A stretch of DNA of 64,000 nucleotides, taken from IMG/VR virus record IMGVR_UViG_3300028800_000071, positions 16,796 to 80,795 of that record; one strand, 5' to 3'. This DNA is from a virus. Position numbers and translations under genes: made by a program. This document shows, piece after piece, positions 1 to 64,000 of this stretch (its first letter is position 1; each line of letters begins with the position of its first letter). The notes under the pieces were generated by a model. That model was not told where the DNA came from. It did not search any database and saw only the letters and a list, made by a program, of their open reading frames with translations.

Positions 1-1
1 C

Positions 2-1150
2 ACCGACGATCCCGATATGCTCCAAACGCTCGAACGGCGGTACTTCATCGCCGACGATGCGTTGCGTGCGCAAGGCTACGACGTTGATGCGCTCAAAGAG
101 AAGTGGAAGAAGAAAGCCAAGCGCAACCGATCGCCATTAGTCGGCGACGAGTGGGCGGTTCGCATTGTGCTCACGGCCACCGAGGAGCAATGGTATCTGC
201 CGGTTCCGCGGCACGTGTACGAGCGCACCGATTGGAAAGATACCGATTGGGCGCTCGATAACGGACGCTCGTTCATGCACGAGCTCGATGAAGTGCCGGC
301 CGAGTGGGTTGTGCCGCTTCCGATCGACGCCGACGAGCTCTATCCCGACGGCGCGTGTCTGTTCGAGGATTGCATCGATCCCGAGTTTCGCCTCAATCGC
401 ACGTACTCGCAGGTCGGCCGTGCATTCGACTACAGCGGCGATCCGCAAATGTCACGGCTGCGTGACGAGAAGGGCGGCGTCCCGCGCTCGCAGTTCGGCA
501 CCGCAACGGCGCTCGGCGGCACCGCATCCGACGTTCTTGAAGGCGATGCCAAGTTTGTCGAGATCACCGGCCAAGGTTTAGAGATTGCGATCGGCACGTA
601 CGCCGAAGCCGTGGTCGATCTCGGGAAACGCGCCGCGGCCATGAGCAGAGTGACGCCGAACTCTAAGACCGGCGCTTCGCTCGAGCTTTCGTCGGCGGCG
701 ATGAAGTTTCTCAACAGTTCGCAACTGACGCTCGCCGGCATCCTGCGCGAAACCGCAGCGGAGAAGCCCGGCGATCGGATGCTGCGGCTTGCCATGCGTA
801 TGTGGGATAAGGTCACGGTGGCGTTGCCGTCGCTGCAAAAGCCGGTCAAGCCAGATCCCGAAGCTCGCTTTGAGTGGCAATGGCCGGCGTACTACGAGCC
901 ACACGGCCAAGAGAAAGTCTTTGAGGTACAGGCGATCAACACGGCCAAAGAAGGCCAACTGATCTCAAGCCAAACGTCTGTCGGCAATGCCGCACCGTTG
1001 TTCGACGTAACGGACCCCGATCGCGAAGCCGAACTCATCCAAGGCGACACCGAACAGGCGAACGCCGATGAAGTGATGCAAGCCGATGCGCTCGGCGAAG
1101 TGCAAGCCAAACACGCAGTAAAGCCTGGCGCCGGTGATGGCGCCAAATAG
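2..1150 (+). CDS. Portal protein, C-terminal part (5' truncated by window edge)
   Basis: The reading frame is open to the left edge, so only the last ~382 residues are visible; the ATG at 17 is internal. The tail end (roughly residues 285-350 of the visible part) has the portal pattern: a W/Y-rich stretch, then a helical segment ending in L-I-S-S-Q-T-S-V-G and an acidic Asp/Glu-rich tail, as in SPP1 gp6-like portals that end near 'discard/keep' helices. Portals form the dodecameric ring through which DNA is packaged. Position immediately before a scaffold-like gene and the capsid gene supports the call. The N-terminal portal core lies outside the window, so family assignment rests on the tail and gene order. 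Confidence 0.6.
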   Translation, partial: TDDPDMLQTLERRYFIADDALRAQGYDVDALKEKWKKKAKRNRSPLVGDEWAVRIVLTATEEQWYLPVPRHVYERTDWKDTDWALDNGRSFMHELDEVPAEWVVPLPIDADELYPDGACLFEDCIDPEFRLNRTYSQVGRAFDYSGDPQMSRLRDEKGGVPRSQFGTATALGGTASDVLEGDAKFVEITGQGLEIAIGTYAEAVVDLGKRAAAMSRVTPNSKTGASLELSSAAMKFLNSSQLTLAGILRETAAEKPGDRMLRLAMRMWDKVTVALPSLQKPVKPDPEARFEWQWPAYYEPHGQEKVFEVQAINTAKEGQLISSQTSVGNAAPLFDVTDPDREAELIQGDTEQANADEVMQADALGEVQAKHAVKPGAGDGAK

Positions 1151-1161
1151 GAGTGATTCCT

Positions 1162-2133
1162 TTGTTCCACGATCTGCAAGCAATGTTTAGCAAATGTTTT
1201 ATCCGACCGTCGATTATCAAACGTCTCAACGACCGCTTCTTAGGACCGACGTTGCCTCCGTGGCAGTTGGCGATCTTCGACGGTGAAGGTGGGGACGGCG
1301 GTGGCAATGGCGGCGACGGTGGCGCCGGTGACGGCGGCGCTGGTGCTGGTGATGGCGGCGCAGGGGCCGGTGCCGGTGATGCCGGTGCGGGCGCTGGTGC
1401 TGGTGCAGGCGACGGTGGCGCAGCCAGCGGTGCAGCCGCAACGCGTTCTAAGGAGCGCACCAATAACGGCGATGACCGCGGCCGCGATCGCAACGATCGA
1501 GGCAATGGTGGCGGCACAGCCCGCGACAACGACGGCCGATTCACCAACGAAGAAGTGCAACGCGCCAATCAGCGCATCGCCGAGCTCAACGAAGAAAACA
1601 AAAACCGGCGCATCGAAGCGCGCGAGCTCAAAACCGAAAATGGTCTCTTGCGTACGCGCGCCATCCACGAAGATGCCAGCCGCGCCGTTATGGCCGCAGG
1701 AGCGGTGAGCGAACGCATCGTCGATATGTTCCTCGAAGATATGGGCGAGGCGATAACGCTCGACAAGAAAACCGGCCGGACCGTCGGGCTCGAGAAACTC
1801 GGCGATTGGAAGAAGGCCAACGCGGCCTTATTCAAACCCGAAACCGAAGGCGGCGACGGTGCCGGCGACGGCAACAACGGTGGTGCCGCAGCTGGTGCTG
1901 GTGACGGCGGCAACAACAACCAGCAACGAACCAATCGCACGTCCAACGGTGCCTCTCGCGGCGCCGGCGCGGGCGATCAAGGTGGCGGCGGCCGCGAAGG
2001 CCTCCCCGATCTCACAAAACTTGGTACTCCCGCCGAACGTAAGCAGGCTCTCCGCGATTGGAAGCGCGGCTTGCGTGGCGGTGGTGGCGGCGGCTACGGT
2101 GGTGGTCGCGCTTCATCCAACAAAGCCTCGTAG
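1162..2133 (+). CDS. Probable scaffolding / capsid assembly protein
   Basis: 323 residues. AGGAG at 1149-1153 overlaps the portal stop and is about 8 nt from TTG 1162, which I prefer over GTG 1153 (inside the SD). After a short hydrophobic N-terminus comes a low-complexity Gly/Asp/Ala segment (about residues 35-90), a charged region, then a coiled coil (about 120-165, R-I-A-E-L-N-E-E-N pattern) and a second Gly/Asn/Asp-rich segment to the C-terminus. A central coiled coil flanked by flexible acidic/glycine linkers between portal and major capsid is the usual form of a phage scaffold. The amount of glycine is unusual. No protease domain is visible. Confidence 0.6.
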   Translation: MFHDLQAMFSKCFIRPSIIKRLNDRFLGPTLPPWQLAIFDGEGGDGGGNGGDGGAGDGGAGAGDGGAGAGAGDAGAGAGAGAGDGGAASGAAATRSKERTNNGDDRGRDRNDRGNGGGTARDNDGRFTNEEVQRANQRIAELNEENKNRRIEARELKTENGLLRTRAIHEDASRAVMAAGAVSERIVDMFLEDMGEAITLDKKTGRTVGLEKLGDWKKANAALFKPETEGGDGAGDGNNGGAAAGAGDGGNNNQQRTNRTSNGASRGAGAGDQGGGGREGLPDLTKLGTPAERKQALRDWKRGLRGGGGGGYGGGRASSNKAS

Positions 2134-2276
2134 CTTTTCCCGTAGGCGTTGACGCCTGCCATCGGTCCCTTAGTCCCGAAACCGCGTGACGCGAGTGTGA
2201 AGGGGCATTTCGATCGGCACCGCGCGATGCGGAGTACGCCGGTTCTGCTTCTCCCCCATAAGGAAACGCGACAATC
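2134..2276 (+). other. Leader of the major capsid gene, non-coding
   Basis: 143 bases without a credible gene. A 5-bp hairpin (AGGCG/CGCCT, 2144-2157) lies near the left end. No clear sigma70-type promoter seen. A GGA-containing SD stretch is just upstream of the capsid ATG. Confidence 0.4.
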
Positions 2277-3782
2277 ATGCGCGGACAGAATCAACGCAAC
2301 GTCGTCGTGCTGCCCGATTACCGCTTGGCGATCTTCGATATCGCGGATCTGCCCTCGCAGTTGCAGCCGATGCTTCAGGCGGGCTTTCTCGCCACGTCGT
2401 TCGAAGATTATCTGGAAGCACACAACGGTTATTGGGAAGGCGTCGATGACGAATCGTTCGCCGAATCCATCTTCGAAAAGAACCGTGGTGTGACGATCAC
2501 CCGCACCCGCCCCGGCCTCAAAGCGCCGGTCGTGGTTGCGGCCGACCCCGTTCAGGCGCAAACGCCGCCAAACGATGGCGTTACGCCGTCGGACTTCTAC
2601 GTTGAGCAATACACCTTCGCGCCGTTCGAGCTCACGGACGGCATCGATCTCGATCTCATCGGTACGAACTTCGCTATCGTCGATCGCTTCGAGCACGACG
2701 TGCGCGTGTCGTATCACCAGGGCGTGCAATCGGTCGATCTGCTCGCTCGCGACACGTACCTGGCTGCCTACGGCGCCGCGTACACCGTCCTCACCGGCAA
2801 TATCTCCGGTGCCATCATCCCGGTTGACGATATCCGTGGCTTCACCACGGTCATCACCGTCGGCCCGGGCGGCACCAACGGCGTATTGACGGCCGTTTCC
2901 AGCGGCGTCCCGCTGCCGTGCTTCATCTACGTCGGCGGCGATCCGACCAACGTCAAGACGTGCAACGTCACGCTTGCCGCTGCGGACGTGACCAACGTTT
3001 CCAACTACGTGCCCTACGGTGCGCCGTACGGTACGCCGGGAGCGCCGACGGCCGCACGCGGCAACGGCGTCTCGGGTCACCTTACGCTCGCGAGCATCCA
3101 GGGCGGCTACTCGCCGGTCACGGGTGACGTGATCGTTGCGGGTGACGCGCCGATCCAACTGTTCGCAGGCGGCAGCACCCACTTCTCGCAAGTGACCGGC
3201 GGCATTTCGCAGAGCAACGTGCTCGATGCAACCGGCTACTTGGAGAACAACGCGGTGCCGCATTCGCGCAACGCCGGCGGTGACGACGAAGGCACGTACG
3301 TCTGCCATGTCGCGCCGTCGATCAATCGGCAACTGTTTGCCGATCCCGACTTCAAGCAGGCGAATCAGACGCTCGGGAAATCGGATATCTACCAGCAGGG
3401 TGTGGTATCGCGGTATTGCGGCGTCACGTTCCTCAAGAACACGAACGCTCCGCGTATCGCTCTTGCGCCGTACGGTGGCAAGGGCTACGCCTACGCAACG
3501 GTCATCGCCGGTCAAGGCGCCCTGATCGATGCGTGGTACGAGGGCCTCGTCGATTGGGTGGAATCCGCATTCCAGCCTGGTCTCGTCGAGCTCAATCGTG
3601 GCATCGCTCAGATCCTCATGCCGGCATACGCCGATCGTCAGGGTCGCCGGATGCACATCGATTGGCTCACGATCCGCGATATGGTCGCGCCGACCGACGT
3701 CACCCGCTCGTCCGTGATTCTCACGGGCACCGGCGGCCGTCGCGCTCGTGCGGTCATCATCTGGAGCTGGTCGGCAACCTAA
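2277..3782 (+). CDS. Major capsid protein (HK97-fold, N4 gp56-like size)
   Basis: 501 residues, ATG start with AAGGA upstream. N-terminal helical segment, then a long beta-rich body with repeated G-x-x-Y/P loops, a D-L-L-A-R-D-T-Y-L-A-A-Y segment (about residues 155-166) typical of the spine helix in HK97-fold major capsid proteins of the N4-gp56 type, and a C-terminal basic R-R-A-R tail. Gene order (portal, scaffold, this gene, head-completion genes) and a strong terminator directly after it, as expected for the most highly expressed virion gene, support the call. The central region about 190-330 is Gly/Pro/Thr-rich and may be an inserted surface domain. Confidence 0.85.
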   Translation: MRGQNQRNVVVLPDYRLAIFDIADLPSQLQPMLQAGFLATSFEDYLEAHNGYWEGVDDESFAESIFEKNRGVTITRTRPGLKAPVVVAADPVQAQTPPNDGVTPSDFYVEQYTFAPFELTDGIDLDLIGTNFAIVDRFEHDVRVSYHQGVQSVDLLARDTYLAAYGAAYTVLTGNISGAIIPVDDIRGFTTVITVGPGGTNGVLTAVSSGVPLPCFIYVGGDPTNVKTCNVTLAAADVTNVSNYVPYGAPYGTPGAPTAARGNGVSGHLTLASIQGGYSPVTGDVIVAGDAPIQLFAGGSTHFSQVTGGISQSNVLDATGYLENNAVPHSRNAGGDDEGTYVCHVAPSINRQLFADPDFKQANQTLGKSDIYQQGVVSRYCGVTFLKNTNAPRIALAPYGGKGYAYATVIAGQGALIDAWYEGLVDWVESAFQPGLVELNRGIAQILMPAYADRQGRRMHIDWLTIRDMVAPTDVTRSSVILTGTGGRRARAVIIWSWSAT

Positions 3783-3799
3783 ACCCTGCGATTAACCTA

Positions 3800-3832
3800 A
3801 AAGGGCGGGGCGAGTGATTCGCTCCGCCCTTT
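3800..3832 (+). terminator. Strong hairpin after the capsid gene
   Basis: Nine-bp outer stem AAAGGGCGG (3800-3808) with CCGCCCTTT (3824-3832), one G/T mismatch, inner stem GCGA/TCGC and a 5-nt loop. The right arm ends in TTT followed by A-G, so U-tract is short; a partial terminator is likely, giving excess capsid transcript. Confidence 0.7.
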
Positions 3833-3849
3833 AGTTCAGGAGAGATTCC

Positions 3850-4206
3850 TTGACGACCAAACAAAACTTCGGCAAGCAGCCGAAGCTGGACGACCGGCAA
3901 GATTCGCCGCCAGCCGCCGATCAGCGGCCGCAAGAAGGCCGTGGCGATGAGATTGAAAAGCGCGCAGCGCAGACCGATCGAACGGCCAAGACTGCCGTGC
4001 AGGTCGCAAACGGTTCCAACGTACGGCGCGATCGCATTGCGCCACGGGAAAAAGTCTACATTGTCGACGAACTCGTCGAGCGATCGGTGATGGCCGGCTA
4101 CACCACGGTGGTCTTTCGGCCGAACCAAGTGCTTCAAGAGGTCAGGGACAAACGCCAGATCTCCTTGGCGCAAGCCAATAACATTCGGTTACGCGAAAGG
4201 GACTAG
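3850..4206 (+). CDS. Small virion-region protein, unknown
   Basis: 118 residues from TTG 3850, about 8 nt after AGGAGAG. The first ~60 residues are polar, Gln/Arg/Asp-rich and probably disordered. The second half is ordered, with a V-Y-I-V-D-E-L-V-E-R pattern and an alternating helix/strand look. It lies between the capsid and head-completion genes, so a head-tail joining or minor capsid role is likely but unproven. Confidence 0.6.
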   Translation: MTTKQNFGKQPKLDDRQDSPPAADQRPQEGRGDEIEKRAAQTDRTAKTAVQVANGSNVRRDRIAPREKVYIVDELVERSVMAGYTTVVFRPNQVLQEVRDKRQISLAQANNIRLRERD

Positions 4207-4212
4207 CGCACG

Positions 4213-5058
4213 ATGGCGATCTCGCAAACGCAAATGGCCGAGGTCGCACGCATACTCGGTTTCCCGAACCTTTCACCGCAAACGTCGCTCAACATGGAAT
4301 ACCCGACGTTCTCGTCGCAGTTCGCCGTGTTTCAGCCGTACGCGCAACTGCTCAACCGTCTAGCAGGAGCATCCGACGCCGATGAAGTTCAGTATTTCGG
4401 GGCCGAATCTACGAAGTTCGCTTCCTTCTTCACACCGTCTCAGATCGTCCTCACGTTTAGCGGCCCCGGCCCAACGACCGGCGTTATCATCCGCATCAAC
4501 CTTGGCGGCAACCAATACGAATATACGGTCAACGATAGCGATACATACGCTTCTATCGCCGCCGCCTTTTCGGCTTCGTTAGCGGACGATCCGCAAGGCT
4601 CGGCGCTCTTTCTTCCCAACGCCGTTGGCCCCGCGCTCGGCCTCTACAACGTCGCCGCCGTCGGAACGGACGGCAATGGCGTGCAATGTATGGCCGGCTC
4701 GACCGATACGAGCGTCCTGGTATCGTTCGGCGGCGCGGCAGCGCAGTTCGCGGCCGGCGCCACGTCCGGTGGCCAGGTGCCGCCCGGTCCGCAGTTCACG
4801 GCGATCACCGGCGCACAAAAAGGCCAGGTCGTCTTTGGCTTCGTGCCGATCATTCATTTGCTCGAATCCGATCTCGTCAACGCTCGCGCAAACCTTGATA
4901 CGCTAAGTGCCGAAGCCTGGCACCCGCGCCAGGACGAGCTCGACGTGCGCAAGGCGCTGCTCGACAAGTACCGGATCGATCTCGCCAACGGCCTCGCCGT
5001 GCCGATCGACCCCGATATCATGGGTAACAACAGCCGCGGCTCGCAGCGCATCGTATGA
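4213..5058 (+). CDS. Probable head-tail connector (adaptor) with an inserted beta domain
   Basis: 281 residues. The N-terminal ~75 residues and C-terminal ~70 residues (W-H-P-R-Q-D-E-L then Y-R-I-D-L-A-N-G-L-A-V-P-I-D) look like a helical adaptor protein. In between (about 75-200) sits a domain of the form 'V-L-T-F-S-G-P ... Y-E-Y-T-V-N-D-S-D-T-Y-A-S-I-A-A-A', the all-beta module seen repeatedly in tail and fibre proteins. A related insertion appears in the gene at 6297. Overlaps the next gene by 4 nt (ATGA). Confidence 0.55.
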   Translation: MAISQTQMAEVARILGFPNLSPQTSLNMEYPTFSSQFAVFQPYAQLLNRLAGASDADEVQYFGAESTKFASFFTPSQIVLTFSGPGPTTGVIIRINLGGNQYEYTVNDSDTYASIAAAFSASLADDPQGSALFLPNAVGPALGLYNVAAVGTDGNGVQCMAGSTDTSVLVSFGGAAAQFAAGATSGGQVPPGPQFTAITGAQKGQVVFGFVPIIHLLESDLVNARANLDTLSAEAWHPRQDELDVRKALLDKYRIDLANGLAVPIDPDIMGNNSRGSQRIV

Positions 5059-5852
5059 GCTCGACGCGGATCGAGTATCTCGACAGCAAGATTCAATACG
5101 GGCGCGGCAAGGCCGCAACCGTTTACGGCCAGACGTTCAATATCTACCGGCTCACCAATCAGAGCGGCTCGATACTCGATGGCCATCCGATCTTTGCCGA
5201 CTTTCCGCTCTCGCCGATCAAGACCGGCAAAGGTAAGGTCGAGAACCAAGTTTACGACCTGCAAATCTTCGACGCGGCGTTCGACAACACGCTACTCAAG
5301 CTCGGCGACTACTTCGTCGAGGTCGGGCAGTTTGACGATCGCGAACCCGATCACCTGATCTTTGCGCAACGCCGACCTTTCCGTGGCCGCTCGCTCATGA
5401 TTCGGTGTGAATCGAACGTTACGATCACGCGACCGCAGCCGCTCGGCGGTGGCTCTGGCCAACAGCCGCGTTCTGGCGGCATTCGTGCCCCCGGCTATAT
5501 CGGCATCACGAAAAAGAACGAGCGCGGGATGCTGCTCGCCAACGGAATGTACTTTTTCAGCAACTCGCTCGTCACGACGCCGATCGCCAACTCCGAAGCG
5601 TCGGGGTTGGCGGCGGTGCCGGCGGCGCTGTTGCAACTCAATCGCATTCGCGATGCTACGATCCCGAAGTTGCCCGTGTCGCTCTTTCGCGAGCATTTTG
5701 TCATCTATATCCCGCCGCTCAATGGCATCATGCTACAGGAGCTCGATCGGTTGAACTTCCAGAACTCGGACCGCTACGAGATCGGCTCGCTCTTTCTGAG
5801 CGAAGAAGGCTTCGTCGGCAACATTGCGATCTGCGAGAAGCTCGGCACGTGA
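5055..5852 (+). CDS. Neck / head-completion protein, unknown family
   Basis: 265 residues, ATG in ATGA overlap with the upstream gene. Mostly beta-strand character with short loops and a Gly/Gln/Ser-rich loop near residues 130-145. No membrane segment or signal peptide. Its place between connector-like and neck-like genes suggests a head-tail joining role; I do not recognise the family. Confidence 0.6.
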   Translation: MSSTRIEYLDSKIQYGRGKAATVYGQTFNIYRLTNQSGSILDGHPIFADFPLSPIKTGKGKVENQVYDLQIFDAAFDNTLLKLGDYFVEVGQFDDREPDHLIFAQRRPFRGRSLMIRCESNVTITRPQPLGGGSGQQPRSGGIRAPGYIGITKKNERGMLLANGMYFFSNSLVTTPIANSEASGLAAVPAALLQLNRIRDATIPKLPVSLFREHFVIYIPPLNGIMLQELDRLNFQNSDRYEIGSLFLSEEGFVGNIAICEKLGT

Positions 5853-6310
5853 CGGAGTTTAAGTACGTGCAGCGCGCCGGCGGTGATGCGCCGGCGCCAG
5901 CACAGAAGCCGCCAACGAGCAAGGTGATTGCACCCGGCCCGCGGCCGACGGCGATCATCGCTGACGATTCGGGGCCGACGCGCCGTCGCTTCCTTAGTCT
6001 GCTCACGCTCTGCGGCGTACAAGTGATCGACCAAGCAACGTCGGGGCAAGAGGCGCTCTGGAAGTGCCGTAAGATGAAACCGCAGATCGCCGTGCTCGAC
6101 GTAGCGATGCCGCCTGGCAGCGGGTACGACACGGCGTTGAAGTTGGCCGATAGCCAGATCGTGCCGCATATCATCGTGGTTTCGTCCAACTCGCAAGGGA
6201 TGGTTTTCGAACCGTTACGCAAGGCCGGCGTCATGCTGCTCACCAAGCCGGTCAACGACGATCAGTTCATCAAAGAGATAAAGGCGATGATAGCCGATGG
6301 CAACGCTTGA
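5849..6310 (+). CDS. Stand-alone CheY-like response-regulator receiver protein
   Basis: 153 residues, GTG start inside a GTGA overlap with the preceding neck gene; its end overlaps the next neck gene by 14 nt. Residues 1-32 are a Pro/Ala linker; 33-150 form one receiver domain. All phospho-acceptor residues are present: acidic pair D39-D40, phosphorylation site D84 in V-L-D-V-A-M-P-P, the Ser/Thr switch S112 after a hydrophobic strand, and K133 in L-T-K-P-V. There is no DNA-binding or enzymatic output domain. Receiver domains take phosphate from histidine kinases, and none is visible here. It may act on a host phosphorelay or be a structural reuse of the fold. Location inside a head-neck operon is very unusual. 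Confidence 0.85.
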   Translation: MTEFKYVQRAGGDAPAPAQKPPTSKVIAPGPRPTAIIADDSGPTRRRFLSLLTLCGVQVIDQATSGQEALWKCRKMKPQIAVLDVAMPPGSGYDTALKLADSQIVPHIIVVSSNSQGMVFEPLRKAGVMLLTKPVNDDQFIKEIKAMIADGNA

Positions 6311-7196
6311 CGAAGTAGTCGAACAAACCGTTGACACCGTGCTTGCCACGCTCAACGCAGCTGGCGGCGCCAACATACTCGGCGCCGATCCTGCGAACCC
6401 GACCGGGCCGGCGATCTATCGGTGGGTTGCCAATCCGCCGTTTCAATGCGGCTACGGTTGGCCGTACGGACAAGCGTTATCGGAGATCCTCGGGCAGTAC
6501 CAAGCGCAAGTGACGGTGTGGCCGCTCGCCGACGCCATGCGCAACGTCACCGATCGAATGCTCTCCTGGAAGTTCGCCGGCGCGGCGCCGGTGGGGCTCA
6601 ACGTAAGCTATTCGTGGCTCGACAACGGCAACGTGATTCTCACGTTCGTCGGCAGCGGCGGCGGCTTGAACGTCCATACGATCTTCGGCGAACCCGAGGT
6701 CGATGCGTACTACCTTACGCAAACAGCCGACGATACGAATGCGATCGCAACGGCGGTGATGACGCAGATCAACGCAACGGCGTTGGCCAACGGTCTCGGC
6801 GTAACAGCGACGGCGGCGAACAATCAGGTTTTCGTCAACGGCGCGAGCAAGATCGTCGTCAATATCGGCGGCGCGATCACGATGAAGCAAGAATCGCGGC
6901 GCATGATGTGCCCGATTCAAGTGACGGTGTGGGCCGAGGACCCCGACGTGCGCAACGCGATGGCCAAGCAGATCGAGGCAGGGCTCGGGCTTGGCAGCCA
7001 ACCGTTCTTGCCGCCGGTCAACGGCGAGCTCATTCGGTTCCGGTTGCAGCGCGGCCCGATTCCGAATGATCTGTCGCAATCGTCGTACTCGCTCTACATA
7101 GCGAACATAATCTTTGAGGCCACGTACCCGACGTTCGACGTTGCGATGGGCGCAACGATCGGGGCCGTCGAAACTACAATCTCTCAAGAGGTCTGA
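6297..7196 (+). CDS. Neck / tail-terminator-like protein with inserted beta domain
   Basis: 299 residues. The N-terminal ~80 and C-terminal ~90 residues look like a tail-completion fold (conserved-looking V-T-V-W-P ... Q-V-T-V-W-A-E-D-P strands and a closing amphipathic strand). Between them lies a beta insertion (about residues 100-200) that ends in V-V-N-I-G-G. The insertion resembles that in the gene at 4213. The gene precedes the sheath and tube genes, where the tail terminator is often found. Function is inferred from order. Confidence 0.5.
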   Translation: MATLDEVVEQTVDTVLATLNAAGGANILGADPANPTGPAIYRWVANPPFQCGYGWPYGQALSEILGQYQAQVTVWPLADAMRNVTDRMLSWKFAGAAPVGLNVSYSWLDNGNVILTFVGSGGGLNVHTIFGEPEVDAYYLTQTADDTNAIATAVMTQINATALANGLGVTATAANNQVFVNGASKIVVNIGGAITMKQESRRMMCPIQVTVWAEDPDVRNAMAKQIEAGLGLGSQPFLPPVNGELIRFRLQRGPIPNDLSQSSYSLYIANIIFEATYPTFDVAMGATIGAVETTISQEV

Positions 7197-7199
7197 TCA

Positions 7200-8726
7200 A
7201 TGGCCATGAATTGGCTTGGGACTTTTCTCACCGGCGGCGCAGGCAAGAACGTCATTCAGACGGTTGATCCGAACGTCGATATGGCTTCGATCGGCATCTT
7301 CAACGTTGCGCGCTACGGCATGAACCCGACGGCGGCGCCAGCCGCGAACCGCCTGGCGCTGCTACAAGCCGTCCAGGATGCGCTCTCGGTTGGCGGTAAG
7401 GTGTATGTCCCAGGCGCGCTCAAGTTCTACCACACGAGCGGCGCCCCGATCGTGATCAGTTCCGGCCAGCCGATTCAGTTGGTTGGCGACGGTGCCGGTT
7501 CGGTCATCACCAAAGACGACGGTGGCGATCTCTTTCAGTTCGAGAACTACTCGGGCTCTCCGAGCGGCGCGACGATCTCCGATCTCGTGCTGCGCTATAC
7601 GAACGTCGAGAGCGGCGGCGGCAACGCCATCTATGCGGCCGGCGCGCAGTTGGTGATCGCCGAACGCGTGTGGTTTCTCAACTGCCCGAGCGCGTACTTC
7701 ATGGACAACCGCTCGTTGCAATGCGGCATGGACAAATGCACGGTCGAGAACACCAAACAAAACAACAGCATTCAGATCGTGCTCAACGGCCCGCAAAACT
7801 TCTTGCGCCAGACGGTGATGCGCCAGCAGCCGATCGGCAGCGGTGGCCCCACCGGCACCACGGCTGTGCAACTGCTCGGCAACGCCTCGACGCTCGACGC
7901 CGTGCAAATGTCGGACTTCAACGTTGGTCTGGCGATCGGTCAAGGCGCCTTCCGTAACTACATATCGAAGATCTTCTCCGAGGCGTGGACGACGGCGCTG
8001 CTGATCATGCCCGCCGGCAACAGCGGTCAAATCTTTAAGATCTACATTGCGCAATGCGACTTCGCGCAAACCAATAACTCGAACGTCACGACGGCCGGCG
8101 TCATTGTCGACCCGAACGGCGGTCCCGACACGAACCTCGAGGAAATCGAGTTCACGGCTTGCACGAGCGATGGCTGGATCGGCCCTGGCTGGCAACTCAA
8201 CGGCGGCAAGATCAAGTTGATCGGCGGCGCGGGGCGCGGCAATGGCGGCGGCGGCTTCCTAGCAGCTGGCGGCTTCGCCAAGCTCCGAGGCTTCGATGCG
8301 CTCGGTGCGCAGGTCGGCGCATCCGCAACGCAACCGTACGGCTTGATGGCGTCCGGCGCAGGCGCAATCGACGCCGCAGCGTGCGATCTGCGCGGCAATC
8401 TCACGGGCGCGCTGCACAACACGTCGAGCGGCTCGGTGTTGCTCGACAACTGCCCAGGCTACACCGATCAGAATCTCGCTGTCGATCTTACGGGCTCGCC
8501 ACCGGCATCCGGCAGCGCCTTCAAGGCGTCGCAGTTCGGCTACTTCGGCAAGAAGGCGGTGTTTGAGATCGCCGGCGGCACCGTCACGGCGATCAAGCGC
8601 GGTCCCAATCCGTCAACGCTCAAAGCCACCGGCAGAACGCTCGGTGATCTCGTGCTCGGCGAAAACGAGTATGGCGAGCTCGAGTATTCGGTGGCGCCGA
8701 CAACTCTTTTCTTCGTCGGCCACTAA
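7200..8726 (+). CDS. Right-handed beta-helix (pectate-lyase-like) spike or depolymerase-like protein
   Basis: 508 residues. The N-terminus carries the phage tailspike entry motif (F-N-V-A-R-Y-G-M-N-P-T then 'L-L-Q-A-V-Q-D-A' and 'G-G-K-V-Y-V-P-G'), typical of pectate-lyase-3 type beta-helices. Repeated short strands with G/N turns run to about residue 430, then a short C-terminal cap. Such proteins bind or cut host polysaccharide. It sits between neck genes and the sheath, not with the fibre genes, so it may be a neck- or collar-attached spike. No signal peptide, and I cannot assign catalytic residues. Confidence 0.7.
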   Translation: MAMNWLGTFLTGGAGKNVIQTVDPNVDMASIGIFNVARYGMNPTAAPAANRLALLQAVQDALSVGGKVYVPGALKFYHTSGAPIVISSGQPIQLVGDGAGSVITKDDGGDLFQFENYSGSPSGATISDLVLRYTNVESGGGNAIYAAGAQLVIAERVWFLNCPSAYFMDNRSLQCGMDKCTVENTKQNNSIQIVLNGPQNFLRQTVMRQQPIGSGGPTGTTAVQLLGNASTLDAVQMSDFNVGLAIGQGAFRNYISKIFSEAWTTALLIMPAGNSGQIFKIYIAQCDFAQTNNSNVTTAGVIVDPNGGPDTNLEEIEFTACTSDGWIGPGWQLNGGKIKLIGGAGRGNGGGGFLAAGGFAKLRGFDALGAQVGASATQPYGLMASGAGAIDAAACDLRGNLTGALHNTSSGSVLLDNCPGYTDQNLAVDLTGSPPASGSAFKASQFGYFGKKAVFEIAGGTVTAIKRGPNPSTLKATGRTLGDLVLGENEYGELEYSVAPTTLFFVGH

Positions 8727-8744
8727 CCAACGAAAGGTTGAACA

Positions 8745-8957
8745 ATGCCCGTAGACTACAGCTATCGCGTGCTCACCGTCGGCGTCCATATTCCAGAGAG
8801 TGGAAAGAGTTACGAACCTGGCGACGTGATTACGGGCGACGATGCTCGTGCCGTCGAGGCCGATGGAACGCTCTTAAAGCGTTGCGGCCGCATTGCGCCA
8901 ACCGCGACGGCGGCGCCGGCCCCAGATCAGAAACCCGCCGATCCCGGCAGCAAGTAA
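8745..8957 (+). CDS. Small virion-region protein, unknown
   Basis: 70 residues with AAAGG SD. First ~45 residues are ordered (Y-R-V-L-T-V-G-V-H then S-Y-E-P-G-D-V-I), the rest is an Ala/Pro/Asp-rich tail. Just before the sheath gene. Small proteins of this pattern occur near tail sheath genes in other phages, but I cannot name a function. Confidence 0.55.
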   Translation: MPVDYSYRVLTVGVHIPESGKSYEPGDVITGDDARAVEADGTLLKRCGRIAPTATAAPAPDQKPADPGSK

Positions 8958-8985
8958 CAACACCCGGCTTTAGGGAGTTCTCGCA

Positions 8986-10644
8986 ATGCCTATCACCAAT
9001 CAAGGCCCGACGCAACAGGTAGTGCCGAACGTTTACGTTCAGGTCCTCCCGCCGTTGCAGGCGCTTAATCCGTACATTGCAACGTCGCTCAACGGCTTCG
9101 TTGGCGTCGGCAATTGGGGTCCGGTCAATACGCCCGTGTTTTGCGGCGATTCCGCGTCGATCACTTACGCGTTCGGCAATGATTCGGTAGGTTTGACGAC
9201 CAGCGGCCTCAACGCTTCGCTCATTCAGGAAATGCTCACGGCGCTCAACGAGGACGGCAACTCCGTCGGCGTTCGCGTCACGGACGGCACCGATACGCCG
9301 GCCACGATCAAACTCATCGACACCGCCGGTTCGCCCGGTACGCTCGTTACGCTCACGGCGCGCTACTCGGGTTCGCTCCCGATGGGCAACGTCGCGACCA
9401 ACACGCCGGCTGCCGGCGCTCGCGTTGATTCGGTCGGCACCAACCTCTTTCGCGTCACGATCTTCTTCCCCAATCAAGCGCCGCAGGTGTATAACAACAT
9501 TTCCGGCGGCATCGGCTTTGGCGGCGGCGGTGGCAGTTACTCTGCCTCTGTATTTAAGAACAACGTCATTGCGGCGATCAACGGCACCGCGCCGAACACC
9601 ACGCCGAACCCGTTCTTCTTCGCCTCCACCGGCGCGTCCACGGTCGCACCGAAACTCGCGACGGTGTTTGCGCCGGATACGAACAGCGGCACGGACGGCA
9701 CGCTCGGCGTCGTTACGGCCACCCTGATCGGAACCGACAGCGCCACCGGCGCACGCACGGGCATCTATGCGTTGCGCGGCACCGGCGCCTTCCACATGGC
9801 GATCTGCGGTTGCACCGATCTCGCCCAGGCTGCAACGCTCTCGGCGTTCTGTACCACGGAGAATATCGCGCTCGCCTTCCTCACCGTGCCGAAGGGCACG
9901 AGCGATAGCGGCGCGGTCGGTCTGCGCGTGACCAACAGCGTCGCGCTCAGTAACGTGGTGCTCGTCAAGGACTTCATCTACGTCTACGACGCGATCTTGC
10001 AGACGTACCGTTACGTGTCGCCGATCGGCAAAGCCATGGGCATCGTCGGTCTGCTCGCACCGTACGCCTCGCCGATCAATCAGCCGTACGAGATCACCGG
10101 GCTCTCAGCGGCCGGCGTGTACTCGACCGAGCAGACGCCGCTCGGACCGCGCTCGCAGGACGAGCTCGGCTATCTGCTCACCAACGGTTTCGTGTCGATC
10201 ACGAATCAGATTCCGCTCAATAACGGCGCATACGGCTTCTTCGACGACGTTTGCTCCAATGGCGATCCCGCGACGAACAACGGGGCCGGCACGTACATTC
10301 CGGTGACGCGCATGACGTCGTTCCTGTCGCAGGCCTTCGAGGATATCGGCGCTCAGTACGTCGGCAAGCCGCAAAGTACGGCCGCCAACGATCCGACGCG
10401 GTTGGCGATCGAAGGTGCGTTCAATAACTTCCTCTCCTCGCTCAAGCCGAACGGCGGTCAGTCGCAGATTGATTCGTATAACGTTACGTGCGATCTCACG
10501 AACAACTCACCGGCGAGTATCGCGGCCGGGTATTGCTACGTGAAGATCCTCGTTCGGTATCTCGGCATCGTGCGTATCCTGTGGATCACGCTGCAAGGCG
10601 GCACGAACGTCACGATCAGCAACCAGCCGCCTTCGGCTGGCTAG
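8986..10644 (+). CDS. Contractile tail sheath protein
   Basis: 552 residues. N-terminus has the sheath pattern P-N-V-Y-V-Q-V-L-P-P followed by 'F-V-G-V-G-N-W-G-P-V-N-T-P' (the conserved entry of sheath domain I). A variable insertion spans about residues 95-260. The C-terminal half contains the conserved core: helices ending in a strand-rich 'K-I-L-V-R-Y-L-G-I-V-R-I-L-W-I-T-L' closing segment that forms the donor strands. Directly followed by the tube gene. This gene defines the phage as a myovirus morphotype. Confidence 0.85.
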   Translation: MPITNQGPTQQVVPNVYVQVLPPLQALNPYIATSLNGFVGVGNWGPVNTPVFCGDSASITYAFGNDSVGLTTSGLNASLIQEMLTALNEDGNSVGVRVTDGTDTPATIKLIDTAGSPGTLVTLTARYSGSLPMGNVATNTPAAGARVDSVGTNLFRVTIFFPNQAPQVYNNISGGIGFGGGGGSYSASVFKNNVIAAINGTAPNTTPNPFFFASTGASTVAPKLATVFAPDTNSGTDGTLGVVTATLIGTDSATGARTGIYALRGTGAFHMAICGCTDLAQAATLSAFCTTENIALAFLTVPKGTSDSGAVGLRVTNSVALSNVVLVKDFIYVYDAILQTYRYVSPIGKAMGIVGLLAPYASPINQPYEITGLSAAGVYSTEQTPLGPRSQDELGYLLTNGFVSITNQIPLNNGAYGFFDDVCSNGDPATNNGAGTYIPVTRMTSFLSQAFEDIGAQYVGKPQSTAANDPTRLAIEGAFNNFLSSLKPNGGQSQIDSYNVTCDLTNNSPASIAAGYCYVKILVRYLGIVRILWITLQGGTNVTISNQPPSAG

Positions 10645-10646
10645 TC

Positions 10647-10681
10647 ACTATACTTAGGATAGTTACTATACTTAGTATAGT
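10647..10681. promoter_or_regulatory. Two tandem 17-bp imperfect palindromes between sheath and tube genes
   Basis: ACTATAC-TTA-GGATAGT (10647-10663) and ACTATAC-TTA-GTATAGT (10665-10681) differ at one base and are spaced 18 bp apart. The second is a perfect 7-bp-arm palindrome. Each contains TATACT, so they may be promoter -10 elements, a dimeric operator, or an RNA structure. AT-rich against a GC-rich background. Confidence 0.6.
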
Positions 10682-10688
10682 TCGCATC

Positions 10689-10724
10689 TTTGGCGCGGTT
10701 GCCGTAACAGGGCGCCGCGCCAAA
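10689..10724 (+). terminator. Hairpin between sheath and tube genes
   Basis: Ten-bp arms TTTGGCGCGG (10689-10698) and CCGCGCCAAA (10715-10724) with a 16-nt loop. No U-tract follows, so it may be an mRNA-stability or partial-termination element tuning sheath to tube expression. Confidence 0.5.
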
Positions 10725-10758
10725 CCAAACCTCTCTCCTCTCTTGGGAGTAATAGAAC

Positions 10759-11214
10759 ATGACGGCCCCTCTACTCGGCGGGTTCAATATCGGCATTCAG
10801 CGCTCGTGGGTTGTAATCGACAACGTAACGCAAGAGCAAATGCCGTGGGGCGGCGATATCATCGACCTGCAATCATCGCCGATCACCAAGGAGATCACCA
10901 TCGACCCGATCTCCACGCAAGGGTACAGCAAATTCAAGACCGATCGCTCGGGCTGGCAGGGCAGCATCACCGTCGCGCGTGTCAACGGTGACGCCGATCA
11001 GTTCGAGGCTATCCAGGAATCGCTGTATCACCAAGGCGGCACGCAGCGGTACTTCTCCATCTACGAAACCACAATCAACGACGACGGCACCATCGACAAA
11101 ATGCAGTACACCGGCTGCGAAATCAAAATGACCGACGCCGGTATGGCTCGCAAGGATTCGTCGATGGATATCAAGTTGGCGTTCCGTGGCCAAGCACGTC
11201 AAGCACCACAATAA
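10759..11214 (+). CDS. Tail tube protein
   Basis: 151 residues, ATG after a GGGAG SD. Beta-sandwich pattern with K-E-I-T-I-D-P, a 'G-W-Q-G-S-I-T-V-A-R' strand, and a C-terminal M-D-I-K-L-A-F-R-G strand, as in gp19/XkdM-type tube proteins of contractile tails. Size and position directly after the sheath agree. Confidence 0.8.
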   Translation: MTAPLLGGFNIGIQRSWVVIDNVTQEQMPWGGDIIDLQSSPITKEITIDPISTQGYSKFKTDRSGWQGSITVARVNGDADQFEAIQESLYHQGGTQRYFSIYETTINDDGTIDKMQYTGCEIKMTDAGMARKDSSMDIKLAFRGQARQAPQ

Positions 11215-11233
11215 TCCATAACGAAAGGTTGCC

Positions 11234-11686
11234 ATGAACGAATCGCCGACCGTGAAGATCACGGTCGATCCCGACGAAATCGATCGCCTGCGCAAAAAGG
11301 TCGAGGGTGGCGAGGATCTAACGCTCACAGAGTTTCGCTCGCTCATGCCGGCTCGCATCAACGATGAAGGCCAGCTGGAGATTCAACTGAGCGATCGCGC
11401 CTTTGCGATTGTGAGACGCCTCAACGGCCAAGAGTCGATGAAGTGTGACGCGCTCATCGGCGATTCGACGAACGCCGATCTCAAGTTCAAAACCTACGCG
11501 CTCTACGGCCTCACGAAGCTCATCATCGACGGTAAAGAGAAAATGCTGGCGCCGGTCGATCGAGCGGGTATGAACGTCGGCGTGCGCGGTACGCTAATGG
11601 ACGCGCTCGAAGCCAAGTCGCTCGGCGAAGCCTTCGCTATGTTCTTTATGACGCCAATGGAGGCGAGCGCCCTAAAAAACGCCTGA
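11234..11686 (+). CDS. Tail assembly chaperone, unshifted product (gpG-like)
   Basis: 150 residues between tube and tape measure genes, where tail assembly chaperones lie. Acidic N-terminus, helical body, no known catalytic motif. The zero-frame stop (TGA 11684-11686) follows a slippery A-AAA-AAC heptamer by one codon, so a fraction of ribosomes should make the longer product. The chaperone coats the tape measure protein during tail assembly and is absent from the virion in the families known. Confidence 0.8.
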   Translation: MNESPTVKITVDPDEIDRLRKKVEGGEDLTLTEFRSLMPARINDEGQLEIQLSDRAFAIVRRLNGQESMKCDALIGDSTNADLKFKTYALYGLTKLIIDGKEKMLAPVDRAGMNVGVRGTLMDALEAKSLGEAFAMFFMTPMEASALKNA

Positions 11687-11862
11687 GGTCCCCCTTCCTA
11701 CAGGAAGTTGGGGACTTTATTCTTTTTGGCGGGAGCTACGGCGACGGAATGGCCATGGACTTCGCGGAGCTCAAGGCGATGAACGTCTATCTCGGGACGC
11801 GTCGTGGCGGCCTCTACGATCCCGTCAAAGGCATTTGGATCAAACAACCCGTCGTATTCTAA
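11234..11862 (+). CDS. Tail assembly chaperone, -1 frameshift product (gpGT-like)
   Basis: Ribosomes slipping -1 on A-AAA-AAC (11674-11680) continue at 11680 through 60 more sense codons to TAA 11860-11862, giving about 209 residues. The added T-domain contains L-Q-E-V-G-D-F-I-L-F-G and ends W-I-K-Q-P-V-V-F. It is open with protein-like composition although it has no start codon of its own before an internal ATG. The two-product arrangement is the same logic as lambda G/GT and Mu/P2 equivalents. Confidence 0.85.
11674..11715 (+). promoter_or_regulatory. Programmed -1 ribosomal frameshift signal
   Basis: Slippery heptamer A-AAA-AAC at 11674-11680 in the zero frame (CTA AAA AAC). Spacer of 7 nt (11681-11687). 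Then a stem of GTCCCC (11688-11693) with GGGGAC (11710-11715) and CTTCC (11694-11698) with GGAAG (11703-11707), a 4-nt loop and a 2-nt bulge. Heptamer, spacer and stem all match the canonical design. Confidence 0.9.
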
Positions 11863-11875
11863 AAGGGGAACGTGC

Positions 11876-12532
11876 GTGCCAACGATCGGGGTAAACACCG
11901 CCGCGTCGTTCATGAATCTCAAAGCCGGCCGGCCTCGAGTTTTTGGCGGTCTGCGAGAGTTTAGCGCGTTCCTCAAGGCGGAAGCCGTAGAGGAGCCATT
12001 GCGGCTGCTCGCAGCAGCCGGCGTTGCCGGTTCGATCTTCAAGTGGAAGATTCAAGCCGAGTTCGGTGACGATAGCAAACTCGCGCCGAACACGCCGACG
12101 ACGCAAGATCTGCGATCGGACGGCGGTGCCGGCGGCCCGCTGCTCGTCTCTGGCGCGTTGCGCGATTCGATTGAAGCTATGGCCGAACCGTTCGGCGACG
12201 GCGCGATCATGGGCGTCGGCTCGGCGTCGCAGATCCTCGTATGGCAAGAGCACGGCTTTACCACGGCGCCCGATTCGATGATCCCAAACAAGATCGTGCC
12301 GCCGCGTCCGGCCTTCGCGCTCGGCGTGTACGAAGCGGCACCGCTGGTGCAGCAGGCGATCATGCGGTTCGTATTGCCTGGAACCGAATGGCGCAACGTC
12401 AATAACACCTTCGGCAACTTCATGAATCCCGAATCGTATATGCGCGGCGCCGGCGATATCCGAGCGATCGGTCGCGGTCAAATGCCGTACCAGCGCGCGA
12501 GCGACTTCAAAACCGGCGTCTTTCTAGGATAA
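11876..12532 (+). CDS. Tail-completion / virion morphogenesis-like protein
   Basis: 218 residues from GTG 11876 with AAAAGGGGAA upstream, 13 nt after the frameshifted stop. Contains L-L-V-S-G-A-L-R-D-S-I (about residues 85-95), a following G-x-G-S-A-S-Q strand, 'W-Q-E-H-G-F' and 'I-V-P-P-R-P-A-F', the spaced pattern of HK97 gp10 / Mu gpG-type tail-completion proteins (a dsG-L-r-sI motif, then HQ-G and PaRPFl). It lies between chaperone and tape measure, which is later than usual for this family. Confidence 0.55.
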   Translation: MPTIGVNTAASFMNLKAGRPRVFGGLREFSAFLKAEAVEEPLRLLAAAGVAGSIFKWKIQAEFGDDSKLAPNTPTTQDLRSDGGAGGPLLVSGALRDSIEAMAEPFGDGAIMGVGSASQILVWQEHGFTTAPDSMIPNKIVPPRPAFALGVYEAAPLVQQAIMRFVLPGTEWRNVNNTFGNFMNPESYMRGAGDIRAIGRGQMPYQRASDFKTGVFLG

Positions 12533-12547
12533 AGGAGAACTACTAGC

Positions 12548-14638
12548 GTGGCCTTTGGAGAGTCGTGGCTGATCTCAGTCATGATGCGATTTACGAGCAA
12601 CGGCTCGCGCATTATGAACGAGCTCGGAAACTCGGCGAGCAAGGCTAATGCTATCCTCGATACGCACACCAAGAAGGTCAACGCCGCGACGGCTGCATGG
12701 GAGCGCTTTAGTGTCGCGAGCGTGAAGGCCGGCACCATGTTTGCCGGCGGCTTCGCGGCCACCGGCGCTGCGGCGATCGTCTACGGTATCAATCAGGCGG
12801 CGAAGCTGGAGCTCGCCATGACGGGCGTGTATGCCGCTACGGGCGCCAACCTGCGGCAGCAGTCGCAACTGCGCAACATGGTGATGCAGATCTCGGGCGT
12901 GACGGCGCAATCGGCTACCACGATCGCCAACGAGCTCTTTATGGTTGGCTCGTCTGGCTTGAACGATCCCAAGCAACTAATGGCGGCGTTCCCGCAGATC
13001 GCCAAAGCCGCCGACGTGCTCTGGCTCTCGACGATGGGCACGCCGAAAGCCGTCGATCCCGTACACGCCTCGATGCAAATGATGAAGCTCTCGCATCTGT
13101 TCGGCGCGTATCAAGGCAAACCGTTAGCCGATATGGTCGATGCTATCGTGCGCCTGCAAATGGTGCAACCCGACGCGCTCGCGAAGGTCGTCACGCAGGC
13201 GAGGTATTTTGTCCCGGCGGCGCTCGGCGCTGGCGTGAGTATCAAGAATCTGCCGCAATCCGATCTCATGGTTCTGATGGCGTCGATGGGCCAGCAGGGC
13301 TTCATGCAAGGCAAAGGCGGTACGGGCCTCGCGGCGTTCATTCAATACATGGATAAGGCGCCGACGTTGACGGCGCATCTGTCGAAGATTCAGCGCGCCT
13401 CAATGATCGATCTCGGGCTATTCGACAGCAGCGGCAGAAATAAGTTCCTCGATAGTCACCAAAACCTAAAGCTCGGTGAGGCGGTCCATTATCTCGGCGA
13501 AAAGTTCGACAGCATGGTCAAAGAGGGTCGGCGCGGCGACTTTATGGCCGATCTCTACGGCGCGTTCTTGCGGCAGGGCGGGGCGTTCACCGCGGCGATG
13601 CTGCTTCCGCAAGTCCGTGCGCAACGCCAACGCAACATTCTCGGCATGGAACGGATCGCGCCGCCTGGCACCGCCGTCGAACGGTTGTGGGACAAGTATA
13701 TGCACACCACGATTGGCGCGTGGAAATACTTCGTCACGAACTTCGAAAACGTGTGGATCTACGGCTTCACGCCGATGCTGCCCACCGTCACCGCCTTCTT
13801 GCGCGGCCTCGGCTACGAGTTCGGGCGCTTCGGCAATACGCTCAAAGATCACCCCGGCATGGCGCAGGCGCTCGCTAATATCCTGATCGGCCTTACGGCG
13901 CTCTCGACCGCGCGCTTCTTGCTCGGTGGCGGCACGTGGCTCTTTACCGTTGCGAGCGGCTTCGGTAAACTCGCGCCGGAACTGAGCCTCACGAGCAAAG
14001 CGCTCATGACGCTAGACAACTTCGTGCTGGCCGGCATGGGCGCGCGCCTTCTCAAGCTCACGAAGTATTGGTTTGATCTCGATACGGCAGCATTAGCGTC
14101 GGCCGCGCCGATCAATAACGTGGCTGGTGCATTGCGCGCGCTCGCGGCAGCTGGCGGCGCGTTCTTGCTCTCACCGCTCGGCCGACTGATCTCAGCCGGC
14201 GGCGGCATCCTCACCGGCGCGTACATTTCGATGCAGCAACATAGCTCGGCGAAAGCCACGTACGATGCGGTTGCACACAAGTACGGCGCGCACTACGCGA
14301 ACACGCTGTTGCACGGCGCACCGGGTTGGAACCTCGATTGGCACGGCCTCCACAAAGGCGGCGGCTCTTACGGCGGTTGGCCGTACAACTATGGTCCGAA
14401 CGATATCCCCGCTGGTGCGCCGCGGCCGCACAACGGGCCGACGCACGTAAGCATGACGAACCATATCGAGATCAAGGTGCCGAAAGGCACGTCCGCCGAG
14501 CAGGCCAAGGAGATCATCAAGATGGCCATGGCCGGTATCCGATCCGAAATGGCGTCTAGCGGAATGCACTTCACCAGCCGCAACGCGCCGCCGGTACTCA
14601 ATCTCGATCTCGCTAGTCCGAGCCTCGGCCTTTCGTAA
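12548..14638 (+). CDS. Tail tape measure protein
   Basis: 696 residues, GTG start after AAAGGAG. Starts with a long helical region rich in Ala/Asn/Lys, then hydrophobic segments (about residues 58-80) and a PhageMin_Tail-like core (T-G-V-Y-A-A-T-G-A-N ... G-V-T-A-Q-S-A-T-T-I-A-N-E-L). Further hydrophobic helices lie around 440-470 and 520-560. Positioned after the chaperone with its frameshift. By the usual ~1.5 A per residue rule this would set a tail of roughly 100 nm. No peptidase or lysozyme domain is apparent. Confidence 0.85.
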   Translation: MAFGESWLISVMMRFTSNGSRIMNELGNSASKANAILDTHTKKVNAATAAWERFSVASVKAGTMFAGGFAATGAAAIVYGINQAAKLELAMTGVYAATGANLRQQSQLRNMVMQISGVTAQSATTIANELFMVGSSGLNDPKQLMAAFPQIAKAADVLWLSTMGTPKAVDPVHASMQMMKLSHLFGAYQGKPLADMVDAIVRLQMVQPDALAKVVTQARYFVPAALGAGVSIKNLPQSDLMVLMASMGQQGFMQGKGGTGLAAFIQYMDKAPTLTAHLSKIQRASMIDLGLFDSSGRNKFLDSHQNLKLGEAVHYLGEKFDSMVKEGRRGDFMADLYGAFLRQGGAFTAAMLLPQVRAQRQRNILGMERIAPPGTAVERLWDKYMHTTIGAWKYFVTNFENVWIYGFTPMLPTVTAFLRGLGYEFGRFGNTLKDHPGMAQALANILIGLTALSTARFLLGGGTWLFTVASGFGKLAPELSLTSKALMTLDNFVLAGMGARLLKLTKYWFDLDTAALASAAPINNVAGALRALAAAGGAFLLSPLGRLISAGGGILTGAYISMQQHSSAKATYDAVAHKYGAHYANTLLHGAPGWNLDWHGLHKGGGSYGGWPYNYGPNDIPAGAPRPHNGPTHVSMTNHIEIKVPKGTSAEQAKEIIKMAMAGIRSEMASSGMHFTSRNAPPVLNLDLASPSLGLS

Positions 14639-15564
14639 TGGCAACGCTGCACCGTCCGCAACAGCAGACACCCTCGGGGCCATCGGATAGTCTGACGATC
14701 GGCAGCACCGTTCTGCTCGACGAGGAAACGCCGGACGAACTTATTATCGAGATCAAACGCGTCTGGGCGATCGTCACCTATATCGGCGGCGCTCGCGTCG
14801 CGCAAGATATGGGGCCGTCACCGGCCGATATCACGTGGAAGGGCCGGCTGTTCGCCGGCAACGTCGCCGAACGGTTCGCCGCGCTGCAATCCATGGAGAA
14901 TGCCGCGCAGTTGGTGCCGCTCACGTATCTCGATCAGGCGTTCAACGTCGTCATCAAGACGGTGCGCAAGGTGTACGAGCACCGTTGGCAGGGCGGCTAC
15001 GAGATCACGGTCACGATCATCGAGGACGTTTCCGGCCAATACCAAGTTGGTTCCGGCCCGAGCGCCGAGCAGCAAGTTGATGCGCTGTGGCAGCGCGCGC
15101 TCGATACGCTCGAACAACTCGTGCAAGCCGATCCGTTCGAAACGCCGGGCATACAAACCGAATTCACGATTCTGTTCGCCGCGCTCGAACTCGCCGGGAT
15201 GCTCTCTGAGCTCACCTCGGGATCGTTGCAGAACCTCGTGACGCTCGCCGGTCAAGCCGCCGGCGCTGCGGCTGCGTACATTGCGAATCACGGCGGGGCG
15301 AACGGTAGTTCGCAACTATTCTTGCTCGCCTCCGATCTTGAAACGTCGGCGCTGTTGATCGCCAAGAACCTACAGAGCGGCAACGCGCCAAACGTCGTGG
15401 TGATTCACGGTGCCGATCAGAGCGATCTGTTTGGGCTCGCCGCGCAGGCGTACGGTGACGCCTCGCTGGCCTTTGCGCTCGCGAGCATCAACGGTCTGTC
15501 GTCGCCGCTGCTGGCCTCGACGAAAGTCTATACGCTCACGTTGCCGACAACGCTGGTGGCATGA
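14638..15564 (+). CDS. Baseplate hub / tail protein with gpU-like N-terminus and LysM-like C-terminus
   Basis: 308 residues; ATG overlaps the tape-measure stop (TAATG). Residues ~35-140 match the gpU/DNA-circularization pattern: 'G-G-A-R-V-A-Q-D-M-G' then D-I-T-W-K-G-R-L-F-A-G-N-V-A. The last ~55 residues (V-V-V-I-H-G-A-D-Q-S-D-L-F-G-L-A ... ending in Y-T-L-T-L-P) look like a LysM or tail-protein-X fold. XkdP-type baseplate proteins combine such parts. Likely joins tube tip to hub. Confidence 0.65.
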   Translation: MATLHRPQQQTPSGPSDSLTIGSTVLLDEETPDELIIEIKRVWAIVTYIGGARVAQDMGPSPADITWKGRLFAGNVAERFAALQSMENAAQLVPLTYLDQAFNVVIKTVRKVYEHRWQGGYEITVTIIEDVSGQYQVGSGPSAEQQVDALWQRALDTLEQLVQADPFETPGIQTEFTILFAALELAGMLSELTSGSLQNLVTLAGQAAGAAAAYIANHGGANGSSQLFLLASDLETSALLIAKNLQSGNAPNVVVIHGADQSDLFGLAAQAYGDASLAFALASINGLSSPLLASTKVYTLTLPTTLVA

Positions 15565-16865
15565 CGAACGGTCTCGGGCCGCTTACGTTTACTCAGCCGG
15601 GCGACGTATCGTCGCCGCGTGCGTGCGCCAAGATCGCCGGCAAACTCTACCCGGTATCGAGCTATCGACTGAGCAAGAACTCGCACGGCGCCACGAACAC
15701 GGGCAGCATGGCGTTGGCGATCGCGGGGAATCCCGATTGGACGCGCGAGCTTACCTCGGTGATCAAAACCGGCCAGACGGACCCGTCGCCGATCTATCTC
15801 GAACTCTGGGCCGGCTTCCCGCCCGCTCCGAGCTCGGTGCCGTCGCTCGCCGGCCTACAGCGCCGCTTCTACGGCGTGCTCGATACGTACGAGCCAGATA
15901 ATCTCTCAACGACGGAGTTTCGGCTGCGCTCGATCGCCGCGCCGCTCACGACGGACGCCATCACGACGGCGGTGCAAAACGTCACGACCGTTGACTTCAT
16001 CCGCAAAATCTGCGCCTCGTACAATATCAAAGTGTCGATCGACCCGACGCTCACTAATCCGTTCACGCTCGCGCGCGTCTACGCTCAAGACTTCGTGGTC
16101 GGCCTGAAGAACCTCAAGAAGTGGGATATCTTCCTGCGCTCGTCGATCGCCGACGATTGCGATCTCTGGGAAGATGACGGCACCGTCTACTACTATCATC
16201 CGTGGAACGTGCAGCGCCAGACCGTCAAGCTCGTCTACGGCACGAGCATCAAAGACTTTCACCCGAGCCATTCGCCGCAGTTCTCGCGCACGATCCGCGT
16301 GCAGGTGCATTCGTATTCGCAGAAGATCCGTACCGCGACGACCGTGAGGGTGCAATCCGTGGTCGGCGGCATCGAAGTGTCGCGCAACACCAAGACGCTC
16401 ACGTCGCAACCGAATTGGGGAACGAACAGCGGCCAGACGACGACCTACCTCAACGACGGCTCGATAAAATACGGCTCGTGGTCATCGTCCGGCGGATCGA
16501 CCGGCTCGAGCAACGTCGCGATCGCCGAGAGCGGCATCGAGCTCTACAACTTCTATCTGCCGAATCTGTCGTACGACGAATGTAACAAGTTGACGACGGC
16601 GATCTGGCGGCAAATCTCCATGCACGAGTATCAGGGCACGATCGAATATCAAATGACGCCGGCCTTGCTCAAGCTGACGGCTATGGCTTCGCTGCTCGAC
16701 GTGAGCGGTTATCCGATGAGCAAGTTCAACACGCAGTATTGGCCGCGCACGATGGAGGAAGTATTCGAGGGCGCTCAGACCGACGAAAACTCCGGTGAAG
16801 CTCCCGGTTGGTACGTGACCTATCACGGCGTGAACCACACGCTGCCGCTCGGGGGAGGCGTCTAA
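15561..16865 (+). CDS. Baseplate hub protein (gpD / gp27-like)
   Basis: 434 residues, ATGA overlap. All-beta first half beginning with C-A-K-I-A-G-K-L-Y-P and 'S-M-A-L-A-I-A-G-N-P', a middle T-V-D-F-I-R-K-I segment and Y-Y-Y-H-P-W-N-V strand, matching hub proteins of the gpD/XkdQ group that sit between tube and spike. A Ser/Gly/Thr-rich loop lies near residues 290-325. Order (gpU-LysM, this gene, spike) is the conserved baseplate order. Confidence 0.7.
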   Translation: MTNGLGPLTFTQPGDVSSPRACAKIAGKLYPVSSYRLSKNSHGATNTGSMALAIAGNPDWTRELTSVIKTGQTDPSPIYLELWAGFPPAPSSVPSLAGLQRRFYGVLDTYEPDNLSTTEFRLRSIAAPLTTDAITTAVQNVTTVDFIRKICASYNIKVSIDPTLTNPFTLARVYAQDFVVGLKNLKKWDIFLRSSIADDCDLWEDDGTVYYYHPWNVQRQTVKLVYGTSIKDFHPSHSPQFSRTIRVQVHSYSQKIRTATTVRVQSVVGGIEVSRNTKTLTSQPNWGTNSGQTTTYLNDGSIKYGSWSSSGGSTGSSNVAIAESGIELYNFYLPNLSYDECNKLTTAIWRQISMHEYQGTIEYQMTPALLKLTAMASLLDVSGYPMSKFNTQYWPRTMEEVFEGAQTDENSGEAPGWYVTYHGVNHTLPLGGGV

Positions 16866-17917
16866 TGGCCTTTGCCGAGCTCTTTGCGTTCATGCAGGCG
16901 CACGCGCGCGGCCAACTGCACCTTGGCTTCGAAGGCACGATCGTCAAAGATACGTACAATCAGACGGACGGCACCGTGCAGGTCGTGATCGGCGAAGCGT
17001 TCGCCAACTTCGACGACCCCGATCAGCAGCCGTATGCGATGACCGGCAAGCTCATGACGCCGATGCTCGGTCTCATGGGCGGTCCGCAGGGCGGCGAACG
17101 TGCGCTCCTGATTGCCATGCGCGGCTCGTATCGCGTGCTGCTCGAACACGACTTCGACGATGCGCCTGGCGTGCCGCCTGGCGAGCTACAGTACAAACAC
17201 TACAAGCTCGGCACGACCGGACAGGGCAATACGCCTGTTGCCGACACGGGCTTCCACTTCACGAACGACGGTCCGACGGCCGCCGATGGCCTCGGTGGCG
17301 CGCACGTCGGCGCAGATGGCGCGCACAGTACGCTCGACACGGCCAGCGGTCATCAAGTCGAACTCAACGACACCGCGAAGCAGGTCGCGATCAAGACGGC
17401 CGGTGGCGTTGGCGGCGGTGCCTCGCTTACCGAAACGTTCGACGATACGTCGCAGACGATCGTACGCACCGTATCGGCTACCGTCCAAGATAAACTCGAC
17501 GCGATCAATAAGATCGCGCAATCGCAGGTTGCGGCCAACGTATTCCACCAACTGATCGGTGGCGCTACGCCGACGGCCACGACGCAAGTCTCCAGCGGTG
17601 TCAAGACGATATGGGATTCGGCCGGCAACGCGATCTCGCACGTCGTGCCCGGTGGTGGCACCGTTGCTCTCGGTGATCTTGCTTCAAACCTTTCAGCCGC
17701 CGGCAAAGGCGCGATCAATAACGATATCCTTACGACGTTCGGCGGCAACTCCGATACGGTAGCGCTCACGAATCTGCAAGCCTTCGCGACCGCGCTGCAC
17801 ACCGCCGGCGCGATCACGGGCGCCCAACTCACGGCGATGCTCGGGATTCTGATTACGTCGTGGCTCACGAAAGTCGGCATACCGGCCGGTTCATCACTTG
17901 TCAAGATCGCCGTATAG
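16865..17917 (+). CDS. Baseplate spike protein (gpV-like)
   Basis: 350 residues from ATG 16865, which overlaps the hub stop. An OB-fold-like start (G-F-E-G-T-I-V-K-D-T ... G-T-V-Q-V-V-I-G) with 'G-E-R-A-L-L-I-A' is typical of gpV/gp5 spikes that pierce the outer membrane. The middle has an H-x-H-like spaced T-x-x-G-H-Q-V-E-L-N-D repeat region (beta-helix needle), and the C-terminal ~90 residues are helical/Ala-rich. No lysozyme domain. Confidence 0.65.
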   Translation: MAFAELFAFMQAHARGQLHLGFEGTIVKDTYNQTDGTVQVVIGEAFANFDDPDQQPYAMTGKLMTPMLGLMGGPQGGERALLIAMRGSYRVLLEHDFDDAPGVPPGELQYKHYKLGTTGQGNTPVADTGFHFTNDGPTAADGLGGAHVGADGAHSTLDTASGHQVELNDTAKQVAIKTAGGVGGGASLTETFDDTSQTIVRTVSATVQDKLDAINKIAQSQVAANVFHQLIGGATPTATTQVSSGVKTIWDSAGNAISHVVPGGGTVALGDLASNLSAAGKGAINNDILTTFGGNSDTVALTNLQAFATALHTAGAITGAQLTAMLGILITSWLTKVGIPAGSSLVKIAV

Positions 17918-17926
17918 GAGAACGTT

Positions 17927-18385
17927 GTGGCTGGCCTTCCGCAGACGACGAGTAACCCGTTGGCGGCGGTGGAGGTCCTTTTGCCCTACGGCGGCGACTA
18001 TTCACTAACGTCAACCGGCGATCTGCAACTCGTCAAAGACCAACCCGGCAATCCGGCCGCCACGACGCAGCGCATCATCTTCTTGCTGCTCACCAATCCC
18101 GGCGACGATCTCTTTAACCTCGATTACGGCGCCGGCTGCCGCGCGACCGTTGGCCGACCGAACGTTATGGCGAACGTCGATGCCATCCGGCGCACGATCT
18201 CAAGCGCTCTTGCCAACGACCCGTTCGTCGCGGTGTCGCCGGGACCGACGATCGGCATAACGCTTTCGCCGGATAATCAGAGCGCCATTATTGCGATCTC
18301 GTTCTTTTCGGTGATCGGCCAATACGTATCGTTGCCCGATATATCTCTTTCGCCGAATAGCATCCAAATCGGAGCGGCAGCGTGA
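17927..18385 (+). CDS. Baseplate wedge protein, gp25/gpW-like
   Basis: 152 residues, GTG start with AGGAG SD. The sequence 'G-D-L-Q-L-V ... T-T-Q-R-I-I-F-L-L-L-T-N-P-G-D' with Y-G-A-G near residue 70 matches gp25-like wedges, which initiate sheath polymerisation. Followed, with a 4-nt overlap, by the gpJ-like gene, the conserved partner. Confidence 0.75.
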   Translation: MAGLPQTTSNPLAAVEVLLPYGGDYSLTSTGDLQLVKDQPGNPAATTQRIIFLLLTNPGDDLFNLDYGAGCRATVGRPNVMANVDAIRRTISSALANDPFVAVSPGPTIGITLSPDNQSAIIAISFFSVIGQYVSLPDISLSPNSIQIGAAA

Positions 18386-19587
18386 GCATTCAGAAGTACG
18401 GCCTCCAAGATCTCATCCAACTCATGCTGACGGCGTATGCCGCCAAAGCAAAACAGGAAGCCGACGTCGGCACGGGCTCGCAGTTCGGCCCCATGTATCG
18501 CGCGATGGCGCTCGCCGAGCAGCTGCTCCAAAACGAAAACGTTTACGTCGAGACCATCCTGCGCCTCGCGGCGATTCAAGATCCTCTGCCGGACGGCACG
18601 CCAAACCCCGACGTGGATTCATTCGTCAACCCGTTCAACTTCTTTCGCAACGGACCGGGCTATGCGGTCGGCGGCGTCACGGTTTCGATTCCCGCCTCGC
18701 TGCCAACCGATAAGACGATTCCGGTCGGCTATCTGTTTGGTGCCAATGCCGGCCCGACGTACACCGTCGCGGCTAACGGCCCCGGCTACAACTCCGGCGC
18801 GGGCGGTTACGTCATCCCGGCCGGTCAAACCAGCGTCATCGCGTACGTGCAATGCAACGTGTCGGGGTCGCAAGGCAACGCGCTGCCGAACACGATCACG
18901 CAGGTGCTTTCGGGGCCGAACGGATCGCCTCCCGATCCGACGCTCGCGATCAGCAACGCTTTATTGCTCACCGGCGGCGTCGATTCCGAAGTTGGCCAGC
19001 CGCTAAAGACGCGCTTCGCGCAGTATATTGCCGGCGGCGGCGAAGGCACGCCGACGAGCATCATGGCGGCCGTCGGCCAATCAATGACGGGGATCACGTA
19101 CAGTTACGGCGACTTCGTGATGGGCACCGAAGTGTCGAACGTCTGGACCTTTACGCCGAACACCGACGGATGGTTTACGGTCTGCGTCGATATCATGGGC
19201 GCGCCGGGAACGATCACGCAGGACCAACTCAATACGATCGCCGCGCTGATTCTCAACGATTATCGCGCCGGCGGCATCCATTACGCCGTCGCACCGCCGA
19301 CGCCGCTCGACGTGGCTGGTGCCGGTACGGTCGTGCTCGTGCCTGGTGCCGATCCCGGCATCGTCGTGCCGGCGGTCAATGCCGCCTTCATCACGTTCGT
19401 CAACAACCTCGGGCTCGATCCGCTCGGCGGTCCGATGATCTGCTCGATCATGGCGGCGTACATTGCGCTCTCGCAAGTCCCCGGCGTGCTGCGAATCGAC
19501 AATCTCACGCTCAACAGCGGCAACGCCGATATCACCGCCGACTTCGGACAAATCCTGCGGGCCGGCACACCCGGCTTCGCCGCGTAA
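18382..19587 (+). CDS. Baseplate J-like wedge protein
   Basis: 401 residues, GTG start in GTGA overlap. Contains a 'V-S-I-P-A-S-L-P ... I-P-V-G-Y' strand pair, 'G-Q-T-S-V-I-A-Y-V-Q-C-N-V-S-G-S-Q-G-N' and 'G-G-V-D-S-E-V-G-Q-P-L-K-T-R-F', the classic gpJ sequence before the wedge domain, where residues D-S-E are normally conserved. Forms baseplate wedges with the gp25-like protein. Confidence 0.8.
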   Translation: MSIQKYGLQDLIQLMLTAYAAKAKQEADVGTGSQFGPMYRAMALAEQLLQNENVYVETILRLAAIQDPLPDGTPNPDVDSFVNPFNFFRNGPGYAVGGVTVSIPASLPTDKTIPVGYLFGANAGPTYTVAANGPGYNSGAGGYVIPAGQTSVIAYVQCNVSGSQGNALPNTITQVLSGPNGSPPDPTLAISNALLLTGGVDSEVGQPLKTRFAQYIAGGGEGTPTSIMAAVGQSMTGITYSYGDFVMGTEVSNVWTFTPNTDGWFTVCVDIMGAPGTITQDQLNTIAALILNDYRAGGIHYAVAPPTPLDVAGAGTVVLVPGADPGIVVPAVNAAFITFVNNLGLDPLGGPMICSIMAAYIALSQVPGVLRIDNLTLNSGNADITADFGQILRAGTPGFAA

Positions 19588-19599
19588 AGGAGAACCTCG

Positions 19600-22251
19600 A
19601 TGCTGCGATTGCTCAAGGCGATCGGACCGGTCGTCGTGTGCGCCGCATTCTTCGCCATGCCGCACGTCGCACGCGCGAACCAAAGCGCGGCGATTACGTA
19701 CTGCGCACCGCCGGTCATATTCACGCAAGGCCAAACGATCAACGCCGACCCGTTTAATCAAAACTTCGGCACCGCCTCGACGTGCCCGGCACAGTATGGC
19801 GATATGTTTAGCGACGGGCCGTTCTACGACCCGACCGTGCCTTTCAGCGGCTCGTCCTTCAACTTCACGATCCCCGCCAATACGTGGGTTGCGCTCGGAG
19901 CTCGCGTGCCGACCAGCGCGTCGGCGCTCGTGGCACCAGCAAGCGCGACGAGCTATTGGTGGCTCTCGCGCACCGGCCTCTGGACGTGTACGCTCGACAC
20001 CGGCCCGCCGACGAATGCGTGCCCCGGCTTCAATCTTCCCGATACGACCTACGTTTCCGAATACACCATTGCGGCCAACGGCAGCGGCATCACGGCGATT
20101 ACGCTCCCGACGATCGCCGGAATCAAGTTCAACGGCACCGTCGCGCTCACGAGCTTCCCGTCGGGATCTTGCTTGCAAACCACGACAGGCGGCGTCCTTA
20201 CGGCGACCGGCCTGCCGTGCGGCAGCGGCGGCAGCGGCATCGCGAGCGTTACGGGCAGCGGCAATATCAACGCCGTCACGGTCTCGGGCGCCGTCATGGT
20301 AAGCGAAGCGAGCTCGCCGACCTGGACCGGCACGCCGACGACGGCGAGCGCCACGCAGGCCGGTTCGTTCAACTTCGGCAGCGATGGCGCGGCCTCGCTC
20401 GCGCGCACCGGCGCGAGCGCCTTCGCGTTCACGGCGGTCGGCCCGGCAACGCTCTCGGTGCCCGGCGGCGTACTGAGCGGCTCGTCGATCTACGGACCCA
20501 CCTCCGCTTTCCTCAACGGCGGCCTCACAGCGAGCGCCGTGACCGATTCCGGGCTCTCGGTCGGCCAATGCGTCCAGACGACGACAGGCGGCCTTCTGGC
20601 CACCACGGGCGCAGCCTGCGCGGGGCTCGGGAACGTGCTCTCGGTGGCGGCCGGCGGCAGCGGCAACGTGACGTGCTCGCCCACGACCGGCAACGTGATC
20701 TGCGATACGGTCAATAACCCAACGTTTTCGGGCGCCGTCGTGGCCTCGTCGTTCACCGGCTCGGGCGCCGGCCTCACGTCGGGCACGGTGCCGAACGTCG
20801 CGCTCGTAACGCCTGCGGTCACGAGCGTCACCGGGACTTCGCCGATCGCCAGCAGCGGCGGCACGACCCCGGCGATCTCGATCGCGAGCAACCCCGCGCT
20901 CTCAGGCACCGTAACGGGCACGTCGTTCCGCGCCACCGCGGCGATCGTCGCCGGGTCGGCCTCGGCCTTCTTGCCCTCCAATAACGATCTCTCGGCCTCA
21001 GAAACCACGACCTGCGGCGCGATCTACCTCGGCGGCTCGAGCGATAAGGGCAAACTCGACTACGGCTGCACGAGCGGATCGACGTTCACGTTTGGCACGA
21101 ATACGACCGTCGGCGGCACGCTCGCCGCGACGACGCTCAAAGGCACGACCCTTACCTCGGGCAACTGTGTGCAAGCGACGACCGGCGGCGTTCTGATCAC
21201 GACCAGCAGCGCGTGCGGCTCGGCAACCTCCGTGACGTCCGTGGTCGGCACGTCGCCCGTCGGCGTCACGACTTCGGTTGGCGTTGCGACCGTAACGTGT
21301 ACGACGTGCCTCACCGGCTTGACGGCCGGCTCGAATATCTCCGTCGGTAGCGGCACGACGCCATCGGTTGCAGTCGCCTCGTCGCCCACGTTCTCGGGAC
21401 AGATCGGCGCGGACGGCAACGCAGCGCCTGCTGCGGGCATTGCGCTCGGCGCGACGACGACGCCGGCAACGATCACCTCTGGCGTAAGTCTGTCGGCAGC
21501 GTTCGCCTTCAAAGATATCTCGGCGAATTGCGGCACGGGATTCATCGAGTTCGTCAAAGGCGCCTCAACGGTGATCTCGCGCATTGATTGCACCGGCAAC
21601 TATCTCATGGGATCGTCATCGTACGGTACGAACGCCACGATCGCAGGTTCCTTGAGCGCAGGCACGACGATCTCGGGCGGCAACATTCAAGATAGCGGCT
21701 TGGGATCGACCGTCACGCCGATCTGCGGAAACAATGCGGCAGCGATCGCGCCGTGCGGCCAACTGACGCCTATGTTTGCGACGACCGGCAACGCAACGAA
21801 AGCCAGCGGCACGTCGGCCAATACGTTGCAGCAACTCGGCGCGTCGGCCCCGTCGTTGACGCTCGGCACAAGCGCCGGCCCCAACGGGCAATGGCTCGTC
21901 AAGGCGCATCTGCTCATTCGTGGCGCATCGGGTTCGACTAGCGAATATCTGTACGGTTGCCTTTCGAATACGATTAGCGGCGGATCAATCACGCCTCAGC
22001 AGAATTCCGCCGACGAGATCGGCACGACGTGTTGGGCAACGCCGGGAACGGGCTCCGTTCTCGCCGGCACCGTCGGCTTCGGTCAAACGTCGTCGGCCGG
22101 CAATCAGCAATACGGGTTAGACGCGACCGCCGAGGCGATCTTCCTCGCACCGAATGGAGCAACGATCACGATCTATCCGTGGATCGGCGCATCGACCAAC
22201 GCGAGCGTGAACGTGAGTGGAGCGCTCTCGGTCGAGGCTGATCCCTACTAA
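19600..22251 (+). CDS. Large exported tail-fibre-like protein with Cys-containing repeats
   Basis: 883 residues, ATG after AAAGGAG. Residues 1-27 look like a cleavable Sec signal peptide (basic n-region, hydrophobic core, A-R-A site). The body is Gly/Ser/Thr-rich with at least three copies of a 'C-V-Q-T-T-T-G-G-L-L ... C' module near 185, 325 and 525, then G-S-S-Y-G-T-N-A and a jelly-roll-like C-terminus. Composition and repeats fit a trimeric fibre or adhesin. A Sec signal is unexpected on a virion protein; it might be a membrane-side decoy or an exported adhesin. Position between gpJ and gpI favours a tail role. Confidence 0.65.
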   Translation: MLRLLKAIGPVVVCAAFFAMPHVARANQSAAITYCAPPVIFTQGQTINADPFNQNFGTASTCPAQYGDMFSDGPFYDPTVPFSGSSFNFTIPANTWVALGARVPTSASALVAPASATSYWWLSRTGLWTCTLDTGPPTNACPGFNLPDTTYVSEYTIAANGSGITAITLPTIAGIKFNGTVALTSFPSGSCLQTTTGGVLTATGLPCGSGGSGIASVTGSGNINAVTVSGAVMVSEASSPTWTGTPTTASATQAGSFNFGSDGAASLARTGASAFAFTAVGPATLSVPGGVLSGSSIYGPTSAFLNGGLTASAVTDSGLSVGQCVQTTTGGLLATTGAACAGLGNVLSVAAGGSGNVTCSPTTGNVICDTVNNPTFSGAVVASSFTGSGAGLTSGTVPNVALVTPAVTSVTGTSPIASSGGTTPAISIASNPALSGTVTGTSFRATAAIVAGSASAFLPSNNDLSASETTTCGAIYLGGSSDKGKLDYGCTSGSTFTFGTNTTVGGTLAATTLKGTTLTSGNCVQATTGGVLITTSSACGSATSVTSVVGTSPVGVTTSVGVATVTCTTCLTGLTAGSNISVGSGTTPSVAVASSPTFSGQIGADGNAAPAAGIALGATTTPATITSGVSLSAAFAFKDISANCGTGFIEFVKGASTVISRIDCTGNYLMGSSSYGTNATIAGSLSAGTTISGGNIQDSGLGSTVTPICGNNAAAIAPCGQLTPMFATTGNATKASGTSANTLQQLGASAPSLTLGTSAGPNGQWLVKAHLLIRGASGSTSEYLYGCLSNTISGGSITPQQNSADEIGTTCWATPGTGSVLAGTVGFGQTSSAGNQQYGLDATAEAIFLAPNGATITIYPWIGASTNASVNVSGALSVEADPY

Positions 22252-23411
22252 TGACGATCGGAACGTCGCAACTTGGCGGCGGCACCTTTGGTGGTGGCGG
22301 TATCTTTGGCGGCACCGCTGCGCAACTGCTCGCATTCCTGGACGAAACGGGCTCCAATCCGTTACCGGCCGGGATCTACGTGCAAATATACGCCGGGTCG
22401 ATCGACGGGCTGCTCGGTGCGCCGCCGATCGCCGCTGGCTGGACGCAGCCAGGCGGGCTTTGCAATGTTCCCGTACAGCCCGGCAATCTGATCACGTGCG
22501 TCTTTTCATTGTCGTCGCAAGCGCCCCCGAATCCCGTAGAGATTACGCCCGACGGGAACGGTCCGGTTTACACCGTGACGGTGGCACCCTACCGATCTCC
22601 GTCGCTGTCGGACAGCGGATACGCGGCGCTGCTTACTTCGAAACTGCCCAGAGGGTGGTTTAGCGGCGCGGCATTAGCCGATGAACCAGGCGACGGTTCC
22701 CCGAGCGGCATTGCGTACGCGATCGCCTACGCGATCGGTGCGGCGCTTGCGGCGCTTGATCAAGGACAGACGCAGGTCAACCTTGGTCGAGCGCGTCTTG
22801 GTCCGAGCGTCGGCGCCGATATCGACAGTTGGTCGACGGATATGGTCGGCCCGACGTTCGGCCGATATCCTCAAGAATCTGATGCGCTGTTTATCTCGCG
22901 CAATATGCTCATGGTTTCGCGGCCGCGCTGCTCAATCAACGCGTTGCAAAAGTTCGTGACGCAGTTCTATGCGTCGATCTTGGCAGGTTGGAACGTAACG
23001 GGCTCCGAAGCGCTCGGCTTCGATACGGCGGGCGGCTTCGAAGTATCGGGCGCATTCAATAATCCGCCGGCCCCATCCGTTCCTAAAAATCCGCCGCCCG
23101 TAACGGTGTGGGACGGCATGACGCAACCGGCTCTGGCTGCGGCGCTCGGCGTCACGCCGTTGCAGTTCGTCATTATGGTCGGCCTATTCAGTACGAGTCT
23201 CGTCGAACAACTCGGCTTCAACGTCGCTGGTGCCCTCGGTGGCGGCCCGCACGGCGCGTCGCCCGGCTCGGGCGGATTCAGTAATGAAGTCACAAACGAC
23301 ACGCTGCCAAGCCCGACGCGCCAGGCGCCAGACCCGCGACTCGGCACGATGATCAATCTCATCACCAAAGGCACCGGCACCGTACCCCTATATCTCATCG
23401 GTCAACTCTGA
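22251..23411 (+). CDS. Baseplate / tail protein, gpI- or DUF2612-like
   Basis: 386 residues, ATG overlapping the upstream stop. The first ~110 residues are beta-rich with a Gly-rich start. The core (L-L-T-S-K-L-P-R-G-W-F-S-G then a helix L-A-A-L-D-Q-G-Q) resembles tail protein I, which links wedges to fibres. The C-terminus has Pro/Gly loops. Position immediately downstream of gpJ and the fibre gene agrees. Family assignment is tentative. Confidence 0.5.
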   Translation: MTIGTSQLGGGTFGGGGIFGGTAAQLLAFLDETGSNPLPAGIYVQIYAGSIDGLLGAPPIAAGWTQPGGLCNVPVQPGNLITCVFSLSSQAPPNPVEITPDGNGPVYTVTVAPYRSPSLSDSGYAALLTSKLPRGWFSGAALADEPGDGSPSGIAYAIAYAIGAALAALDQGQTQVNLGRARLGPSVGADIDSWSTDMVGPTFGRYPQESDALFISRNMLMVSRPRCSINALQKFVTQFYASILAGWNVTGSEALGFDTAGGFEVSGAFNNPPAPSVPKNPPPVTVWDGMTQPALAAALGVTPLQFVIMVGLFSTSLVEQLGFNVAGALGGGPHGASPGSGGFSNEVTNDTLPSPTRQAPDPRLGTMINLITKGTGTVPLYLIGQL

Positions 23412-23421
23412 GGAGCTCAAC

Positions 23422-24765
23422 GTGAAGAAGTTTGCATCTGCGATCGCCGCGCTCGCGCTCGCGCTCTCGCCGTTCGTGGCGCAAGCGACGCAAGTCACCG
23501 TGCAGCCTGCGCCGACGGCGCGCGTCATGGTGTACGCCGGCCAAAACCCCGACACCAACGAAACCAACCTGATCCCGCGCTTTCAGCGGCTTGCCGACGG
23601 CACGATGCTGCGCGATATTCTCTCGACGCTCGGCACGTCTGGCGCGTGGTCGAACATTGCGATTCGGCCAGGCTCGGGCCTCAACGTCACGATCAACCCG
23701 TATCCGAATACGTCGCAACTCGGCGCGGTCTATCAGATCGGTCAGAACGACGTGACGGCGCTGCCGCCGCCGCCAGGTCAATCTCCGAATCAGATCCCGG
23801 CAGATTCGACCAATATCATCATTCAGGCAACGCAGAACGTGCAGAGCAATCCGCTCGGCCCGTTAAGCGCGCCTAGTGGCGCGGGCAACGGCATCTATTA
23901 CATGGTCGAGGCGCAACTGAGTTCGATCGACACACAGAACCAATCCATGCTCTTTGTGTCGTCGAGCGGCATCACGAACTATCAGAACGTCAATACGCAA
24001 CGCCAAGACATCATCACCTATAAGCTAAACCCGGGCGGGCCAGGCACGGCCGATTGCAGCACGACGTTCCCGACGCCGCCTGCGGTGGATAGCGGTTGGA
24101 TTGAGATCGGCTTGGTCTGCATCCCGCACGCCTTGACGCAGATCACCACGGCCAATATCGCCATGTTCCTCGGGACGAACTTCAACGGTTCGTCCTTTGC
24201 GCAATTGAACTTCGGCGGCGCCTACGTAACGGGCGGTTGCCAAGGTACGGCGACCAACTGCGGCCCTTCGACGCTCTCCACGTCGCAGAACAGCGGGTGC
24301 GATCTCAATAACGAGCTCGGGTTCGTGATCAATAACAACGCGAATACGAATAACGGGAACCACGTGCTCGTGGCCGATCTGGCCGGCGATCTGGGCGTCT
24401 GCGGCAGCGAGCTCCATATCTTCAATCAGAACTCGAACTCGACGGCCGCCAAGATCATCGTCAATACGTCCGTCGATAAAGGCACGGCCACGGACGAAAC
24501 GCTGTATCCGGCCAATAACACCGCGACCTTGGTGACGAATTCCAACTGCGCCAACGCCACGATCTGCCAAAGCGCAGCGGAAAAGGATATCTGCGCTCAG
24601 TCCGGCGCGGCGTCAACGGCGATGATTACGCCGAATGGCGATTCCGCGATGGCGGTGACGAGCGCGCCCACGTCGGGGACCGGCGTACGTGTAGAGTTTT
24701 ACAACGTGAGCGGTAGCTCGATCTCGAGCCCGCACACGTTTAACTTTACCTATACGTGCTTCTGA
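23422..24765 (+). CDS. Exported fibre-like protein, unknown
   Basis: 447 residues with a clear N-terminal signal peptide (M-K-K-F-A-S-A-I-A-A-L-A-L-A-L-S, cut near A-Q-A). Body is Asn/Thr/Ser/Gly-rich with about ten cysteines, so it probably folds outside the cytoplasm with disulfides. Last tail-region gene before the lone antisense gene. No recognised domain. May be an adhesin, a fibre, or an envelope protein of the infected cell. Confidence 0.6.
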   Translation: MKKFASAIAALALALSPFVAQATQVTVQPAPTARVMVYAGQNPDTNETNLIPRFQRLADGTMLRDILSTLGTSGAWSNIAIRPGSGLNVTINPYPNTSQLGAVYQIGQNDVTALPPPPGQSPNQIPADSTNIIIQATQNVQSNPLGPLSAPSGAGNGIYYMVEAQLSSIDTQNQSMLFVSSSGITNYQNVNTQRQDIITYKLNPGGPGTADCSTTFPTPPAVDSGWIEIGLVCIPHALTQITTANIAMFLGTNFNGSSFAQLNFGGAYVTGGCQGTATNCGPSTLSTSQNSGCDLNNELGFVINNNANTNNGNHVLVADLAGDLGVCGSELHIFNQNSNSTAAKIIVNTSVDKGTATDETLYPANNTATLVTNSNCANATICQSAAEKDICAQSGAASTAMITPNGDSAMAVTSAPTSGTGVRVEFYNVSGSSISSPHTFNFTYTCF

Positions 24766-25061
24766 GGTTCAAACGCGTCGATCATTCGCCGCGCCGATAG
24801 AACGAAGAAGCAGGCAGCGGCCAAGCCAAACTCGGGCGCCCATGAGGCGAGCACCACGCAGATCCCCGCCATCGCGGAGTTACGAATGACGCCGGTCAAT
24901 CGCTCCGCGAGCTCGTAGAACGCGGCGTTCGGCTGCTCGATGATCGGAGTGACGTTGCGGAGATCCCGGGCCGGCAGCGCGTCGGCGAACTCGGGGTGCT
25001 CGATCGCGATCATCACCTGTACGTGAGGCGGAAGATCAAGGAAGTGGATGCTGCGCCGCAT
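24750..25061 (-). CDS. Lone antisense 'moron'-like gene with C-terminal membrane segment
   Basis: 103 residues from ATG 25061. An in-frame GTG at 25082 is possible but lies on top of the promoter. Helical, soluble first ~65 residues (D-L-P-P-H-V-Q-V-M-I-A-I then 'D-L-R-N-V-T-P-I-I-E-Q-P'), then one transmembrane helix (about 70-92) and a short charged tail. It overlaps the convergent end of the upstream gene by 16 nt. An extended -10 promoter ends 11 nt before the ATG, so its mRNA would be almost leaderless. A single-gene antisense unit in a late operon is the usual form of a moron. Function unknown; membrane association suits superinfection exclusion. Confidence 0.6.
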   Translation of the reverse strand: MRRSIHFLDLPPHVQVMIAIEHPEFADALPARDLRNVTPIIEQPNAAFYELAERLTGVIRNSAMAGICVVLASWAPEFGLAAACFFVLSARRMIDAFEPQKHV

Positions 25062-25072
25062 TTGAGGGGGCA

Positions 25073-25081
25073 AGTATAGCA
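25073..25081 (-). promoter_or_regulatory. Extended -10 promoter of the antisense gene
   Basis: Minus-strand TG-C-TATACT (25081-25073), the extended -10 form TGnTATAAT with one change. The early promoter at 47061 has the same form (TG-T-TATACT). No good -35. Confidence 0.55.
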
Positions 25082-25084
25082 CGA

Positions 25085-25345
25085 ATGACCCCGCAGGGCT
25101 ATCGGAACCGGCTCGCGTGCATAGAGTGGCACGTGAACTTCTGGCTGCAATCGGGAACCGATTACGACCAATGCCAGCGTACCTTACACCACCTTCAAGA
25201 ATGCCTCGACGCGGACTTCTACGGCGAAGCGCGCCCAGAGGCGCCCGATTCCATTACACTAGTATTAATTGACTATTTGGACCGGGAGTTTTCCGGCCCG
25301 ACCGTCGAACGGGATGGTTGGGGAGCGCTCGTTTCGTTTGAATGA
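25085..25345 (+). CDS. Small cytosolic protein, unknown
   Basis: 86 residues. Trp/His-rich N-terminus (W-H-V-N-F-W-L) and an acidic helical C-terminus. No membrane or zinc motif (two isolated Cys). It lies 23 nt after the antisense gene's start and leads into the lysis region. Start not strongly supported by an SD. Confidence 0.45.
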   Translation: MTPQGYRNRLACIEWHVNFWLQSGTDYDQCQRTLHHLQECLDADFYGEARPEAPDSITLVLIDYLDREFSGPTVERDGWGALVSFE

Positions 25346-25396
25346 GGAGCGAGTTACCGAGGCGAACCCACAACGTCGTGCGCAAGGATTCTGACC

Positions 25397-25717
25397 GTGC
25401 CATCTTGGGAACGCGAGATCTCGGACTTGTGGGCGGCGTTATTCGTCCCCGCGAGCGCCGTCATCGGCACGATCGGCGTCATTCTGCTCGCCCTCACCCG
25501 CTTCAAGGACAAGCGGATGGAAGGGGCGCTCGAAGCGAGCACGACCTGGCGCGAGCTCGCACAAAGCCGCGAGGCCACCAATGTCGATCTCGAACGCAAG
25601 GCCGTGTCGAGAGATCGGTACATTCAGCGGCTCGAACGGCAAAACTCATTCCTTTGGGATCAACTTGCGCCCGAGAAGCGAGAGGAGGTTTCTCGCAAAT
25701 GGAACTTACGCGAATAG
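25397..25717 (+). CDS. Membrane-anchored coiled-coil protein (spanin- or holin-accessory-like)
   Basis: 106 residues, GTG start. One transmembrane helix (about residues 12-33, A-L-F-V-P-A-S-A-V-I-G-T-I-G-V-I-L-L-A), followed by a charged helix with coiled-coil character to the C-terminus. This is the shape of an i-spanin (Rz-like), and it lies 2-3 kb before a lytic transglycosylase. No matching outer-membrane o-spanin found. Confidence 0.45.
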   Translation: MPSWEREISDLWAALFVPASAVIGTIGVILLALTRFKDKRMEGALEASTTWRELAQSREATNVDLERKAVSRDRYIQRLERQNSFLWDQLAPEKREEVSRKWNLRE

Positions 25718-25724
25718 GTGCCGT

Positions 25725-26126
25725 ATGATTAACACGCTTCCGAACACCCTGTGGGCTCTCTCTGTTTGTAGCTTCATTGCGATCTATGCGATCGTGCTCG
25801 GCTTTGCGTGGGGGAAAATCAGCCGGCGGTTTTTGTTCCGCCGATTCGCCGATCACTATACGCAGTTCGACGTGACGTGCGTCGGCATCGGAACATTACT
25901 CACCCTCATTCTTTTTGAGTGGGGCGTTCGCGCGCCGTTCGTATTTTTCGTTTTCGGTCACGTGACGATCGGCGGGTGGTGGGTTCAAATCTGGATCGTC
26001 TGCTTCGCTGCCGGCACAATGTTTGGCTACAGTAAACGCAAGCGCGAGGACAACAACCTCCTCAACGACGGCGCCATTACGTTCTGCCCCCATCCTAACT
26101 GTCCAGCACTAAAAGGAGATCACTAG
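25725..26126 (+). CDS. Small multi-span membrane protein, holin candidate
   Basis: 133 residues from ATG 25725. Three hydrophobic helices (about 8-28, 48-66, 75-95), the last with G-G-W-W-V-Q-I-W-I-V. C-terminal tail is polar with a Cys pair. Lies between the coiled-coil protein and a secreted protein. Size and topology fit a class I holin; not proven. Confidence 0.5.
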   Translation: MINTLPNTLWALSVCSFIAIYAIVLGFAWGKISRRFLFRRFADHYTQFDVTCVGIGTLLTLILFEWGVRAPFVFFVFGHVTIGGWWVQIWIVCFAAGTMFGYSKRKREDNNLLNDGAITFCPHPNCPALKGDH

Positions 26127-26506
26127 TGAAGCAAATCCTCGCCGTTGCGATGCTCATGCTCGCGGCGGCACCCGTGTCTGCGGCAACGCCGCCACCGAAT
26201 GCCGCGCCGGCGAGCGCGCCAATCCAAAATGCACCGAACGGTGTCAAGCCAAGTCCGCAGCCGTTATGGGCGCTCGTGAAAACCGTGCAAGACAACGACG
26301 CCGCCGTAACGCGCGACTACAATCTTTTTGTCATGCACTATCAGACGTTCGGCGCCTCGGTCTATGCACCGTGGTGCGTCAACGCGGGCGGCGTCCTCAC
26401 CGTGAAGCTCGCCAAAGCGTGGGCTGCATGGCCGGCAACCGTGTGGTGCCATAAGGACGATCCGAAAGGGCCAGGGCGTTCCGCCACGGCGCCGGTGGTC
26501 AAATGA
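26126..26506 (+). CDS. Secreted small protein, unknown
   Basis: 126 residues, GTG start after AAAAGGAG; its first base overlaps the previous stop. Signal peptide of about 20 residues (ends V-S-A-A), then a Pro-rich linker and a small helical domain with two Cys. Probably periplasmic. Ends in a 4-nt overlap with the next gene. Confidence 0.55.
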   Translation: MKQILAVAMLMLAAAPVSAATPPPNAAPASAPIQNAPNGVKPSPQPLWALVKTVQDNDAAVTRDYNLFVMHYQTFGASVYAPWCVNAGGVLTVKLAKAWAAWPATVWCHKDDPKGPGRSATAPVVK

Positions 26507-27234
26507 TCGCCACCCATCATTGGTCCGGCTCGCGCGCCGTTCGCGGCCGCAACTATCATATCGAGAACGCGCGTACGGGCATCATCGACGACGCCTATCG
26601 CCATCTGCTGCGCGCCGCATGGATCACCGACGACGGCGCCAAGTCGGTAGACTTCCATAAACTCAAATCGCTGTTCATCGTCTACAAGAACGATTCGCTC
26701 ACGGAAACGACCGAGTTCGGGACCTGGGATCTCAATAGCGATCCGCGCAACGGCACGCCGAATATCGAGATCGCCTCGCTCTGTATGCCGGGCGGCGCGA
26801 CGGACTTCGAGGGCGTCGAACCATTCACGATCGCGCACGCATGGGTTCACGCCTACGAAACCGCGGCGATCTGCCTGCTCAAAGGTCAAGACCCGCAGGA
26901 GTTCTTCAACGCAAACGTCGCGCCGCAACTGCAAAACGGACCGATCTTCGTTTTTAGTACGCACGGCGAGCGTGCGATTCAGACCAAGAACTACAACGTG
27001 CCTGGCGCCGGCGCATCGTCGGAAGCCGTGTCTGAGGAATATGGCTACTTCTTCGGCAGCGGTGATTCTGATTCGCGCGCCGATCTATTCTGCCTCGACG
27101 GCGCGTGGTACAACGGCAAAGTCACCGAGGACCAATGCCGATCGAGCGCGGCAGCGATCCGCCATCACGCGCTCATGATCATCCAGCACGGGCTCGTGAA
27201 AGACTTCTGGGGGCTCGACGGCCCCGAGAGCTAA
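26503..27234 (+). CDS. Possible peptidoglycan-amidase-like protein of the lysis region
   Basis: 243 residues, ATGA overlap. The order 'F-I-V-Y ... G-T-W-D ... I-E-I-A-S-L-C ... F-T-I-A-H-A-W-V-H-A-Y-E ... F-S-T-H-G-E-R-A-I-Q-T-K-N-Y-N-V-P-G' resembles amidase_2/PGRP proteins, with H and K near the last zinc/catalytic segment. The first zinc histidine expected in 'IViH' is a Tyr here, so enzyme activity is doubtful. It could be a binding protein of the same fold. Weak, by-eye match; context (next gene a transglycosylase) is the main support. Confidence 0.35.
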   Translation: MIATHHWSGSRAVRGRNYHIENARTGIIDDAYRHLLRAAWITDDGAKSVDFHKLKSLFIVYKNDSLTETTEFGTWDLNSDPRNGTPNIEIASLCMPGGATDFEGVEPFTIAHAWVHAYETAAICLLKGQDPQEFFNANVAPQLQNGPIFVFSTHGERAIQTKNYNVPGAGASSEAVSEEYGYFFGSGDSDSRADLFCLDGAWYNGKVTEDQCRSSAAAIRHHALMIIQHGLVKDFWGLDGPES

Positions 27235-27241
27235 AGCGCAA

Positions 27242-27270
27242 CGAGGGCGAGCAATCGCCCTCGCTTCTTT
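27242..27270 (+). terminator. Intrinsic terminator-like hairpin
   Basis: Nine-bp perfect stem C-GAGGGCGA (27242-27250) with TCGCCCTC-G (27255-27263), tetraloop GCAA, followed by CTTCTTT. Separates the amidase-like gene from the transglycosylase. Confidence 0.7.
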
Positions 27271-27283
27271 CCCCGAAGGTGTC

Positions 27284-28096
27284 ATGGACAATCACGTCGT
27301 CGATATCTGCCTCGCGATCTTCGCTTTGTCGATGGTCGCGCTTGCCGTTATTCCGCACCCCGAAGGTACGCCGATCCCATCGGCGCCGCTCACGAAGCCG
27401 CTCTCAAAGACGGCCGCGGTCGTGCTCAAATACAATAACGAGCATCCATTCTTCAGTAAGGCGCCCGTGTGGACCGAACCGGCGCCCGGCGTAACGATTC
27501 ACAAGATCCCGCCGAGCACGGCGCAAGAAGAAGCCGACGTCGCCGAAGCCGCGAGCGTGCGCGAGAAGTATCCGCTCACGATGATCTTCGCTGCGCTCGG
27601 CGTCGAGAGCGTGCTCGATCCGCTTTGCGAAAACCACAACGCCGCGCCGGGCGAAAGCAACGAAGGCAATAAGTTCGGGCCGGCCGGTTGGGATATGGGG
27701 CTTGGACAGTTCAAACTCGGAATTCTGGCCAAGGCGCTCGGCATCACGCTCGCGCAGGCACAGGAGCTCGCGTTCACGATCAAATGGGCGATCGACTATC
27801 ACGTCGCCGTGATGAAGAAGGAAGTCGCCTGGGCCAATACGGTCATTGCGCAAAACCAAGGCAACTCGAACGTCGATTATCGCTTTCGCGATCCGTATCT
27901 ACTCGCGACGTGCTCGTACAACTACGGCCGCAACGGCGTGCTCGAACAGTATTATTACAAAGGCACGTTTCCCGACGGCGGCAAGAACCCCGATGGTACT
28001 CCGCGCAAGAATCACGGCGCGTCGGTCATGAGTGACGAAGCCTACTTTGCCAAGCAACTCGGCGTAACGTCGATCTTCGCCTATCTCAAGGCGTAG
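27284..28096 (+). CDS. Lytic transglycosylase-like endolysin with N-terminal signal anchor
   Basis: 270 residues. Residues 5-24 form a hydrophobic segment with no clear cleavage site, resembling a signal-anchor-release (SAR) domain. After a linker, residues ~95-230 hold a lysozyme/SLT fold: catalytic Glu candidate E108 in L-G-V-E-S-V-L-D-P, then G-W-D-M-G-L-G-Q-F-K-L at 135-145, the counterpart of the SLT 'GLMQ' motif, and a helix-rich remainder with Y-N-Y-G-R-N-G. Likely the main muralytic enzyme; alternatively a virion transglycosylase. Confidence 0.65.
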   Translation: MDNHVVDICLAIFALSMVALAVIPHPEGTPIPSAPLTKPLSKTAAVVLKYNNEHPFFSKAPVWTEPAPGVTIHKIPPSTAQEEADVAEAASVREKYPLTMIFAALGVESVLDPLCENHNAAPGESNEGNKFGPAGWDMGLGQFKLGILAKALGITLAQAQELAFTIKWAIDYHVAVMKKEVAWANTVIAQNQGNSNVDYRFRDPYLLATCSYNYGRNGVLEQYYYKGTFPDGGKNPDGTPRKNHGASVMSDEAYFAKQLGVTSIFAYLKA

Positions 28097-28108
28097 GAGG
28101 ATCATTGC

Positions 28109-28264
28109 ATGGATTCCGATTCTGGCGGTGGCGCAAAAGGGTCCGTCGCCGCTTCAGACAGCCTCGATGCCGTCGTGATTCACAAAGACGGCAGCACGAC
28201 CCAAACTCAGCTAACGGGCGTTAAAAAAATCATCGCCTGGTTCAAAGGATGGTTCACGTCATGA
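28109..28264 (+). CDS. Small protein, 51 residues
   Basis: Perfect AGGAGG SD 9 nt before ATG 28109; stop overlaps the lipoprotein start (ATGA). Ser/Asp/Gly-rich N-terminus and an amphipathic C-terminal helix (K-K-I-I-A-W-F-K-G-W-F). Such a helix could bind membranes, making it a candidate pinholin, antiholin or lysis modulator. Not recognised. Confidence 0.6.
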   Translation: MDSDSGGGAKGSVAASDSLDAVVIHKDGSTTQTQLTGVKKIIAWFKGWFTS

Positions 28265-29196
28265 AAAAACTGCTCGGTGCAGTTCTGCTCACGGCGCTCG
28301 CGCTCGCAGGCTGCTCTCACGGAACAACGCATCACCCGGGCCTCGCGCCGGGAAAGATGCGTGCGCACAGTTCGCTCGTTCACAAGGTTGACCTTAAGGC
28401 CGGCAAGCCGCAAGAGCACGCCGTAATCGATCTGCGCAAACACCAGCCGACGGTATTCCTCGGTAGCGGCGTCAACTTCGGCCATATCATGGCCTATCAC
28501 TATCGTCACCATCGTCTGATCGGCGTTCACGATCTCGGGTTCGGGACCGTGACGAACGTCGGCGTAATGGCCATGGCCAACGACTTTGCGTGGGCCGGCC
28601 CGTCGGGTGCGCCGATCAATACGCTCGCGCTCTGCAAGTTCATGGCGACAGGTACGGGCACAACCGCCTCGGCCTCAACGGATATCGCGTTGCAGACCGC
28701 CGACGGTGTTGCCTCAGTCACCGGCACGCAGTCGCTCGTGAGCGCGGCCAACTCCCAAGCCTATAAGGTCGTCGGAACCCAAAACTATACGGGCACCGAG
28801 GCCGTCACGGAATGGGGACTCTTTGCGAACGGCACGCTTTCGGCGAGCACAGGCACGCCGTTTACCGCCGGATCGGCGACGAGCGGAACCGTAACAGGCA
28901 CACCGCTTACGGCATCGTCGACGACGGCTCAAGGCGAGCAACAGTTCATCTTCCAAGATACGACCAAATCGCCGAAGATCTACGGCTTGGTGACGAGCAA
29001 CACCACGTCGGTCGTGACCGTTCCGGCGTGGTACAAATCCACCGACGGCACCGCTGCCGGCACAACGCCGGCCAACGCCGATGCGTTGACGATTCTCCCG
29101 GTGATGCTCGACCATATCGTCTTTTCGGCGATCAACGTCATCAATGGCGACTCGATTCAGTTTACGTTCACGTTGACGTTGCCTTCGGGCTCGTAA
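28261..29196 (+). CDS. Lipoprotein with phage fibre-like domain
   Basis: 311 residues from ATG 28261. Lipoprotein signal: K-K, hydrophobic core and lipobox L-A-G-C with the lipidated Cys at residue 18. After a His/Lys linker, the mature part (about 85-311) is Thr/Gly/Ser-rich beta structure with 'T-E-W-G-L-F-A-N-G' and F-T-F-T-L-T-L-P closing strand, as in tail-fibre adhesin domains. A phage lipoprotein carrying a tail-fibre-like domain could mask the receptor against superinfection or be a surface-displayed adhesin. Confidence 0.65.
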   Translation: MKKLLGAVLLTALALAGCSHGTTHHPGLAPGKMRAHSSLVHKVDLKAGKPQEHAVIDLRKHQPTVFLGSGVNFGHIMAYHYRHHRLIGVHDLGFGTVTNVGVMAMANDFAWAGPSGAPINTLALCKFMATGTGTTASASTDIALQTADGVASVTGTQSLVSAANSQAYKVVGTQNYTGTEAVTEWGLFANGTLSASTGTPFTAGSATSGTVTGTPLTASSTTAQGEQQFIFQDTTKSPKIYGLVTSNTTSVVTVPAWYKSTDGTAAGTTPANADALTILPVMLDHIVFSAINVINGDSIQFTFTLTLPSGS

Positions 29197-29220
29197 GTAA
29201 CTCGCACGGGAGTCTAGCCG

Positions 29221-32200
29221 ATGGCGATCTCGTTCGTCCAAGCCGCTCAAGGCGCGGGGTTCGGCGTCGTTCTCGGTGCGGCTCCCGTGAAAGGCAACCT
29301 CTTACTCGCCGTTGCGGTCAATAACGGCTCGACGCCGACAGCCAATACGGGCTGGACGAGCATCGACACCCTCAACCTCACGCAAGACGGCATTTCGCTC
29401 TATAAGATCGCTGGTGCGGCCGAACTCTCGACGCAGACGCCGATCGCCGGCACGTCGAGCAACGTTTCGGTCTACGAGTTCCACGCCGATCGCGGCTTTG
29501 CGGCCAATCCGGTCGATGACCATTCCGTGCGCCAAGGCGCACCGGCTACGCCGCCGACGTGCGTTTCTAACGGCGTAAACCCGACCAAGCCGATCAACGG
29601 AATGCTGGCGGTGTTTTACTCTACGTCGAGCGCCGATACGGCGCCGACGGCTGTTTCGGGCATGACCGTGCAACTCACGTTGAGCGGCGGCGCGACCGGC
29701 AACGGCGTCGGCTGTTATCAGATCGGCGTCAACGGCGAACACGTCACAAAAACAGCGACGTGGACCGGCTCAACGAGCGCATCATCGTGCGCCTTTATCA
29801 TCGTCTTTTACGAGCAGACGGAAGTCACGCTCGTGCAAGCCGCGACGGCCGTCGGCACCGGCGTCACGTTCGGATCTGCGCCGACGCAAGGCAATCTGCT
29901 CGTCGCCGTCTGCTTCAATAGCGGCACGCCGGCGCTCGGCACAGGCTGGACGAATATCGACAATCAGGCGAGTTCGCCCAATAGTCGATCTATGTATAAG
30001 ATCGCCGGGGCCGGCGAATCGACGACACAAAGTCCGACAAGTACGGCGACGAGTACGCTCATGGTCGCCGAGTTCAACGCCGTGAGCGGACCATTTACGG
30101 CAGCGAATCTCGACGTACATGGCGTGACGCGCGTTGCGACGGCAAATCCACCGAGCGTCACGTCCGGTGCTCTTACGCCATCGAAGGTCAACGACTTCGC
30201 CATCGTTGTCGCGTGCGATGCCGGTACGGCCGACGCTGCGCCGACGGCGATCACCGGCATGGTCACGCTCGTTGATATGCCAGGCACCGGCGGCAACGTC
30301 GGTATCGGCTTTGCGGCGTGGACGGTCAATACGGGCACGGGTTCGTTTACGAAAACCGTCACGTGGGGTAGCGGCACAACGTCGGCGAGCGCCGTTCACG
30401 TCATGATCTTTACGGTGCCGGGCTATACTTCAACGCCGTCGGGATCTGTGACGGGCGCGGGGGCCGCCAATCGCGCCGATAAGGCGGTGCGCACCGGCAG
30501 CATCACGGGAGCCAGCGCGCTCTCGCGGGCGATCGCTCATGGTCTGACGGCCTCGATCACGGCCGTGAGCTCCGCGCTCCGATTCGTCGCAAAGATATTG
30601 CCCGGCGCGTCGATGACGCCGACCGGCACGGCGACAAAGCAGGCGCAACTGCCGGTTGCAGGCAGCGTCACGGGTGCAAGCTCGTTCGTGCGCGCAACCT
30701 TTGCACAACTCGCTGGAAGCGAAACGCCGGCCGGAACGTTCGTGCGTTTCATTCAGCGCGTGCTCACGACGGGCTCGATCACGGGTGCCGGCGCCGCTTC
30801 AAAGCAGACGCAGGTGCCGGTGGCCGGGTCCGTCACGGGCTCGACTTCGATGCTGCACGCCATCGGCGCGCTACTCAGCGGCAGCGTCACGGGCGCGACC
30901 GGATTCGTTCGCTCGACGTTCCGTAAACTCACCGGCAGCGAGACCCCCGCCGGCGCGGCTACGCGTGCGATCGCGCGCGCCTTTACTGCGGCGAGCATCA
31001 CGGCAAGCTCGGCTCTGGCCACCGGCAAAGCCTTCGTGCGATCCTTGACGAGTTCGATCACGGGCACGACCGGCTTCGTTCGCTCGACGTTCCGCAAGCT
31101 CACCGGCAGCGAAACGCCAGCCGGCGCGGCTGCGCGTGCGATCGCGCGCGCGTTCACGGCAGCGAGCATTACAGCCACGTCGGCGCTGGCCACCAGCAAG
31201 TCTTTCCTCCGATCATTCACGGGTTCGATCACGGGCTCGAGTTCGATGCTACACGCCATCGGTGCGCTTCTCAGCGGCAGCGTCACGGGCACGAGCTCGA
31301 TGAACCGCTCGATCGGCGCGAAGCTCACCGGAAGCATCACGGATGCCGGGACGTTCATCCGATCGACCGTCGCGAAACTTACGGGCAGCGAAACTCCCGC
31401 CGGTGTCGTCGCGCGCGCGATCGCCCGCACCTTCGCCGCGGCGAGCATCACGGCGAGCTCGGCTCTGGCCACCGGCAAGGCGTTCGTTCGATCGTTCACC
31501 GGCTCGATCACCCCGGCCGGCTCGATCAATCGGTTCACGACGGCGCTGATCTCGGGCAGCGAGGCCGCTACGTCGTCGCTCAACCGCTTCACGGCGCGTC
31601 TTGAGGCCGGGAGCATTACCGGGGCCGGCACGGCTCACAAATCGACCGGAACGGTCGAAAGCGGCAGCATCACGGATGCCGGGGCGATCGGCAAGCAGAC
31701 GAAGGTGCCCGTGGCGGGCAGCGTCACGAGCTCGGGAACGCTCAGGCGCTCGATCTTCGCCTTGCTCGCGGCCAGCATCACGGCGGCCAGCGCGATCCGG
31801 CGCGCGTCGACCAGGGCGCTCGTCGCCCAGGTTACGCCGCAGGGCGGGCTCGCCCGGGCGATCGGCGCGGCGCTCGCGAGTGCCAGCATTACGGCACAGT
31901 CGCTGCTTACGTCCAATCGTGCCATCATCCGCAACTTCACGGCGTCGATCGCGCCGAGCGGGACGATCGGCAAAGCCGTCAGCGCGCTACTGAGCGGCAA
32001 CGTGGCGCCGGCGACACACCTCCTTCGCTCGACGGTCGTACAGTTCGGCGGCCAGATCACCGCAACGGCCGGCATCGTCCGTACGACGGTGCTCAATATC
32101 GCCGGCAGCATCGCGGCCGCTGGCACCATTGCTCGTGGCCGTATCAAGAACTTCACCGGCTCAATCACCGGGCAAGGCGTGCTCGCCGACCGCAAGGCGA

Positions 32201-32505
32201 TCAACGTCATCTTCAACGCCGTGCTTGCGCCGCAGGGCACGATACGTCGGTCGATCCGCAAGGCGTTCGCGGCCGTCATTGCGGCCGTCGGGTCGCTTCG
32301 CAATCTGTTCTATCACGCGCCGCCGGCCATCGTGCTCGATATTGCGATCATCGCGCCGACGGAGATCAGCGCCTCGATTCTCGCGCCGACGGTGATCGGC
32401 GCACCGATTCTCGCGCCGACGACAATCAGCGCACCGATTCTCGCGCCGACGATGCTTGAGCTCGATATTCCCGGCGCCATCATTCTGTCGGTTTCGGGGG
32501 ACTAA
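29221..32505 (+). CDS. Giant repeat-rich tail fibre / adhesin
   Basis: 1094 residues. Two related ~200-residue N-terminal beta domains (each starts V-Q-A-A and has G-N-L-L-V/L-A-V, then W-T-S/N-I-D). Residues ~405-1040 are roughly 30 degenerate repeats of 18-21 residues around 'G-S-I-T-G-A-G-x-x-x-R'; blocks such as F-V-R-S-T-F-R-K-L-T-G-S-E-T-P are near identical, so DNA-level duplication is evident. The end has three I-L-A-P-T units. No signal peptide. Long trimeric fibres with such repeats reach the host surface. Confidence 0.7.
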   Translation: MAISFVQAAQGAGFGVVLGAAPVKGNLLLAVAVNNGSTPTANTGWTSIDTLNLTQDGISLYKIAGAAELSTQTPIAGTSSNVSVYEFHADRGFAANPVDDHSVRQGAPATPPTCVSNGVNPTKPINGMLAVFYSTSSADTAPTAVSGMTVQLTLSGGATGNGVGCYQIGVNGEHVTKTATWTGSTSASSCAFIIVFYEQTEVTLVQAATAVGTGVTFGSAPTQGNLLVAVCFNSGTPALGTGWTNIDNQASSPNSRSMYKIAGAGESTTQSPTSTATSTLMVAEFNAVSGPFTAANLDVHGVTRVATANPPSVTSGALTPSKVNDFAIVVACDAGTADAAPTAITGMVTLVDMPGTGGNVGIGFAAWTVNTGTGSFTKTVTWGSGTTSASAVHVMIFTVPGYTSTPSGSVTGAGAANRADKAVRTGSITGASALSRAIAHGLTASITAVSSALRFVAKILPGASMTPTGTATKQAQLPVAGSVTGASSFVRATFAQLAGSETPAGTFVRFIQRVLTTGSITGAGAASKQTQVPVAGSVTGSTSMLHAIGALLSGSVTGATGFVRSTFRKLTGSETPAGAATRAIARAFTAASITASSALATGKAFVRSLTSSITGTTGFVRSTFRKLTGSETPAGAAARAIARAFTAASITATSALATSKSFLRSFTGSITGSSSMLHAIGALLSGSVTGTSSMNRSIGAKLTGSITDAGTFIRSTVAKLTGSETPAGVVARAIARTFAAASITASSALATGKAFVRSFTGSITPAGSINRFTTALISGSEAATSSLNRFTARLEAGSITGAGTAHKSTGTVESGSITDAGAIGKQTKVPVAGSVTSSGTLRRSIFALLAASITAASAIRRASTRALVAQVTPQGGLARAIGAALASASITAQSLLTSNRAIIRNFTASIAPSGTIGKAVSALLSGNVAPATHLLRSTVVQFGGQITATAGIVRTTVLNIAGSIAAAGTIARGRIKNFTGSITGQGVLADRKAINVIFNAVLAPQGTIRRSIRKAFAAVIAAVGSLRNLFYHAPPAIVLDIAIIAPTEISASILAPTVIGAPILAPTTISAPILAPTMLELDIPGAIILSVSGD

Positions 32506-32838
32506 ATGAATAGCGACCAGCAGCCGGTCATCATTCCGCAAAAGACGATCGGCCGAACGATCAAAGTCAATACCAACGGCGAAGGCTACGTAATCACTTC
32601 GGGCCTCACGGCCGTCCTGATCTTCCGCCAAGTGAGCGGCACGGGCGTTCGCAACGAAAAACAACTCACGTGCGCGATCGCCGCCGACGGCCTGTCGGTA
32701 TCCTATACGACGGTCGGCGGCGAGTTCGACGCGATCCCCGGTCTGTGCGATGCGCAGGTCAAAGTCTTTGCCTCTGGCGTGCTCGACTACAGCTACGTCA
32801 TGCCACGCCTCGTCAACATTCAGCCGCCTTTAGGATGA
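32506..32838 (+). CDS. Small fibre-associated beta protein
   Basis: 110 residues, immediately after the giant fibre (1-nt spacing). All-beta pattern, with Y-V-I-T-S-G-L-T-A-V-L-I-F and a closing Y-S-Y-V-M-P-R-L. Resembles the small N-terminal BppU-type domain of phage baseplate/fibre proteins, often adjacent to fibre genes. Function inferred from context. Confidence 0.5.
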   Translation: MNSDQQPVIIPQKTIGRTIKVNTNGEGYVITSGLTAVLIFRQVSGTGVRNEKQLTCAIAADGLSVSYTTVGGEFDAIPGLCDAQVKVFASGVLDYSYVMPRLVNIQPPLG

Positions 32839-32843
32839 ACACT

Positions 32844-33146
32844 ATGGCGATCAAGTTTTCGAACCCATGGATGGCGGCGCTCTACGCGGCGCTCTATTCG
32901 TGCTTCATTAGTGCGTTCACGATCGTCTCGACGGCCGTCGGCGTCGGCTTGACGCTCGGCCCCAAAAACGGCGGCTTCGACGATCTGACGACCTTCATTA
33001 CGTTTATGAGCCACGCATGGTTCGGCTGCGTACTCGGCTTCGTCTTTCAGGTCGGGCCGTACGTGCGCGCCAAGCAAGGCTTTACGGCCTCGAAGAACGG
33101 CGGCGCAACAGCTCCCCCGCCGGAACAAAACCAGCCAGACAAATAG
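32844..33146 (+). CDS. Two-span membrane protein, holin candidate
   Basis: 100 residues from ATG 32844 (AGGA 8 nt upstream; ATG 32835 is an alternative). Helix 1 about 8-35 and helix 2 about 50-75, with a Pro/Gln/Lys-rich cytoplasmic-type tail. Fits a class II holin. There are three membrane-protein candidates in the lysis region, so which one is the holin is open. Confidence 0.55.
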   Translation: MAIKFSNPWMAALYAALYSCFISAFTIVSTAVGVGLTLGPKNGGFDDLTTFITFMSHAWFGCVLGFVFQVGPYVRAKQGFTASKNGGATAPPPEQNQPDK

Positions 33147-33208
33147 GAAGCCGCCGTCGAGCGGCCAATCTCCTCCCCCACACCCTCGAAAACGTTAGGA
33201 GAACAAAG

Positions 33209-33511
33209 ATGGATCTTCAAGATATCCTCAAGCCGCTCGAAAAGGAAATGATCGAAGCGGTCGCCGCGGGTCTCGATAACGAAAAGACCGCGATCGAGCA
33301 AGTCACCGGACCGGCGGTTTTGGTCGTCGTCAACGGTGCCGTCAAGGTCGCCGATGGCGTGTTTGCGCAGTTCCCGTGGGGCACCGGCGCGATCGTCGAT
33401 GCCGCGCTGCATAAGTACGTGCAGCAATACGAAGGCGATATCAGCAAGTACGAAGGCGCCGGGATCGACGATCTCGTGCAGCTGCTCGAAAACGCCGCAG
33501 CGAAACTCTAA
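33209..33511 (+). CDS. Small helical protein, unknown
   Basis: 100 residues, ATG after TTAGGAGAACAAAG. Acidic, Val/Ala-rich helices with a 'G-P-A-V-L-V-V-V-N-G-A-V-K-V' stretch that is moderately hydrophobic. Last gene before the strong terminator. No family recognised. Confidence 0.6.
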   Translation: MDLQDILKPLEKEMIEAVAAGLDNEKTAIEQVTGPAVLVVVNGAVKVADGVFAQFPWGTGAIVDAALHKYVQQYEGDISKYEGAGIDDLVQLLENAAAKL

Positions 33512-33533
33512 CCCCTATCGCACGTTGCAACGA

Positions 33534-33571
33534 AGCACCCTCGCCGTAATGGCGGGGGTGCTTTTTTCTTT
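33534..33571 (+). terminator. Strong intrinsic terminator ending the late region
   Basis: Twelve-bp stem AGCACCC-TCGCC (33534-33545) with GGCGG-GGGTGCT (33551-33562), including one G-T wobble, 5-nt loop, followed by TTTTTTCTTTT. The best canonical rho-independent terminator in the window. Confidence 0.85.
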
Positions 33572-33585
33572 TGTCCCGAGGAGGC

Positions 33586-33753
33586 ATGAAGAAGCGAACA
33601 GATGACGACGACGATCTCGTCGAATACGATCCCCCCGAGCCAGAGCCCGAGCGAGAGCGCGTCAAGCTGCCGCCGCTCAAACCCGTCGATCAACTCGAAC
33701 GAACGCGTCTGCGGCCGGCGCCGACGCACGTGACGCACAAGATTCCAAAATGA
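33586..33753 (+). CDS. Small charged protein, unknown
   Basis: 55 residues from ATG 33586 with GAGGAGG just upstream. Acidic run of Asp near the N-terminus, then a Pro/Glu/Arg-rich middle and a basic C-terminus; probably disordered. First gene after the terminator and 19 nt before the ParB-like gene, so perhaps part of that unit. Confidence 0.5.
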   Translation: MKKRTDDDDDLVEYDPPEPEPERERVKLPPLKPVDQLERTRLRPAPTHVTHKIPK

Positions 33754-33772
33754 AAGGACGGCATCTAACGCC

Positions 33773-34345
33773 ATGACAACCGCAAAGCGGACCCTCAACG
33801 GTCTGCGCATCGAAACCAAGAACCTTGCCGATCTCAAGGCGGCGCCCTACAACCCGCGCACGATCTCGCAAGAAGCGCTCAACGGGCTTGCGAAAAGCCT
33901 CGAACGATTCGGCATCGTCGAACCGATCATCTTCAACGAACGTACCGGGCACGTCGTCGGCGGCCACCAGCGGCTCAAGGTCCTGGAGCATCAAAAGAAG
34001 CAGCAGACCGACGTGATCGTCGTCGATCTTGAGCTCAAGGAAGAAAAGGCGCTCAACGTCGCGCTCAACAGCGAGCATATTCAGGGCGAGTTCGACGACG
34101 AAAAACTCGAGGCGCTGCTCAAAGAGATTCACGTGAGCGACAAAGAGCTATTCGACGGCCTGCGCTTCGAGGAGTTCGGCTTCAACATTGAAGCGCCGAA
34201 TATCGACGACGTGGTAGGCACGCCGAACATGGCCTTCGCCTCGAAGTTCGAGTGTATCGTCACGTGCAAAGACGAAGCCGAGCAGCGCGATCTCTACGAA
34301 CGCCTGCAAGCCGAGGGCTACAAGGTCAAGGTTCTGCAACTGTGA
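33773..34345 (+). CDS. ParB/Srx-fold nuclease-like domain protein
   Basis: 190 residues. Contains the ParB N-terminal box: L-K-A-A-P-Y-N-P-R (about 21-29), 'F-G-I-V-E-P-I-I-F-N', and V-V-G-G-H-Q-R-L-K (about 61-69), the counterpart of GHxR that binds CTP in ParB and ATP in related enzymes. A second half with E-L-F-D-G-L-R-F-E-E-F-G-F is typical of ParB-like proteins paired with methyltransferases in phages. Lacks the HTH of true ParB. Its GTGA overlap with the ABC-GNAT gene shows the two act together. Confidence 0.8.
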   Translation: MTTAKRTLNGLRIETKNLADLKAAPYNPRTISQEALNGLAKSLERFGIVEPIIFNERTGHVVGGHQRLKVLEHQKKQQTDVIVVDLELKEEKALNVALNSEHIQGEFDDEKLEALLKEIHVSDKELFDGLRFEEFGFNIEAPNIDDVVGTPNMAFASKFECIVTCKDEAEQRDLYERLQAEGYKVKVLQL

Positions 34346-35565
34346 TCGTCGAGCTCGAACTCAAATCGCCCGTATCGGATACGTTTCGCGTGCAGACGCT
34401 CGCGTCGCGCATGGATTACGAGCCTTCGGAGAGCACGACGTTTCGGCTCACGGCCGAGCTCCCGTCGCTCGACGAGAAGTGGAACGTCGGCCTGATCGTC
34501 GGACCGTCGGGCAGCGGCAAGACGCGGCTGCTCGAAAAGGCCTACCCGTCGTTCACAGACGCCGCCAAGTATCATTGGAAAGCCAAGTCGTTCATCGACG
34601 ATCTGGCCGAGAAGGCGAGCGTCGAACAGATCTCGCTCGCGCTCACGTCAGCCGGCTTATCGTCCGTGCCGACGTGGATGCTGCCGTATCATCGCCTTTC
34701 CAACGGTCAACAGCAACGCGCTGCGATGACGCGCGCTCTGCTCGAAACCGATGAGATCGCCTTTGACGAGTTTTCGTCGATGCTCGATCGTGTGGTTGCT
34801 CGTACGACGGCGATGGCCGTCGCGAAAACGATCCGTCGTGCCAACAAGCGGCTCGTTGTCGCCACCTGTCACTATGATATCGCTGAGTGGTTGGAAGCCG
34901 ATTGGGTTTTCGATACTGCGACGGCGACGTTGGCAAGGGGGAAACTTCAGCGACCAAAGCTCGACATTACAGTCCATCCTGCACCGCGTTCTCTCTGGCC
35001 CCTCTTTGCGCCGTATCATTATATGAATCCGCGCCAAGCGCCGGCGGCGCGCTGCTTCATCGCCACGCTCAACGTCAAAGGCGAGGAGGCGATCTGCGGG
35101 TGGGTCAGCTTCGTGCCGGTGGCCGGCTACAAACACTATTGGCGCGGCCATCGCGCCGTGGTGCTGCCCGACTTTCAGGGGATCGGGATCGGCGCGCGGT
35201 TTCCGAGCGCGTGCTTCGATATTCTGAGCAAGGAAGATCCCAAGCGTCGTATCAGTACGATCACGGGTTCGATCGCGCTCAACGTTGCGAAGCAGCGGCA
35301 GAAGTGGTGGATTCTCACGCGCGCCCCGTCACGCATCACGGGTCGTGACGTGGGGACGTTGAAAGCGACGGCGCACCGATCGTTCGAACGTTTGACGACG
35401 ACGTGGGTATTCGACGCGCCGAAGTACGACGCGAAAGCGAACGGCGAAGTGCCGCTTGATTACGACGCGTCTGCGTCTGATCAGACGAAGCGCGAAAGCG
35501 CGAAAGCGCAGACGCGAGGGCGCGTCAAGGGGGCGTCTGTGACGCGTTCAAAAGACGACGGGTGA
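34342..35565 (+). CDS. ABC-type ATPase fused to a GNAT-like acyltransferase domain
   Basis: 407 residues, GTG start in GTGA overlap with the ParB-like gene. Walker A G-P-S-G-S-G-K-T (54-61), signature L-S-N-G-Q-Q-Q-R (119-126), Walker B I-A-F-D-E (D142-E143) and H177 H-loop: a complete soluble ABC ATPase. From ~235 a GNAT-like domain follows, with the acetyl-CoA loop Q-G-I-G-I-G (279-284). The end (350-407) is basic and low-complexity. GNAT-fold Mom proteins modify phage DNA, and the pairing with ParB-like protein makes a DNA-modification role plausible. Not a transporter: no membrane partner. Confidence 0.75.
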   Translation: MIVELELKSPVSDTFRVQTLASRMDYEPSESTTFRLTAELPSLDEKWNVGLIVGPSGSGKTRLLEKAYPSFTDAAKYHWKAKSFIDDLAEKASVEQISLALTSAGLSSVPTWMLPYHRLSNGQQQRAAMTRALLETDEIAFDEFSSMLDRVVARTTAMAVAKTIRRANKRLVVATCHYDIAEWLEADWVFDTATATLARGKLQRPKLDITVHPAPRSLWPLFAPYHYMNPRQAPAARCFIATLNVKGEEAICGWVSFVPVAGYKHYWRGHRAVVLPDFQGIGIGARFPSACFDILSKEDPKRRISTITGSIALNVAKQRQKWWILTRAPSRITGRDVGTLKATAHRSFERLTTTWVFDAPKYDAKANGEVPLDYDASASDQTKRESAKAQTRGRVKGASVTRSKDDG

Positions 35566-35895
35566 CGTATCAGACGCGGGGGCGCGTTCAGACGCGTCAG
35601 GGGGCAGGGAAACGTCATATCCCGTCAGTCTTTCAGACGCGTTCAGAACGCGTCAGATCAGCATCGAACACCTGTTCGATACTTTCACGAATGGCAGCTT
35701 GCCCTGGTGGGCGGGCAAGCGTCGTTTTAAGCGTTTCCCTGCGTCCCTAGACCCCCCTAGCCCCCCGCAGCAGTATCAGACGCAGACGATTCTCAGACGC
35801 AGCAGGGGGCAGGGAAAGCGAGCCCCACGCGATTCTGTACGAAGCGCGTCTGAGAAGCGTCGGGGGGCGACGTTCAGATGTTCAGACGCGTCTGA
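35468..35895. repeat. Cluster of CAGACG / CGTCTG repeats downstream of the ParB/ABC-GNAT genes
   Basis: Fourteen exact CAGACG hexamers counted by eye over 427 bp: nine on plus, five reversed. Most extend to TCAGACGC. Two are 14-bp palindromes: CGTCTGATCAGACG (35474-35487) and TCAGACGCGTCTGA (35882-35895). The first copies lie inside the end of the ABC-GNAT gene, the rest are untranslated. A second 15-bp direct repeat, CAGGGGGCAGGGAAA, occurs twice (near 35598 and 35802). Candidate iteron origin, partition/ParB-binding site or packaging site. Confidence 0.75.
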
Positions 35896-35995
35896 TCAGT
35901 ACGTTCGGAAAGTGCTCACTTTTGGAACGCCGCGCGGCAGATCGCCGGATGCAAAAAAGAAAAGAGGGTCGCCTGATCGGCGGCCCTCTTTTTCG
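35566..35995. other. Non-coding interval between convergent operons
   Basis: No credible gene. Holds most of the CAGACG cluster and, at the right end, a bidirectional terminator. It is the meeting point of the plus-strand unit (33.6-35.6) and the minus-strand early operon. Confidence 0.6.
35961..35993. terminator. Bidirectional terminator between convergent operons
   Basis: Eight-bp stem AAAGAGGG (35961-35968) with CCCTCTTT (35984-35991), a T-G wobble, inner CGCC/GGCG and loop TGATC. A-rich upstream (AAAAAAGA) and T-rich downstream (TTTTTCG), so it serves both strands. Confidence 0.8.
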
Positions 35996-36403
35996 TTATC
36001 CGACGAGCGCGCTTATTCGCCGTCGAACGTGATCGGGTGGCGTCCACAGTCCTTGACGCCCGCTGGTTTTGATCGGCTCGATGCGTCGAACGTTGCGCAG
36101 CATCCAGCAGTAGGGTCCCGCTGCCCATGGCGGCAGATCGTCACCGAACTCGCGAACGTGAATCACGTCGACGAGCTCGGCGATCGCGACGATGCTGCTT
36201 CGCTGCGCCATCGCCTCGGCGCGCAGGCGATCGGACAGACGCCCGACGTTCGCCTCAACGGCGGCGAGATCGTCGAACGCTTTGCTGCCGGCGTGAATCA
36301 AGATCGTGCCGCGATACGGGGTCGGCCATGTACGATTCTCGATTCGTTTCCCGGCGTGCGTGATCGCCCACGCCCACGGCTGCCGCAGCGTGAGTGCTCT
36401 CAA
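35996..36403 (-). CDS. ASCH-domain protein
   Basis: 135 residues. Begins A-L-T-L-R-Q-P-W-A-W-A-I and has 'K-R-I-E-N-R-T-W-P-T-P-Y-R-G', then 'I-L-I-H-A-G-S-K', the canonical ASCH (PUA-like beta-barrel) pattern with its W/G RNA-binding face. ASCH proteins bind RNA or hydrolyse modified nucleosides (YqfB-type amidohydrolase); phage copies are common. Last gene of the minus-strand early operon, 4-nt overlap upstream. Confidence 0.85.
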   Translation of the reverse strand: MRALTLRQPWAWAITHAGKRIENRTWPTPYRGTILIHAGSKAFDDLAAVEANVGRLSDRLRAEAMAQRSSIVAIAELVDVIHVREFGDDLPPWAAGPYCWMLRNVRRIEPIKTSGRQGLWTPPDHVRRRISALVG

Positions 36404-36666
36404 CCTTGCCTCTCTTTCCGATGCGCGCGATTGCGCCGTTGTGCCTGGCGCCGGCGATGCACGGCGTCCACGTACAGCGGTTCCTTGCCGCGTGATCTGG
36501 CATCCTGAACGACCCTAGTCGGGATTCGCTCGCCGCAGTTGCAGCCGCAGAGCGGATTCGCTTTGCATCCCGGGCAGTAGTCCTCCGTATGCCAGCCGTG
36601 ATCGGGGCATTTGTCTGCGCCGCAGACGCAGGTCGTGCCCTGATCTTTTTTGTGGCGATGATTCAT
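36400..36666 (-). CDS. Small Cys-rich zinc-binding protein
   Basis: 88 residues. Eight Cys and several His (C-V-C-G-A-D-K-C-P-D-H, then C-P-G-C-K-A and C-G-C-N-C-G) in the first 50 residues, then a basic Arg-rich tail. Likely two zinc knuckles plus nucleic-acid-binding tail. Overlaps both neighbours by 4 nt. Confidence 0.65.
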   Translation of the reverse strand: MNHRHKKDQGTTCVCGADKCPDHGWHTEDYCPGCKANPLCGCNCGERIPTRVVQDARSRGKEPLYVDAVHRRRQAQRRNRAHRKERQG

Positions 36667-36911
36667 TCGTCGCCGTCCTCGTCCGTGACTTCTTCGATAT
36701 CGTCGGCGAGCTTGTATTCGCTCTCGACGACGGGTCCGAAGAATACGGTGATATGCCCGACCCGTTCGTCGTCAACTTCGACTTCGACGTGCTCGGGTAG
36801 AACGGCGCTGAGAATCTCGGCGGCCGACGCTTCATCTTCCGCCTTGATCTCGGCGCAGAACCCGATTGGTCCGGTGCTGCTATTGCCGCAGCTGAAATGT
36901 ACCACTTTCAT
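36663..36911 (-). CDS. Small acidic protein, unknown
   Basis: 82 residues from ATG 36911. N-terminal strand M-K-V-V-H-F-S-C-G, then an alpha/beta body and a very acidic C-terminus (D/E-rich). Might be a DNA-mimic-like or inhibitor protein, but no family is recognised. Overlaps both neighbours by 4 nt. Confidence 0.65.
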   Translation of the reverse strand: MKVVHFSCGNSSTGPIGFCAEIKAEDEASAAEILSAVLPEHVEVEVDDERVGHITVFFGPVVESEYKLADDIEEVTDEDGDE

Positions 36912-37369
36912 TTGATGCCGTATCCTTTCAGCGCTTCGCCGATTTTGATGCCGAGGTTCTGTGCGTACCCAACCGAATCGCGGCATTCGGGCGCGTCGGT
37001 GTAGATATCGTCGTGCGTCGTCGCCATCAGCGATCTCACGACTTCAAGGAACGAGCGCTTTACCGGCACGTCATCGCGCTCGATGTCGGCGGCGAGGTCG
37101 TTGCGAAGCGATTCAAGAACCGAGCGCGATACCATCATGCAGTTGAACTTGCCGGGGTCCGGCTCGCCGCGCAGCATTTGCCGAACGCGATGCAGATCGT
37201 CGATCAACGTATCGAGGCGATCATCGACTTGGCCGGCTTCCGGCTCGCGATTTTCGCCGTCGAGGCATTCGATGCGAATCGCCTCGAACAGCGGACTGTC
37301 GGGATCGTGAAAGCCCTCGCTCATCGTTTCCCAGGCTTTCTCGAATTGTTTGGCGGTGATTCTCGGCAT
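36908..37369 (-). CDS. Early helical protein, unknown
   Basis: 153 residues, ATG in TAATG overlap. Acidic, mostly helical, with F-E-K-A-W-E-T-M and a middle D-R-L-D-T-L-I-D-D-L amphipathic helix. No known motif. Part of the closely packed minus-strand operon. Confidence 0.65.
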   Translation of the reverse strand: MPRITAKQFEKAWETMSEGFHDPDSPLFEAIRIECLDGENREPEAGQVDDRLDTLIDDLHRVRQMLRGEPDPGKFNCMMVSRSVLESLRNDLAADIERDDVPVKRSFLEVVRSLMATTHDDIYTDAPECRDSVGYAQNLGIKIGEALKGYGIK

Positions 37370-37827
37370 TAGTGATTCTCCTTTATCGCGAGAAAGTTGT
37401 TCGCGGCTTCTTTGTGCTTACACCACTTCTCGGCGTGACCGTCGGCGCAGGTGCAGGACGGACGCGACGAATCGGTCGTCCACGTTCCGTGCAGACGCTG
37501 ACGCCGATGCTCTTGCATCCCTTGGACGTGAAACGCGTTCTCGATGCCGTCATCCCATACGGATATGAACCCGTTGGCGTTCTCTTGAACGGCGAGGTTC
37601 TCGCTCGGCGTGAGGCAGCGGCCTTCATGGCCGATGCCGACTTGCTCGATCTCGCGCCAATGCTCGTCGAGCAGTTGATTGGCGACGGTGATGATCTCAA
37701 CGCCGGCGCCGTCCGTGTACGTGTTTTGGATGACGCCTTCTTGGCTCACGATGCCGACCGTGATCTCCGGCTCGATCTGCTCACCGCAGGCGAGGCAGGC
37801 GAGATTCTCGTGTTTGCAATCGCTCAT
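37369..37827 (-). CDS. Early protein with N-terminal Cys cluster and SWIM-like C-terminus
   Basis: 152 residues. N-terminus has C-K-H then C-L-A-C-G (zinc ribbon half). C-terminus has C-T-C-A-D-G-H-A-E-K-W-C-K-H, matching the CxC...CxH SWIM zinc-finger form. SWIM domains bind DNA or protein. A similar C-x-C...C-x-H element occurs in the gene at 42826. Confidence 0.65.
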   Translation of the reverse strand: MSDCKHENLACLACGEQIEPEITVGIVSQEGVIQNTYTDGAGVEIITVANQLLDEHWREIEQVGIGHEGRCLTPSENLAVQENANGFISVWDDGIENAFHVQGMQEHRRQRLHGTWTTDSSRPSCTCADGHAEKWCKHKEAANNFLAIKENH

Positions 37828-38810
37828 AGAAAGTTCTCCACGGTTTCGACTTTGCCGGTGGCATAGTCGATATGACAGCCTCTGATCGGCGCGTTATAGC
37901 GGCGCCGCGCCGTCACGGCTTTCGCCATGGCGTTATCAAACGAGACGCTATCGCCGCGATGATAGGGGAAATAGTCGAATGCGACCGTCAGCGCGTGCTG
38001 TTCCTCTGGCGTCCACCAACACGGCATCACGTGTCCTGGGATATTGTGCGGCCAATAATCGGCGATGAAGCCGATCGCCTGGGGCGTTGACTTAAAAACG
38101 TACCATTGAACCGGCGAGGCTTGCAGGTCTGGCGCGGCGTAGTACCGTTCTGCCTGCGGTCCGCTCTGGGTGAGGTCAATGGCGCCGACCATCTTGAGAT
38201 ATCGGCAACTGAGGCATTCGCCTTTGACGTTCTTGTCGAGCGGCTGATCGTGAATGCAGAGCACGTCGCGGACGTTCTGTTGATACGCATCATCGCGGTC
38301 GTAAGTCACCGTGTCGAGCATCCATTCGCTTACAGGGTCCGTGCCGTCGCCGATCTGCTCGGGTTCGTACATGGTGCCGTCGGCGTTGTAGTAGATAATC
38401 CGGTCGCCAGACAGAATCTCGCGCAGGCGCTTCTCGGCGATCTCGGCGTCGGCGGCGCGAACCCAGAAGGCTTCGTAAACGACGCGATTGATCTTGATCA
38501 GATATTCGCGCGCGCCGTCGGCGACGGGGCGCTTCGGTGCGGCTTCTTCACGATTCGGTCCCCATTGTTTGGGAAACGATTGGAACTCGTGATGCGGAAA
38601 TGGACAGTTGCCGACGACGCAGTACGGCTTCGGGTCCTCGCATTCGGCCGTATGCTCGTGATCGACCAAGCATTGCTCGGCCGCAGCGGGGAACTCGTGA
38701 TCGCGAAACGTGTCGCCGCAGACGAAGCAGGGTTCATCTTCGGTGCCACGGAGCTCGGCGATGCCGTCGGTGATCACTTTCAATAGATCGGTGATGGTCT
38801 GAATACTCAT
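37824..38810 (-). CDS. Large early protein with zinc-binding Cys/His clusters
   Basis: 328 residues from ATG 38810, which follows CCGTAGGAGATTCCAA. Starts with a helix, then C-F-V-C-G ... C-L-V-D-H-E-H ... C-E-D-P-K-P-Y-C and C-P-F-P-H-H. Later Y-V-F-K-S-T-P-Q-A-I-G-F and W-W-T-P-E-E-Q-H. Zinc-binding N-terminal part plus an unrecognised C-terminal domain. Function unknown. Confidence 0.6.
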   Translation of the reverse strand: MSIQTITDLLKVITDGIAELRGTEDEPCFVCGDTFRDHEFPAAAEQCLVDHEHTAECEDPKPYCVVGNCPFPHHEFQSFPKQWGPNREEAAPKRPVADGAREYLIKINRVVYEAFWVRAADAEIAEKRLREILSGDRIIYYNADGTMYEPEQIGDGTDPVSEWMLDTVTYDRDDAYQQNVRDVLCIHDQPLDKNVKGECLSCRYLKMVGAIDLTQSGPQAERYYAAPDLQASPVQWYVFKSTPQAIGFIADYWPHNIPGHVMPCWWTPEEQHALTVAFDYFPYHRGDSVSFDNAMAKAVTARRRYNAPIRGCHIDYATGKVETVENFL

Positions 38811-38905
38811 TTGGAATCTCCTACGGATTTGATGCGTTTTGAATGTTGACGCCGCCAATCAAACAACTTCTTGATTCGCGGGTCGCGTTGTCGTAGACGC
38901 CTCAT
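38807..38905 (-). CDS. 32-residue highly basic micro-protein
   Basis: ATG 38905 overlaps the upstream stop (ATGA) and its TGA overlaps the next start (ATGA), so the frame fills the whole 91-nt gap. Twelve Arg/Lys in 32 residues. The last codons are formed by the SD leader of the next gene. Could be a genuine nucleic-acid-binding peptide or a translational-coupling leader. Confidence 0.45.
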   Translation of the reverse strand: MRRLRQRDPRIKKLFDWRRQHSKRIKSVGDSK

Positions 38906-39504
38906 TGCTGACGAGCCTCGACGACGCCGCAGAACTTGCATGACGCGGCATGACTGAGACGATAGCGCCAGACGAGAAGCGCCGCGCAGCAGAAGCAATC
39001 GCGGCATTCATGCCGATTGTCCGTACTTACGGCCGCCTGGCGCTTGAGCTCCTTGTCGTCGAGCGGCCACGCATTCGCCAACTGCTCGTTGAACGATACG
39101 CCGTCGTCGATGATTCGCTCGACCCCCAGGATGACGTTCGTTCGGCGAGCGATATCGTTCGCGTACGTGAGCGCTTCTGCTTCGGTCGGACAGACCGTGC
39201 CGTCGCCGACTTTCCAGATGCCATACCCGGCGTCGAACCCGATCACCGTGCCGACGGCATCGCCGTGATCGTAGCAGAGAATCGGCGAGACGCGGACGGA
39301 TTCGAGATCGTACTTCTCATAGACTTGCGCGAGCTTGTCGCCGGGGTTATTGGCGAAGATCGCGTGCGCCCATTCGGCGGCATCCTCGAACTTGTCGAAG
39401 TGCGCGCCGCCTTGGTTCTCGCGCAGCAGTACGCGAAGCCCGCTTTTCTTTTCGCGGATCGTCGGCGCGAATCGCAGACGAGTCGAGAGCGGATAGTCTG
39501 GCAT
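38902..39504 (-). CDS. Early protein with C-terminal zinc-ribbon-like segment
   Basis: 200 residues from ATG 39504 (TAATG overlap). Alpha/beta body with G-K-L-A-Q-V-Y-E-K-Y then 'G-D-G-T-V-C-P-T-E-A-E-A-L'. C-terminus C-R-D-C-F-C-C ... C-K-F-C-G, a four-to-six-Cys zinc knuckle. Unknown role. Confidence 0.6.
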   Translation of the reverse strand: MPDYPLSTRLRFAPTIREKKSGLRVLLRENQGGAHFDKFEDAAEWAHAIFANNPGDKLAQVYEKYDLESVRVSPILCYDHGDAVGTVIGFDAGYGIWKVGDGTVCPTEAEALTYANDIARRTNVILGVERIIDDGVSFNEQLANAWPLDDKELKRQAAVSTDNRHECRDCFCCAALLVWRYRLSHAASCKFCGVVEARQQ

Positions 39505-40331
39505 TAGTTGTTCTCCCACAGGAAGCCCGCGCCGACGATCAAGCGTTTGAACGCCTTCATGAGCGACGGGTGTCGTGCTTCGAGCGCGGCGCGTAATGCG
39601 TCTGGCTCTTGCATGAGATCTGCGTCGGTCGCCTCTGGCCAAATGGCGGTGCGGCGCGCGTGATCGAGTTGGCGTTCCTTGCCCTCTCCGATGCGCTCTG
39701 ACTGAACCCATTTCAGGACCGGCGTCGTTGGCAGATCATCGCCGTCGTGCCGTTCCTTGAGGATGAAAAGCGGGACCGTTTCGAGGCCAGCATACTTGAG
39801 GCCGGTCGGCGTATCGCTCAGTTTCACGCCAACGCCGAGTGGGGCGCCGGTGATGGCGTGCAGTTCCCACATTTTCAATCCGCTTCGCGTCGTCAACGGT
39901 TGGCGTTCGCCTTTGCGTAGCCCCCAACAGTCACGATCGCCGGCGTGATAGATCGTATTGGCGACGTAATGCATCGGCGCGTCGCTGCTCGTCAAGTGCC
40001 ATGGAATGAACGGCGCGAGCTCGGGGAATACGCTAGCGATCTCGTCGTGCATACAGCCGCCGGCCTCAATGTCATGGCGGCGCCTGCTGGCGGCGGTCGT
40101 CACGCCGGCCGTAATCGCGAACGTGTTGTGCCCGTTGCGGCATTCGTCGTCGAATCGAAGGTTGACGGTCATGCGGCCGCCGGGGCCGTAGTCGTCGATC
40201 GGCCGGCTGGACTTCCATTCTTGCTTGCAGAAGCAGCCTGGCTTTTCGTCCTCTCGCGCCGTGACGGCGAACATTCGGCCTTCGACGCCGTTGATCGTGT
40301 GCTCGTGTTCTTGCTTGATGATCGGGTTCAC
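39504..40331 (-). CDS. Conserved-looking phage protein (F-P-E-L ... W-H-L-T pattern), unknown function
   Basis: 275 residues. The segment F-P-E-L-A-P-F-I-P-W-H-L-T-S, then 'D-A-P-M-H-Y-V-A-N-T-I-Y-H-A' (about 107-135) is a pattern I have seen in many phage and prophage hypothetical proteins. C-F-C-K and C-R-N-G-H pairs near the N-terminus suggest zinc. No catalytic assignment. TAATG and ATGA-type overlaps on both sides. Confidence 0.6.
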   Translation of the reverse strand: MNPIIKQEHEHTINGVEGRMFAVTAREDEKPGCFCKQEWKSSRPIDDYGPGGRMTVNLRFDDECRNGHNTFAITAGVTTAASRRRHDIEAGGCMHDEIASVFPELAPFIPWHLTSSDAPMHYVANTIYHAGDRDCWGLRKGERQPLTTRSGLKMWELHAITGAPLGVGVKLSDTPTGLKYAGLETVPLFILKERHDGDDLPTTPVLKWVQSERIGEGKERQLDHARRTAIWPEATDADLMQEPDALRAALEARHPSLMKAFKRLIVGAGFLWENN

Positions 40332-40708
40332 TTGATGATCTCCTCGGTGAGTTCAATCTCGACGACGAAGGGATGCTGACAGCAGCGGAAGCGATTGCCG
40401 CTCCCGTCAACGTCGATCAGCGGCGCATAGCATCCCATGCTCGGGCAGACGACGATGCCGGTGCCGGCGGCGTTGATGCGCTTCTCGGCCACGTCAACGA
40501 GAACGGCGAGCGCCTCTTGGCTCCCCATTGTGAGCCCTTCGCGCGCATCGGTGATCGAGATCGGCTTGAGGCCGCGCTCGACGCAGGTCTGGCACGTGTC
40601 GCCGTAACAGCCGCCGTGCCGAATGCAGGCGAAGCTCGGCCCTTTGACGGTCACGTACTCGTACTCTGGCTCCCGGGCTTGCGCCGGTGTGATATGATCG
40701 TTTTGCAT
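40328..40708 (-). CDS. Small zinc-binding early protein
   Basis: 126 residues from ATG 40708 after CCGTAGGAGAATCCCTA. Cys pairs C-I-R-H-G-G-C, C-Q-T-C, C-P-S-M-G-C and C-C-Q-H suggest two zinc sites flanking a helix. Central A-L-A-V-L-V-D-V-A-E-K-R. Unknown role. Confidence 0.6.
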   Translation of the reverse strand: MQNDHITPAQAREPEYEYVTVKGPSFACIRHGGCYGDTCQTCVERGLKPISITDAREGLTMGSQEALAVLVDVAEKRINAAGTGIVVCPSMGCYAPLIDVDGSGNRFRCCQHPFVVEIELTEEIIK

Positions 40709-40736
40709 TAGGGATTCTCCTACGGGTTCTGAGTGC

Positions 40737-40765
40737 AGGGGCGACGGGGTAAAACCCGCCGCCCC
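40737..40765. repeat. GC-rich inverted repeat downstream of dnaN
   Basis: Plus strand GGGGCGACGGG...CCCGCCGCCCC with loop GTAAAA and one mismatch. In the minus (transcribed) direction no U-tract follows, so it is more likely an mRNA-end stabiliser or attenuator than a terminator. Confidence 0.45.
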
Positions 40766-40784
40766 CTTTTTGTTTTCCAGCCGC

Positions 40785-42008
40785 TTACTGCCGAAGCGGC
40801 ATGATGATGCAGTAATCGCCGGTCCGATTCGCCAGGACGAGCGGCGAGAGCGGGTTGTGCAGGTCGGCTTCGATCTGCTCGTAATCGTCGAACGACGACA
40901 GGCAGCTGGCGAGATACTCGGCATTGAAGGCAATGCTCATATCGTTCGCGAGCGGCTTGGGCGCCGGTTCGGTGAACGCGACGAGACGCGTGAACTTTCC
41001 TTTCGTCTCGCTCTCGGCGTTGATCTCGACGGCGTTGCCCTTGGCAAGGAACAGGAGTTTGATCAACGATGCGCGGTCGCTGGCCACTTTGCCGGCGGCC
41101 GTCACGGCGGCGATCATTTCATCCACGGGGATACTGACTGTGCCGCTGATCATAGCCTTCGCCGGATAGACGGCTTCGTAGTTCGGGTACTGACCGTCCA
41201 CGCAGCGGCAGATCACGGTGATGCCGTCGCTCACGGCGATGGCGTACGTGGTGTTGGCCTTGACGGTGATCGAGACTTCGACTTCGCTGGCCTTCGGCAG
41301 AACTTTCATCATCGCTCTAGCGAATACGGGAACGACGATGGCCTTGCCGCCGGTGCCCTTCTTCTCTTGATCGCCGGTGAACGAATCACGAACGACGGCA
41401 TCCTCGATCTGGAAGTGTCCCATTTTGTAGCCGTCCGTTGCGGTGATCGCTGCGCCGGCGTTGCCTTTGATTTCGAGCAGCGTGCTCATGAGCGTGGCGC
41501 CGCGCGCTTGTTCGTCGCTCGCGTGCTTACTGCATTTGAGGAACGCCACGCGTACGTTGTCCGTCGGCGCGAGGAAGGCCGCGATGCGTTCGCCGTCGGT
41601 TGGCGGATAGGCGGGGAGGTCCTCGGCCGGCAGAGTGGGCAGCGTGACGCTGCCAATTCCCCACCCGAGATCGTCGGCGCTGGCGAGGGAGAGTTTATCT
41701 GCCTCGAACGTCAAGCGAACGTTCCCGTGAACGCCCTTGAGCATTTCCTTGAGCGCCTTGGGGCTAACGGTCGTTTCACCGGCGGTGATGCCGACGGCCG
41801 GGACTTCGGCGATGATGCGCGTTTCGAGATCGGTTCCCGTGATCGAGAGTTTGCCGGTGCGGTGATCGGCGCTCAGTTTCACGTTCGCCAAGATCGGCGT
41901 ATGCGAATGCGTGTTGACGGCGAGCAAGACTTGCGTGAGTGCCTTGACGAGATTCTTGGCGTCGGTGACGACGACGGCGGGTTCGAGTTTGGTTTGTGCT
42001 TGTGCCAT
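40785..42008 (-). CDS. dnaN: DNA polymerase III beta subunit (sliding clamp)
   Basis: 407 residues. I chose ATG 42008, 12-13 nt after CCGTAGGAG; ATG 42020 would be too close to it. Three-domain clamp signature: 'L-A-V-N-T-H-S-H-T-P-I-L-A-N-V-K-L' (domain I), F-L-K-C-S-K-H-A-S-D-E and T-D-G-Y-K-M (domain II), D-G-Q-Y-P-N-Y-E-A-V-Y-P (domain III) and the closing Y-C-I-I-M-P-L-R. Clamps tether polymerase to DNA. A phage-encoded clamp without a visible phage polymerase suggests redirection of the host Pol III, or that the polymerase lies outside the window. Slightly longer than most bacterial DnaN, with an insertion in domain II. Confidence 0.9.
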   Translation of the reverse strand: MAQAQTKLEPAVVVTDAKNLVKALTQVLLAVNTHSHTPILANVKLSADHRTGKLSITGTDLETRIIAEVPAVGITAGETTVSPKALKEMLKGVHGNVRLTFEADKLSLASADDLGWGIGSVTLPTLPAEDLPAYPPTDGERIAAFLAPTDNVRVAFLKCSKHASDEQARGATLMSTLLEIKGNAGAAITATDGYKMGHFQIEDAVVRDSFTGDQEKKGTGGKAIVVPVFARAMMKVLPKASEVEVSITVKANTTYAIAVSDGITVICRCVDGQYPNYEAVYPAKAMISGTVSIPVDEMIAAVTAAGKVASDRASLIKLLFLAKGNAVEINAESETKGKFTRLVAFTEPAPKPLANDMSIAFNAEYLASCLSSFDDYEQIEADLHNPLSPLVLANRTGDYCIIMPLRQ

Positions 42009-42016
42009 GTTGATAT

Positions 42017-42538
42017 TCATTCTCCTACGGGTGCGTTGTGTGTATTGTAGAACGCCGCGACGGCGAGATTCTTGAGCATTGATTCGATGGCGCGGCATTC
42101 GGCAGCGGCGTCAACTTCGATCGCATCGAAGGCCACGTCGCCGCATTCGTCCCAAAGAATCCTGCCGCGTGTATCTATGGGACAGGTGATGAGGGTGTCG
42201 CCCTCTAGCCAATAGACCTGCGCGTCGTCAAGGATGACGAGTTGCGTGCCGGTCGGCGGCGAACTTGTATCGACTTTCTTCTCGAACTTGAGGCGGTCCG
42301 TGAGATCGACTTGTGCATCCGCCAACTTCTCGGCGTAGTTCTCCAAGTCGAGGCAGACCTGATTGAAGTCCGGCAGATAGCGCGGGTAATCCACTTGCGC
42401 GTCGAGATCGTGATCCCACGCTCGTTGCAGTTGGCGCGCGGCCTGTGCAAAGAGCATCGCGGCCTCTGGCATATCGGGGCAGGCGGAACAGAACTCGTTG
42501 GCGGCTTTGCCGTGGATGCAGTCGTAGGCGCGCTTCAT
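42017..42538 (-). CDS. Early protein, unknown
   Basis: 173 residues. N-terminal C-x(n)-C-S-A-C zinc half-site, helical middle (Q-L-Q-R-A-W-D-H-D-L), then V-I-L-D-D-A-Q-V-Y-W-L-E-G strands. Its stop lies inside the SD leader of dnaN (AGGAGAATGA). Unknown family. Confidence 0.6.
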   Translation of the reverse strand: MKRAYDCIHGKAANEFCSACPDMPEAAMLFAQAARQLQRAWDHDLDAQVDYPRYLPDFNQVCLDLENYAEKLADAQVDLTDRLKFEKKVDTSSPPTGTQLVILDDAQVYWLEGDTLITCPIDTRGRILWDECGDVAFDAIEVDAAAECRAIESMLKNLAVAAFYNTHNAPVGE

Positions 42539-42801
42539 ACCGGCGGTCCCTCAAAGCCGCTGACCATGATGGCGTCAAACTTACTGCTGACGTGCATACG
42601 CAGTATCGCTCGGCGAAAGCGCCCTTGATGAAAGAGGCGCTCGCGGAACGGCAGTTTGCTCATGCTGTCGAACAGCGCTCGCTGGTTCTGTGTCATGAGC
42701 GAATCGGCTACTCGGTCGGCCATTTGCGCCGCGCCGAGATCGGAGAACGGGGCTTCGAGGATGGCCAGCGCATCGGCCGGCGTCATGGTGATCTGTTGCA
42801 T
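42535..42801 (-). CDS. Small early protein, unknown
   Basis: 88 residues, ATG after CCATAGGAGAAAGT (a variant of the recurring leader). Helical, with M-T-P-A-D-A-L-A-I-L and basic C-terminal half. No motif. 4-nt overlap with the next gene. Confidence 0.55.
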   Translation of the reverse strand: MQQITMTPADALAILEAPFSDLGAAQMADRVADSLMTQNQRALFDSMSKLPFRERLFHQGRFRRAILRMHVSSKFDAIMVSGFEGPPV

Positions 42802-42825
42802 ACTTTCTCCTATGGTTCGAGTGAT

Positions 42826-43491
42826 TTAGAGGTCGGTGATGCCGAGCACGTTTCGGACTTCTGTGTGCGAGCCAACCCATCCGTCGGCGTACAGCCCGAC
42901 GCCGTGTTGGAAGTCGCGGTCCATCCGCAGCCGTTCGGCGTGCCCGAGCTCGTCGAGCGCCACGATCTTGTGCGGGCACCACGGCTTGTCTTGCGCGCCG
43001 TCGGGACAGGAACAGACGGGCTGCGAATCCGGCTCGATATCATTGGCGATGATCGCCTTGCGATACGCGATCATGCCTTCGACGTACGCCGACCCGAGCT
43101 CGGGTTCGATCTCCTCGGGCAGCGCCGAGTTCCAGACTTCCATTTTGTCGATGGCGCTTGGCGGGTCGCCTTTGTACCCCTGATTGACGCAGTAGTACGC
43201 TCCCCATTCGAGGCGCGGCAGAATCGGCTTCTTGCAGCCGTCGCAGAAGTCGATGCAGCCGTTGTCGTACTCTTGCTGCGCCGTCATTGGCTCATCGGGG
43301 TCGTTCTCGAAGCGCGTCGACTTGCCGTTCTCGACGGGGCATTCGTGCTTCGGATTACATGACGGGCAGAAGATGAACGAGGGGAACCAAACGGGTGCGG
43401 CGCCGTTCGCGATCGCCTCGGGCGATGACGTGTGACGTTCGCCGTGACAGTAGGCGACGATGGTCTTGGGAAGAACGAGAATCGTTTGCAT
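42826..43491 (-). CDS. Early protein with zinc ribbons and SWIM-like motif
   Basis: 221 residues, after GGAGGACCACTA. N-terminus has F-C-P-S-C-N-P-K-H-E-C and a second C-D-G-C-K-K. Later C-S-C-P-D-G-A-Q-D-K-P-W-C-P-H matches the SWIM-like CxC..CxH element found in the gene at 37369. C-terminus predicted alpha/beta. Possibly paralogous to that gene. Confidence 0.6.
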   Translation of the reverse strand: MQTILVLPKTIVAYCHGERHTSSPEAIANGAAPVWFPSFIFCPSCNPKHECPVENGKSTRFENDPDEPMTAQQEYDNGCIDFCDGCKKPILPRLEWGAYYCVNQGYKGDPPSAIDKMEVWNSALPEEIEPELGSAYVEGMIAYRKAIIANDIEPDSQPVCSCPDGAQDKPWCPHKIVALDELGHAERLRMDRDFQHGVGLYADGWVGSHTEVRNVLGITDL

Positions 43492-43826
43492 TAGTGGTCC
43501 TCCATTGGCGGAAGTGCGAAGTAGAGATCGGTGAGATCGTTGACGCCAAGAACCTCGAACGTGAGGGCATTGAGCGTTGCGATCAGAACGAGTTGACTAT
43601 GCTTGCCGTGCGGACGATCGGCGGCGTACGCGCGGCGGTACAGGGCTTGCAAAGCGACGGCGACTTCGTAGTCGGTGGGGCCGGTTGCCGGGCCGGCCCC
43701 TTTGGTCGAACAGTTGACGCAGACGAACGCCGTGCGGTCGCAGGTCGTGAAACGATGGCGGCAGGTGTGACAGTCTTTCGTCACCGTCAAGCCGCCATCG
43801 TTCACGTCATGATCGACGTAGATCAC
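43491..43826 (-). CDS. Small zinc-binding protein
   Basis: 111 residues from GTG 43826 (GTGA overlap with the micro-gene stop). C-H-T-C-R-H-R-F-T-T-C and C-V-N-C-S pairs at about residues 19-45 form a treble-clef-like zinc site; the rest is a helical domain with V-A-L-Q-A-L-Y-R-R-A. TAATG overlap with the next gene. Confidence 0.55.
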   Translation of the reverse strand: MIYVDHDVNDGGLTVTKDCHTCRHRFTTCDRTAFVCVNCSTKGAGPATGPTDYEVAVALQALYRRAYAADRPHGKHSQLVLIATLNALTFEVLGVNDLTDLYFALPPMEDH

Positions 43827-43912
43827 CACGGCCTCACGACGGCAAACATGAGGATGATAAACAGAACGACGCCGACGACGATGCGCCAATCTTCGTGTTG
43901 CTTCGTCATCAT
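43823..43912 (-). CDS. 29-residue membrane micro-protein
   Basis: M-M-T-K-Q-H-E-D-W-R followed by a hydrophobic helix V-V-G-V-V-L-F-I-I-L-M-F-A-V-V and R-P-W. ATG overlaps the upstream stop (TGATG); its TGA overlaps the next GTG. It fills a gap that is otherwise empty. Single-span; function unknown. Confidence 0.5.
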   Translation of the reverse strand: MMTKQHEDWRIVVGVVLFIILMFAVVRPW

Positions 43913-44223
43913 CAGAATTGCTCAAACTCTAGCTTGAGGCGTTCGGCGAGCATCGCCGCGCCGCCGACGAATCCCCATCCGAGATCGGCGATTTGATCGG
44001 GGTGCGGCTCGCCGAACGGAACCATCTTCAAGCCCGAATCTTCGCCGCCGCGCCAGATACCGATGGGGCCGATAGGGAACTCTTTGATATAGTCCTTGCA
44101 TTTGAACGTGACTTTGGCGCCGCTCGGGATCACGACGTTCGTGAGTTTCTTGAGCGATTCGACCAACTGTTGCTCGCAGGCTTCGCCATACGATGCTTTG
44201 GTGACGACGGGCTTCTTGGCCAT
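43912..44223 (-). CDS. Early protein, unknown
   Basis: 103 residues from ATG 44223 with GGAGGACACCGCTA before it. Alpha/beta; E-Q-Q-L-V-E-S-L-K-K-L helix, then a beta segment K-V-T-F-K-C-K-D-Y and F-P-I-G-P-I-G. Unknown family. Confidence 0.6.
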   Translation of the reverse strand: MAKKPVVTKASYGEACEQQLVESLKKLTNVVIPSGAKVTFKCKDYIKEFPIGPIGIWRGGEDSGLKMVPFGEPHPDQIADLGWGFVGGAAMLAERLKLEFEQF

Positions 44224-44402
44224 TAGCGGTGTCCTCCGAAGTCCCACGACGCGACTTCAAGTTGGCGCATGATGCGGTCGGCGTTGGTTTCTCCGAGCGT
44301 CTTGACGAGATAGCCATAGCGGCTGTCGTTGCCGCGTAACCGATCTATATCGGCAACGGTCGTGATGCCGAGATCGGCGAGCGCGGTTTTCAGGTCGGCC
44401 AT
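44223..44402 (-). CDS. Small early helical protein
   Basis: 59 residues. Helix-rich, T-A-L-A-D-L-G-I-T-T-V-A-D-I-D-R-L and ending F-G-G-H-R, where the final codons are supplied by the next gene's SD (GGAGGACACCGCTAATG). The gene at 44402 ends the same way. Possibly HhH-like, not assigned. Confidence 0.55.
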   Translation of the reverse strand: MADLKTALADLGITTVADIDRLRGNDSRYGYLVKTLGETNADRIMRQLEVASWDFGGHR

Positions 44403-44608
44403 TAGCGGTGTCCTCCAAGTGGTGAGAGCGGTGCATTGCGGAGTGCTTGACGCAGCCGGCCGATCGCCGCAAGCCGGTTGCCGAGCAGGGTGACGGCGTG
44501 GAACTGTTGGTTGTGCCGCTTCACGGCGCCACGTGAGAACGCGGCGTCGGTGATGACCATGCGGCAGGCCGGGCAGAAAGCCCGGCCCTCGGTGATCAGT
44601 TTCATCAT
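44402..44608 (-). CDS. Small early protein with Cys pair
   Basis: 68 residues, ATG 44608. F-C-P-A-C near residue 11 and H-N-Q-Q-F-H later (possible zinc), basic helical C-terminus ending L-G-G-H-R. Shares the 17-nt leader-boundary repeat with its downstream neighbour. Confidence 0.55.
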   Translation of the reverse strand: MMKLITEGRAFCPACRMVITDAAFSRGAVKRHNQQFHAVTLLGNRLAAIGRLRQALRNAPLSPLGGHR

Positions 44609-44610
44609 GA

Positions 44611-44880
44611 TCAGGCCCTCGCGTATCCGTGCTGTTCGAGTTGCGTGACGACGAGCGCCGCGCCGCGATCAACGTCGCGCAGACGCTTGACGCGCTTCCA
44701 CGTTCCGCCGAACGGCTTTTCGCCGTGCGGCTTCCAGCTGGACTTTTTGAGAACCCATCCGTTGCTTCGGATGCTGTACGTCGTAACGATCTCGGTCGGG
44801 ACGCCGGTGACGCTATCGGGTTGCGTGCGGCGCTTGGTGAGACGAGCGACTTCCTCGCCGTTCTTGAATAGACTTGCCAT
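44611..44880 (-). CDS. Small basic early protein
   Basis: 89 residues from ATG 44880 with CCGTAGGAGAAGAACCAAC upstream. Beta-rich with basic patches (K-K-S-S-W-K-P-H-G-E-K), W and G residues resembling a small SH3-like fold. Could bind nucleic acid. Not recognised. Confidence 0.55.
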   Translation of the reverse strand: MASLFKNGEEVARLTKRRTQPDSVTGVPTEIVTTYSIRSNGWVLKKSSWKPHGEKPFGGTWKRVKRLRDVDRGAALVVTQLEQHGYARA

Positions 44881-44911
44881 GTTGGTTCTTCTCCTACGGG
44901 ATTTTGGTGTG

Positions 44912-45469
44912 CTACAGGATGGCGTATGCCAGAACATCGTCGGTGCCGGTGAACGTGTTGAGGCGCTCTTGCTCGGCGCGGCTATGCTGAACGTGGCGGC
45001 CTTGGTTCTTGCAGTAGTCCTCCACGTCCATGATGCGATAGAGTTCGCTTTCGCGGCGGCGCGCTTCTTCGATCATCGACGTATGCCCGACGACCGTATA
45101 GGCGTACGCGTGATGCGCGTCGGCGGCGATGCAGGGCACGACGTACAGGAACTTTGGGTCGAGCGTCTCGGCGACGAGCGCGCCGACCTGCCGGGTCCTT
45201 TCGGCCGATTCGGCTTCCAGGCGATCGGCGAGGATATCGAGGCCACGTGCCAACAGCCGCGCGCCGAGGACGACGCGTTCTTGCGGCTTGAGGTGCGCTT
45301 CGCGCGGCAGTAGCGCGTTCGTGATCGCCGTTGCGGCTTGGTCGAGGATATGGGAAAGTTCCACCGCGCCGGCGCCGTCGTCGCGTTCTTGCGCGGTGAG
45401 CGATTCGGTAATGAGAGAGCGGAGATCGGCGCGGCGCCGGGCGTGAGCGGACGGGGTGATCTTGGTCAT
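44912..45469 (-). CDS. Early helical protein, unknown
   Basis: 185 residues, CCGTAGGAGAATAAACAAC before ATG. Long Arg/Ala/Glu-rich helices (L-G-A-R-L-L-A-R-G-L-D-I-L-A-D-R-L), single Cys residues, no metal or nucleotide motif. Unknown. Confidence 0.6.
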   Translation of the reverse strand: MTKITPSAHARRRADLRSLITESLTAQERDDGAGAVELSHILDQAATAITNALLPREAHLKPQERVVLGARLLARGLDILADRLEAESAERTRQVGALVAETLDPKFLYVVPCIAADAHHAYAYTVVGHTSMIEEARRRESELYRIMDVEDYCKNQGRHVQHSRAEQERLNTFTGTDDVLAYAIL

Positions 45470-45498
45470 GTTGTTTATTCTCCTACGGTTGTGAGTGA

Positions 45499-45684
45499 TT
45501 AAAGGGGAACGTTTTGGACGGTGGTCGTGCTATCGCCGTCATCTTCGTCGTAGCGCCAGCGCCAGCCGCCGTTGCCGTCGGAAGTATAGAGCTTGCGGCG
45601 TTCTTGCGTATTGACCTTACGGCTGATCTCCGCGCCCTTCTCGTCCAGCATAATGAACGTGCGCGTGACGGTTTGCTCGTTCAC
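45499..45684 (-). CDS. Small early protein, unknown
   Basis: 61 residues. N-terminal strands (T-V-T-R-T-F-I-M-L-D-E-K-G-A-E-I), then W-R-W-R-Y and an acidic stretch. Overlaps the upstream gene by 4 nt. Unknown. Confidence 0.55.
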   Translation of the reverse strand: MNEQTVTRTFIMLDEKGAEISRKVNTQERRKLYTSDGNGGWRWRYDEDDGDSTTTVQNVPL

Positions 45685-46082
45685 AGTAGATGCCCCCGAC
45701 CGGCGTTGATAATGTTCTCGCGGTCGATTGCGCTGAAGCCGCCGTCATCGTAATCGCGGCCATGCGAATCGCGGGGTTCGCCGTCGTCATCGGTTTCTTC
45801 GGCGTCGTCGGCGACGCTGACGGCGGCGGGCTTCGGCATCCGGTAATATGCGGCGGCGCATTCGGGGCAGATGGCGATCAGGACTTTCATATCGCCGATT
45901 GTCCAGCCGTCGTCGGTGACGTAGATATCCCAAACGCCGCCGGGATCGTGAACGACGCCTTTGCGAACCATGGCGCTCGTTCCGAGTTTGCGGTCGGGGT
46001 GCGCCTCGCAGGCGAGCATGAAACCGTGATCGGTGAACTCAAAGAGTTCGCCGCTGGTGGTGATTTCGAAACGGTCTGTCAT
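45681..46082 (-). CDS. Early protein with Asp-rich C-terminus
   Basis: 133 residues. Beta N-terminus (F-E-I-T-T-S-G-E-L-F-E-F), A-C-E-A-H and C-P-E-C segment (zinc-like), then an Asp/Glu-rich tail. Unknown. Confidence 0.55.
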   Translation of the reverse strand: MTDRFEITTSGELFEFTDHGFMLACEAHPDRKLGTSAMVRKGVVHDPGGVWDIYVTDDGWTIGDMKVLIAICPECAAAYYRMPKPAAVSVADDAEETDDDGEPRDSHGRDYDDGGFSAIDRENIINAGRGHLL

Positions 46083-46083
46083 G

Positions 46084-46326
46084 TTACTTTACCTCGAAGG
46101 CGTTGGTGAGTGGAACAAGATGGCCGTCAACGTCGCCGTAAACGCGCTTGACGCGGAGCCAGATGCCGTTGTCGGGGTCGTGCGAGATTTCCGTGACCGT
46201 GCTCTTGAAGCGTCGGCCAGATACGCCGCAGGCGCGGGCATATTTGCCAGCGGCTTTGAATTGAATACGGCTTCCCGGTTTGATCGTGAAGCCTCGGTGG
46301 GATTGGACGGATTGCAGTTGCTTCAT
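46084..46326 (-). CDS. Small early basic protein
   Basis: 80 residues after CCGTAGGAGAAAAACCGCAAAC. Beta-rich, basic (G-F-T-I-K-P-G-S-R-I-Q-F-K ... W-L-R-V-K-R-V-Y-G). Possibly a small RNA/DNA-binding barrel. Unknown. Confidence 0.55.
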   Translation of the reverse strand: MKQLQSVQSHRGFTIKPGSRIQFKAAGKYARACGVSGRRFKSTVTEISHDPDNGIWLRVKRVYGDVDGHLVPLTNAFEVK

Positions 46327-46360
46327 GTTTGCGGTTTTTCTCCTACGGGTGTGTGAGTGA

Positions 46361-46657
46361 TTAAACGGTCGGGTTTACGATTTTGCAGTACGACGCGGCC
46401 ACGCGCTTCATTTGCTTCGTCGTGCGATCAAGAACGTTGAGCGACGTGCGGTTTACTTTCTTGACGGTGCCGATGAAGTGTGAGCCATGGCGGCTGTTTA
46501 CTTGGACGAGATCGCCTTTTGAGAAGTCGCCTGCCGTCCAGAACGATTCGTTGCGATAGGCGGCTTTGAGAATCGCCATGGCTTCTTCGAGCGTGGACTT
46601 GTTTTGATCGGCAACGTTTTCGCGGATGAAGTTGAGGAAGTTGTGGTTGTATCGCAT
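46361..46657 (-). CDS. Small early protein
   Basis: 98 residues from ATG 46657 (TAATG overlap). Helical N-half (N-F-L-N-F-I-R-E-N-V) and a basic SH3-like C-half (G-D-L-V-Q-V-N-S-R-H-G-S-H-F-I-G-T-V-K-K-V). Possible nucleic-acid-binding role. Confidence 0.55.
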   Translation of the reverse strand: MRYNHNFLNFIRENVADQNKSTLEEAMAILKAAYRNESFWTAGDFSKGDLVQVNSRHGSHFIGTVKKVNRTSLNVLDRTTKQMKRVAASYCKIVNPTV

Positions 46658-46980
46658 TACTTGCCACCGGCCGGGATGAACGCGGCGATATCGGCGGCGT
46701 CGGCGACGACCCATTCGCTGAACGTTGCGCGACGGACGAACTTGACGTATTCGTATTTGACGGTCATGAAGTAATCGTTGCAGTAATCGGCGACGGTCGA
46801 GCGCGAGACGGCGCCAACGTTGTCGATGAGCTCGTGCATTGCTTGCAGTACGGGGTTTGACGAATCGGAATCTTCGGGGTTCACGATGGCGAGAACGTCG
46901 TCGTGATCGTCGTAGATCACCGGCCAGAGCGGGAAGTTGGCTCTGGCAGCGGCGGCGGCGGCGATTTGCTCGTTGTGCAT
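46657..46980 (-). CDS. First gene of the minus-strand early operon, unknown
   Basis: 107 residues, ATG 7 nt after CCGTAGGAGAAC. Acidic alpha/beta protein (L-W-P-V-I-Y-D-D-H-D-D-V-L-A-I, later Y-E-Y-V-K-F-V-R). About 80 nt from the promoter, so the earliest product of this operon. No motif. Confidence 0.6.
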   Translation of the reverse strand: MHNEQIAAAAAARANFPLWPVIYDDHDDVLAIVNPEDSDSSNPVLQAMHELIDNVGAVSRSTVADYCNDYFMTVKYEYVKFVRRATFSEWVVADAADIAAFIPAGGK

Positions 46981-47060
46981 TTTGTTCTCCTACGGTTTCG
47001 AGTGCTTCGTGATCGGCGCTTTCGGGGGGTTCTCGTTCGCGCCAATTAGAAGATGACAGA

Positions 47061-47069
47061 AGTATAACA
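47061..47069 (-). promoter_or_regulatory. Extended -10 promoter of the minus-strand early operon
   Basis: Minus-strand TG-T-TATACT (47069-47061); no consensus -35 (TTTCGC at the right distance). Drives 46980 down to 35996. Same extended -10 form as the promoter of the antisense gene near 25073. Confidence 0.6.
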
Positions 47070-47090
47070 TACGTCCCGATCATGCGAAAG

Positions 47091-47104
47091 CGAACGTCTG
47101 TTCG
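47091..47104. promoter_or_regulatory. SOS-box-like palindrome (CGAAC-N4-GTTCG)
   Basis: CGAACGTCTGTTCG, a perfect 5-bp-arm palindrome with the GAAC-N4-GTTC core of the Gram-positive/actinobacterial LexA (Cheo/DinR) box; one mismatch to CGAACRNRYGTTYG. It lies just upstream of the -35 position of the early minus promoter. Confidence 0.55.
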
Positions 47105-47247
47105 TCGGTTTCTGAGCGAAACTAATCAAGCCAGGCCTGTAGTTTTACGCTCCCCTGCCCCTCAGAGTGGGCTGTCCGAAAATGACGATCTCGACGCTCG
47201 CTCCCCCTACAGGGCAGGCAAGCGTGGTTTCTCTGCCGTCCAAAGTG

Positions 47248-47295
47248 AACGTATTCTTCAACGTTCTTCCCAACGTATTGCCGAACGGGTACCGG
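47248..47295. repeat. Four 12-bp direct repeats beginning AACG, operator candidate
   Basis: AACGTATTCTTC (47248), AACGTTCTTCCC (47260), AACGTATTGCCG (47272) and AACGGGTACCGG (47284) follow each other at exactly 12 bp. Repeats 3-4 overlap the candidate -35 (TTGCCG). Suited to cooperative binding by the HTH protein next door. Confidence 0.6.
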
Positions 47296-47307
47296 CCGTG
47301 CTAGGCT
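47278..47307 (+). promoter_or_regulatory. Candidate promoter of the HTH gene (leaderless transcript)
   Basis: TTGCCG (47278-47283), 18-nt spacer, TG-C-TAGGCT with -10 at 47302-47307. The ATG follows 8 nt later, so transcription would start at or next to the start codon, as for lambda cI from PRM. Confidence 0.4.
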
Positions 47308-47315
47308 GGCGGCGG

Positions 47316-47522
47316 ATGCTCGATATAGGCAAGGCGCTCGATCAGGCGATGCGCGAGCGTGATCTCTCAAACGTTCAGGTCGCTGCGGCGATCGGCAGCG
47401 CCGAGATCACGATCAAGCATTGGCGGCAATCCAAGAAGGAGCCGCGAGGGCGTGCGATCATCGCCCTGGTCAAATTCATCCCGCGCTTTGGCGAGCTTCT
47501 TGGATTGAGGGTAATCACGTGA
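47316..47522 (+). CDS. Small HTH transcriptional regulator
   Basis: 68 residues from ATG 47316. N-terminal helices then N-V-Q-V-A-A-A-I-G-S-A-E-I-T-I-K-H-W-R (about 21-39), an XRE-like HTH with the recognition helix ending in W-R. No dimerisation or cleavage domain is present, so Cro-like. No SD, leaderless start likely. It is the first gene of the rightward unit and faces the minus-strand early operon across the control region, as Cro/CI regulators do. Confidence 0.65.
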   Translation: MLDIGKALDQAMRERDLSNVQVAAAIGSAEITIKHWRQSKKEPRGRAIIALVKFIPRFGELLGLRVIT

Positions 47523-47707
47523 ACTTTCGAAAGGGCGACAAAATCGAAAACCTCGGCGCGGCGCGCAAGTGCCGGCTTGGCTACGTCAATCACCAGCCCG
47601 AGATCGACGCCAAGACGATCTCATATCGTTGCGCCGGCGCGCACGGCATCGAGCACACCGCTCGCATCGAGAACGTCGTGCTGCTCGCACAAGCGAGTGC
47701 CGCGTGA
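47519..47707 (+). CDS. Small protein, unknown
   Basis: 62 residues, GTG start in GTGA overlap with the HTH gene. Basic N-terminus, beta-like core (C-R-L-G-Y-V-N-H-Q-P) and hydrophobic end. Resembles no family I know. Confidence 0.5.
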   Translation: MNFRKGDKIENLGAARKCRLGYVNHQPEIDAKTISYRCAGAHGIEHTARIENVVLLAQASAA

Positions 47708-47832
47708 TCGTCTGGCTGTGGTACTACGTCCTGCCCGGCGCGCGTAAGCGCCGCGAGGCGTTATTGGGCGCGACCTGCGGAGACGACGATTGCTGGATTT
47801 GCAACTTCGGGCAAGGCGGCGTGCCGACATGA
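47704..47832 (+). CDS. Small Cys/Trp-rich protein
   Basis: 42 residues, GTG start in overlap. Hydrophobic start (I-V-W-L-W-Y-Y-V-L-P), basic patch, then C-G-D-D-D-C-W-I-C (zinc-like). Short; supported by overlaps on both sides. Confidence 0.45.
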   Translation: MIVWLWYYVLPGARKRREALLGATCGDDDCWICNFGQGGVPT

Positions 47833-47984
47833 ACGAGCAAGCGAAGATCCTCGCCACGTTAGCCGACGAATGCAAGGATGCTCGTCGCAAACCAGCACAA
47901 CTCGTCGTTGCGTTCTGTGTCGAGGCCGCCGCTAAGGCAATCGTGAGCGCGTTGTTCTCGATGCCTCGGGCGCCGCTGTCGTGA
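47829..47984 (+). CDS. Small helical protein
   Basis: 51 residues, ATGA overlap upstream and GTGA overlap downstream. Amphipathic helices with K-P-A-Q-L-V-V-A-F-C-V-E-A-A-A. Unknown. Confidence 0.45.
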   Translation: MNEQAKILATLADECKDARRKPAQLVVAFCVEAAAKAIVSALFSMPRAPLS

Positions 47985-48667
47985 AGTACGAAGTCGAACT
48001 GAGCGACGCCATCACGCCGATCGACGAGTTCAAAGCCGAGATCACGAACAGCTACGAACGTCGTCGCATCGCAGCGGCGTCGATTGCGCTCGGCCTCCCG
48101 TCCCCCGCCGACCTGGCCAAGATCAATATCGAAAAGATGACGGCGGCCGATTGCGCGACGGCGATCAAGTTCCTCGACGAAGCCCTCGCCTCGGCGCGAG
48201 CGCGCATGGGCGAGCTCCAAGATCCCGTCAACGAAGTCCGTAAGGCCGCCGCCAAGAAAGTCACGGAAGCGATTCACGAAGCCAAAGGCAAGAAGTTGCC
48301 GCACGACTTTCTCAACGTCGAGCTAACACGATCGCCAGGCCGCCGCTCGAACGAGGACGCGCGCCTCTCCGATCTATTCAAGCTCGTCGACTTCGTGCCG
48401 GCCGACCAGCTGGCGCCCTGCCTGTGGATTGATTCCGTAGACGTACAGAACGTGACGCCCGAGGCCATCGAAGCGATCTCGATGGCCGGCGGCAAACTGC
48501 ATTGGAAATGCAATCTCACGAAACTCGATAAGCTCGCCAGAGATTTCGGCGAGGATCACCCGATCGCCAAGATCATCAAAGACGCGACGCCGCGCGGCCC
48601 CGAAGGGCCGGAAGTTCTCACTATCACGCCGCGCGAAAGCGCGATGAAAACCGTAGGAGCAAAATGA
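47981..48667 (+). CDS. Coiled-coil early protein, possible recombination partner
   Basis: 228 residues, GTG in GTGA overlap. Central long helix (A-L-A-S-A-R-A-R-M-G-E-L-Q-D-P-V-N-E-V-R) and a C-terminal alpha/beta part. This layout is like phage Gp157/host-nuclease-inhibitor-type proteins found in recombination operons, but similarity is only in shape. Upstream of the Sak4-like ATPase. Confidence 0.5.
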   Translation: MKYEVELSDAITPIDEFKAEITNSYERRRIAAASIALGLPSPADLAKINIEKMTAADCATAIKFLDEALASARARMGELQDPVNEVRKAAAKKVTEAIHEAKGKKLPHDFLNVELTRSPGRRSNEDARLSDLFKLVDFVPADQLAPCLWIDSVDVQNVTPEAIEAISMAGGKLHWKCNLTKLDKLARDFGEDHPIAKIIKDATPRGPEGPEVLTITPRESAMKTVGAK

Positions 48668-48912
48668 TCAGAGTCAAGATTGAATCGCGCGCCATGACGA
48701 GCGTCGGCTACGACAAGGCCACGCAGACGCTGGAGATCGCGTTTCATCCCAAAGACGACAAGATTGCCGTTTGGCAGTATTCCCCCGTCCCGATCGAAGT
48801 TTACGATCGCCTCGTTGGCGGCGCCGAATCAGCCGGTCGCATTTGGGCGAAAGAAGTCAAGATGAATCCGGCCGTCATTGCGCTTCGGTGCGAGGACGAG
48901 GACGACGTATGA
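48664..48912 (+). CDS. KTSC-domain protein
   Basis: 82 residues, ATG after CCGTAGGAGCAAA. The KTSC pattern is visible: S-V-G-Y-D, L-E-I-A-F-H-P ... W-Q-Y-S-P-V-P-I-E-V-Y-D-R-L, then a short helix. KTSC domains occur with RNA-processing and regulatory proteins and as single phage proteins; function unclear. Confidence 0.75.
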   Translation: MIRVKIESRAMTSVGYDKATQTLEIAFHPKDDKIAVWQYSPVPIEVYDRLVGGAESAGRIWAKEVKMNPAVIALRCEDEDDV

Positions 48913-49307
48913 CGGACAGTAAAGAGACGCACGAGCGCATCGTCGAGGCCATCAACGCGCACGACGAACGCGGCCGCGAGCGCGAGCAGTTCAATCAGGC
49001 GTTTCTCGCGGCGCAAGCGGCAAAGCAGGTTGCCAAGAACTTCATCCAGCGCGGCGGCAAATGGCGCCTACGGCGAAAGCGGCGCCTGATCGACGCCGGC
49101 GTGCAGCCGGCCCGCGTCGTCGCGCGTCAGCAGCAAAGCGGCAACTACAACGTGGAGCTCGACGGGGCGCTCACGCATATCATCGCCCGCAACGAAAAAG
49201 GCGCATGGTTCGTCACGCGCTATAACGGTCACGGCCGCTCAGGCCTCTATAACGACCCCAAGATCGCAGCGCAACGCTACGGTCTGCTTATTCACGAATG
49301 GAAGTAG
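48909..49307 (+). CDS. Basic early protein, unknown
   Basis: 132 residues from ATG 48909 (ATGA overlap). Long helix rich in Glu/Arg/Gln to ~55, basic patch R-L-R-R-K-R-R, then a beta-rich tail (N-V-E-L-D-G-A-L-T-H-I-I). Unknown. Confidence 0.5.
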   Translation: MTDSKETHERIVEAINAHDERGREREQFNQAFLAAQAAKQVAKNFIQRGGKWRLRRKRRLIDAGVQPARVVARQQQSGNYNVELDGALTHIIARNEKGAWFVTRYNGHGRSGLYNDPKIAAQRYGLLIHEWK

Positions 49308-49320
49308 GAGAATAATCCAA

Positions 49321-49701
49321 ATGAAAAACCTGAAAGCCTTAGTATTGCTATTGGCGTTGCCGCTGCTCGCGGTGACGCAACCCATGGAACATACGGACGA
49401 CGCGCATTGCCATGCGGCCACGCAGGCCGACGATAACCCGGCGATCGTCGTGTGGTGTACGTCTGCGGCCGAAGATCACGTAACGGATGCCGAAGGCGAA
49501 AGCGGCGATTCGCGCGCGATCGATCTCGTGATGGGCGCGATGCAATTGCTCATTACGGCGCTGGCGCACCGCGAAATGGGCGACAGCAACTATCAGTATC
49601 TCGTTGACAACGCCCGCCAGGCATTACAGGAAGCCGCGCAGGCGGCGCGATCGAACCGCGTGATCTTGCTCGTCCAACACGCCCAAGAATCGTTGCCTTG
49701 A
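49321..49701 (+). CDS. Small exported protein
   Basis: 126 residues, preceded by GTAGGAGAATAATCCAA. Signal peptide M-K-N-L-K-A-L-V-L-L-L-A-L-P-L-L-A-V-T, then a His/Cys/Asp-rich start and helical body. Exported from an early operon; possibly periplasmic. Ends overlapping the TTG of the ATPase gene. Confidence 0.55.
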   Translation: MKNLKALVLLLALPLLAVTQPMEHTDDAHCHAATQADDNPAIVVWCTSAAEDHVTDAEGESGDSRAIDLVMGAMQLLITALAHREMGDSNYQYLVDNARQALQEAAQAARSNRVILLVQHAQESLP

Positions 49702-50693
49702 GTCTATTCAAAAAGTCGAGCGAAACCGGCAAGAACGTTCGCGACAAAATCCTGATCTTCGGGCCGACGCATACGTCCAAGACGCACGCGGCGCTCGGCT
49801 GGCCAGATCCCGCTATCGTTGACGTCGAGAACCGTGCCGGCCACTTCTCCGACCGCTTCGACTTCTTCCACGCGCAGCCGCGCACGATGGACGATATCCT
49901 CGAGGTGATCGCCGAGCTCAAGAGCGGGCGCATCGGCTGCAAGACATTCGTGCTCGATTCGTATTCGGCGATCTACGAGAAACTCGTGGCGGTCCATACG
50001 ACCGTCACGAGCCCGCAGCAGGGCAAGGTTCCTGTCGCCGTCACGGACTATGCGACGGTCAACCGCCGCGTGGCGCCGATCCGCGAGTTCATCTTCTCGA
50101 CGATCGACCAAGACTTGATCGTCGTGGCGCACCAGCAACAGAAGTACGATCGCGCCGGCAACAATTTCTCGAAGCGCAAGGAAGTCGAGTTCATGGGCGA
50201 CGAGAAGTTCCGCTACGCGTTCGACTACGTATTCAGAACCGAGCCGACCGGCAGCGACCCGCGTACGCACGCCGTAAAGTTCGTGATCGAAAAGAGCGCT
50301 TCGCCGAAGCTCAAGATCGGCGACGTGCTGGCCGTGAAGCCGAACGAGAAGTTGTACGACGTTTTCCGGCAGCGCGTCGGAAAGGGCGAGACGGCCGCAC
50401 GGTCCTCCGCGGCCGCACCGCCTTCTCCCGAGGCGGCGCCCGCGCCCGCAAGTGAGCCGCCGCAGCAGGAGCAGCCGGCGTTGCTCGATACGGCCGTGGC
50501 CAATCGTCCGCTCACGCGCGAGCAGATCGCCGCGATTGCGAAGTTGCAGAGCCAGCTTGGTTTGAATCACGGGGATATCGGCGTCTTTGTGCTCGGCATT
50601 ACGGAGCACCGTTATCAGGACTACAAGTCGCTCACGGGCGGCGAGGCACAGACGTTGATCGCCATGCTCGAAAAGCAAGCCGCAGGCTCGTAA
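49698..50693 (+). CDS. AAA_24 / Sak4-like RecA-fold ATPase
   Basis: 331 residues, TTG start overlapping the previous stop (TTGA). Walker A G-P-T-H-T-S-K-T (22-29), Walker B hydrophobic-D at F-V-L-D (D87), then 'D-L-I-V-V-A-H-Q-Q' as sensor strand. Residues ~230-260 are Ala/Pro-rich linker and the C-terminus is a small helical domain (R-E-Q-I-A-A-I-A-K-L-Q). Sak4-type proteins promote single-strand annealing in phage recombination. Stands before RusA and methyltransferase genes in the same direction. Confidence 0.7.
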   Translation: MSLFKKSSETGKNVRDKILIFGPTHTSKTHAALGWPDPAIVDVENRAGHFSDRFDFFHAQPRTMDDILEVIAELKSGRIGCKTFVLDSYSAIYEKLVAVHTTVTSPQQGKVPVAVTDYATVNRRVAPIREFIFSTIDQDLIVVAHQQQKYDRAGNNFSKRKEVEFMGDEKFRYAFDYVFRTEPTGSDPRTHAVKFVIEKSASPKLKIGDVLAVKPNEKLYDVFRQRVGKGETAARSSAAAPPSPEAAPAPASEPPQQEQPALLDTAVANRPLTREQIAAIAKLQSQLGLNHGDIGVFVLGITEHRYQDYKSLTGGEAQTLIAMLEKQAAGS

Positions 50694-50968
50694 TGGAACG
50701 CTTTTACTTCGTCACGCTGCAATGGAAGCGCCTCGGCGATTCGGATTGGGTATTCCAAAACGATATCATCGACGTTCACCCGCTGGCCTATCTGCGCCGC
50801 AACGTCGAGGCGTCCGATCAAGCCGTCAAGCGCTACGAGGAATACAAAAAAGGCGGCAAGTGGCAACAGCCAACGGTCGCCGAGGAATACGTGCTGCGGT
50901 TTTGGGCTGAGATCACGCGCGAGCAGTACGACGAGCATAAGGCCTGGGAAGAACGGGAGCGCGAATGA
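50693..50968 (+). CDS. Small early protein, unknown
   Basis: 91 residues. Aromatic-rich (Y-F-V-T-L-Q-W-K-R, W-V-F-Q-N) N-half, acidic/basic helix C-half. ATG directly after the ATPase stop. Unknown. Confidence 0.55.
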   Translation: MERFYFVTLQWKRLGDSDWVFQNDIIDVHPLAYLRRNVEASDQAVKRYEEYKKGGKWQQPTVAEEYVLRFWAEITREQYDEHKAWEERERE

Positions 50969-51366
50969 ACGCCGGCAAGAGCGAGGCGCCCGACGAATTC
51001 GAGCGCCTCCGTGATGGCATGGAACGTCCGGTATATGACCGGCGGCCGAGTCCTAAACTAGAACCCGACGCACGCCATGAAGTGGATGATCTGTTGCCCG
51101 ATCTGGGAGATAAACCCCACACAGGCCGCGATGGTGATTGCCATGGTAAGACCCTCCTTGCGTCGGATAGTAGCACAAGCCGGTTGCGCTACGCCATAGG
51201 TCGCATTGGAGCTCGTCTGATCGCTCGGGTCGAGGCAATCGTCATGGCGCTGCCAGAGAACGCCAGGACGGGCCGTGGCGGCTTCCGATGGGGCGATCTG
51301 GCCTGCTGGCTGATCTTCGGCGCCACGGCGGCCTATTTCGTCGGCCGCTCGGTTTTGGGGCGCTAG
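50965..51366 (+). CDS. Protein with C-terminal transmembrane helix, unknown
   Basis: 133 residues, ATGA overlap. Polar, Pro/Arg/Asp-rich first ~75 residues, then a basic helix and a hydrophobic segment L-A-C-W-L-I-F-G-A-T-A-A-Y-F-V-G near the end. Low-complexity middle makes reality less certain, though it fits the spacing of the operon. Confidence 0.4.
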   Translation: MNAGKSEAPDEFERLRDGMERPVYDRRPSPKLEPDARHEVDDLLPDLGDKPHTGRDGDCHGKTLLASDSSTSRLRYAIGRIGARLIARVEAIVMALPENARTGRGGFRWGDLACWLIFGATAAYFVGRSVLGR

Positions 51367-51568
51367 ATATGCACAACGGTGGACAGCCTGTGTATAACTA
51401 CCCCACTTATCCACAGGGTTATCCACAGTCAACCCTGGGTTATGCACAGGTTATGCACAGGCGCTCTAAGGATCGCGCGCCGCGCGTGCGCGCGCTACTA
51501 CTGCTACTACTGACCGTAATTTCTAATTGGTTTACGCGCGAGGCCGCTTTTTCAAAACCTGTGGATAA
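51367..51568. other. Cluster of six DnaA boxes, candidate replication origin
   Basis: Perfect TTATNCACA at 51407-51415, 51419-51427, 51440-51448 and 51451-51459 (plus) and reversed at 51389-51397 (TGTGTATAA) and 51560-51568 (TGTGGATAA); one near-match at 51367-51375. Four boxes lie within 53 bp at 12, 21 and 11 bp spacing, then an AT-richer stretch (51505-51535). This is the design of oriC-like origins where host DnaA opens DNA. Confidence 0.75.
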
Positions 51569-51584
51569 CGGGGATAAGTCATGA
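51369..51584 (+). CDS. Candidate 71-residue Tyr/Pro/Gln-rich protein overlying the DnaA boxes
   Basis: ATG 51369 lies 2 nt after the previous stop; its TGA overlaps the next ATG (ATGA), so the frame fills the whole interval. N-half has Y-P-T-Y-P-Q-G-Y-P-Q, encoded by the DnaA boxes; then a basic patch and a hydrophobic segment L-L-L-L-L-L. The box-driven amino acids mean it may be a by-product of origin sequence. No SD. Confidence 0.35.
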   Translation: MHNGGQPVYNYPTYPQGYPQSTLGYAQVMHRRSKDRAPRVRALLLLLLTVISNWFTREAAFSKPVDNGDKS

Positions 51585-51775
51585 CGCCGGCATTCGAGCG
51601 ACTGCTGCGCGAACGCGCGGCCAGCGCGATCTGGGAGGAGGATCGGAAGCTCTTTGCCCAGGCCGCCGACTTCGCTCGCGATCTCGACCGCTTCATCGTG
51701 GCCTGCGAGGCGTCCCGATCGCCCGGCATGACGATGATCGATCTCGCCAAAGAACTGCGAGCCATGTTCCCATGA
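51581..51775 (+). CDS. Small early protein, unknown
   Basis: 64 residues, ATGA start. Helical, with E-R-L-L-R-E-R-A-A-S-A-I-W and K-E-L-R-A-M-F. Could be a small DNA-binding or adaptor protein adjacent to the origin. Unknown. Confidence 0.5.
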   Translation: MTPAFERLLRERAASAIWEEDRKLFAQAADFARDLDRFIVACEASRSPGMTMIDLAKELRAMFP

Positions 51776-52137
51776 GTGACGATCTGTCGCTCTTTGATTA
51801 CGTGCCGCCCAAACCGCCGGTCGATCTCGCGCGCGACTTCGAGCGCGGCATGGAAGAATCGCAGCGCTCGGCCAACGCCAAGTGGACCGACGACGAGATC
51901 GCGACGGTACGCAAAGCGATCCGCACCGTTGCCGGCCGGCTGCATACCTTCACGACCGATGCCGTCTGGGACGAGCTCGGCGCGGACTTTCCGTTTTCGA
52001 AAGGCATGGCATCGCAACTGCTTGCGATCGTGCACGAAGGCATCATCATCAATACCGGCCGCGTTGACGTATCGCGTCGAGGCGGCAAACACGGCCACGC
52101 TCAACGTCTGAGCGTATGGCAATCAACGCTAAAGTAG
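51772..52137 (+). CDS. Winged-helix-like early protein
   Basis: 121 residues, ATGA overlap. D-D-E-I-A-T-V-R-K-A-I-R then 'F-T-T-D-A-V-W-D-E-L' and 'A-S-Q-L-L-A-I-V-H-E-G-I-I' resemble helix-helix-wing spacing; strongly basic end. It follows the DnaA boxes, so an origin-binding or replication initiator role is possible but speculative. Confidence 0.5.
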   Translation: MSDDLSLFDYVPPKPPVDLARDFERGMEESQRSANAKWTDDEIATVRKAIRTVAGRLHTFTTDAVWDELGADFPFSKGMASQLLAIVHEGIIINTGRVDVSRRGGKHGHAQRLSVWQSTLK

Positions 52138-52145
52138 GAGAATCT

Positions 52146-53048
52146 ATGAAAGAAAAGCATATGCTAGGGCGGGAGGTAATCATGAGCACAACAGCCTTGA
52201 TCTTCGCTCTTGCGATCGCCGGGTGCGGCGGCGCGAAAATGACCCCGGCCCCCGGCCTTACCGGCATAGCCGGGAACGTCATTGCCCAGGGGAGTGACCC
52301 CTCGTCGACGACCTTCGTCTACGTCGTCGATACGTCCACCAATAAACTCTACGTCTATCCCGGCGGCGTCAACAATCCCGCGCCGATCAGAAGCGTGACG
52401 CCAGCTGACAAACCACACGCCGTCGTGACGGACGCGGCCGGCAACGTCTACGTTTCATCGACCGAAAGCGGCGAGATCGAAGTCTATGCCAGCGGCGCAA
52501 CAAGTCTGCTCTACACGATCACCGGGTTGAATCATCCGCAAGCGCTCACGATCGACGGGAACGGCAATCTCTACAGCGCCGACGTGAACGCGAGCGTCAT
52601 CACCGAATTCGCGCCAGGCGGTACGACGCCAATCGCGACGTTCGCGACCAACGCTGCGCCGCTCGGCGGTGTGGCGGTCGATTCGAATGGTACGGTCTAC
52701 GTTGACGAAACGGGTGGCGTGATCGAAGCCTGCAACCCGACGTGCGCAACGCTCCCCGGCGTCACCGGCCCGAGCTCGGCGACCGGCGGTCTAGCCTTCA
52801 CGGGCACGACGCTCAACGTCGCAGGCGGCCGCGTCGTGGCGCATTACGATACCTCAACGTGGACGCTCACGGGTTCGACAACCTACGGCGGCGGCATTGG
52901 CGTCGTGCGCTTCATCACCGCAGCCGGCGGCGTGCTCTCGGTGCCGTTTGCATCGTCATCGCTCGCGCCATCGGCCGTCTACGTCTCCAGCGGTCAAACG
53001 ATCACCAATAGTCTGCACGTTCCCTACGGCGCGGCGATCGGGCCGTAA
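52146..53048 (+). CDS. NHL-repeat beta-propeller lipoprotein
   Basis: 300 residues from ATG 52146 (SD within GTAGGAGAATCT); ATG 52182 with GGGAGG is an alternative. Lipobox L-A-I-A-G-C. The mature part has repeats of 'L-Y-V-Y-P-G-G ... A-G-N-V-Y-V-S' then 'I-E-V-Y-A-S-G-A', 'G-N-L-Y-S-A-D' and 'G-T-V-Y-V-D-E', typical of NHL/SMP30-like six-bladed propellers. Such surface lipoproteins are rare on phages. Could be a host-acquired surface modifier or immunity factor. Confidence 0.7.
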   Translation: MKEKHMLGREVIMSTTALIFALAIAGCGGAKMTPAPGLTGIAGNVIAQGSDPSSTTFVYVVDTSTNKLYVYPGGVNNPAPIRSVTPADKPHAVVTDAAGNVYVSSTESGEIEVYASGATSLLYTITGLNHPQALTIDGNGNLYSADVNASVITEFAPGGTTPIATFATNAAPLGGVAVDSNGTVYVDETGGVIEACNPTCATLPGVTGPSSATGGLAFTGTTLNVAGGRVVAHYDTSTWTLTGSTTYGGGIGVVRFITAAGGVLSVPFASSSLAPSAVYVSSGQTITNSLHVPYGAAIGP

Positions 53049-53076
53049 CACTAGCGCTTCTCATGAGGTTGTCAAA

Positions 53077-54285
53077 ATGAATCTCCGCAAACTCCCGCTC
53101 TACGCCGGCGCGGTCGCGATGATCTTCGCGGCGCTCGCGCTACTTGGCAGCAACGGAGGCAATCCGTTCACCGGCAAGCCAACCCCGTCGCCGTCGGCGT
53201 CGGCATCGCCAACTCCAACGCCGCAACCGACGCCGACGCCGATCATTAGTCATATCCCGCGAGTGACCGGCACGTATTGGCTCGGTAAATGCCAAGTCTA
53301 CAACGGCAAGAAGCGTCAACCCGATCCGATCGCCAACGCGATTCTTTCGCAATACGGGACCGACCCCAATGGTCCGAGCGTGATCGCAACCGCAGCGCCG
53401 CACGTCACGTTTTCGTCTGGCGACAACGCCGGCCTTGAGGTCGTCAATCTCGCAAACAACAGCACGCCGATGCTCACAATCAACACCGTGCCCGGGGGGC
53501 ACAGCCCGCCCTTCTCTCCCGGTGCGTACGGCGGCGGTTCGAATGCACAGATCCCGTGGTGCTCGACGACGAGTCTGCCGGGTTGTCCGAATGGTCCGTT
53601 TCAGATCGAGAATACCAACGCGCCGAACGATCACGATCAGTACGGCAGCGGCGACGGCCATACGGCCGTGCTCAATCAAGATACGTGCGTGCTGTATCAA
53701 GCCGGCGGTGCTCGGTGGGCCAACACCGGCGGCAGCAACGGCACGTTCTCTGCCTACAACGGATTCACCGATAACCTTTTCACCGATTACGATCATCAAG
53801 GCACGCCGTGGTCGCAGAACAAGGGCGACAACGTAACGGTGAGCGGTACGGGCGTCGTCAACTTCACGGATTACGACGACGACTTCGGAGCGAGGACGAT
53901 CAATCACCCGATCGGCATGATCTTGCCAACGTCGGTCGTCGTTTGTTACAACACGTGCGGGTCAATGGGCGTGAACTATTCGCCTGGCACCGGCGGTGAT
54001 GGCGCGTGTAGCGTTGGTCCGACGAAGTGTTTTATCTACGGCGATATCGTGTGGTTGCCGCTTACGTATATCTGTCCGACCGGCGACGATTGGACGTATA
54101 AGTTCTGCTTGCAACTCAAGACACAAGGGGCGGTCGTGCAGGACACGGGGTCGAGTCCGACGTTTCGATTCGGGTATGGGTTGGACGGAACGCATACGTA
54201 CGACCCGACGTTGTGGTCGTACATTCACAGCCTGCCGTTGTCGGCGTTCGTGCTCGCCTGTCGCGGATGCTTAACGCCCCCGTAA
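53077..54285 (+). CDS. Exported or membrane-anchored protein with Pro/Thr linker
   Basis: 402 residues from ATG 53077. Signal anchor or signal peptide (about 8-26), Pro/Thr/Ser linker (35-56), then a Gly/Asn/Asp-rich extracytoplasmic domain with about ten Cys (likely disulfides). D-H-D-Q-Y-G-S-G-D-G-H, W-L-P-L-T-Y-I-C-P-T-G-D-D strands. No known family. Immediately after the NHL lipoprotein. Confidence 0.55.
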   Translation: MNLRKLPLYAGAVAMIFAALALLGSNGGNPFTGKPTPSPSASASPTPTPQPTPTPIISHIPRVTGTYWLGKCQVYNGKKRQPDPIANAILSQYGTDPNGPSVIATAAPHVTFSSGDNAGLEVVNLANNSTPMLTINTVPGGHSPPFSPGAYGGGSNAQIPWCSTTSLPGCPNGPFQIENTNAPNDHDQYGSGDGHTAVLNQDTCVLYQAGGARWANTGGSNGTFSAYNGFTDNLFTDYDHQGTPWSQNKGDNVTVSGTGVVNFTDYDDDFGARTINHPIGMILPTSVVVCYNTCGSMGVNYSPGTGGDGACSVGPTKCFIYGDIVWLPLTYICPTGDDWTYKFCLQLKTQGAVVQDTGSSPTFRFGYGLDGTHTYDPTLWSYIHSLPLSAFVLACRGCLTPP

Positions 54286-54491
54286 TGCTGCTTATGACCC
54301 TGATCGGGTGGAGTCTCGCGGCCTACTTCGCAATGGCGGTGTGGGCCGCGGCTCTACGGTACGTCAAAATCAAAGAGCGCGTCGAGCGGGCATTGCAGAT
54401 CGCGCGAGCGCATACCGACTGCGGCGGCATTGATCGCAACTGCTGGTGCAGTCGAATCATGACGGCGCTAACGATGGAGAAAGCCGAATGA
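54285..54491 (+). CDS. Small single-span membrane protein
   Basis: 68 residues from ATG 54285 (TAATG overlap). One transmembrane helix (I-G-W-S-L-A-A-Y-F-A-M-A-V-W-A-A-A), a basic helix and a C-x(n)-C-W-C tail. Unknown. Confidence 0.5.
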   Translation: MLLMTLIGWSLAAYFAMAVWAAALRYVKIKERVERALQIARAHTDCGGIDRNCWCSRIMTALTMEKAE

Positions 54492-54775
54492 AACGATTCA
54501 TCGACTATTGGAGCTACGACGATAATTTCGGGCATCACTTTGCGTGGGGCGCGTTAGCGTTGGTGATCTTCGTCGTAGCGGCGATCATCGGCGTGATCTT
54601 TATGGTCGCGACGGCGTTCGCTTCGACGCCGGCCGCTACGCCGACGCCGTGCGGCGGGTACGATTGTCGCGGGACGGCAACCCCGCAGCCTGGCCAGACG
54701 GCAGCGCCATATACGCACGAATGCAATCTCGGGTGGGACGAACCGTGCTTCCCGCTGCCGAGCCCGACGCCATGA
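54488..54775 (+). CDS. Membrane protein with Cys-rich periplasmic tail
   Basis: 95 residues, ATGA start. One transmembrane helix (about 20-42) and a Pro/Thr/Cys-rich external tail (C-G-G-Y-D-C-R, C-N-L-G-W, P-C-F). The Pro/Thr style resembles the preceding exported proteins. Unknown. Confidence 0.5.
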   Translation: MKRFIDYWSYDDNFGHHFAWGALALVIFVVAAIIGVIFMVATAFASTPAATPTPCGGYDCRGTATPQPGQTAAPYTHECNLGWDEPCFPLPSPTP

Positions 54776-54951
54776 ACGACGAACAGGGCTTTCGTACCGG
54801 CGCCTGGCTGTGCTTCTTGGCGCTCGCGATCGTTTTCGGGTCCGTCGCCGGCGCCATGATTTCCCTGCCGCCGTTCGATCTCGCTGCGGTCGGCTATATG
54901 CTCGGGATCGCAGGCGTATCGGCATTGCTGGCGATCGCGGTGAGGCCATGA
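54772..54951 (+). CDS. Small two-span membrane protein
   Basis: 59 residues from ATG 54772. Two hydrophobic helices (G-A-W-L-C-F-L-A-L-A-I-V-F-G and A-A-V-G-Y-M-L-G-I-A-G-V). Ends overlapping RusA by 4 nt. Fifth consecutive exported or membrane gene. Confidence 0.5.
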   Translation: MNDEQGFRTGAWLCFLALAIVFGSVAGAMISLPPFDLAAVGYMLGIAGVSALLAIAVRP

Positions 54952-55526
54952 CGGCCGAAGCCTTTACGGAGCAGCAGATGGGCGGCGAACGCGAACCGTT
55001 CCTGTCGATCTTTATCCCCGGCGAACCGTACCCGAAAGGGTCGCTCACGCCCATTACGCAGGGCACGCGTCTCGTCTACGACAAGCGCTTGAAACGTATG
55101 GGCAAGAAGCCGATCATCCGAATGCTGCCGGCGCACGATAAGTTGCGTAAGGACGGGACGCGCGGCGATGCGCGCAAGCGAGCGGAGATATGGACGCTTC
55201 ACGTCACGACGGCCTTCAACGTCTGGCAACTGACGCATAAGCGCGTGCCGGGCGACGACGAGGCGATCCGCGCGGAGCTCGTATTCGTTTTGCCGCGCCC
55301 GCCATCGCGCAAGAAGGCGAAGTATCCGAACCGCAAACCTGATCTCGATAAGCTCGCGCGTTGCGTCTATGATTGCGCCGTGCGGGCGAAGGTGCTCGGT
55401 GAGGATTCGCGCATCGTCAAGCAGCAGCATGAGAAGATCTTCCCGATCGAGCTCGTATATCCGCAGTACAATCCCGATACGGCCTTCCTGCCGACCGGCG
55501 TTCACGTCAAGTTGTGGGTTCTGTGA
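54948..55526 (+). CDS. RusA-like Holliday junction resolvase
   Basis: 192 residues. RusA signature R-K-P-D-L-D-K-L-A-R-C-V-Y-D (129-142) with catalytic Asp candidates D132, D134 and D142, then E-D-S (152-154). N-terminus is an S-I-F-I-P-G-E-P-Y-P-K strand as in the family. Resolves recombination or replication branches before packaging. Longer than E. coli RusA (120 aa) owing to an insertion around residues 45-80. Confidence 0.8.
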   Translation: MTAEAFTEQQMGGEREPFLSIFIPGEPYPKGSLTPITQGTRLVYDKRLKRMGKKPIIRMLPAHDKLRKDGTRGDARKRAEIWTLHVTTAFNVWQLTHKRVPGDDEAIRAELVFVLPRPPSRKKAKYPNRKPDLDKLARCVYDCAVRAKVLGEDSRIVKQQHEKIFPIELVYPQYNPDTAFLPTGVHVKLWVL

Positions 55527-55801
55527 ACGAGGTCCGCTTCGTGCAATCGTTTGATCGGCGCGCGATCCCGTTGACGCACGTCTACGCTCGCGATCAGCTG
55601 CTAACATTCTATACGCGCACCCCGTTCGGAGGCACGACGCATCGGCATGAGCCGCGCCCGCGTACTATCTGTGGGCAGGTCATCGTGAAGCCGCGCGATC
55701 TGGCGTATCCGATCGGCACCATGTGCGAGCGGTGCGAATCGCTGCTCGACGACGGCAAAGTCCCGTCGGGGCCGATCGAAGTCGCGGAGTGGTTCGGGTG
55801 A
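55523..55801 (+). CDS. Small protein, unknown
   Basis: 92 residues, GTG start. C-G-Q and C-E-R-C pairs suggest a zinc ribbon; N-terminal R-R-A-I-P-L-T-H-V-Y. Overlaps both neighbours (GTGA). Unknown. Confidence 0.5.
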   Translation: MNEVRFVQSFDRRAIPLTHVYARDQLLTFYTRTPFGGTTHRHEPRPRTICGQVIVKPRDLAYPIGTMCERCESLLDDGKVPSGPIEVAEWFG

Positions 55802-56265
55802 TAAAACTCGTGATCGTGCCGGTGCCATTCGACGAAGCCTGCGCCTTCGTGCGTAAGCATCATCGGCATCATCGCTCGCCGCCGGGCGCAAAGTTTTCGA
55901 TCGGCGTGGCGCTCAATATCGACAACCGGCAACTTGAATCGATGATCGTCGGGGTGGCAATGGTCGGGCGTCCGGTCGCGCGCTCCTACGACGACGGGTG
56001 GACGCTGGAGATCATTCGGTGCGCCACGGACGGCACCAAGAATGCGTGCTCGGCCCTCTATCGCGCAGCTGCGCGAGCGGCGTTCGCGATGGGTTATCGC
56101 AAGGTCATCACGTACACGCGCACGGACGAAGGCGGCGCATCGTTGCGGGGATCTGGATTCAAATGCGTCGCGCAACGGCCGGCGCGATCTTGGGATACGC
56201 CAAGCCGGCCGCGCGTCGATAAGAGCGAGCCGCACGAACGGCTACTGTGGGAGGTTGTCGCGTGA
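55798..56265 (+). CDS. GNAT-fold phage protein, XF1762-like
   Basis: 155 residues, GTG in GTGA overlap. Pattern 'H-H-R-H-H-R-S-P-P-G-A-K-F-S-I-G' then 'G-V-A-M-V-G-R-P-V-A-R', E-I-I-R-C-A-T-D-G-T, 'N-A-C-S-A-L-Y' and 'Y-R-K-V-I-T-Y-T' is the phage XF1762 family, a GNAT relative. The E and the terminal T-Y-T are conserved in GNAT acyl-CoA proteins. Possible nucleotide, DNA or protein acetyltransferase. Confidence 0.7.
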   Translation: MIKLVIVPVPFDEACAFVRKHHRHHRSPPGAKFSIGVALNIDNRQLESMIVGVAMVGRPVARSYDDGWTLEIIRCATDGTKNACSALYRAAARAAFAMGYRKVITYTRTDEGGASLRGSGFKCVAQRPARSWDTPSRPRVDKSEPHERLLWEVVA

Positions 56266-56624
56266 GCGATCTGATCGCTCGGCTAAAGAACGAGCGCGCC
56301 GTGCTCGACGATCGCATCCGTGCGCTCGAAGCCGGTCAACCCGAGCCGCGGCGCCCGCACGATTGGCGCGGCTACGAGCTCGAAGGCCTGATCTGCGCCA
56401 ACTGCTCTGCGCTCTTGCGCGGTATGGTTGATATGAGCCAGGGATGGCCGGGTTACTGCGACGAGTGGGAAGGGCCGCGCCTCTCCGGTTACTTGGACAA
56501 TCTGCACCAGGCGAAGTACGAGCTCCACGATATCAAAGAGCGCATCGAAGGACTTGAGATTCGCGCGCCGATGCAAGAATGGCGGCGGCGCCTGCATTAC
56601 GTTCGAACCGGAGAGTGGACGTGA
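56262..56624 (+). CDS. Early protein with coiled coil and Cys pair
   Basis: 120 residues, GTG overlap. N-terminal helix (D-L-I-A-R-L-K-N-E-R-A-V-L), C-A-N-C centre, then a C-terminal charged helix (K-Y-E-L-H-D-I-K-E-R-I-E-G-L). Ends in GTGA overlap with the methyltransferase gene. Unknown. Confidence 0.5.
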   Translation: MSDLIARLKNERAVLDDRIRALEAGQPEPRRPHDWRGYELEGLICANCSALLRGMVDMSQGWPGYCDEWEGPRLSGYLDNLHQAKYELHDIKERIEGLEIRAPMQEWRRRLHYVRTGEWT

Positions 56625-58108
56625 GATACGCCACGGTGTGCAGCGGCATCGGTGCGCCCGAGGTCGCGTTCGGCCAACTCGGTTGGACGTGCGCCTTCGC
56701 ATCGGAGATCGATCGCTTCGCGCGCGCCGTCTATACGCACCATTACCCCGACACGCCGTTGTACGGCGACTTCACCAAGATTACGGAGGAAGAACTTGGA
56801 CGAGCAGGATCAGTTGACGTTCTCATTGCCGGAACTCCATGCCAGGACTTCTCTGTCGCGGGACTTCGAGCGGGGCTTGCTGGAGATCGCGGTAACCTCA
56901 CCATCGAGTTTCTGCGTCTCGTTGAACGACTTGAGCCCCGCTGGCTGGTTTACGAGAACGTGCCCGGACTATTGTCGATTGACGGAGGACGGGCGTTTGG
57001 AATCTTTATCGGGAGCTTGGGGCAACTCGGGTATGGGACCGCTTACCGGATTCTTGACGCTCGACACTTCGGAGTCCCACAACGACGCCGTAGAGTGTTC
57101 CTTGTCGGACATATTGGAGGCGCATGGCAACGTGCCGCAGCGGTACTTTTTGAGCGCCAAAGCCTGTCGCGGTATTCTCAAGAGAGCCGAGAAGCGCGGG
57201 CGCACGCTGCCGCCCTTACTGCAAACAGCGTTGGAGCAGGCGTTGGCGCAGACGACAACTCCGCACAAGCCGGGCACCTCGTAGGACCGTTGCAGGGCGC
57301 ATCGGAACGCGCCGGCCATCGCATCGGTGCCGACGAAGCCGCATCCGGCCAGCTGATCGCGCACACGTTGCGCGGCGACGGCTTCGACGCAAGCGAGGAT
57401 GGCACCGGACGCGGCACGCCCATCGTCGTTGCCGGAACGATCGGTGCCGAAATGGGACGCAATCGCGGCCTTGGCAGCGAGCAAGAGATCGATTTGATCG
57501 TGATCGACCCGAATCAAGTGACGAGCGCCGGCAATCGGTCGAACCCGCAGCCCGGCGATCCGTCGCATCCGCTCCCGGCCGATAAGCCGCCGCTCATTGC
57601 GTTCTCGAATACGGCGGGTGATACGGCGCTTGGCGCCGGCGACGACGCGCCGCCGATCACGGCACGTAAGGGAGATCCCGGCATGATCGCCTTCTCGTCG
57701 AAAGATAACGGGCGCGATGCCGTCGCTGATCTCGCGCCAACGCTTCGCCGCATGGGGCACGACGCCGCCGATCAGAACGGTGGCGGGCAGCTGGCGGTCG
57801 CGTTTCAATGCCACGGCACGAACGTCGGGGAAATGGGCGCCGTGCGATCGGGCAACGGCGGCGTAACGGGCGGCGTGCCGTTCGTCGAGCTCGGCGCCCT
57901 TGCGGGCGTACGACGCCTCACGCCGGTCGAATGCGAGCGCCTCATGAGCTTCCCCGACGGGTACACGGACGTGATCTATCGCAAGAAGCCGGCGGCCGAC
58001 GGCAACCGGCATCGCGCGCTCGGCAACAGCATGGTCGTGAACGTGGTTTCCTGGATTGGGAAACGCATCGAGCTCGTCGAAAGGCTGGCTCATGGCGAGG
58101 CTTCATAA
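56621..58108 (+). CDS. C5 cytosine DNA methyltransferase
   Basis: 495 residues, GTG in GTGA overlap. Motif I C-S-G-I-G-A-P (7-13), catalytic Cys74 in motif IV G-T-P-C-Q-D-F-S, motif VI E-N-V (112-114), motif VIII P-Q-R-R-R-R-V-F (153-160), motif IX R-R-L-T-P-V-E-C-E-R-L near 430, motif X G-N-S-M-V-V-N-V. All catalytic motifs are complete. A long Gly/Ala/Asp-rich segment (about 190-400) replaces the usual target recognition domain length, so specificity cannot be told. Solitary phage methylase: no restriction enzyme adjacent. Its frame +1 contains a second conserved-looking ORF (56796). Confidence 0.85.
   Translation: MRYATVCSGIGAPEVAFGQLGWTCAFASEIDRFARAVYTHHYPDTPLYGDFTKITEEELGRAGSVDVLIAGTPCQDFSVAGLRAGLAGDRGNLTIEFLRLVERLEPRWLVYENVPGLLSIDGGRAFGIFIGSLGQLGYGTAYRILDARHFGVPQRRRRVFLVGHIGGAWQRAAAVLFERQSLSRYSQESREARAHAAALTANSVGAGVGADDNSAQAGHLVGPLQGASERAGHRIGADEAASGQLIAHTLRGDGFDASEDGTGRGTPIVVAGTIGAEMGRNRGLGSEQEIDLIVIDPNQVTSAGNRSNPQPGDPSHPLPADKPPLIAFSNTAGDTALGAGDDAPPITARKGDPGMIAFSSKDNGRDAVADLAPTLRRMGHDAADQNGGGQLAVAFQCHGTNVGEMGAVRSGNGGVTGGVPFVELGALAGVRRLTPVECERLMSFPDGYTDVIYRKKPAADGNRHRALGNSMVVNVVSWIGKRIELVERLAHGEAS
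56796..57284 (+). CDS. Gene overprinted inside the methyltransferase (+1 frame)
   Basis: 162 residues from TTG 56796, 6 nt after GGAGG (56785-56789), wholly within the methyltransferase but one base shifted. The frame stays open for 489 nt and is protein-like: 'Q-L-T-F-S-L-P-E-L-H-A-R', C-P-D-Y-C, 'G-N-S-G-M-G-P-L-T-G-F-L', C-S-L-S-D-I-L-E, and Y-F-L-S-A-K-A-C-R-G-I-L-K-R-A-E-K-R-G. I recognise the C-S-L-S-D-I-L-E and F-L-S-x-K-A-C-x-G-I-L-x-R-A-x-K-R-G pattern from phage proteins in which no overlapping methylase is needed, which favours reality; a methyltransferase-derived shadow remains possible. Function unknown. Confidence 0.6.
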   Translation: MDEQDQLTFSLPELHARTSLSRDFERGLLEIAVTSPSSFCVSLNDLSPAGWFTRTCPDYCRLTEDGRLESLSGAWGNSGMGPLTGFLTLDTSESHNDAVECSLSDILEAHGNVPQRYFLSAKACRGILKRAEKRGRTLPPLLQTALEQALAQTTTPHKPGTS

Positions 58109-58313
58109 CTTTGAAGGCTGGACGACAAGTGAGGCGCTCACGATCGCGCAAGCGCACGTGCTCGATATGATGCCCGACGGTGCGCACGGCGAGATCACCG
58201 AAGTTTCGATCTGCCGCGATTGCGAAACGATGCACGTCGAAGCGAACGTCACGCTCATGGGCCGGCCGCGCTTCCTGATCGTCAACCTGTCGGCGGGAGA
58301 TATCGAGCTATGA
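58092..58313 (+). CDS. Small protein with Cys pair
   Basis: 73 residues from ATG 58092, overlapping the methyltransferase end by 17 nt. Helix then strands; C-R-D-C-E-T-M-H as possible zinc half-site; L-I-V-N-L-S-A-G-D-I. Overlaps the next gene by 4 nt. Unknown. Confidence 0.5.
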   Translation: MARLHNFEGWTTSEALTIAQAHVLDMMPDGAHGEITEVSICRDCETMHVEANVTLMGRPRFLIVNLSAGDIEL

Positions 58314-58594
58314 ACGACGACGAGAAGATCATCGGGCATCTGTACGAAAAGGCCGTACAGAACATGAGCGAGGCGATCGCCAAGAACGAGGACGAGCTCA
58401 TGAAACGGATCATTGCCATGTACGGGTACGATCCCGACCCGTCGCCGACGGCGATCTGGCGCAAGCATATCCGTCTTGAGCATCGGCACGTCGGCTTGAA
58501 GATCATCTTCGTTGACGGCACGCCCGTCTGCCGCATCGAAACCGAACCGAGCGAAGATAGCAGATCCTGGATCGTCCGTGTGGTGCTCTGTTGA
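58310..58594 (+). CDS. Small acidic protein upstream of the TIGR array
   Basis: 94 residues, ATGA start. Helical first half (Y-E-K-A-V-Q-N-M-S-E-A-I), then beta (R-H-V-G-L-K-I-I-F-V-D-G). Stop is ~5 nt before the first array motif. No link to TIGR systems that I know; co-transcription is possible. Confidence 0.5.
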   Translation: MNDDEKIIGHLYEKAVQNMSEAIAKNEDELMKRIIAMYGYDPDPSPTAIWRKHIRLEHRHVGLKIIFVDGTPVCRIETEPSEDSRSWIVRVVLC

Positions 58595-58598
58595 AATC

Positions 58599-59645
58599 GG
58601 TAGCCAGAAAGGAAGCGAGAATCATAACCATAGAGCCTAGCCGTTCCCACGGCGGGAACCATAGCAAATGCGCGAGCCACGATAGCCGCGAGAACCATAT
58701 TTCGCGCGCGAGCCAGCGGAGAATAGAGAACCATAGCCTTTGCGCGAGCCACGCTGTTTGTGGGAACCAAAATATAAGTGCGAGACAATAAAATGGCGCG
58801 AACCATTACTCATGATCGAGCCATACACGAAGCGCAAACCAACGCGATGACGCGAGCCACACCACGTGCGAGAACCTAGTACCACGAGCGAGTCAAAGTA
58901 ATCGCTAGAACCAATCGGCATGAACGAGCCAACGCAGGGTGAGAGAACCAACATAAGAGAGCGATCCACACCTGGACGCCTTGAAACAATACACTTGCGA
59001 GAGTCATTTGCTGGCGCGAACCATGGAAAAAGAACGAGACACACTTGTAGAGTGAACCAATGAAGAAGATCGAGACACACAGGTCGTGCGAGAACCAACA
59101 GCAAGGATCGAACCAATGAAAGGGAGAGAACCTATCGCGAGGCGAGCGAGCCTGAAGGCAGAGAGAATCATAGCACCGGCGCGAGCCACGCCCCATCGGC
59201 GAGAACCATATTATGCGCGCGAGCCATATCTAGAGTGAGAACCATCTTCGTAGCGCGAGCCAACGTGAAGTGAGAGAACCAAGGAGGGAAAGCGAGCCGA
59301 CCTGTGTGCGGGAACCAATAAATAAGAGCGAGCCATTCAGGACGATCGAAACAATGATCTTGTGCGAGCCTGTTTGACCTGCGCGAACCATAGAGAGTGT
59401 GCGAGCCTTGGCTCTGGAGAGAACCATAGTAGAGGTGCGAGCCAGGACCCAAGCGCGAACCGTACGATCAGAACGAGCCAATATGTTCGGCGTGAACCAA
59501 TTCTAATGCGCGAGCCATCAAGAAAGAGCGAACCATTCGAAGCAGCGCGAGACAAAAGCTCCGTGAGAATCAGACCGCCCGATCGAGCCAATAGCTCCGC
59601 GCGAACCATCTGACACGGCGCGATCCATAACGAACGAGCGAACCA
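58599..59645 (+). repeat. TIGR array (tandem interspaced guide RNA array), 29 repeat pairs
   Basis: Two motifs alternate along the whole stretch: type E, GCGAGCCA (variants GAGACA, GAGTCA, GATCCA), and type O, GAGAACCA (variants GCGAACCA, GAATCA). By eye there are 58 motifs, 29 E and 29 O in strict alternation; 44 of the 57 spacings are exactly 18 nt and the rest 17-20. Between motifs are ~10-nt variable segments, no two obviously alike. One E-O pair is ~36 nt, the processed length of tigRNAs (two spacers per guide). The 17/19/20-nt steps break every reading frame, so the array is non-coding. A Tas-like gene follows 51 nt downstream. Confidence 0.85.
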
Positions 59646-59696
59646 TAATCCTAGCGAACTCTTTTCAACACAACACAGATTGAAAGGGAATCCAAA
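59646..59696 (+). other. Gap between TIGR array and Tas gene
   Basis: 51 bases. Begins with a degraded half-motif (GCGAACT near 59654) and ends with AAAGGGAAT as SD for the Tas gene. A-rich; no promoter picked out. Confidence 0.5.
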
Positions 59697-60545
59697 ATGA
59701 TCCAAAACGAAGAAGGCCTTTTGAACTCCGACGCCCTGATCGAAAAGCTCGGGCGCGATCTCAAGAGAGCCGCAGCAGGCTTCACACGTAACGAAGCCCG
59801 CTTTATCGTCGAACTGCATTACGATATGCAATCCTTCCGCATCGAAAGCCAAGGCCGCGTCCGAGCTCTCGGTGAAGCCGGCGCCCCGATCGAAACGCTG
59901 CAATACTTCCTGCGGCAAATGGAACTGATCGAAGTCGCCTCCGCAGCGGTGCTCGATTCCTACAGCGCCGCCAATCCGCTCGGGCGATGGGCGCGCGAGA
60001 TCCTCGGCATCGGACCGAAGTTCGCCGCCGGCCTGCTTGCGCATATCGACATTCCCAACGCCAAGACGGCCGGGCAAATCTGGGCCTTCGCCGGCCTCGA
60101 TCCGACGCGCGAGTGGAAGAAGGGCGAGAAGCGTCCATGGAACGCGCGCCTCAAAAAACTCTGCTGGCTGATCGGCGAATCGTTCGTCAAAGTGAGCGGC
60201 AACGAGAACGCCTTCTATGGCCAACTCTATAAGCAGCGCAAGGCGTACGAGACGGCTAAGAACGAGGCCGGCGACTACGCCGAGCTCGCGGCGTCGATCT
60301 TGGAGAAGAAGAACTACAGCGCCGATACGACGGCGAAAGCCGAGTACCAAAAGGGACGGCTACCAAAGGCGCATATCCACGCTCGCGCCAAGCGCTATGC
60401 CGTCAAACTGTTCCTGGCGCATTACTTCGAGGTCGGCTGTAAGCTCGCCGGCCGCACGCCGCCGATACCCTATCCGGTCGCGCACCAAAACCACGCGCAT
60501 TACATTGCGCCGCCCGGCATCGATCACGTGGAGGCCGTCGCATGA
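59697..60545 (+). CDS. Tas protein (TIGR-associated, Nop/IS110-C-like, no nuclease; TasA-like)
   Basis: 282 residues, ATG after AAAGGGAATCCAAA. Residues ~10-95 form long helices (coiled-coil-like). Residues 102-116 (I-L-G-I-G-P-K-F-A-A-G-L-L-A) are a helix-hairpin-helix, followed by I-W-A-F-A-G-L-D-P (128-136), K-K-G-E-K-R-P-W-N-A-R-L-K-K-L-C-W-L (141-158) and a C-terminal helical segment with K-A-H-I-H-A-R-A-K-R-Y-A-V-K-L. This is the C-terminal fold of IS110/IS116 transposases, related to the Nop domain of box C/D snoRNPs and Tas proteins. No DEDD, RuvC or HNH residues found, so a non-cleaving, DNA-binding effector is expected. The adjacent array fixes the identification more than sequence alone. 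Confidence 0.75.
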   Translation: MIQNEEGLLNSDALIEKLGRDLKRAAAGFTRNEARFIVELHYDMQSFRIESQGRVRALGEAGAPIETLQYFLRQMELIEVASAAVLDSYSAANPLGRWAREILGIGPKFAAGLLAHIDIPNAKTAGQIWAFAGLDPTREWKKGEKRPWNARLKKLCWLIGESFVKVSGNENAFYGQLYKQRKAYETAKNEAGDYAELAASILEKKNYSADTTAKAEYQKGRLPKAHIHARAKRYAVKLFLAHYFEVGCKLAGRTPPIPYPVAHQNHAHYIAPPGIDHVEAVA

Positions 60546-60649
60546 AAAAGGAACTCGCAACCGGCTTCTTCATGATCGCGATGGCGGCGTCGATCGCCGG
60601 GTTGGCCGTGATCGCAACGATCGCCATTACGGCGGGAGGGCATCGCTAA
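60542..60649 (+). CDS. 35-residue membrane micro-protein after Tas
   Basis: ATG 60542 overlaps the Tas stop (ATGA) and the TAA overlaps the next ATG. One hydrophobic helix (F-M-I-A-M-A-A-S-I-A-G-L-A-V-I-A-T-I-A-I) and ending G-G-H-R. The final codons contain the next gene's SD (GGGAGGGCATCGCTA). Unknown. Confidence 0.5.
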   Translation: MKKELATGFFMIAMAASIAGLAVIATIAITAGGHR

Positions 60650-60903
60650 TGCTGACCTTCACGCTGCCAGACGGCACGAAGCGTATCTTCCCCGAGAGCA
60701 ACGACGACGTGCATACGAAAGTGATCGTCCTGTTCTACAACGCCGACGGCTGGAACTTTCATTGGGAAGATACGACCGCCACACTAGCGCGCGGCGTCGG
60801 GTACGATTCGGCCTGCCGTTTTAACGGCGGCAAAGTCAACGGCAATCAGATCGAGTTCGATACGCCGGAAGGCAAATACACGCTGACCTGGGGAGATAAA
60901 TAA
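60649..60903 (+). CDS. Small beta-rich protein
   Basis: 84 residues, TAATG overlap. Strand pattern (L-T-F-T-L-P-D-G-T-K-R-I-F, V-I-V-L-F-Y) and closing Y-T-L-T-W-G. Unknown. Confidence 0.5.
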   Translation: MLTFTLPDGTKRIFPESNDDVHTKVIVLFYNADGWNFHWEDTTATLARGVGYDSACRFNGGKVNGNQIEFDTPEGKYTLTWGDK

Positions 60904-61181
60904 TGGCCGTACAGTTAGACGTCGAGCGCCTCATGAGCGTCGTCGATGCTATCCGCGAGCACAACGCCATGGATTGGGCCGAAGTTGGCAAGGCGATCGA
61001 CGTATCGCCGTCAACGCTCGCGCGCATGGAGAAAGGCGAGCAGCCGAACGTCACGACGCTCTGCCGGCTGCTGCGTTGGTCGAATATCGACGTGCGCAAA
61101 TATATCTCCGACGTTACGCAAGCCGAGCTCGTACCAACGCCGGCGATGGCGGAAGGCGGCGACGCAAATGGCGGCGACTGA
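60903..61181 (+). CDS. XRE-family HTH protein
   Basis: 92 residues. Residues ~20-70 carry a Cro/C1-type HTH: W-A-E-V-G-K-A-I-D-V-S-P-S-T-L-A-R-M-E-K-G (recognition helix S-P-S-T-L-A-R-M-E). C-terminal acidic tail. TAATG start after the previous gene. Possible regulator of this gene block. Confidence 0.7.
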   Translation: MAVQLDVERLMSVVDAIREHNAMDWAEVGKAIDVSPSTLARMEKGEQPNVTTLCRLLRWSNIDVRKYISDVTQAELVPTPAMAEGGDANGGD

Positions 61182-61629
61182 GCCGCTTGCCGAAGCCTTC
61201 GAGCCTTGTTATGCGTGCGATGGCAAAGGGTGGCGGGATCTCACCGATCTGCCGCCCGGCGCCCCCGTTCGCCGGGTTCGCCAGCCGATCGACGAGCTCG
61301 GGTATCGCGTCGGGTGCGATCGGTGTAACGATACCGGATCGCTCCAGCGCGTGAAGCCCGGCGATTATTGGTACGCATGGAGCAACGCGATCGGTGGTGC
61401 ATACAAGGGATGCCGTCTAACGGTGCTCGTGCTCGCCATCGTTGACGGGCTGTATCGCGCTCGCGTTTGGCAAGCGTCGGGAGAGTGTTATGACGAGTGG
61501 CTTCCGCGGTCGTGGTTCGATGGCATCGGGCTGCAACTGTGCTGCCGAATGGAATCAAAGGGGTGCCACTTCAATCACAAACGGTATCGGTATTGGTTCC
61601 CGTCGCCGGCATTCGGAGGGCCGCCATGA
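61168..61629 (+). CDS. DnaJ-type zinc-finger protein
   Basis: 153 residues from ATG 61168, overlapping the HTH gene by 14 nt. Two half zinc sites C-Y-A-C-D-G-K-G and C-D-R-C-N-D-T-G, of the DnaJ CxxCxGxG type, then a mixed body with R-V-W-Q-A-S-G-E-C-Y-D-E-W. Short phage zinc-finger proteins of this type are frequent; function unknown. Confidence 0.6.
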   Translation: MAATEPLAEAFEPCYACDGKGWRDLTDLPPGAPVRRVRQPIDELGYRVGCDRCNDTGSLQRVKPGDYWYAWSNAIGGAYKGCRLTVLVLAIVDGLYRARVWQASGECYDEWLPRSWFDGIGLQLCCRMESKGCHFNHKRYRYWFPSPAFGGPP

Positions 61630-61937
61630 AGGTGCGCGTCACCGAGGAAATGGTGCGGCGGTTTTGCGAGGCGAACGCGATCGCAGGGCATGGTTCCCCG
61701 TGCGATTGCGATGGCGAATACCATAAAGGCATCCGCGCTGGCCTGAGAGCCGTTCTCTCGGGTGTCGGCGAGCTCTGCTCTCCTCGGTTCTGCGAATGCA
61801 AAAAGCCCGAGCCCGATCCGACCTATCACAATCGTTGCAAGGCCGTCGTTCGTCCAGCGCGCGACCCGATGGATGGCCGATTCTGTTACGGGTTCATTCG
61901 CGGCGTATCGGAACGTCGTGATGGGAGGAAAAAGTGA
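61626..61937 (+). CDS. Small Cys-rich protein
   Basis: 103 residues, ATGA start. C-D-C-D and F-C-E-C-K-K-P clusters plus a C-terminal basic tail; zinc binding likely. Ends in a GTGA overlap. Unknown. Confidence 0.5.
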   Translation: MKVRVTEEMVRRFCEANAIAGHGSPCDCDGEYHKGIRAGLRAVLSGVGELCSPRFCECKKPEPDPTYHNRCKAVVRPARDPMDGRFCYGFIRGVSERRDGRKK

Positions 61938-62374
61938 AGCATCTACTCGCGAGCGGCTGCATATCGCAGGTCACGCTCGACTTCAAATGGCGCAAGCGCA
62001 TCATCGTCCCGAACCCCGAGCGATTCATCTTCGAGCCAGCAGGCGATACGCGCCTCGTGGTCATTCACGGCCGTATCACGGTCTGGAAAATCACGACGCA
62101 TATCCTGAGCCGATCGTTCGAACAAAAGTTCGGCGATCTGCCGTGGTGCGAAAGCATGATCACCGTGGGACCCGGCGTCGTCATCCGGCGCCTCGTCCTC
62201 GACCCCGAGCAACTGCCGACCATGCTGCGCGTCGATCAGATCTACGATCGCGCCGAGCAAGATATCAACAGCGTGCGCTTTTACGGTATCCAAAGCATGG
62301 TCGTCGAGAGCGATATCATCAAGAAGGTCGCAGCCTTTATTGTCGTCGCAAGGCGACGGGAGAATATTGCATGA
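61934..62374 (+). CDS. Early protein, unknown
   Basis: 146 residues, GTG overlap. Beta-rich (Q-V-T-L-D-F-K-W-R-K-R-I-I-V-P, V-V-I-H-G-R-I-T-V) then helix. No catalytic motif. Confidence 0.55.
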   Translation: MKHLLASGCISQVTLDFKWRKRIIVPNPERFIFEPAGDTRLVVIHGRITVWKITTHILSRSFEQKFGDLPWCESMITVGPGVVIRRLVLDPEQLPTMLRVDQIYDRAEQDINSVRFYGIQSMVVESDIIKKVAAFIVVARRRENIA

Positions 62375-62586
62375 CTAAGGCTCCGCAGCAGCCGTTGACG
62401 CGAGCAGACCTTCCCATCGAGTTGCGGATAAACGCAGACCGAGAGGCTTGTCCGGCCTACGCGAGAGGTTTGATGCGCGAAGCCGCAGCCGCGTTGGAAC
62501 GCCTCCAATCAACGCTCGATAGACAAAAGATACTAATAAAACAGCAGCGCGAGATAATAGACCGCGCCTATAACCCACAACACTAA
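62371..62586 (+). CDS. Small coiled-coil protein
   Basis: 71 residues, ATGA overlap. Polar start and a C-terminal helix L-E-R-L-Q-S-T-L-D-R-Q-K-I-L-I-K. Marks the edge beyond which base composition turns more AT-rich. Confidence 0.5.
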   Translation: MTKAPQQPLTRADLPIELRINADREACPAYARGLMREAAAALERLQSTLDRQKILIKQQREIIDRAYNPQH

Positions 62587-62640
62587 GACTTTACGGCATC
62601 AAAGCCGCCATCGCCAGCGCCAAGAAAGAGGGAAGCTAAA

Positions 62641-62835
62641 ATGGAACGTGTTGACGCGCTACAAACAGAATGCTTAATCACACAAGGTAAGCTGGACGAA
62701 ATGCGGCAGGCGGCCAAGACTGTAGACTCCAGGAGCCTTCGAAAAGTTTTTGCAATGGCGGATGAGGACAAGCCGCAATATGTTGAGCAGTTGGTTTGGT
62801 TATTAGATAAAATCGAGGAGATTTGCAAGCGATGA
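62641..62835 (+). CDS. Small helical protein
   Basis: 64 residues, ATG after AGAGGGAAGC. Helices with R-K-V-F-A-M-A-D-E-D-K-P-Q-Y-V-E-Q-L-V. Overlaps the next gene by 4 nt. Lower GC than the genes to its left. Confidence 0.5.
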   Translation: MERVDALQTECLITQGKLDEMRQAAKTVDSRSLRKVFAMADEDKPQYVEQLVWLLDKIEEICKR

Positions 62836-63041
62836 CCCGCAAAGAAGCAGCACGGCGATTCCAGGCGCTGCAACAGCAGAATGACGAGATGCGTGCGTTG
62901 CTTATCGCTATCGAGCCGCGCTGCGAATACGTCGGCTGCGAGAGGCCGGGGCCACACGTTACGCACACCATCGGTGGAAGCGCGTCGGCAACCCCAGCAC
63001 AGCAACAAGCGGGTAGTCCCAAGAAGAAAAGTGAGGAATAG
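62832..63041 (+). CDS. Small protein with coiled coil
   Basis: 69 residues from ATG 62832. Helix Q-A-L-Q-Q-Q-N-D-E-M-R-A-L-L, then C-E-Y-V-G-C and a Lys-rich end. Unknown. Confidence 0.45.
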   Translation: MTRKEAARRFQALQQQNDEMRALLIAIEPRCEYVGCERPGPHVTHTIGGSASATPAQQQAGSPKKKSEE

Positions 63042-63045
63042 AAAC

Positions 63046-63180
63046 GTGATTAGGTTTTTCGCCCGCGTGTTTTGCGGGATTTTCGGGCACCGTTACGGCC
63101 TCGCGCCGGGGTATCCATCCGCAACAGACGACCGCATTTACGAGTGCAAGACTTGGGGTTGTCGGGATTGGCACGGATGA
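63046..63180 (+). CDS. Small protein, 44 residues, zinc-like
   Basis: GTG 63046 follows GAGGAATAG. F-G-H-R-Y-G and Y-E-C-K-T-W-G-C-R-D-W-H-G. Ends overlapping the next ATG. Possibly a zinc knuckle. Confidence 0.45.
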   Translation: MIRFFARVFCGIFGHRYGLAPGYPSATDDRIYECKTWGCRDWHG

Positions 63181-63404
63181 GCAACACCAACGCCCCCTAC
63201 ACCTCCAAGGCCCATTTTCATATCGTAGCGGGACCCGAGTCCCAGTTCGTTTCGTCGCCCATCGCGACGTTGCGTAAAGCAAGGAATCGTTTAGTGGCGG
63301 TAAAAAGCCCGAAACATATCGTTGAGTGTAGCGCCGCCACAAGGGCCGATTTCTGCGAAAGCGTTTTTGACGGTTCTATTCTTCGAGCGAAGGTGGTTAC
63401 ATGA
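63177..63404 (+). CDS. Small protein, unknown
   Basis: 75 residues from ATG 63177 (ATGA). Beta/alpha mix, basic middle (L-R-K-A-R-N-R-L-V-A-V-K). Overlaps the next gene. Unknown. Confidence 0.45.
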   Translation: MSNTNAPYTSKAHFHIVAGPESQFVSSPIATLRKARNRLVAVKSPKHIVECSAATRADFCESVFDGSILRAKVVT

Positions 63405-63706
63405 GCTACACCTCCGAGGACCTTACTGCGCTCCCGAAGATTGCGGAGCGGTTGCGAAACAATATGCCGCACAATCATATTGGCGACCCCGCTGGACTGG
63501 GCGACCCGATTCTCTACTGCACAAGTTGTTGCGAAAGGCGCGAAGCCGCATCCGCGCTACTCAAGGCACACGCTGAGATAGTGAGGTTGCAGGGGCGGCT
63601 AACGAGCGTTACCGCGTTCGCTGATAGATGGGACGCAGACGGCGTGATAGGCACAGCCGAGTGGTGTGAACTGCGCCAAACCGCAAGCCGCTTGGAGGGC
63701 AAATAA
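63401..63706 (+). CDS. Small protein with Cys triplet
   Basis: 101 residues, ATGA start. C-T-S-C-C near residue 40, then a helical C-half and ending R-L-E-G-K. The last codons contain the SD (GGAGGGCAAATA) of the next gene. Unknown. Confidence 0.5.
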   Translation: MSYTSEDLTALPKIAERLRNNMPHNHIGDPAGLGDPILYCTSCCERREAASALLKAHAEIVRLQGRLTSVTAFADRWDADGVIGTAEWCELRQTASRLEGK

Positions 63707-63891
63707 TGCATGAAATGACGCTTCGTTATATTGCGGGATTCTCGCTATTGGTAGCGGTTCTGTTGGCGCTATTTTGCCCCGTAATAGCCCAGGCACTATG
63801 GATTTTGAAGAAACGTTTGGACGCTCATAGCCTACAAAAAAGCGCAAGGTATTCTCCACCCAAAGACGACCCGCGCTTGGAGGGCAAATAA
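63706..63891 (+). CDS. Small membrane protein
   Basis: 61 residues, TAATG overlap. One transmembrane helix (F-S-L-L-V-A-V-L-L-A-L-F-C-P-V-I) and a basic tail, again ending R-L-E-G-K with the same SD-bearing end as the gene before it. Confidence 0.5.
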   Translation: MHEMTLRYIAGFSLLVAVLLALFCPVIAQALWILKKRLDAHSLQKSARYSPPKDDPRLEGK

Positions 63892-64000
63892 TGGCTGCTG
63901 ATGAGTTTTGTAATCCGAAGAAGTTTTTATGGTGGACGTACTCGGCCCACGACTGGCAAGATTTTCAAGGCATGAACTGGGATTTGCCCGGCTATTCCCG
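63891..64000 (+). CDS. Gene running off the right edge (3' truncated)
   Basis: ATG 63891 after GGAGGGCAAATA. First 36 residues visible, Trp-rich (F-L-W-W-T-Y-S-A-H-D-W). Too short to classify. Confidence 0.4.
   Translation, partial: MAADEFCNPKKFLWWTYSAHDWQDFQGMNWDLPGYS

Follow-up and report, generated by a model that had tools for sequence, protein, structure and literature searches.

Where this phage begins to copy its genome, and whether it relies on the host initiator DnaA to do so, is the question raised by a 214-bp non-coding gap at 51367-51580, in which putative DnaA boxes are crowded together. The window analyzed here is a 64,000-nucleotide stretch of viral DNA, corresponding to bases 16796-80795 of an 80,795-base IMG/VR virus record (an 80.8-kb phage contig; such records are often fragments). 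No gene was predicted within the gap, as predicted coding sequence stops at 51366 and resumes with a start codon at 51581. Six TTATNCACA boxes, each an exact match to TTWTNCACA, were found there in exactly 180 bp (51389-51568). Four of them are co-oriented on the plus strand within 53 bp, at 51407-51415 and 51419-51427 (both TTATCCACA) and at 51440-51448 and 51451-51459 (both TTATGCACA), with start-to-start spacings of 12, 21 and 11 bp, that is, about 1, 2 and 1 helical turns. The other two boxes were assigned to the minus strand, one ahead of this group (51389-51397; TTATACACA) and one well beyond it (51560-51568; TTATCCACA), while a seventh, box-like word with one mismatch, ATATGCACA, opens the gap on the plus strand (51367-51375).

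These six exact matches to TTWTNCACA were the only ones in the whole window, where 1.22 would be expected, and none of 100 shuffled sequences reached six. Further, in 200 simulated genomes (64 kb each, first-order Markov), the maximum was one TTATNCACA box per 200 bp. On the strength of the shuffles and the simulated genomes, a chance grouping of box-like words is statistically refuted, and its probability can be considered negligible. The first-pass annotation had reported six boxes in 180 bp, with four in 53 bp and two reversed; the coordinates were confirmed, and the cluster goes beyond chance. When repeats were sought throughout 51340-51620, none appeared besides the boxes, a CTR run and GC words.

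The box at 51451-51459 is followed by a GC-rich spacer of 35 bp (51460-51494), in which the 20-mer starting at 51475 is the most stable of the 64-kb window according to nearest-neighbour stability; folding of this GC block was no better than that of shuffles. The spacer leads into CTACTACTGCTACTACTG (51495-51512, plus strand), the complement of six DnaA-trios that read 3'-GAT GAT GAC GAT GAT GAC-5' on the minus strand, with two of the six units being GAC and every third one thus ending in C. No other run of at least five CTR units exists on either strand of the 64 kb, and a (YTR)6 run arose in 0 of 20,000 simulated 214-bp stretches, a figure to be read with the knowledge that the motif, itself defined in the literature, was noticed after inspection of the region.

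Together with the AT-rich stretch behind it, the trio run forms a candidate DNA unwinding element (51495-51556), assigned from predicted duplex instability, on the far side of which lies the last inverted box. In the nearest-neighbour analysis, the 40-bp segment beginning at the first trio (51495) ranked at the 99.94th percentile of the window for instability, and the 20-bp segment from 51515 at the 99.87th percentile. Hence, the most stable 20-mer of the 64 kb directly precedes a 40-mer that is nearly its least stable, and the order along the plus strand is four co-oriented boxes, GC block, trio run and AT-rich DNA. The GC block, the trio run and the unstable DNA, arranged in the order of an oriC, were absent from the first-pass annotation and are the stronger part of the case.

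Taken together, the features of the 214-bp gap are best explained by a theta-type replication origin opened by host DnaA, a reading that, judged from the sequence, we consider reasonably probable; the virus would then probably let the host start the copying of the viral genome. This reading is strengthened because the trio run is unique and the pair of stable and unstable DNA segments stands with it in the appropriate order and polarity. The earlier proposal of a candidate phage origin acting through host DnaA is thus retained as the best explanation once the GC block, the trio run and the unstable DNA are taken into account, while the boxes alone would have been insufficient. Strand-separated third-position GC skew displayed no clear switch at 51.4 kb.

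In the mechanism that we propose, host DnaA-ATP would bind the group of four co-oriented boxes, whose phasing roughly follows the helix, and we infer that the resulting filament points to the right. Having passed the GC block, this filament would take hold of the minus strand at the trios (3'-GAT-type units) in single-stranded form and melt 51495-51556. The two inverted boxes (51389 and 51560) may assist in looping the complex or in setting its limits. Loading of the host helicase, primase and Pol III would come next, with the phage clamp perhaps replacing DnaN, and Sak4 and RusA would back later, recombination-dependent replication. In its most complete form, the proposal is that a tailed phage carries a complete copy of a chromosome origin of the Basal Unwinding System (BUS) type, in which the GC-rich spacer is unusually long, and that it depends on host DnaA and the host replisome for replication but contributes a clamp of its own; we put this version forward tentatively, with slightly less than even confidence.

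Several replication and recombination genes were recognised in the phage. A DnaN-type sliding clamp, already claimed in the first-pass annotation, is encoded at 40785-42020 on the minus strand (phrog_947, E=1.8e-44; PF00712 and PF02768). On the plus strand, a Sak4-like recombinase lies upstream of the candidate origin (49698-50693; phrog_124, E=1.1e-10; PF13479) and a RusA-like Holliday junction resolvase was found at 54948-55526 (phrog_140, E=2.6e-11; PF05866 exactly at the cut-off). A ParB-like protein (33773-34345) and DNA methyltransferases were also recognised among the scanned genes, and many early genes were without a family. Among the proteins scanned, which cover the products of only a minority of the structural genes at 5-33 kb, none was recognised as a polymerase, helicase, primase, Rep or DnaA-domain protein, and within that scope the earlier statement that a polymerase is lacking also holds. 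The absence of a recognised initiator, helicase, primase and polymerase in the genes scanned was counted in favour of a host-driven origin. The contig is classed as linear and may be incomplete, so that it may lack some replication genes; no word of at least 15 nt is shared by its opening 2 kb and its closing 3 kb.

The second gene after the gap (51772-52137, plus strand) encodes a 121-aa protein that begins with MSDDLSLFDY, in which DLSLF is a possible clamp-binding motif; this was the only N-terminal clamp-motif-like sequence found. No family was found for this protein, and its structure model was poor (pLDDT 53). The closest relatives of the phage clamp include many from alphaproteobacterial phages, which is a weak hint at an alphaproteobacterial host.

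Other roles for the boxes were weighed against an origin. Tightly packed consensus boxes could also form a DnaA sink or regulator resembling datA or DARS, which would bind or inactivate host DnaA and stop initiation on the host chromosome; trio-less box clusters are common in viral contigs, and the titration of DnaA by DnaA-box plasmids (PMC5835720) was also counted in favour of this idea. The datA and DARS loci of E. coli are likewise non-coding DnaA-box clusters; however, datA requires an IHF site between its essential boxes, and no IHF-like site with fewer than two mismatches was detected near the boxes here, although the IHF consensus employed may not match the preference of the host. Moreover, datA and DARS are not known to include a trio run and a melting element, and a sink would leave the trio run, the GC block and the unstable DNA in origin order unexplained; we therefore hold it to be improbable. 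An operator through which DnaA controls the genes from 51581 onwards would fit the position of the last box (51560-51568), 12 bp ahead of the start codon, but a control site requires neither a trio run nor a melting element, and a search confined to the sigma-70-like type revealed no promoter on either strand of 50900-51900. Such an operator appears more improbable still.

The main rival places the decisive site elsewhere. At 58619-59650, a non-coding repeat array of 1 kb comprises about 54 directional, degenerate GARCCA-type units, with 36 of 55 spacings being exactly 18 bp and GARCCA occurring 35 times on the plus strand vs. once on the minus strand. The units GCGMGAACCAT and GCGCGAGCCA recur every 18 bp and alternate to give a 36-bp period. 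Immediately 3' of the array, a 282-aa gene (59697-60545) matched phrog_4285 'transposase' (E=2.8e-50), with a weak IS116/IS110/IS902 transposase domain match, and its product may bind the DNA of the adjoining array. According to this alternative, replication would truly start at the array, or the array would serve the phage for partition; a phage protein would bind it, and the DnaA cluster would be a helper or serve another role. The number of units, their 18-bp period, their single direction and their non-coding setting are iteron- or centromere-like; iteron origins are often paired with DnaA boxes, which act as helpers in iteron plasmids and in P1 oriR. Nevertheless, the array lies 7 kb from the boxes, contains no exact DnaA box and consists of degenerate units, and no Rep/RepA-type initiator was recognised among the genes scanned. 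We regard this alternative as unlikely, albeit less so than the sink or the operator.

Two other repeat regions were observed in the window. One, named as an alternative site in the first-pass annotation, is an apparently non-coding region of about 1.1 kb (35566-36660), flanked by gene blocks that converge on it, in which TCAGACGCGTC words recur in repeated and in inverted form. The other is a 171-bp direct repeat in 2.1-2.3 copies (30887-31282) inside a 1094-aa gene (29221-32505).

Box clusters and box-trio modules were also analyzed in other viral contigs. Three tight co-oriented boxes were present in at least 120 of these contigs; among such clusters, only that of this phage and an AT-rich run in contig L079 had four YTR units within 70 bp downstream. 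No unwinding asymmetry was observed at 114 viral box clusters, in which the downstream DNA was less stable than the upstream DNA in 54 cases (p=0.27). Since clusters are common in viral contigs and lack this asymmetry, it is the trio run and the melting element that carry the case for an origin at 51367-51580. When loose spacing was allowed, CTACTA was not enriched after viral box pairs compared to the TAGTAG control (77 vs. 72), and runs of at least four trios numbered 10 vs. 2 in the controls, with six of the 10 belonging to one lineage.

As a polarity control, matches to TTATCCACA-N13-CTACTACTA (n=8) were compared with those to the reverse-polarity arrangement TTATCCACA-N13-TAGTAGTAG (n=6), two small sets that are alike by counts alone. 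Five of the eight former matches lay outside frames of at least 100 codons, in contrast with the reverse-polarity matches, all six of which fell within long open frames. Extended trio runs were found in seven of the eight (six different sequences, as L277 and L280 are the same), followed by AT-rich DNA in most; the eighth, L278, was set aside because it lies within a 248-codon frame. In L276, L277/L280, L279, L281, L282 and L283, a box, a 13-bp spacer and four to seven CTA trios follow one another, either outside long frames or in short ones. The frame location and the extended trios together point to canonical BUS-like modules on viral contigs, with the same polarity as in this phage. In a further contig (L168:2397-2437), two boxes run straight into ACTACTACTATTACTACT, a trio of six units, within a short frame of 81 aa. 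The clamp-bearing phages AmM-1, 16-3 and Mae-JY04 contained no TTWTNCACA in the stretches read. In Aurantimonas phage AmM-1 (L289, 21304-22494), a 'DnaA C-terminal domain containing protein' is annotated beside a primase, and this protein is a candidate phage-encoded DnaA-like initiator.

Relatives of the phage itself were scarce. Neither nucleotide comparison with phages and plasmids nor protein-guided scans of viral contigs with Sak4 and sheath yielded any. The terminase scan recovered this phage from a second sample, though solely its terminase region (L123), as well as a relative with a 75% identical terminase (L124/G001), whose contig matches the structural half only and holds no boxes. 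Thus, no relative covering the candidate-origin region emerged from the nucleotide, Sak4, sheath and terminase scans.

Plasmids and P1 are known to have origins driven by DnaA, which are usually accompanied by iterons and a Rep protein. If the origin reading is correct, the design of a chromosomal unwinding system would be shared by the origin of a phage in which no initiator was recognised. This would mean that the initial step of chromosome replication is directly open to viral takeover, and the 35-bp spacer would probe how far a DnaA filament can reach from box to trio. If it also applies to the contigs with canonical spacing, these modules would represent an undescribed, recurring viral strategy; in the portions of the DnaA-trio literature found, no report of a trio in a phage was apparent.

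With P1 oriR and iteron plasmid origins, the locus shares an extrachromosomal replicon and a group of DnaA boxes at an origin, here a candidate one, but here no iterons adjoin the boxes, the sole array is 7 kb away, and neither RepA nor any other Rep family was recognised among the genes scanned. It resembles E. coli oriC in its R-type boxes (TTATCCACA/TTATACACA) and in an unwinding element on one side; unlike oriC, it has an IHF-like site only with two or more mismatches, and trio-type rather than 13-mer repeats lie by its boxes. The earlier description 'arranged like an oriC' is therefore apt for the B. subtilis-type BUS order and not for E. coli oriC.

The published BUS order is box, GC-rich, trio and AT-rich DNA, and the trio definition comes from the same sources (PMC8287927, PMC8235120 and PMC7561715); the spacer is at most 16 bp, with a mode of 10-13 bp (PMC8287927). 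The trio is written 5'-CACCTACTACTATTACTACTATGA-3' and requires a preceding GC cluster, and stringent trios are 3'-[G/A]A[T/A]-5', more than three in succession (PMC7561715); the B. subtilis origin does not survive the reversal of box 6 or of boxes 6/7 (PMC6669920). The BUS definition applied here (PMC8287927, PMC8235120) calls for one or two tandem co-oriented boxes (up to two mismatches), at least three (NAN) trios in the 3'-5' sense, and 0-16 bp from box to first trio, or more only with a degenerate second box between. The phage locus has four exact co-oriented TTATNCACA boxes, six (NAN) units at 51495-51512, GC-rich DNA ahead of the trios and AT-rich DNA behind them, and a box strand that carries CTA and points to the trios. 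That this is the true box-to-trio polarity is supported by the comparison of matches in viral contigs described above and otherwise by the B. subtilis sequence. The spacer, however, is 35 bp, with no co-oriented degenerate box inside it (the best has six mismatches), and GAC at every third unit departs from the stringent trio of PMC7561715. Because of these two departures, we class the locus as one that works like the BUS rather than as a strict member. It further differs from bacterial BUS origins, with spacers of about 10-16 bp, in being phage-borne and in not adjoining dnaA/dnaN; the dnaN-type gene of the phage is 9 kb off. With the incC-type BUS of B. subtilis it shares the co-oriented boxes, the GC block, the trios, the AT-rich DNA, the non-coding setting and the polarity.
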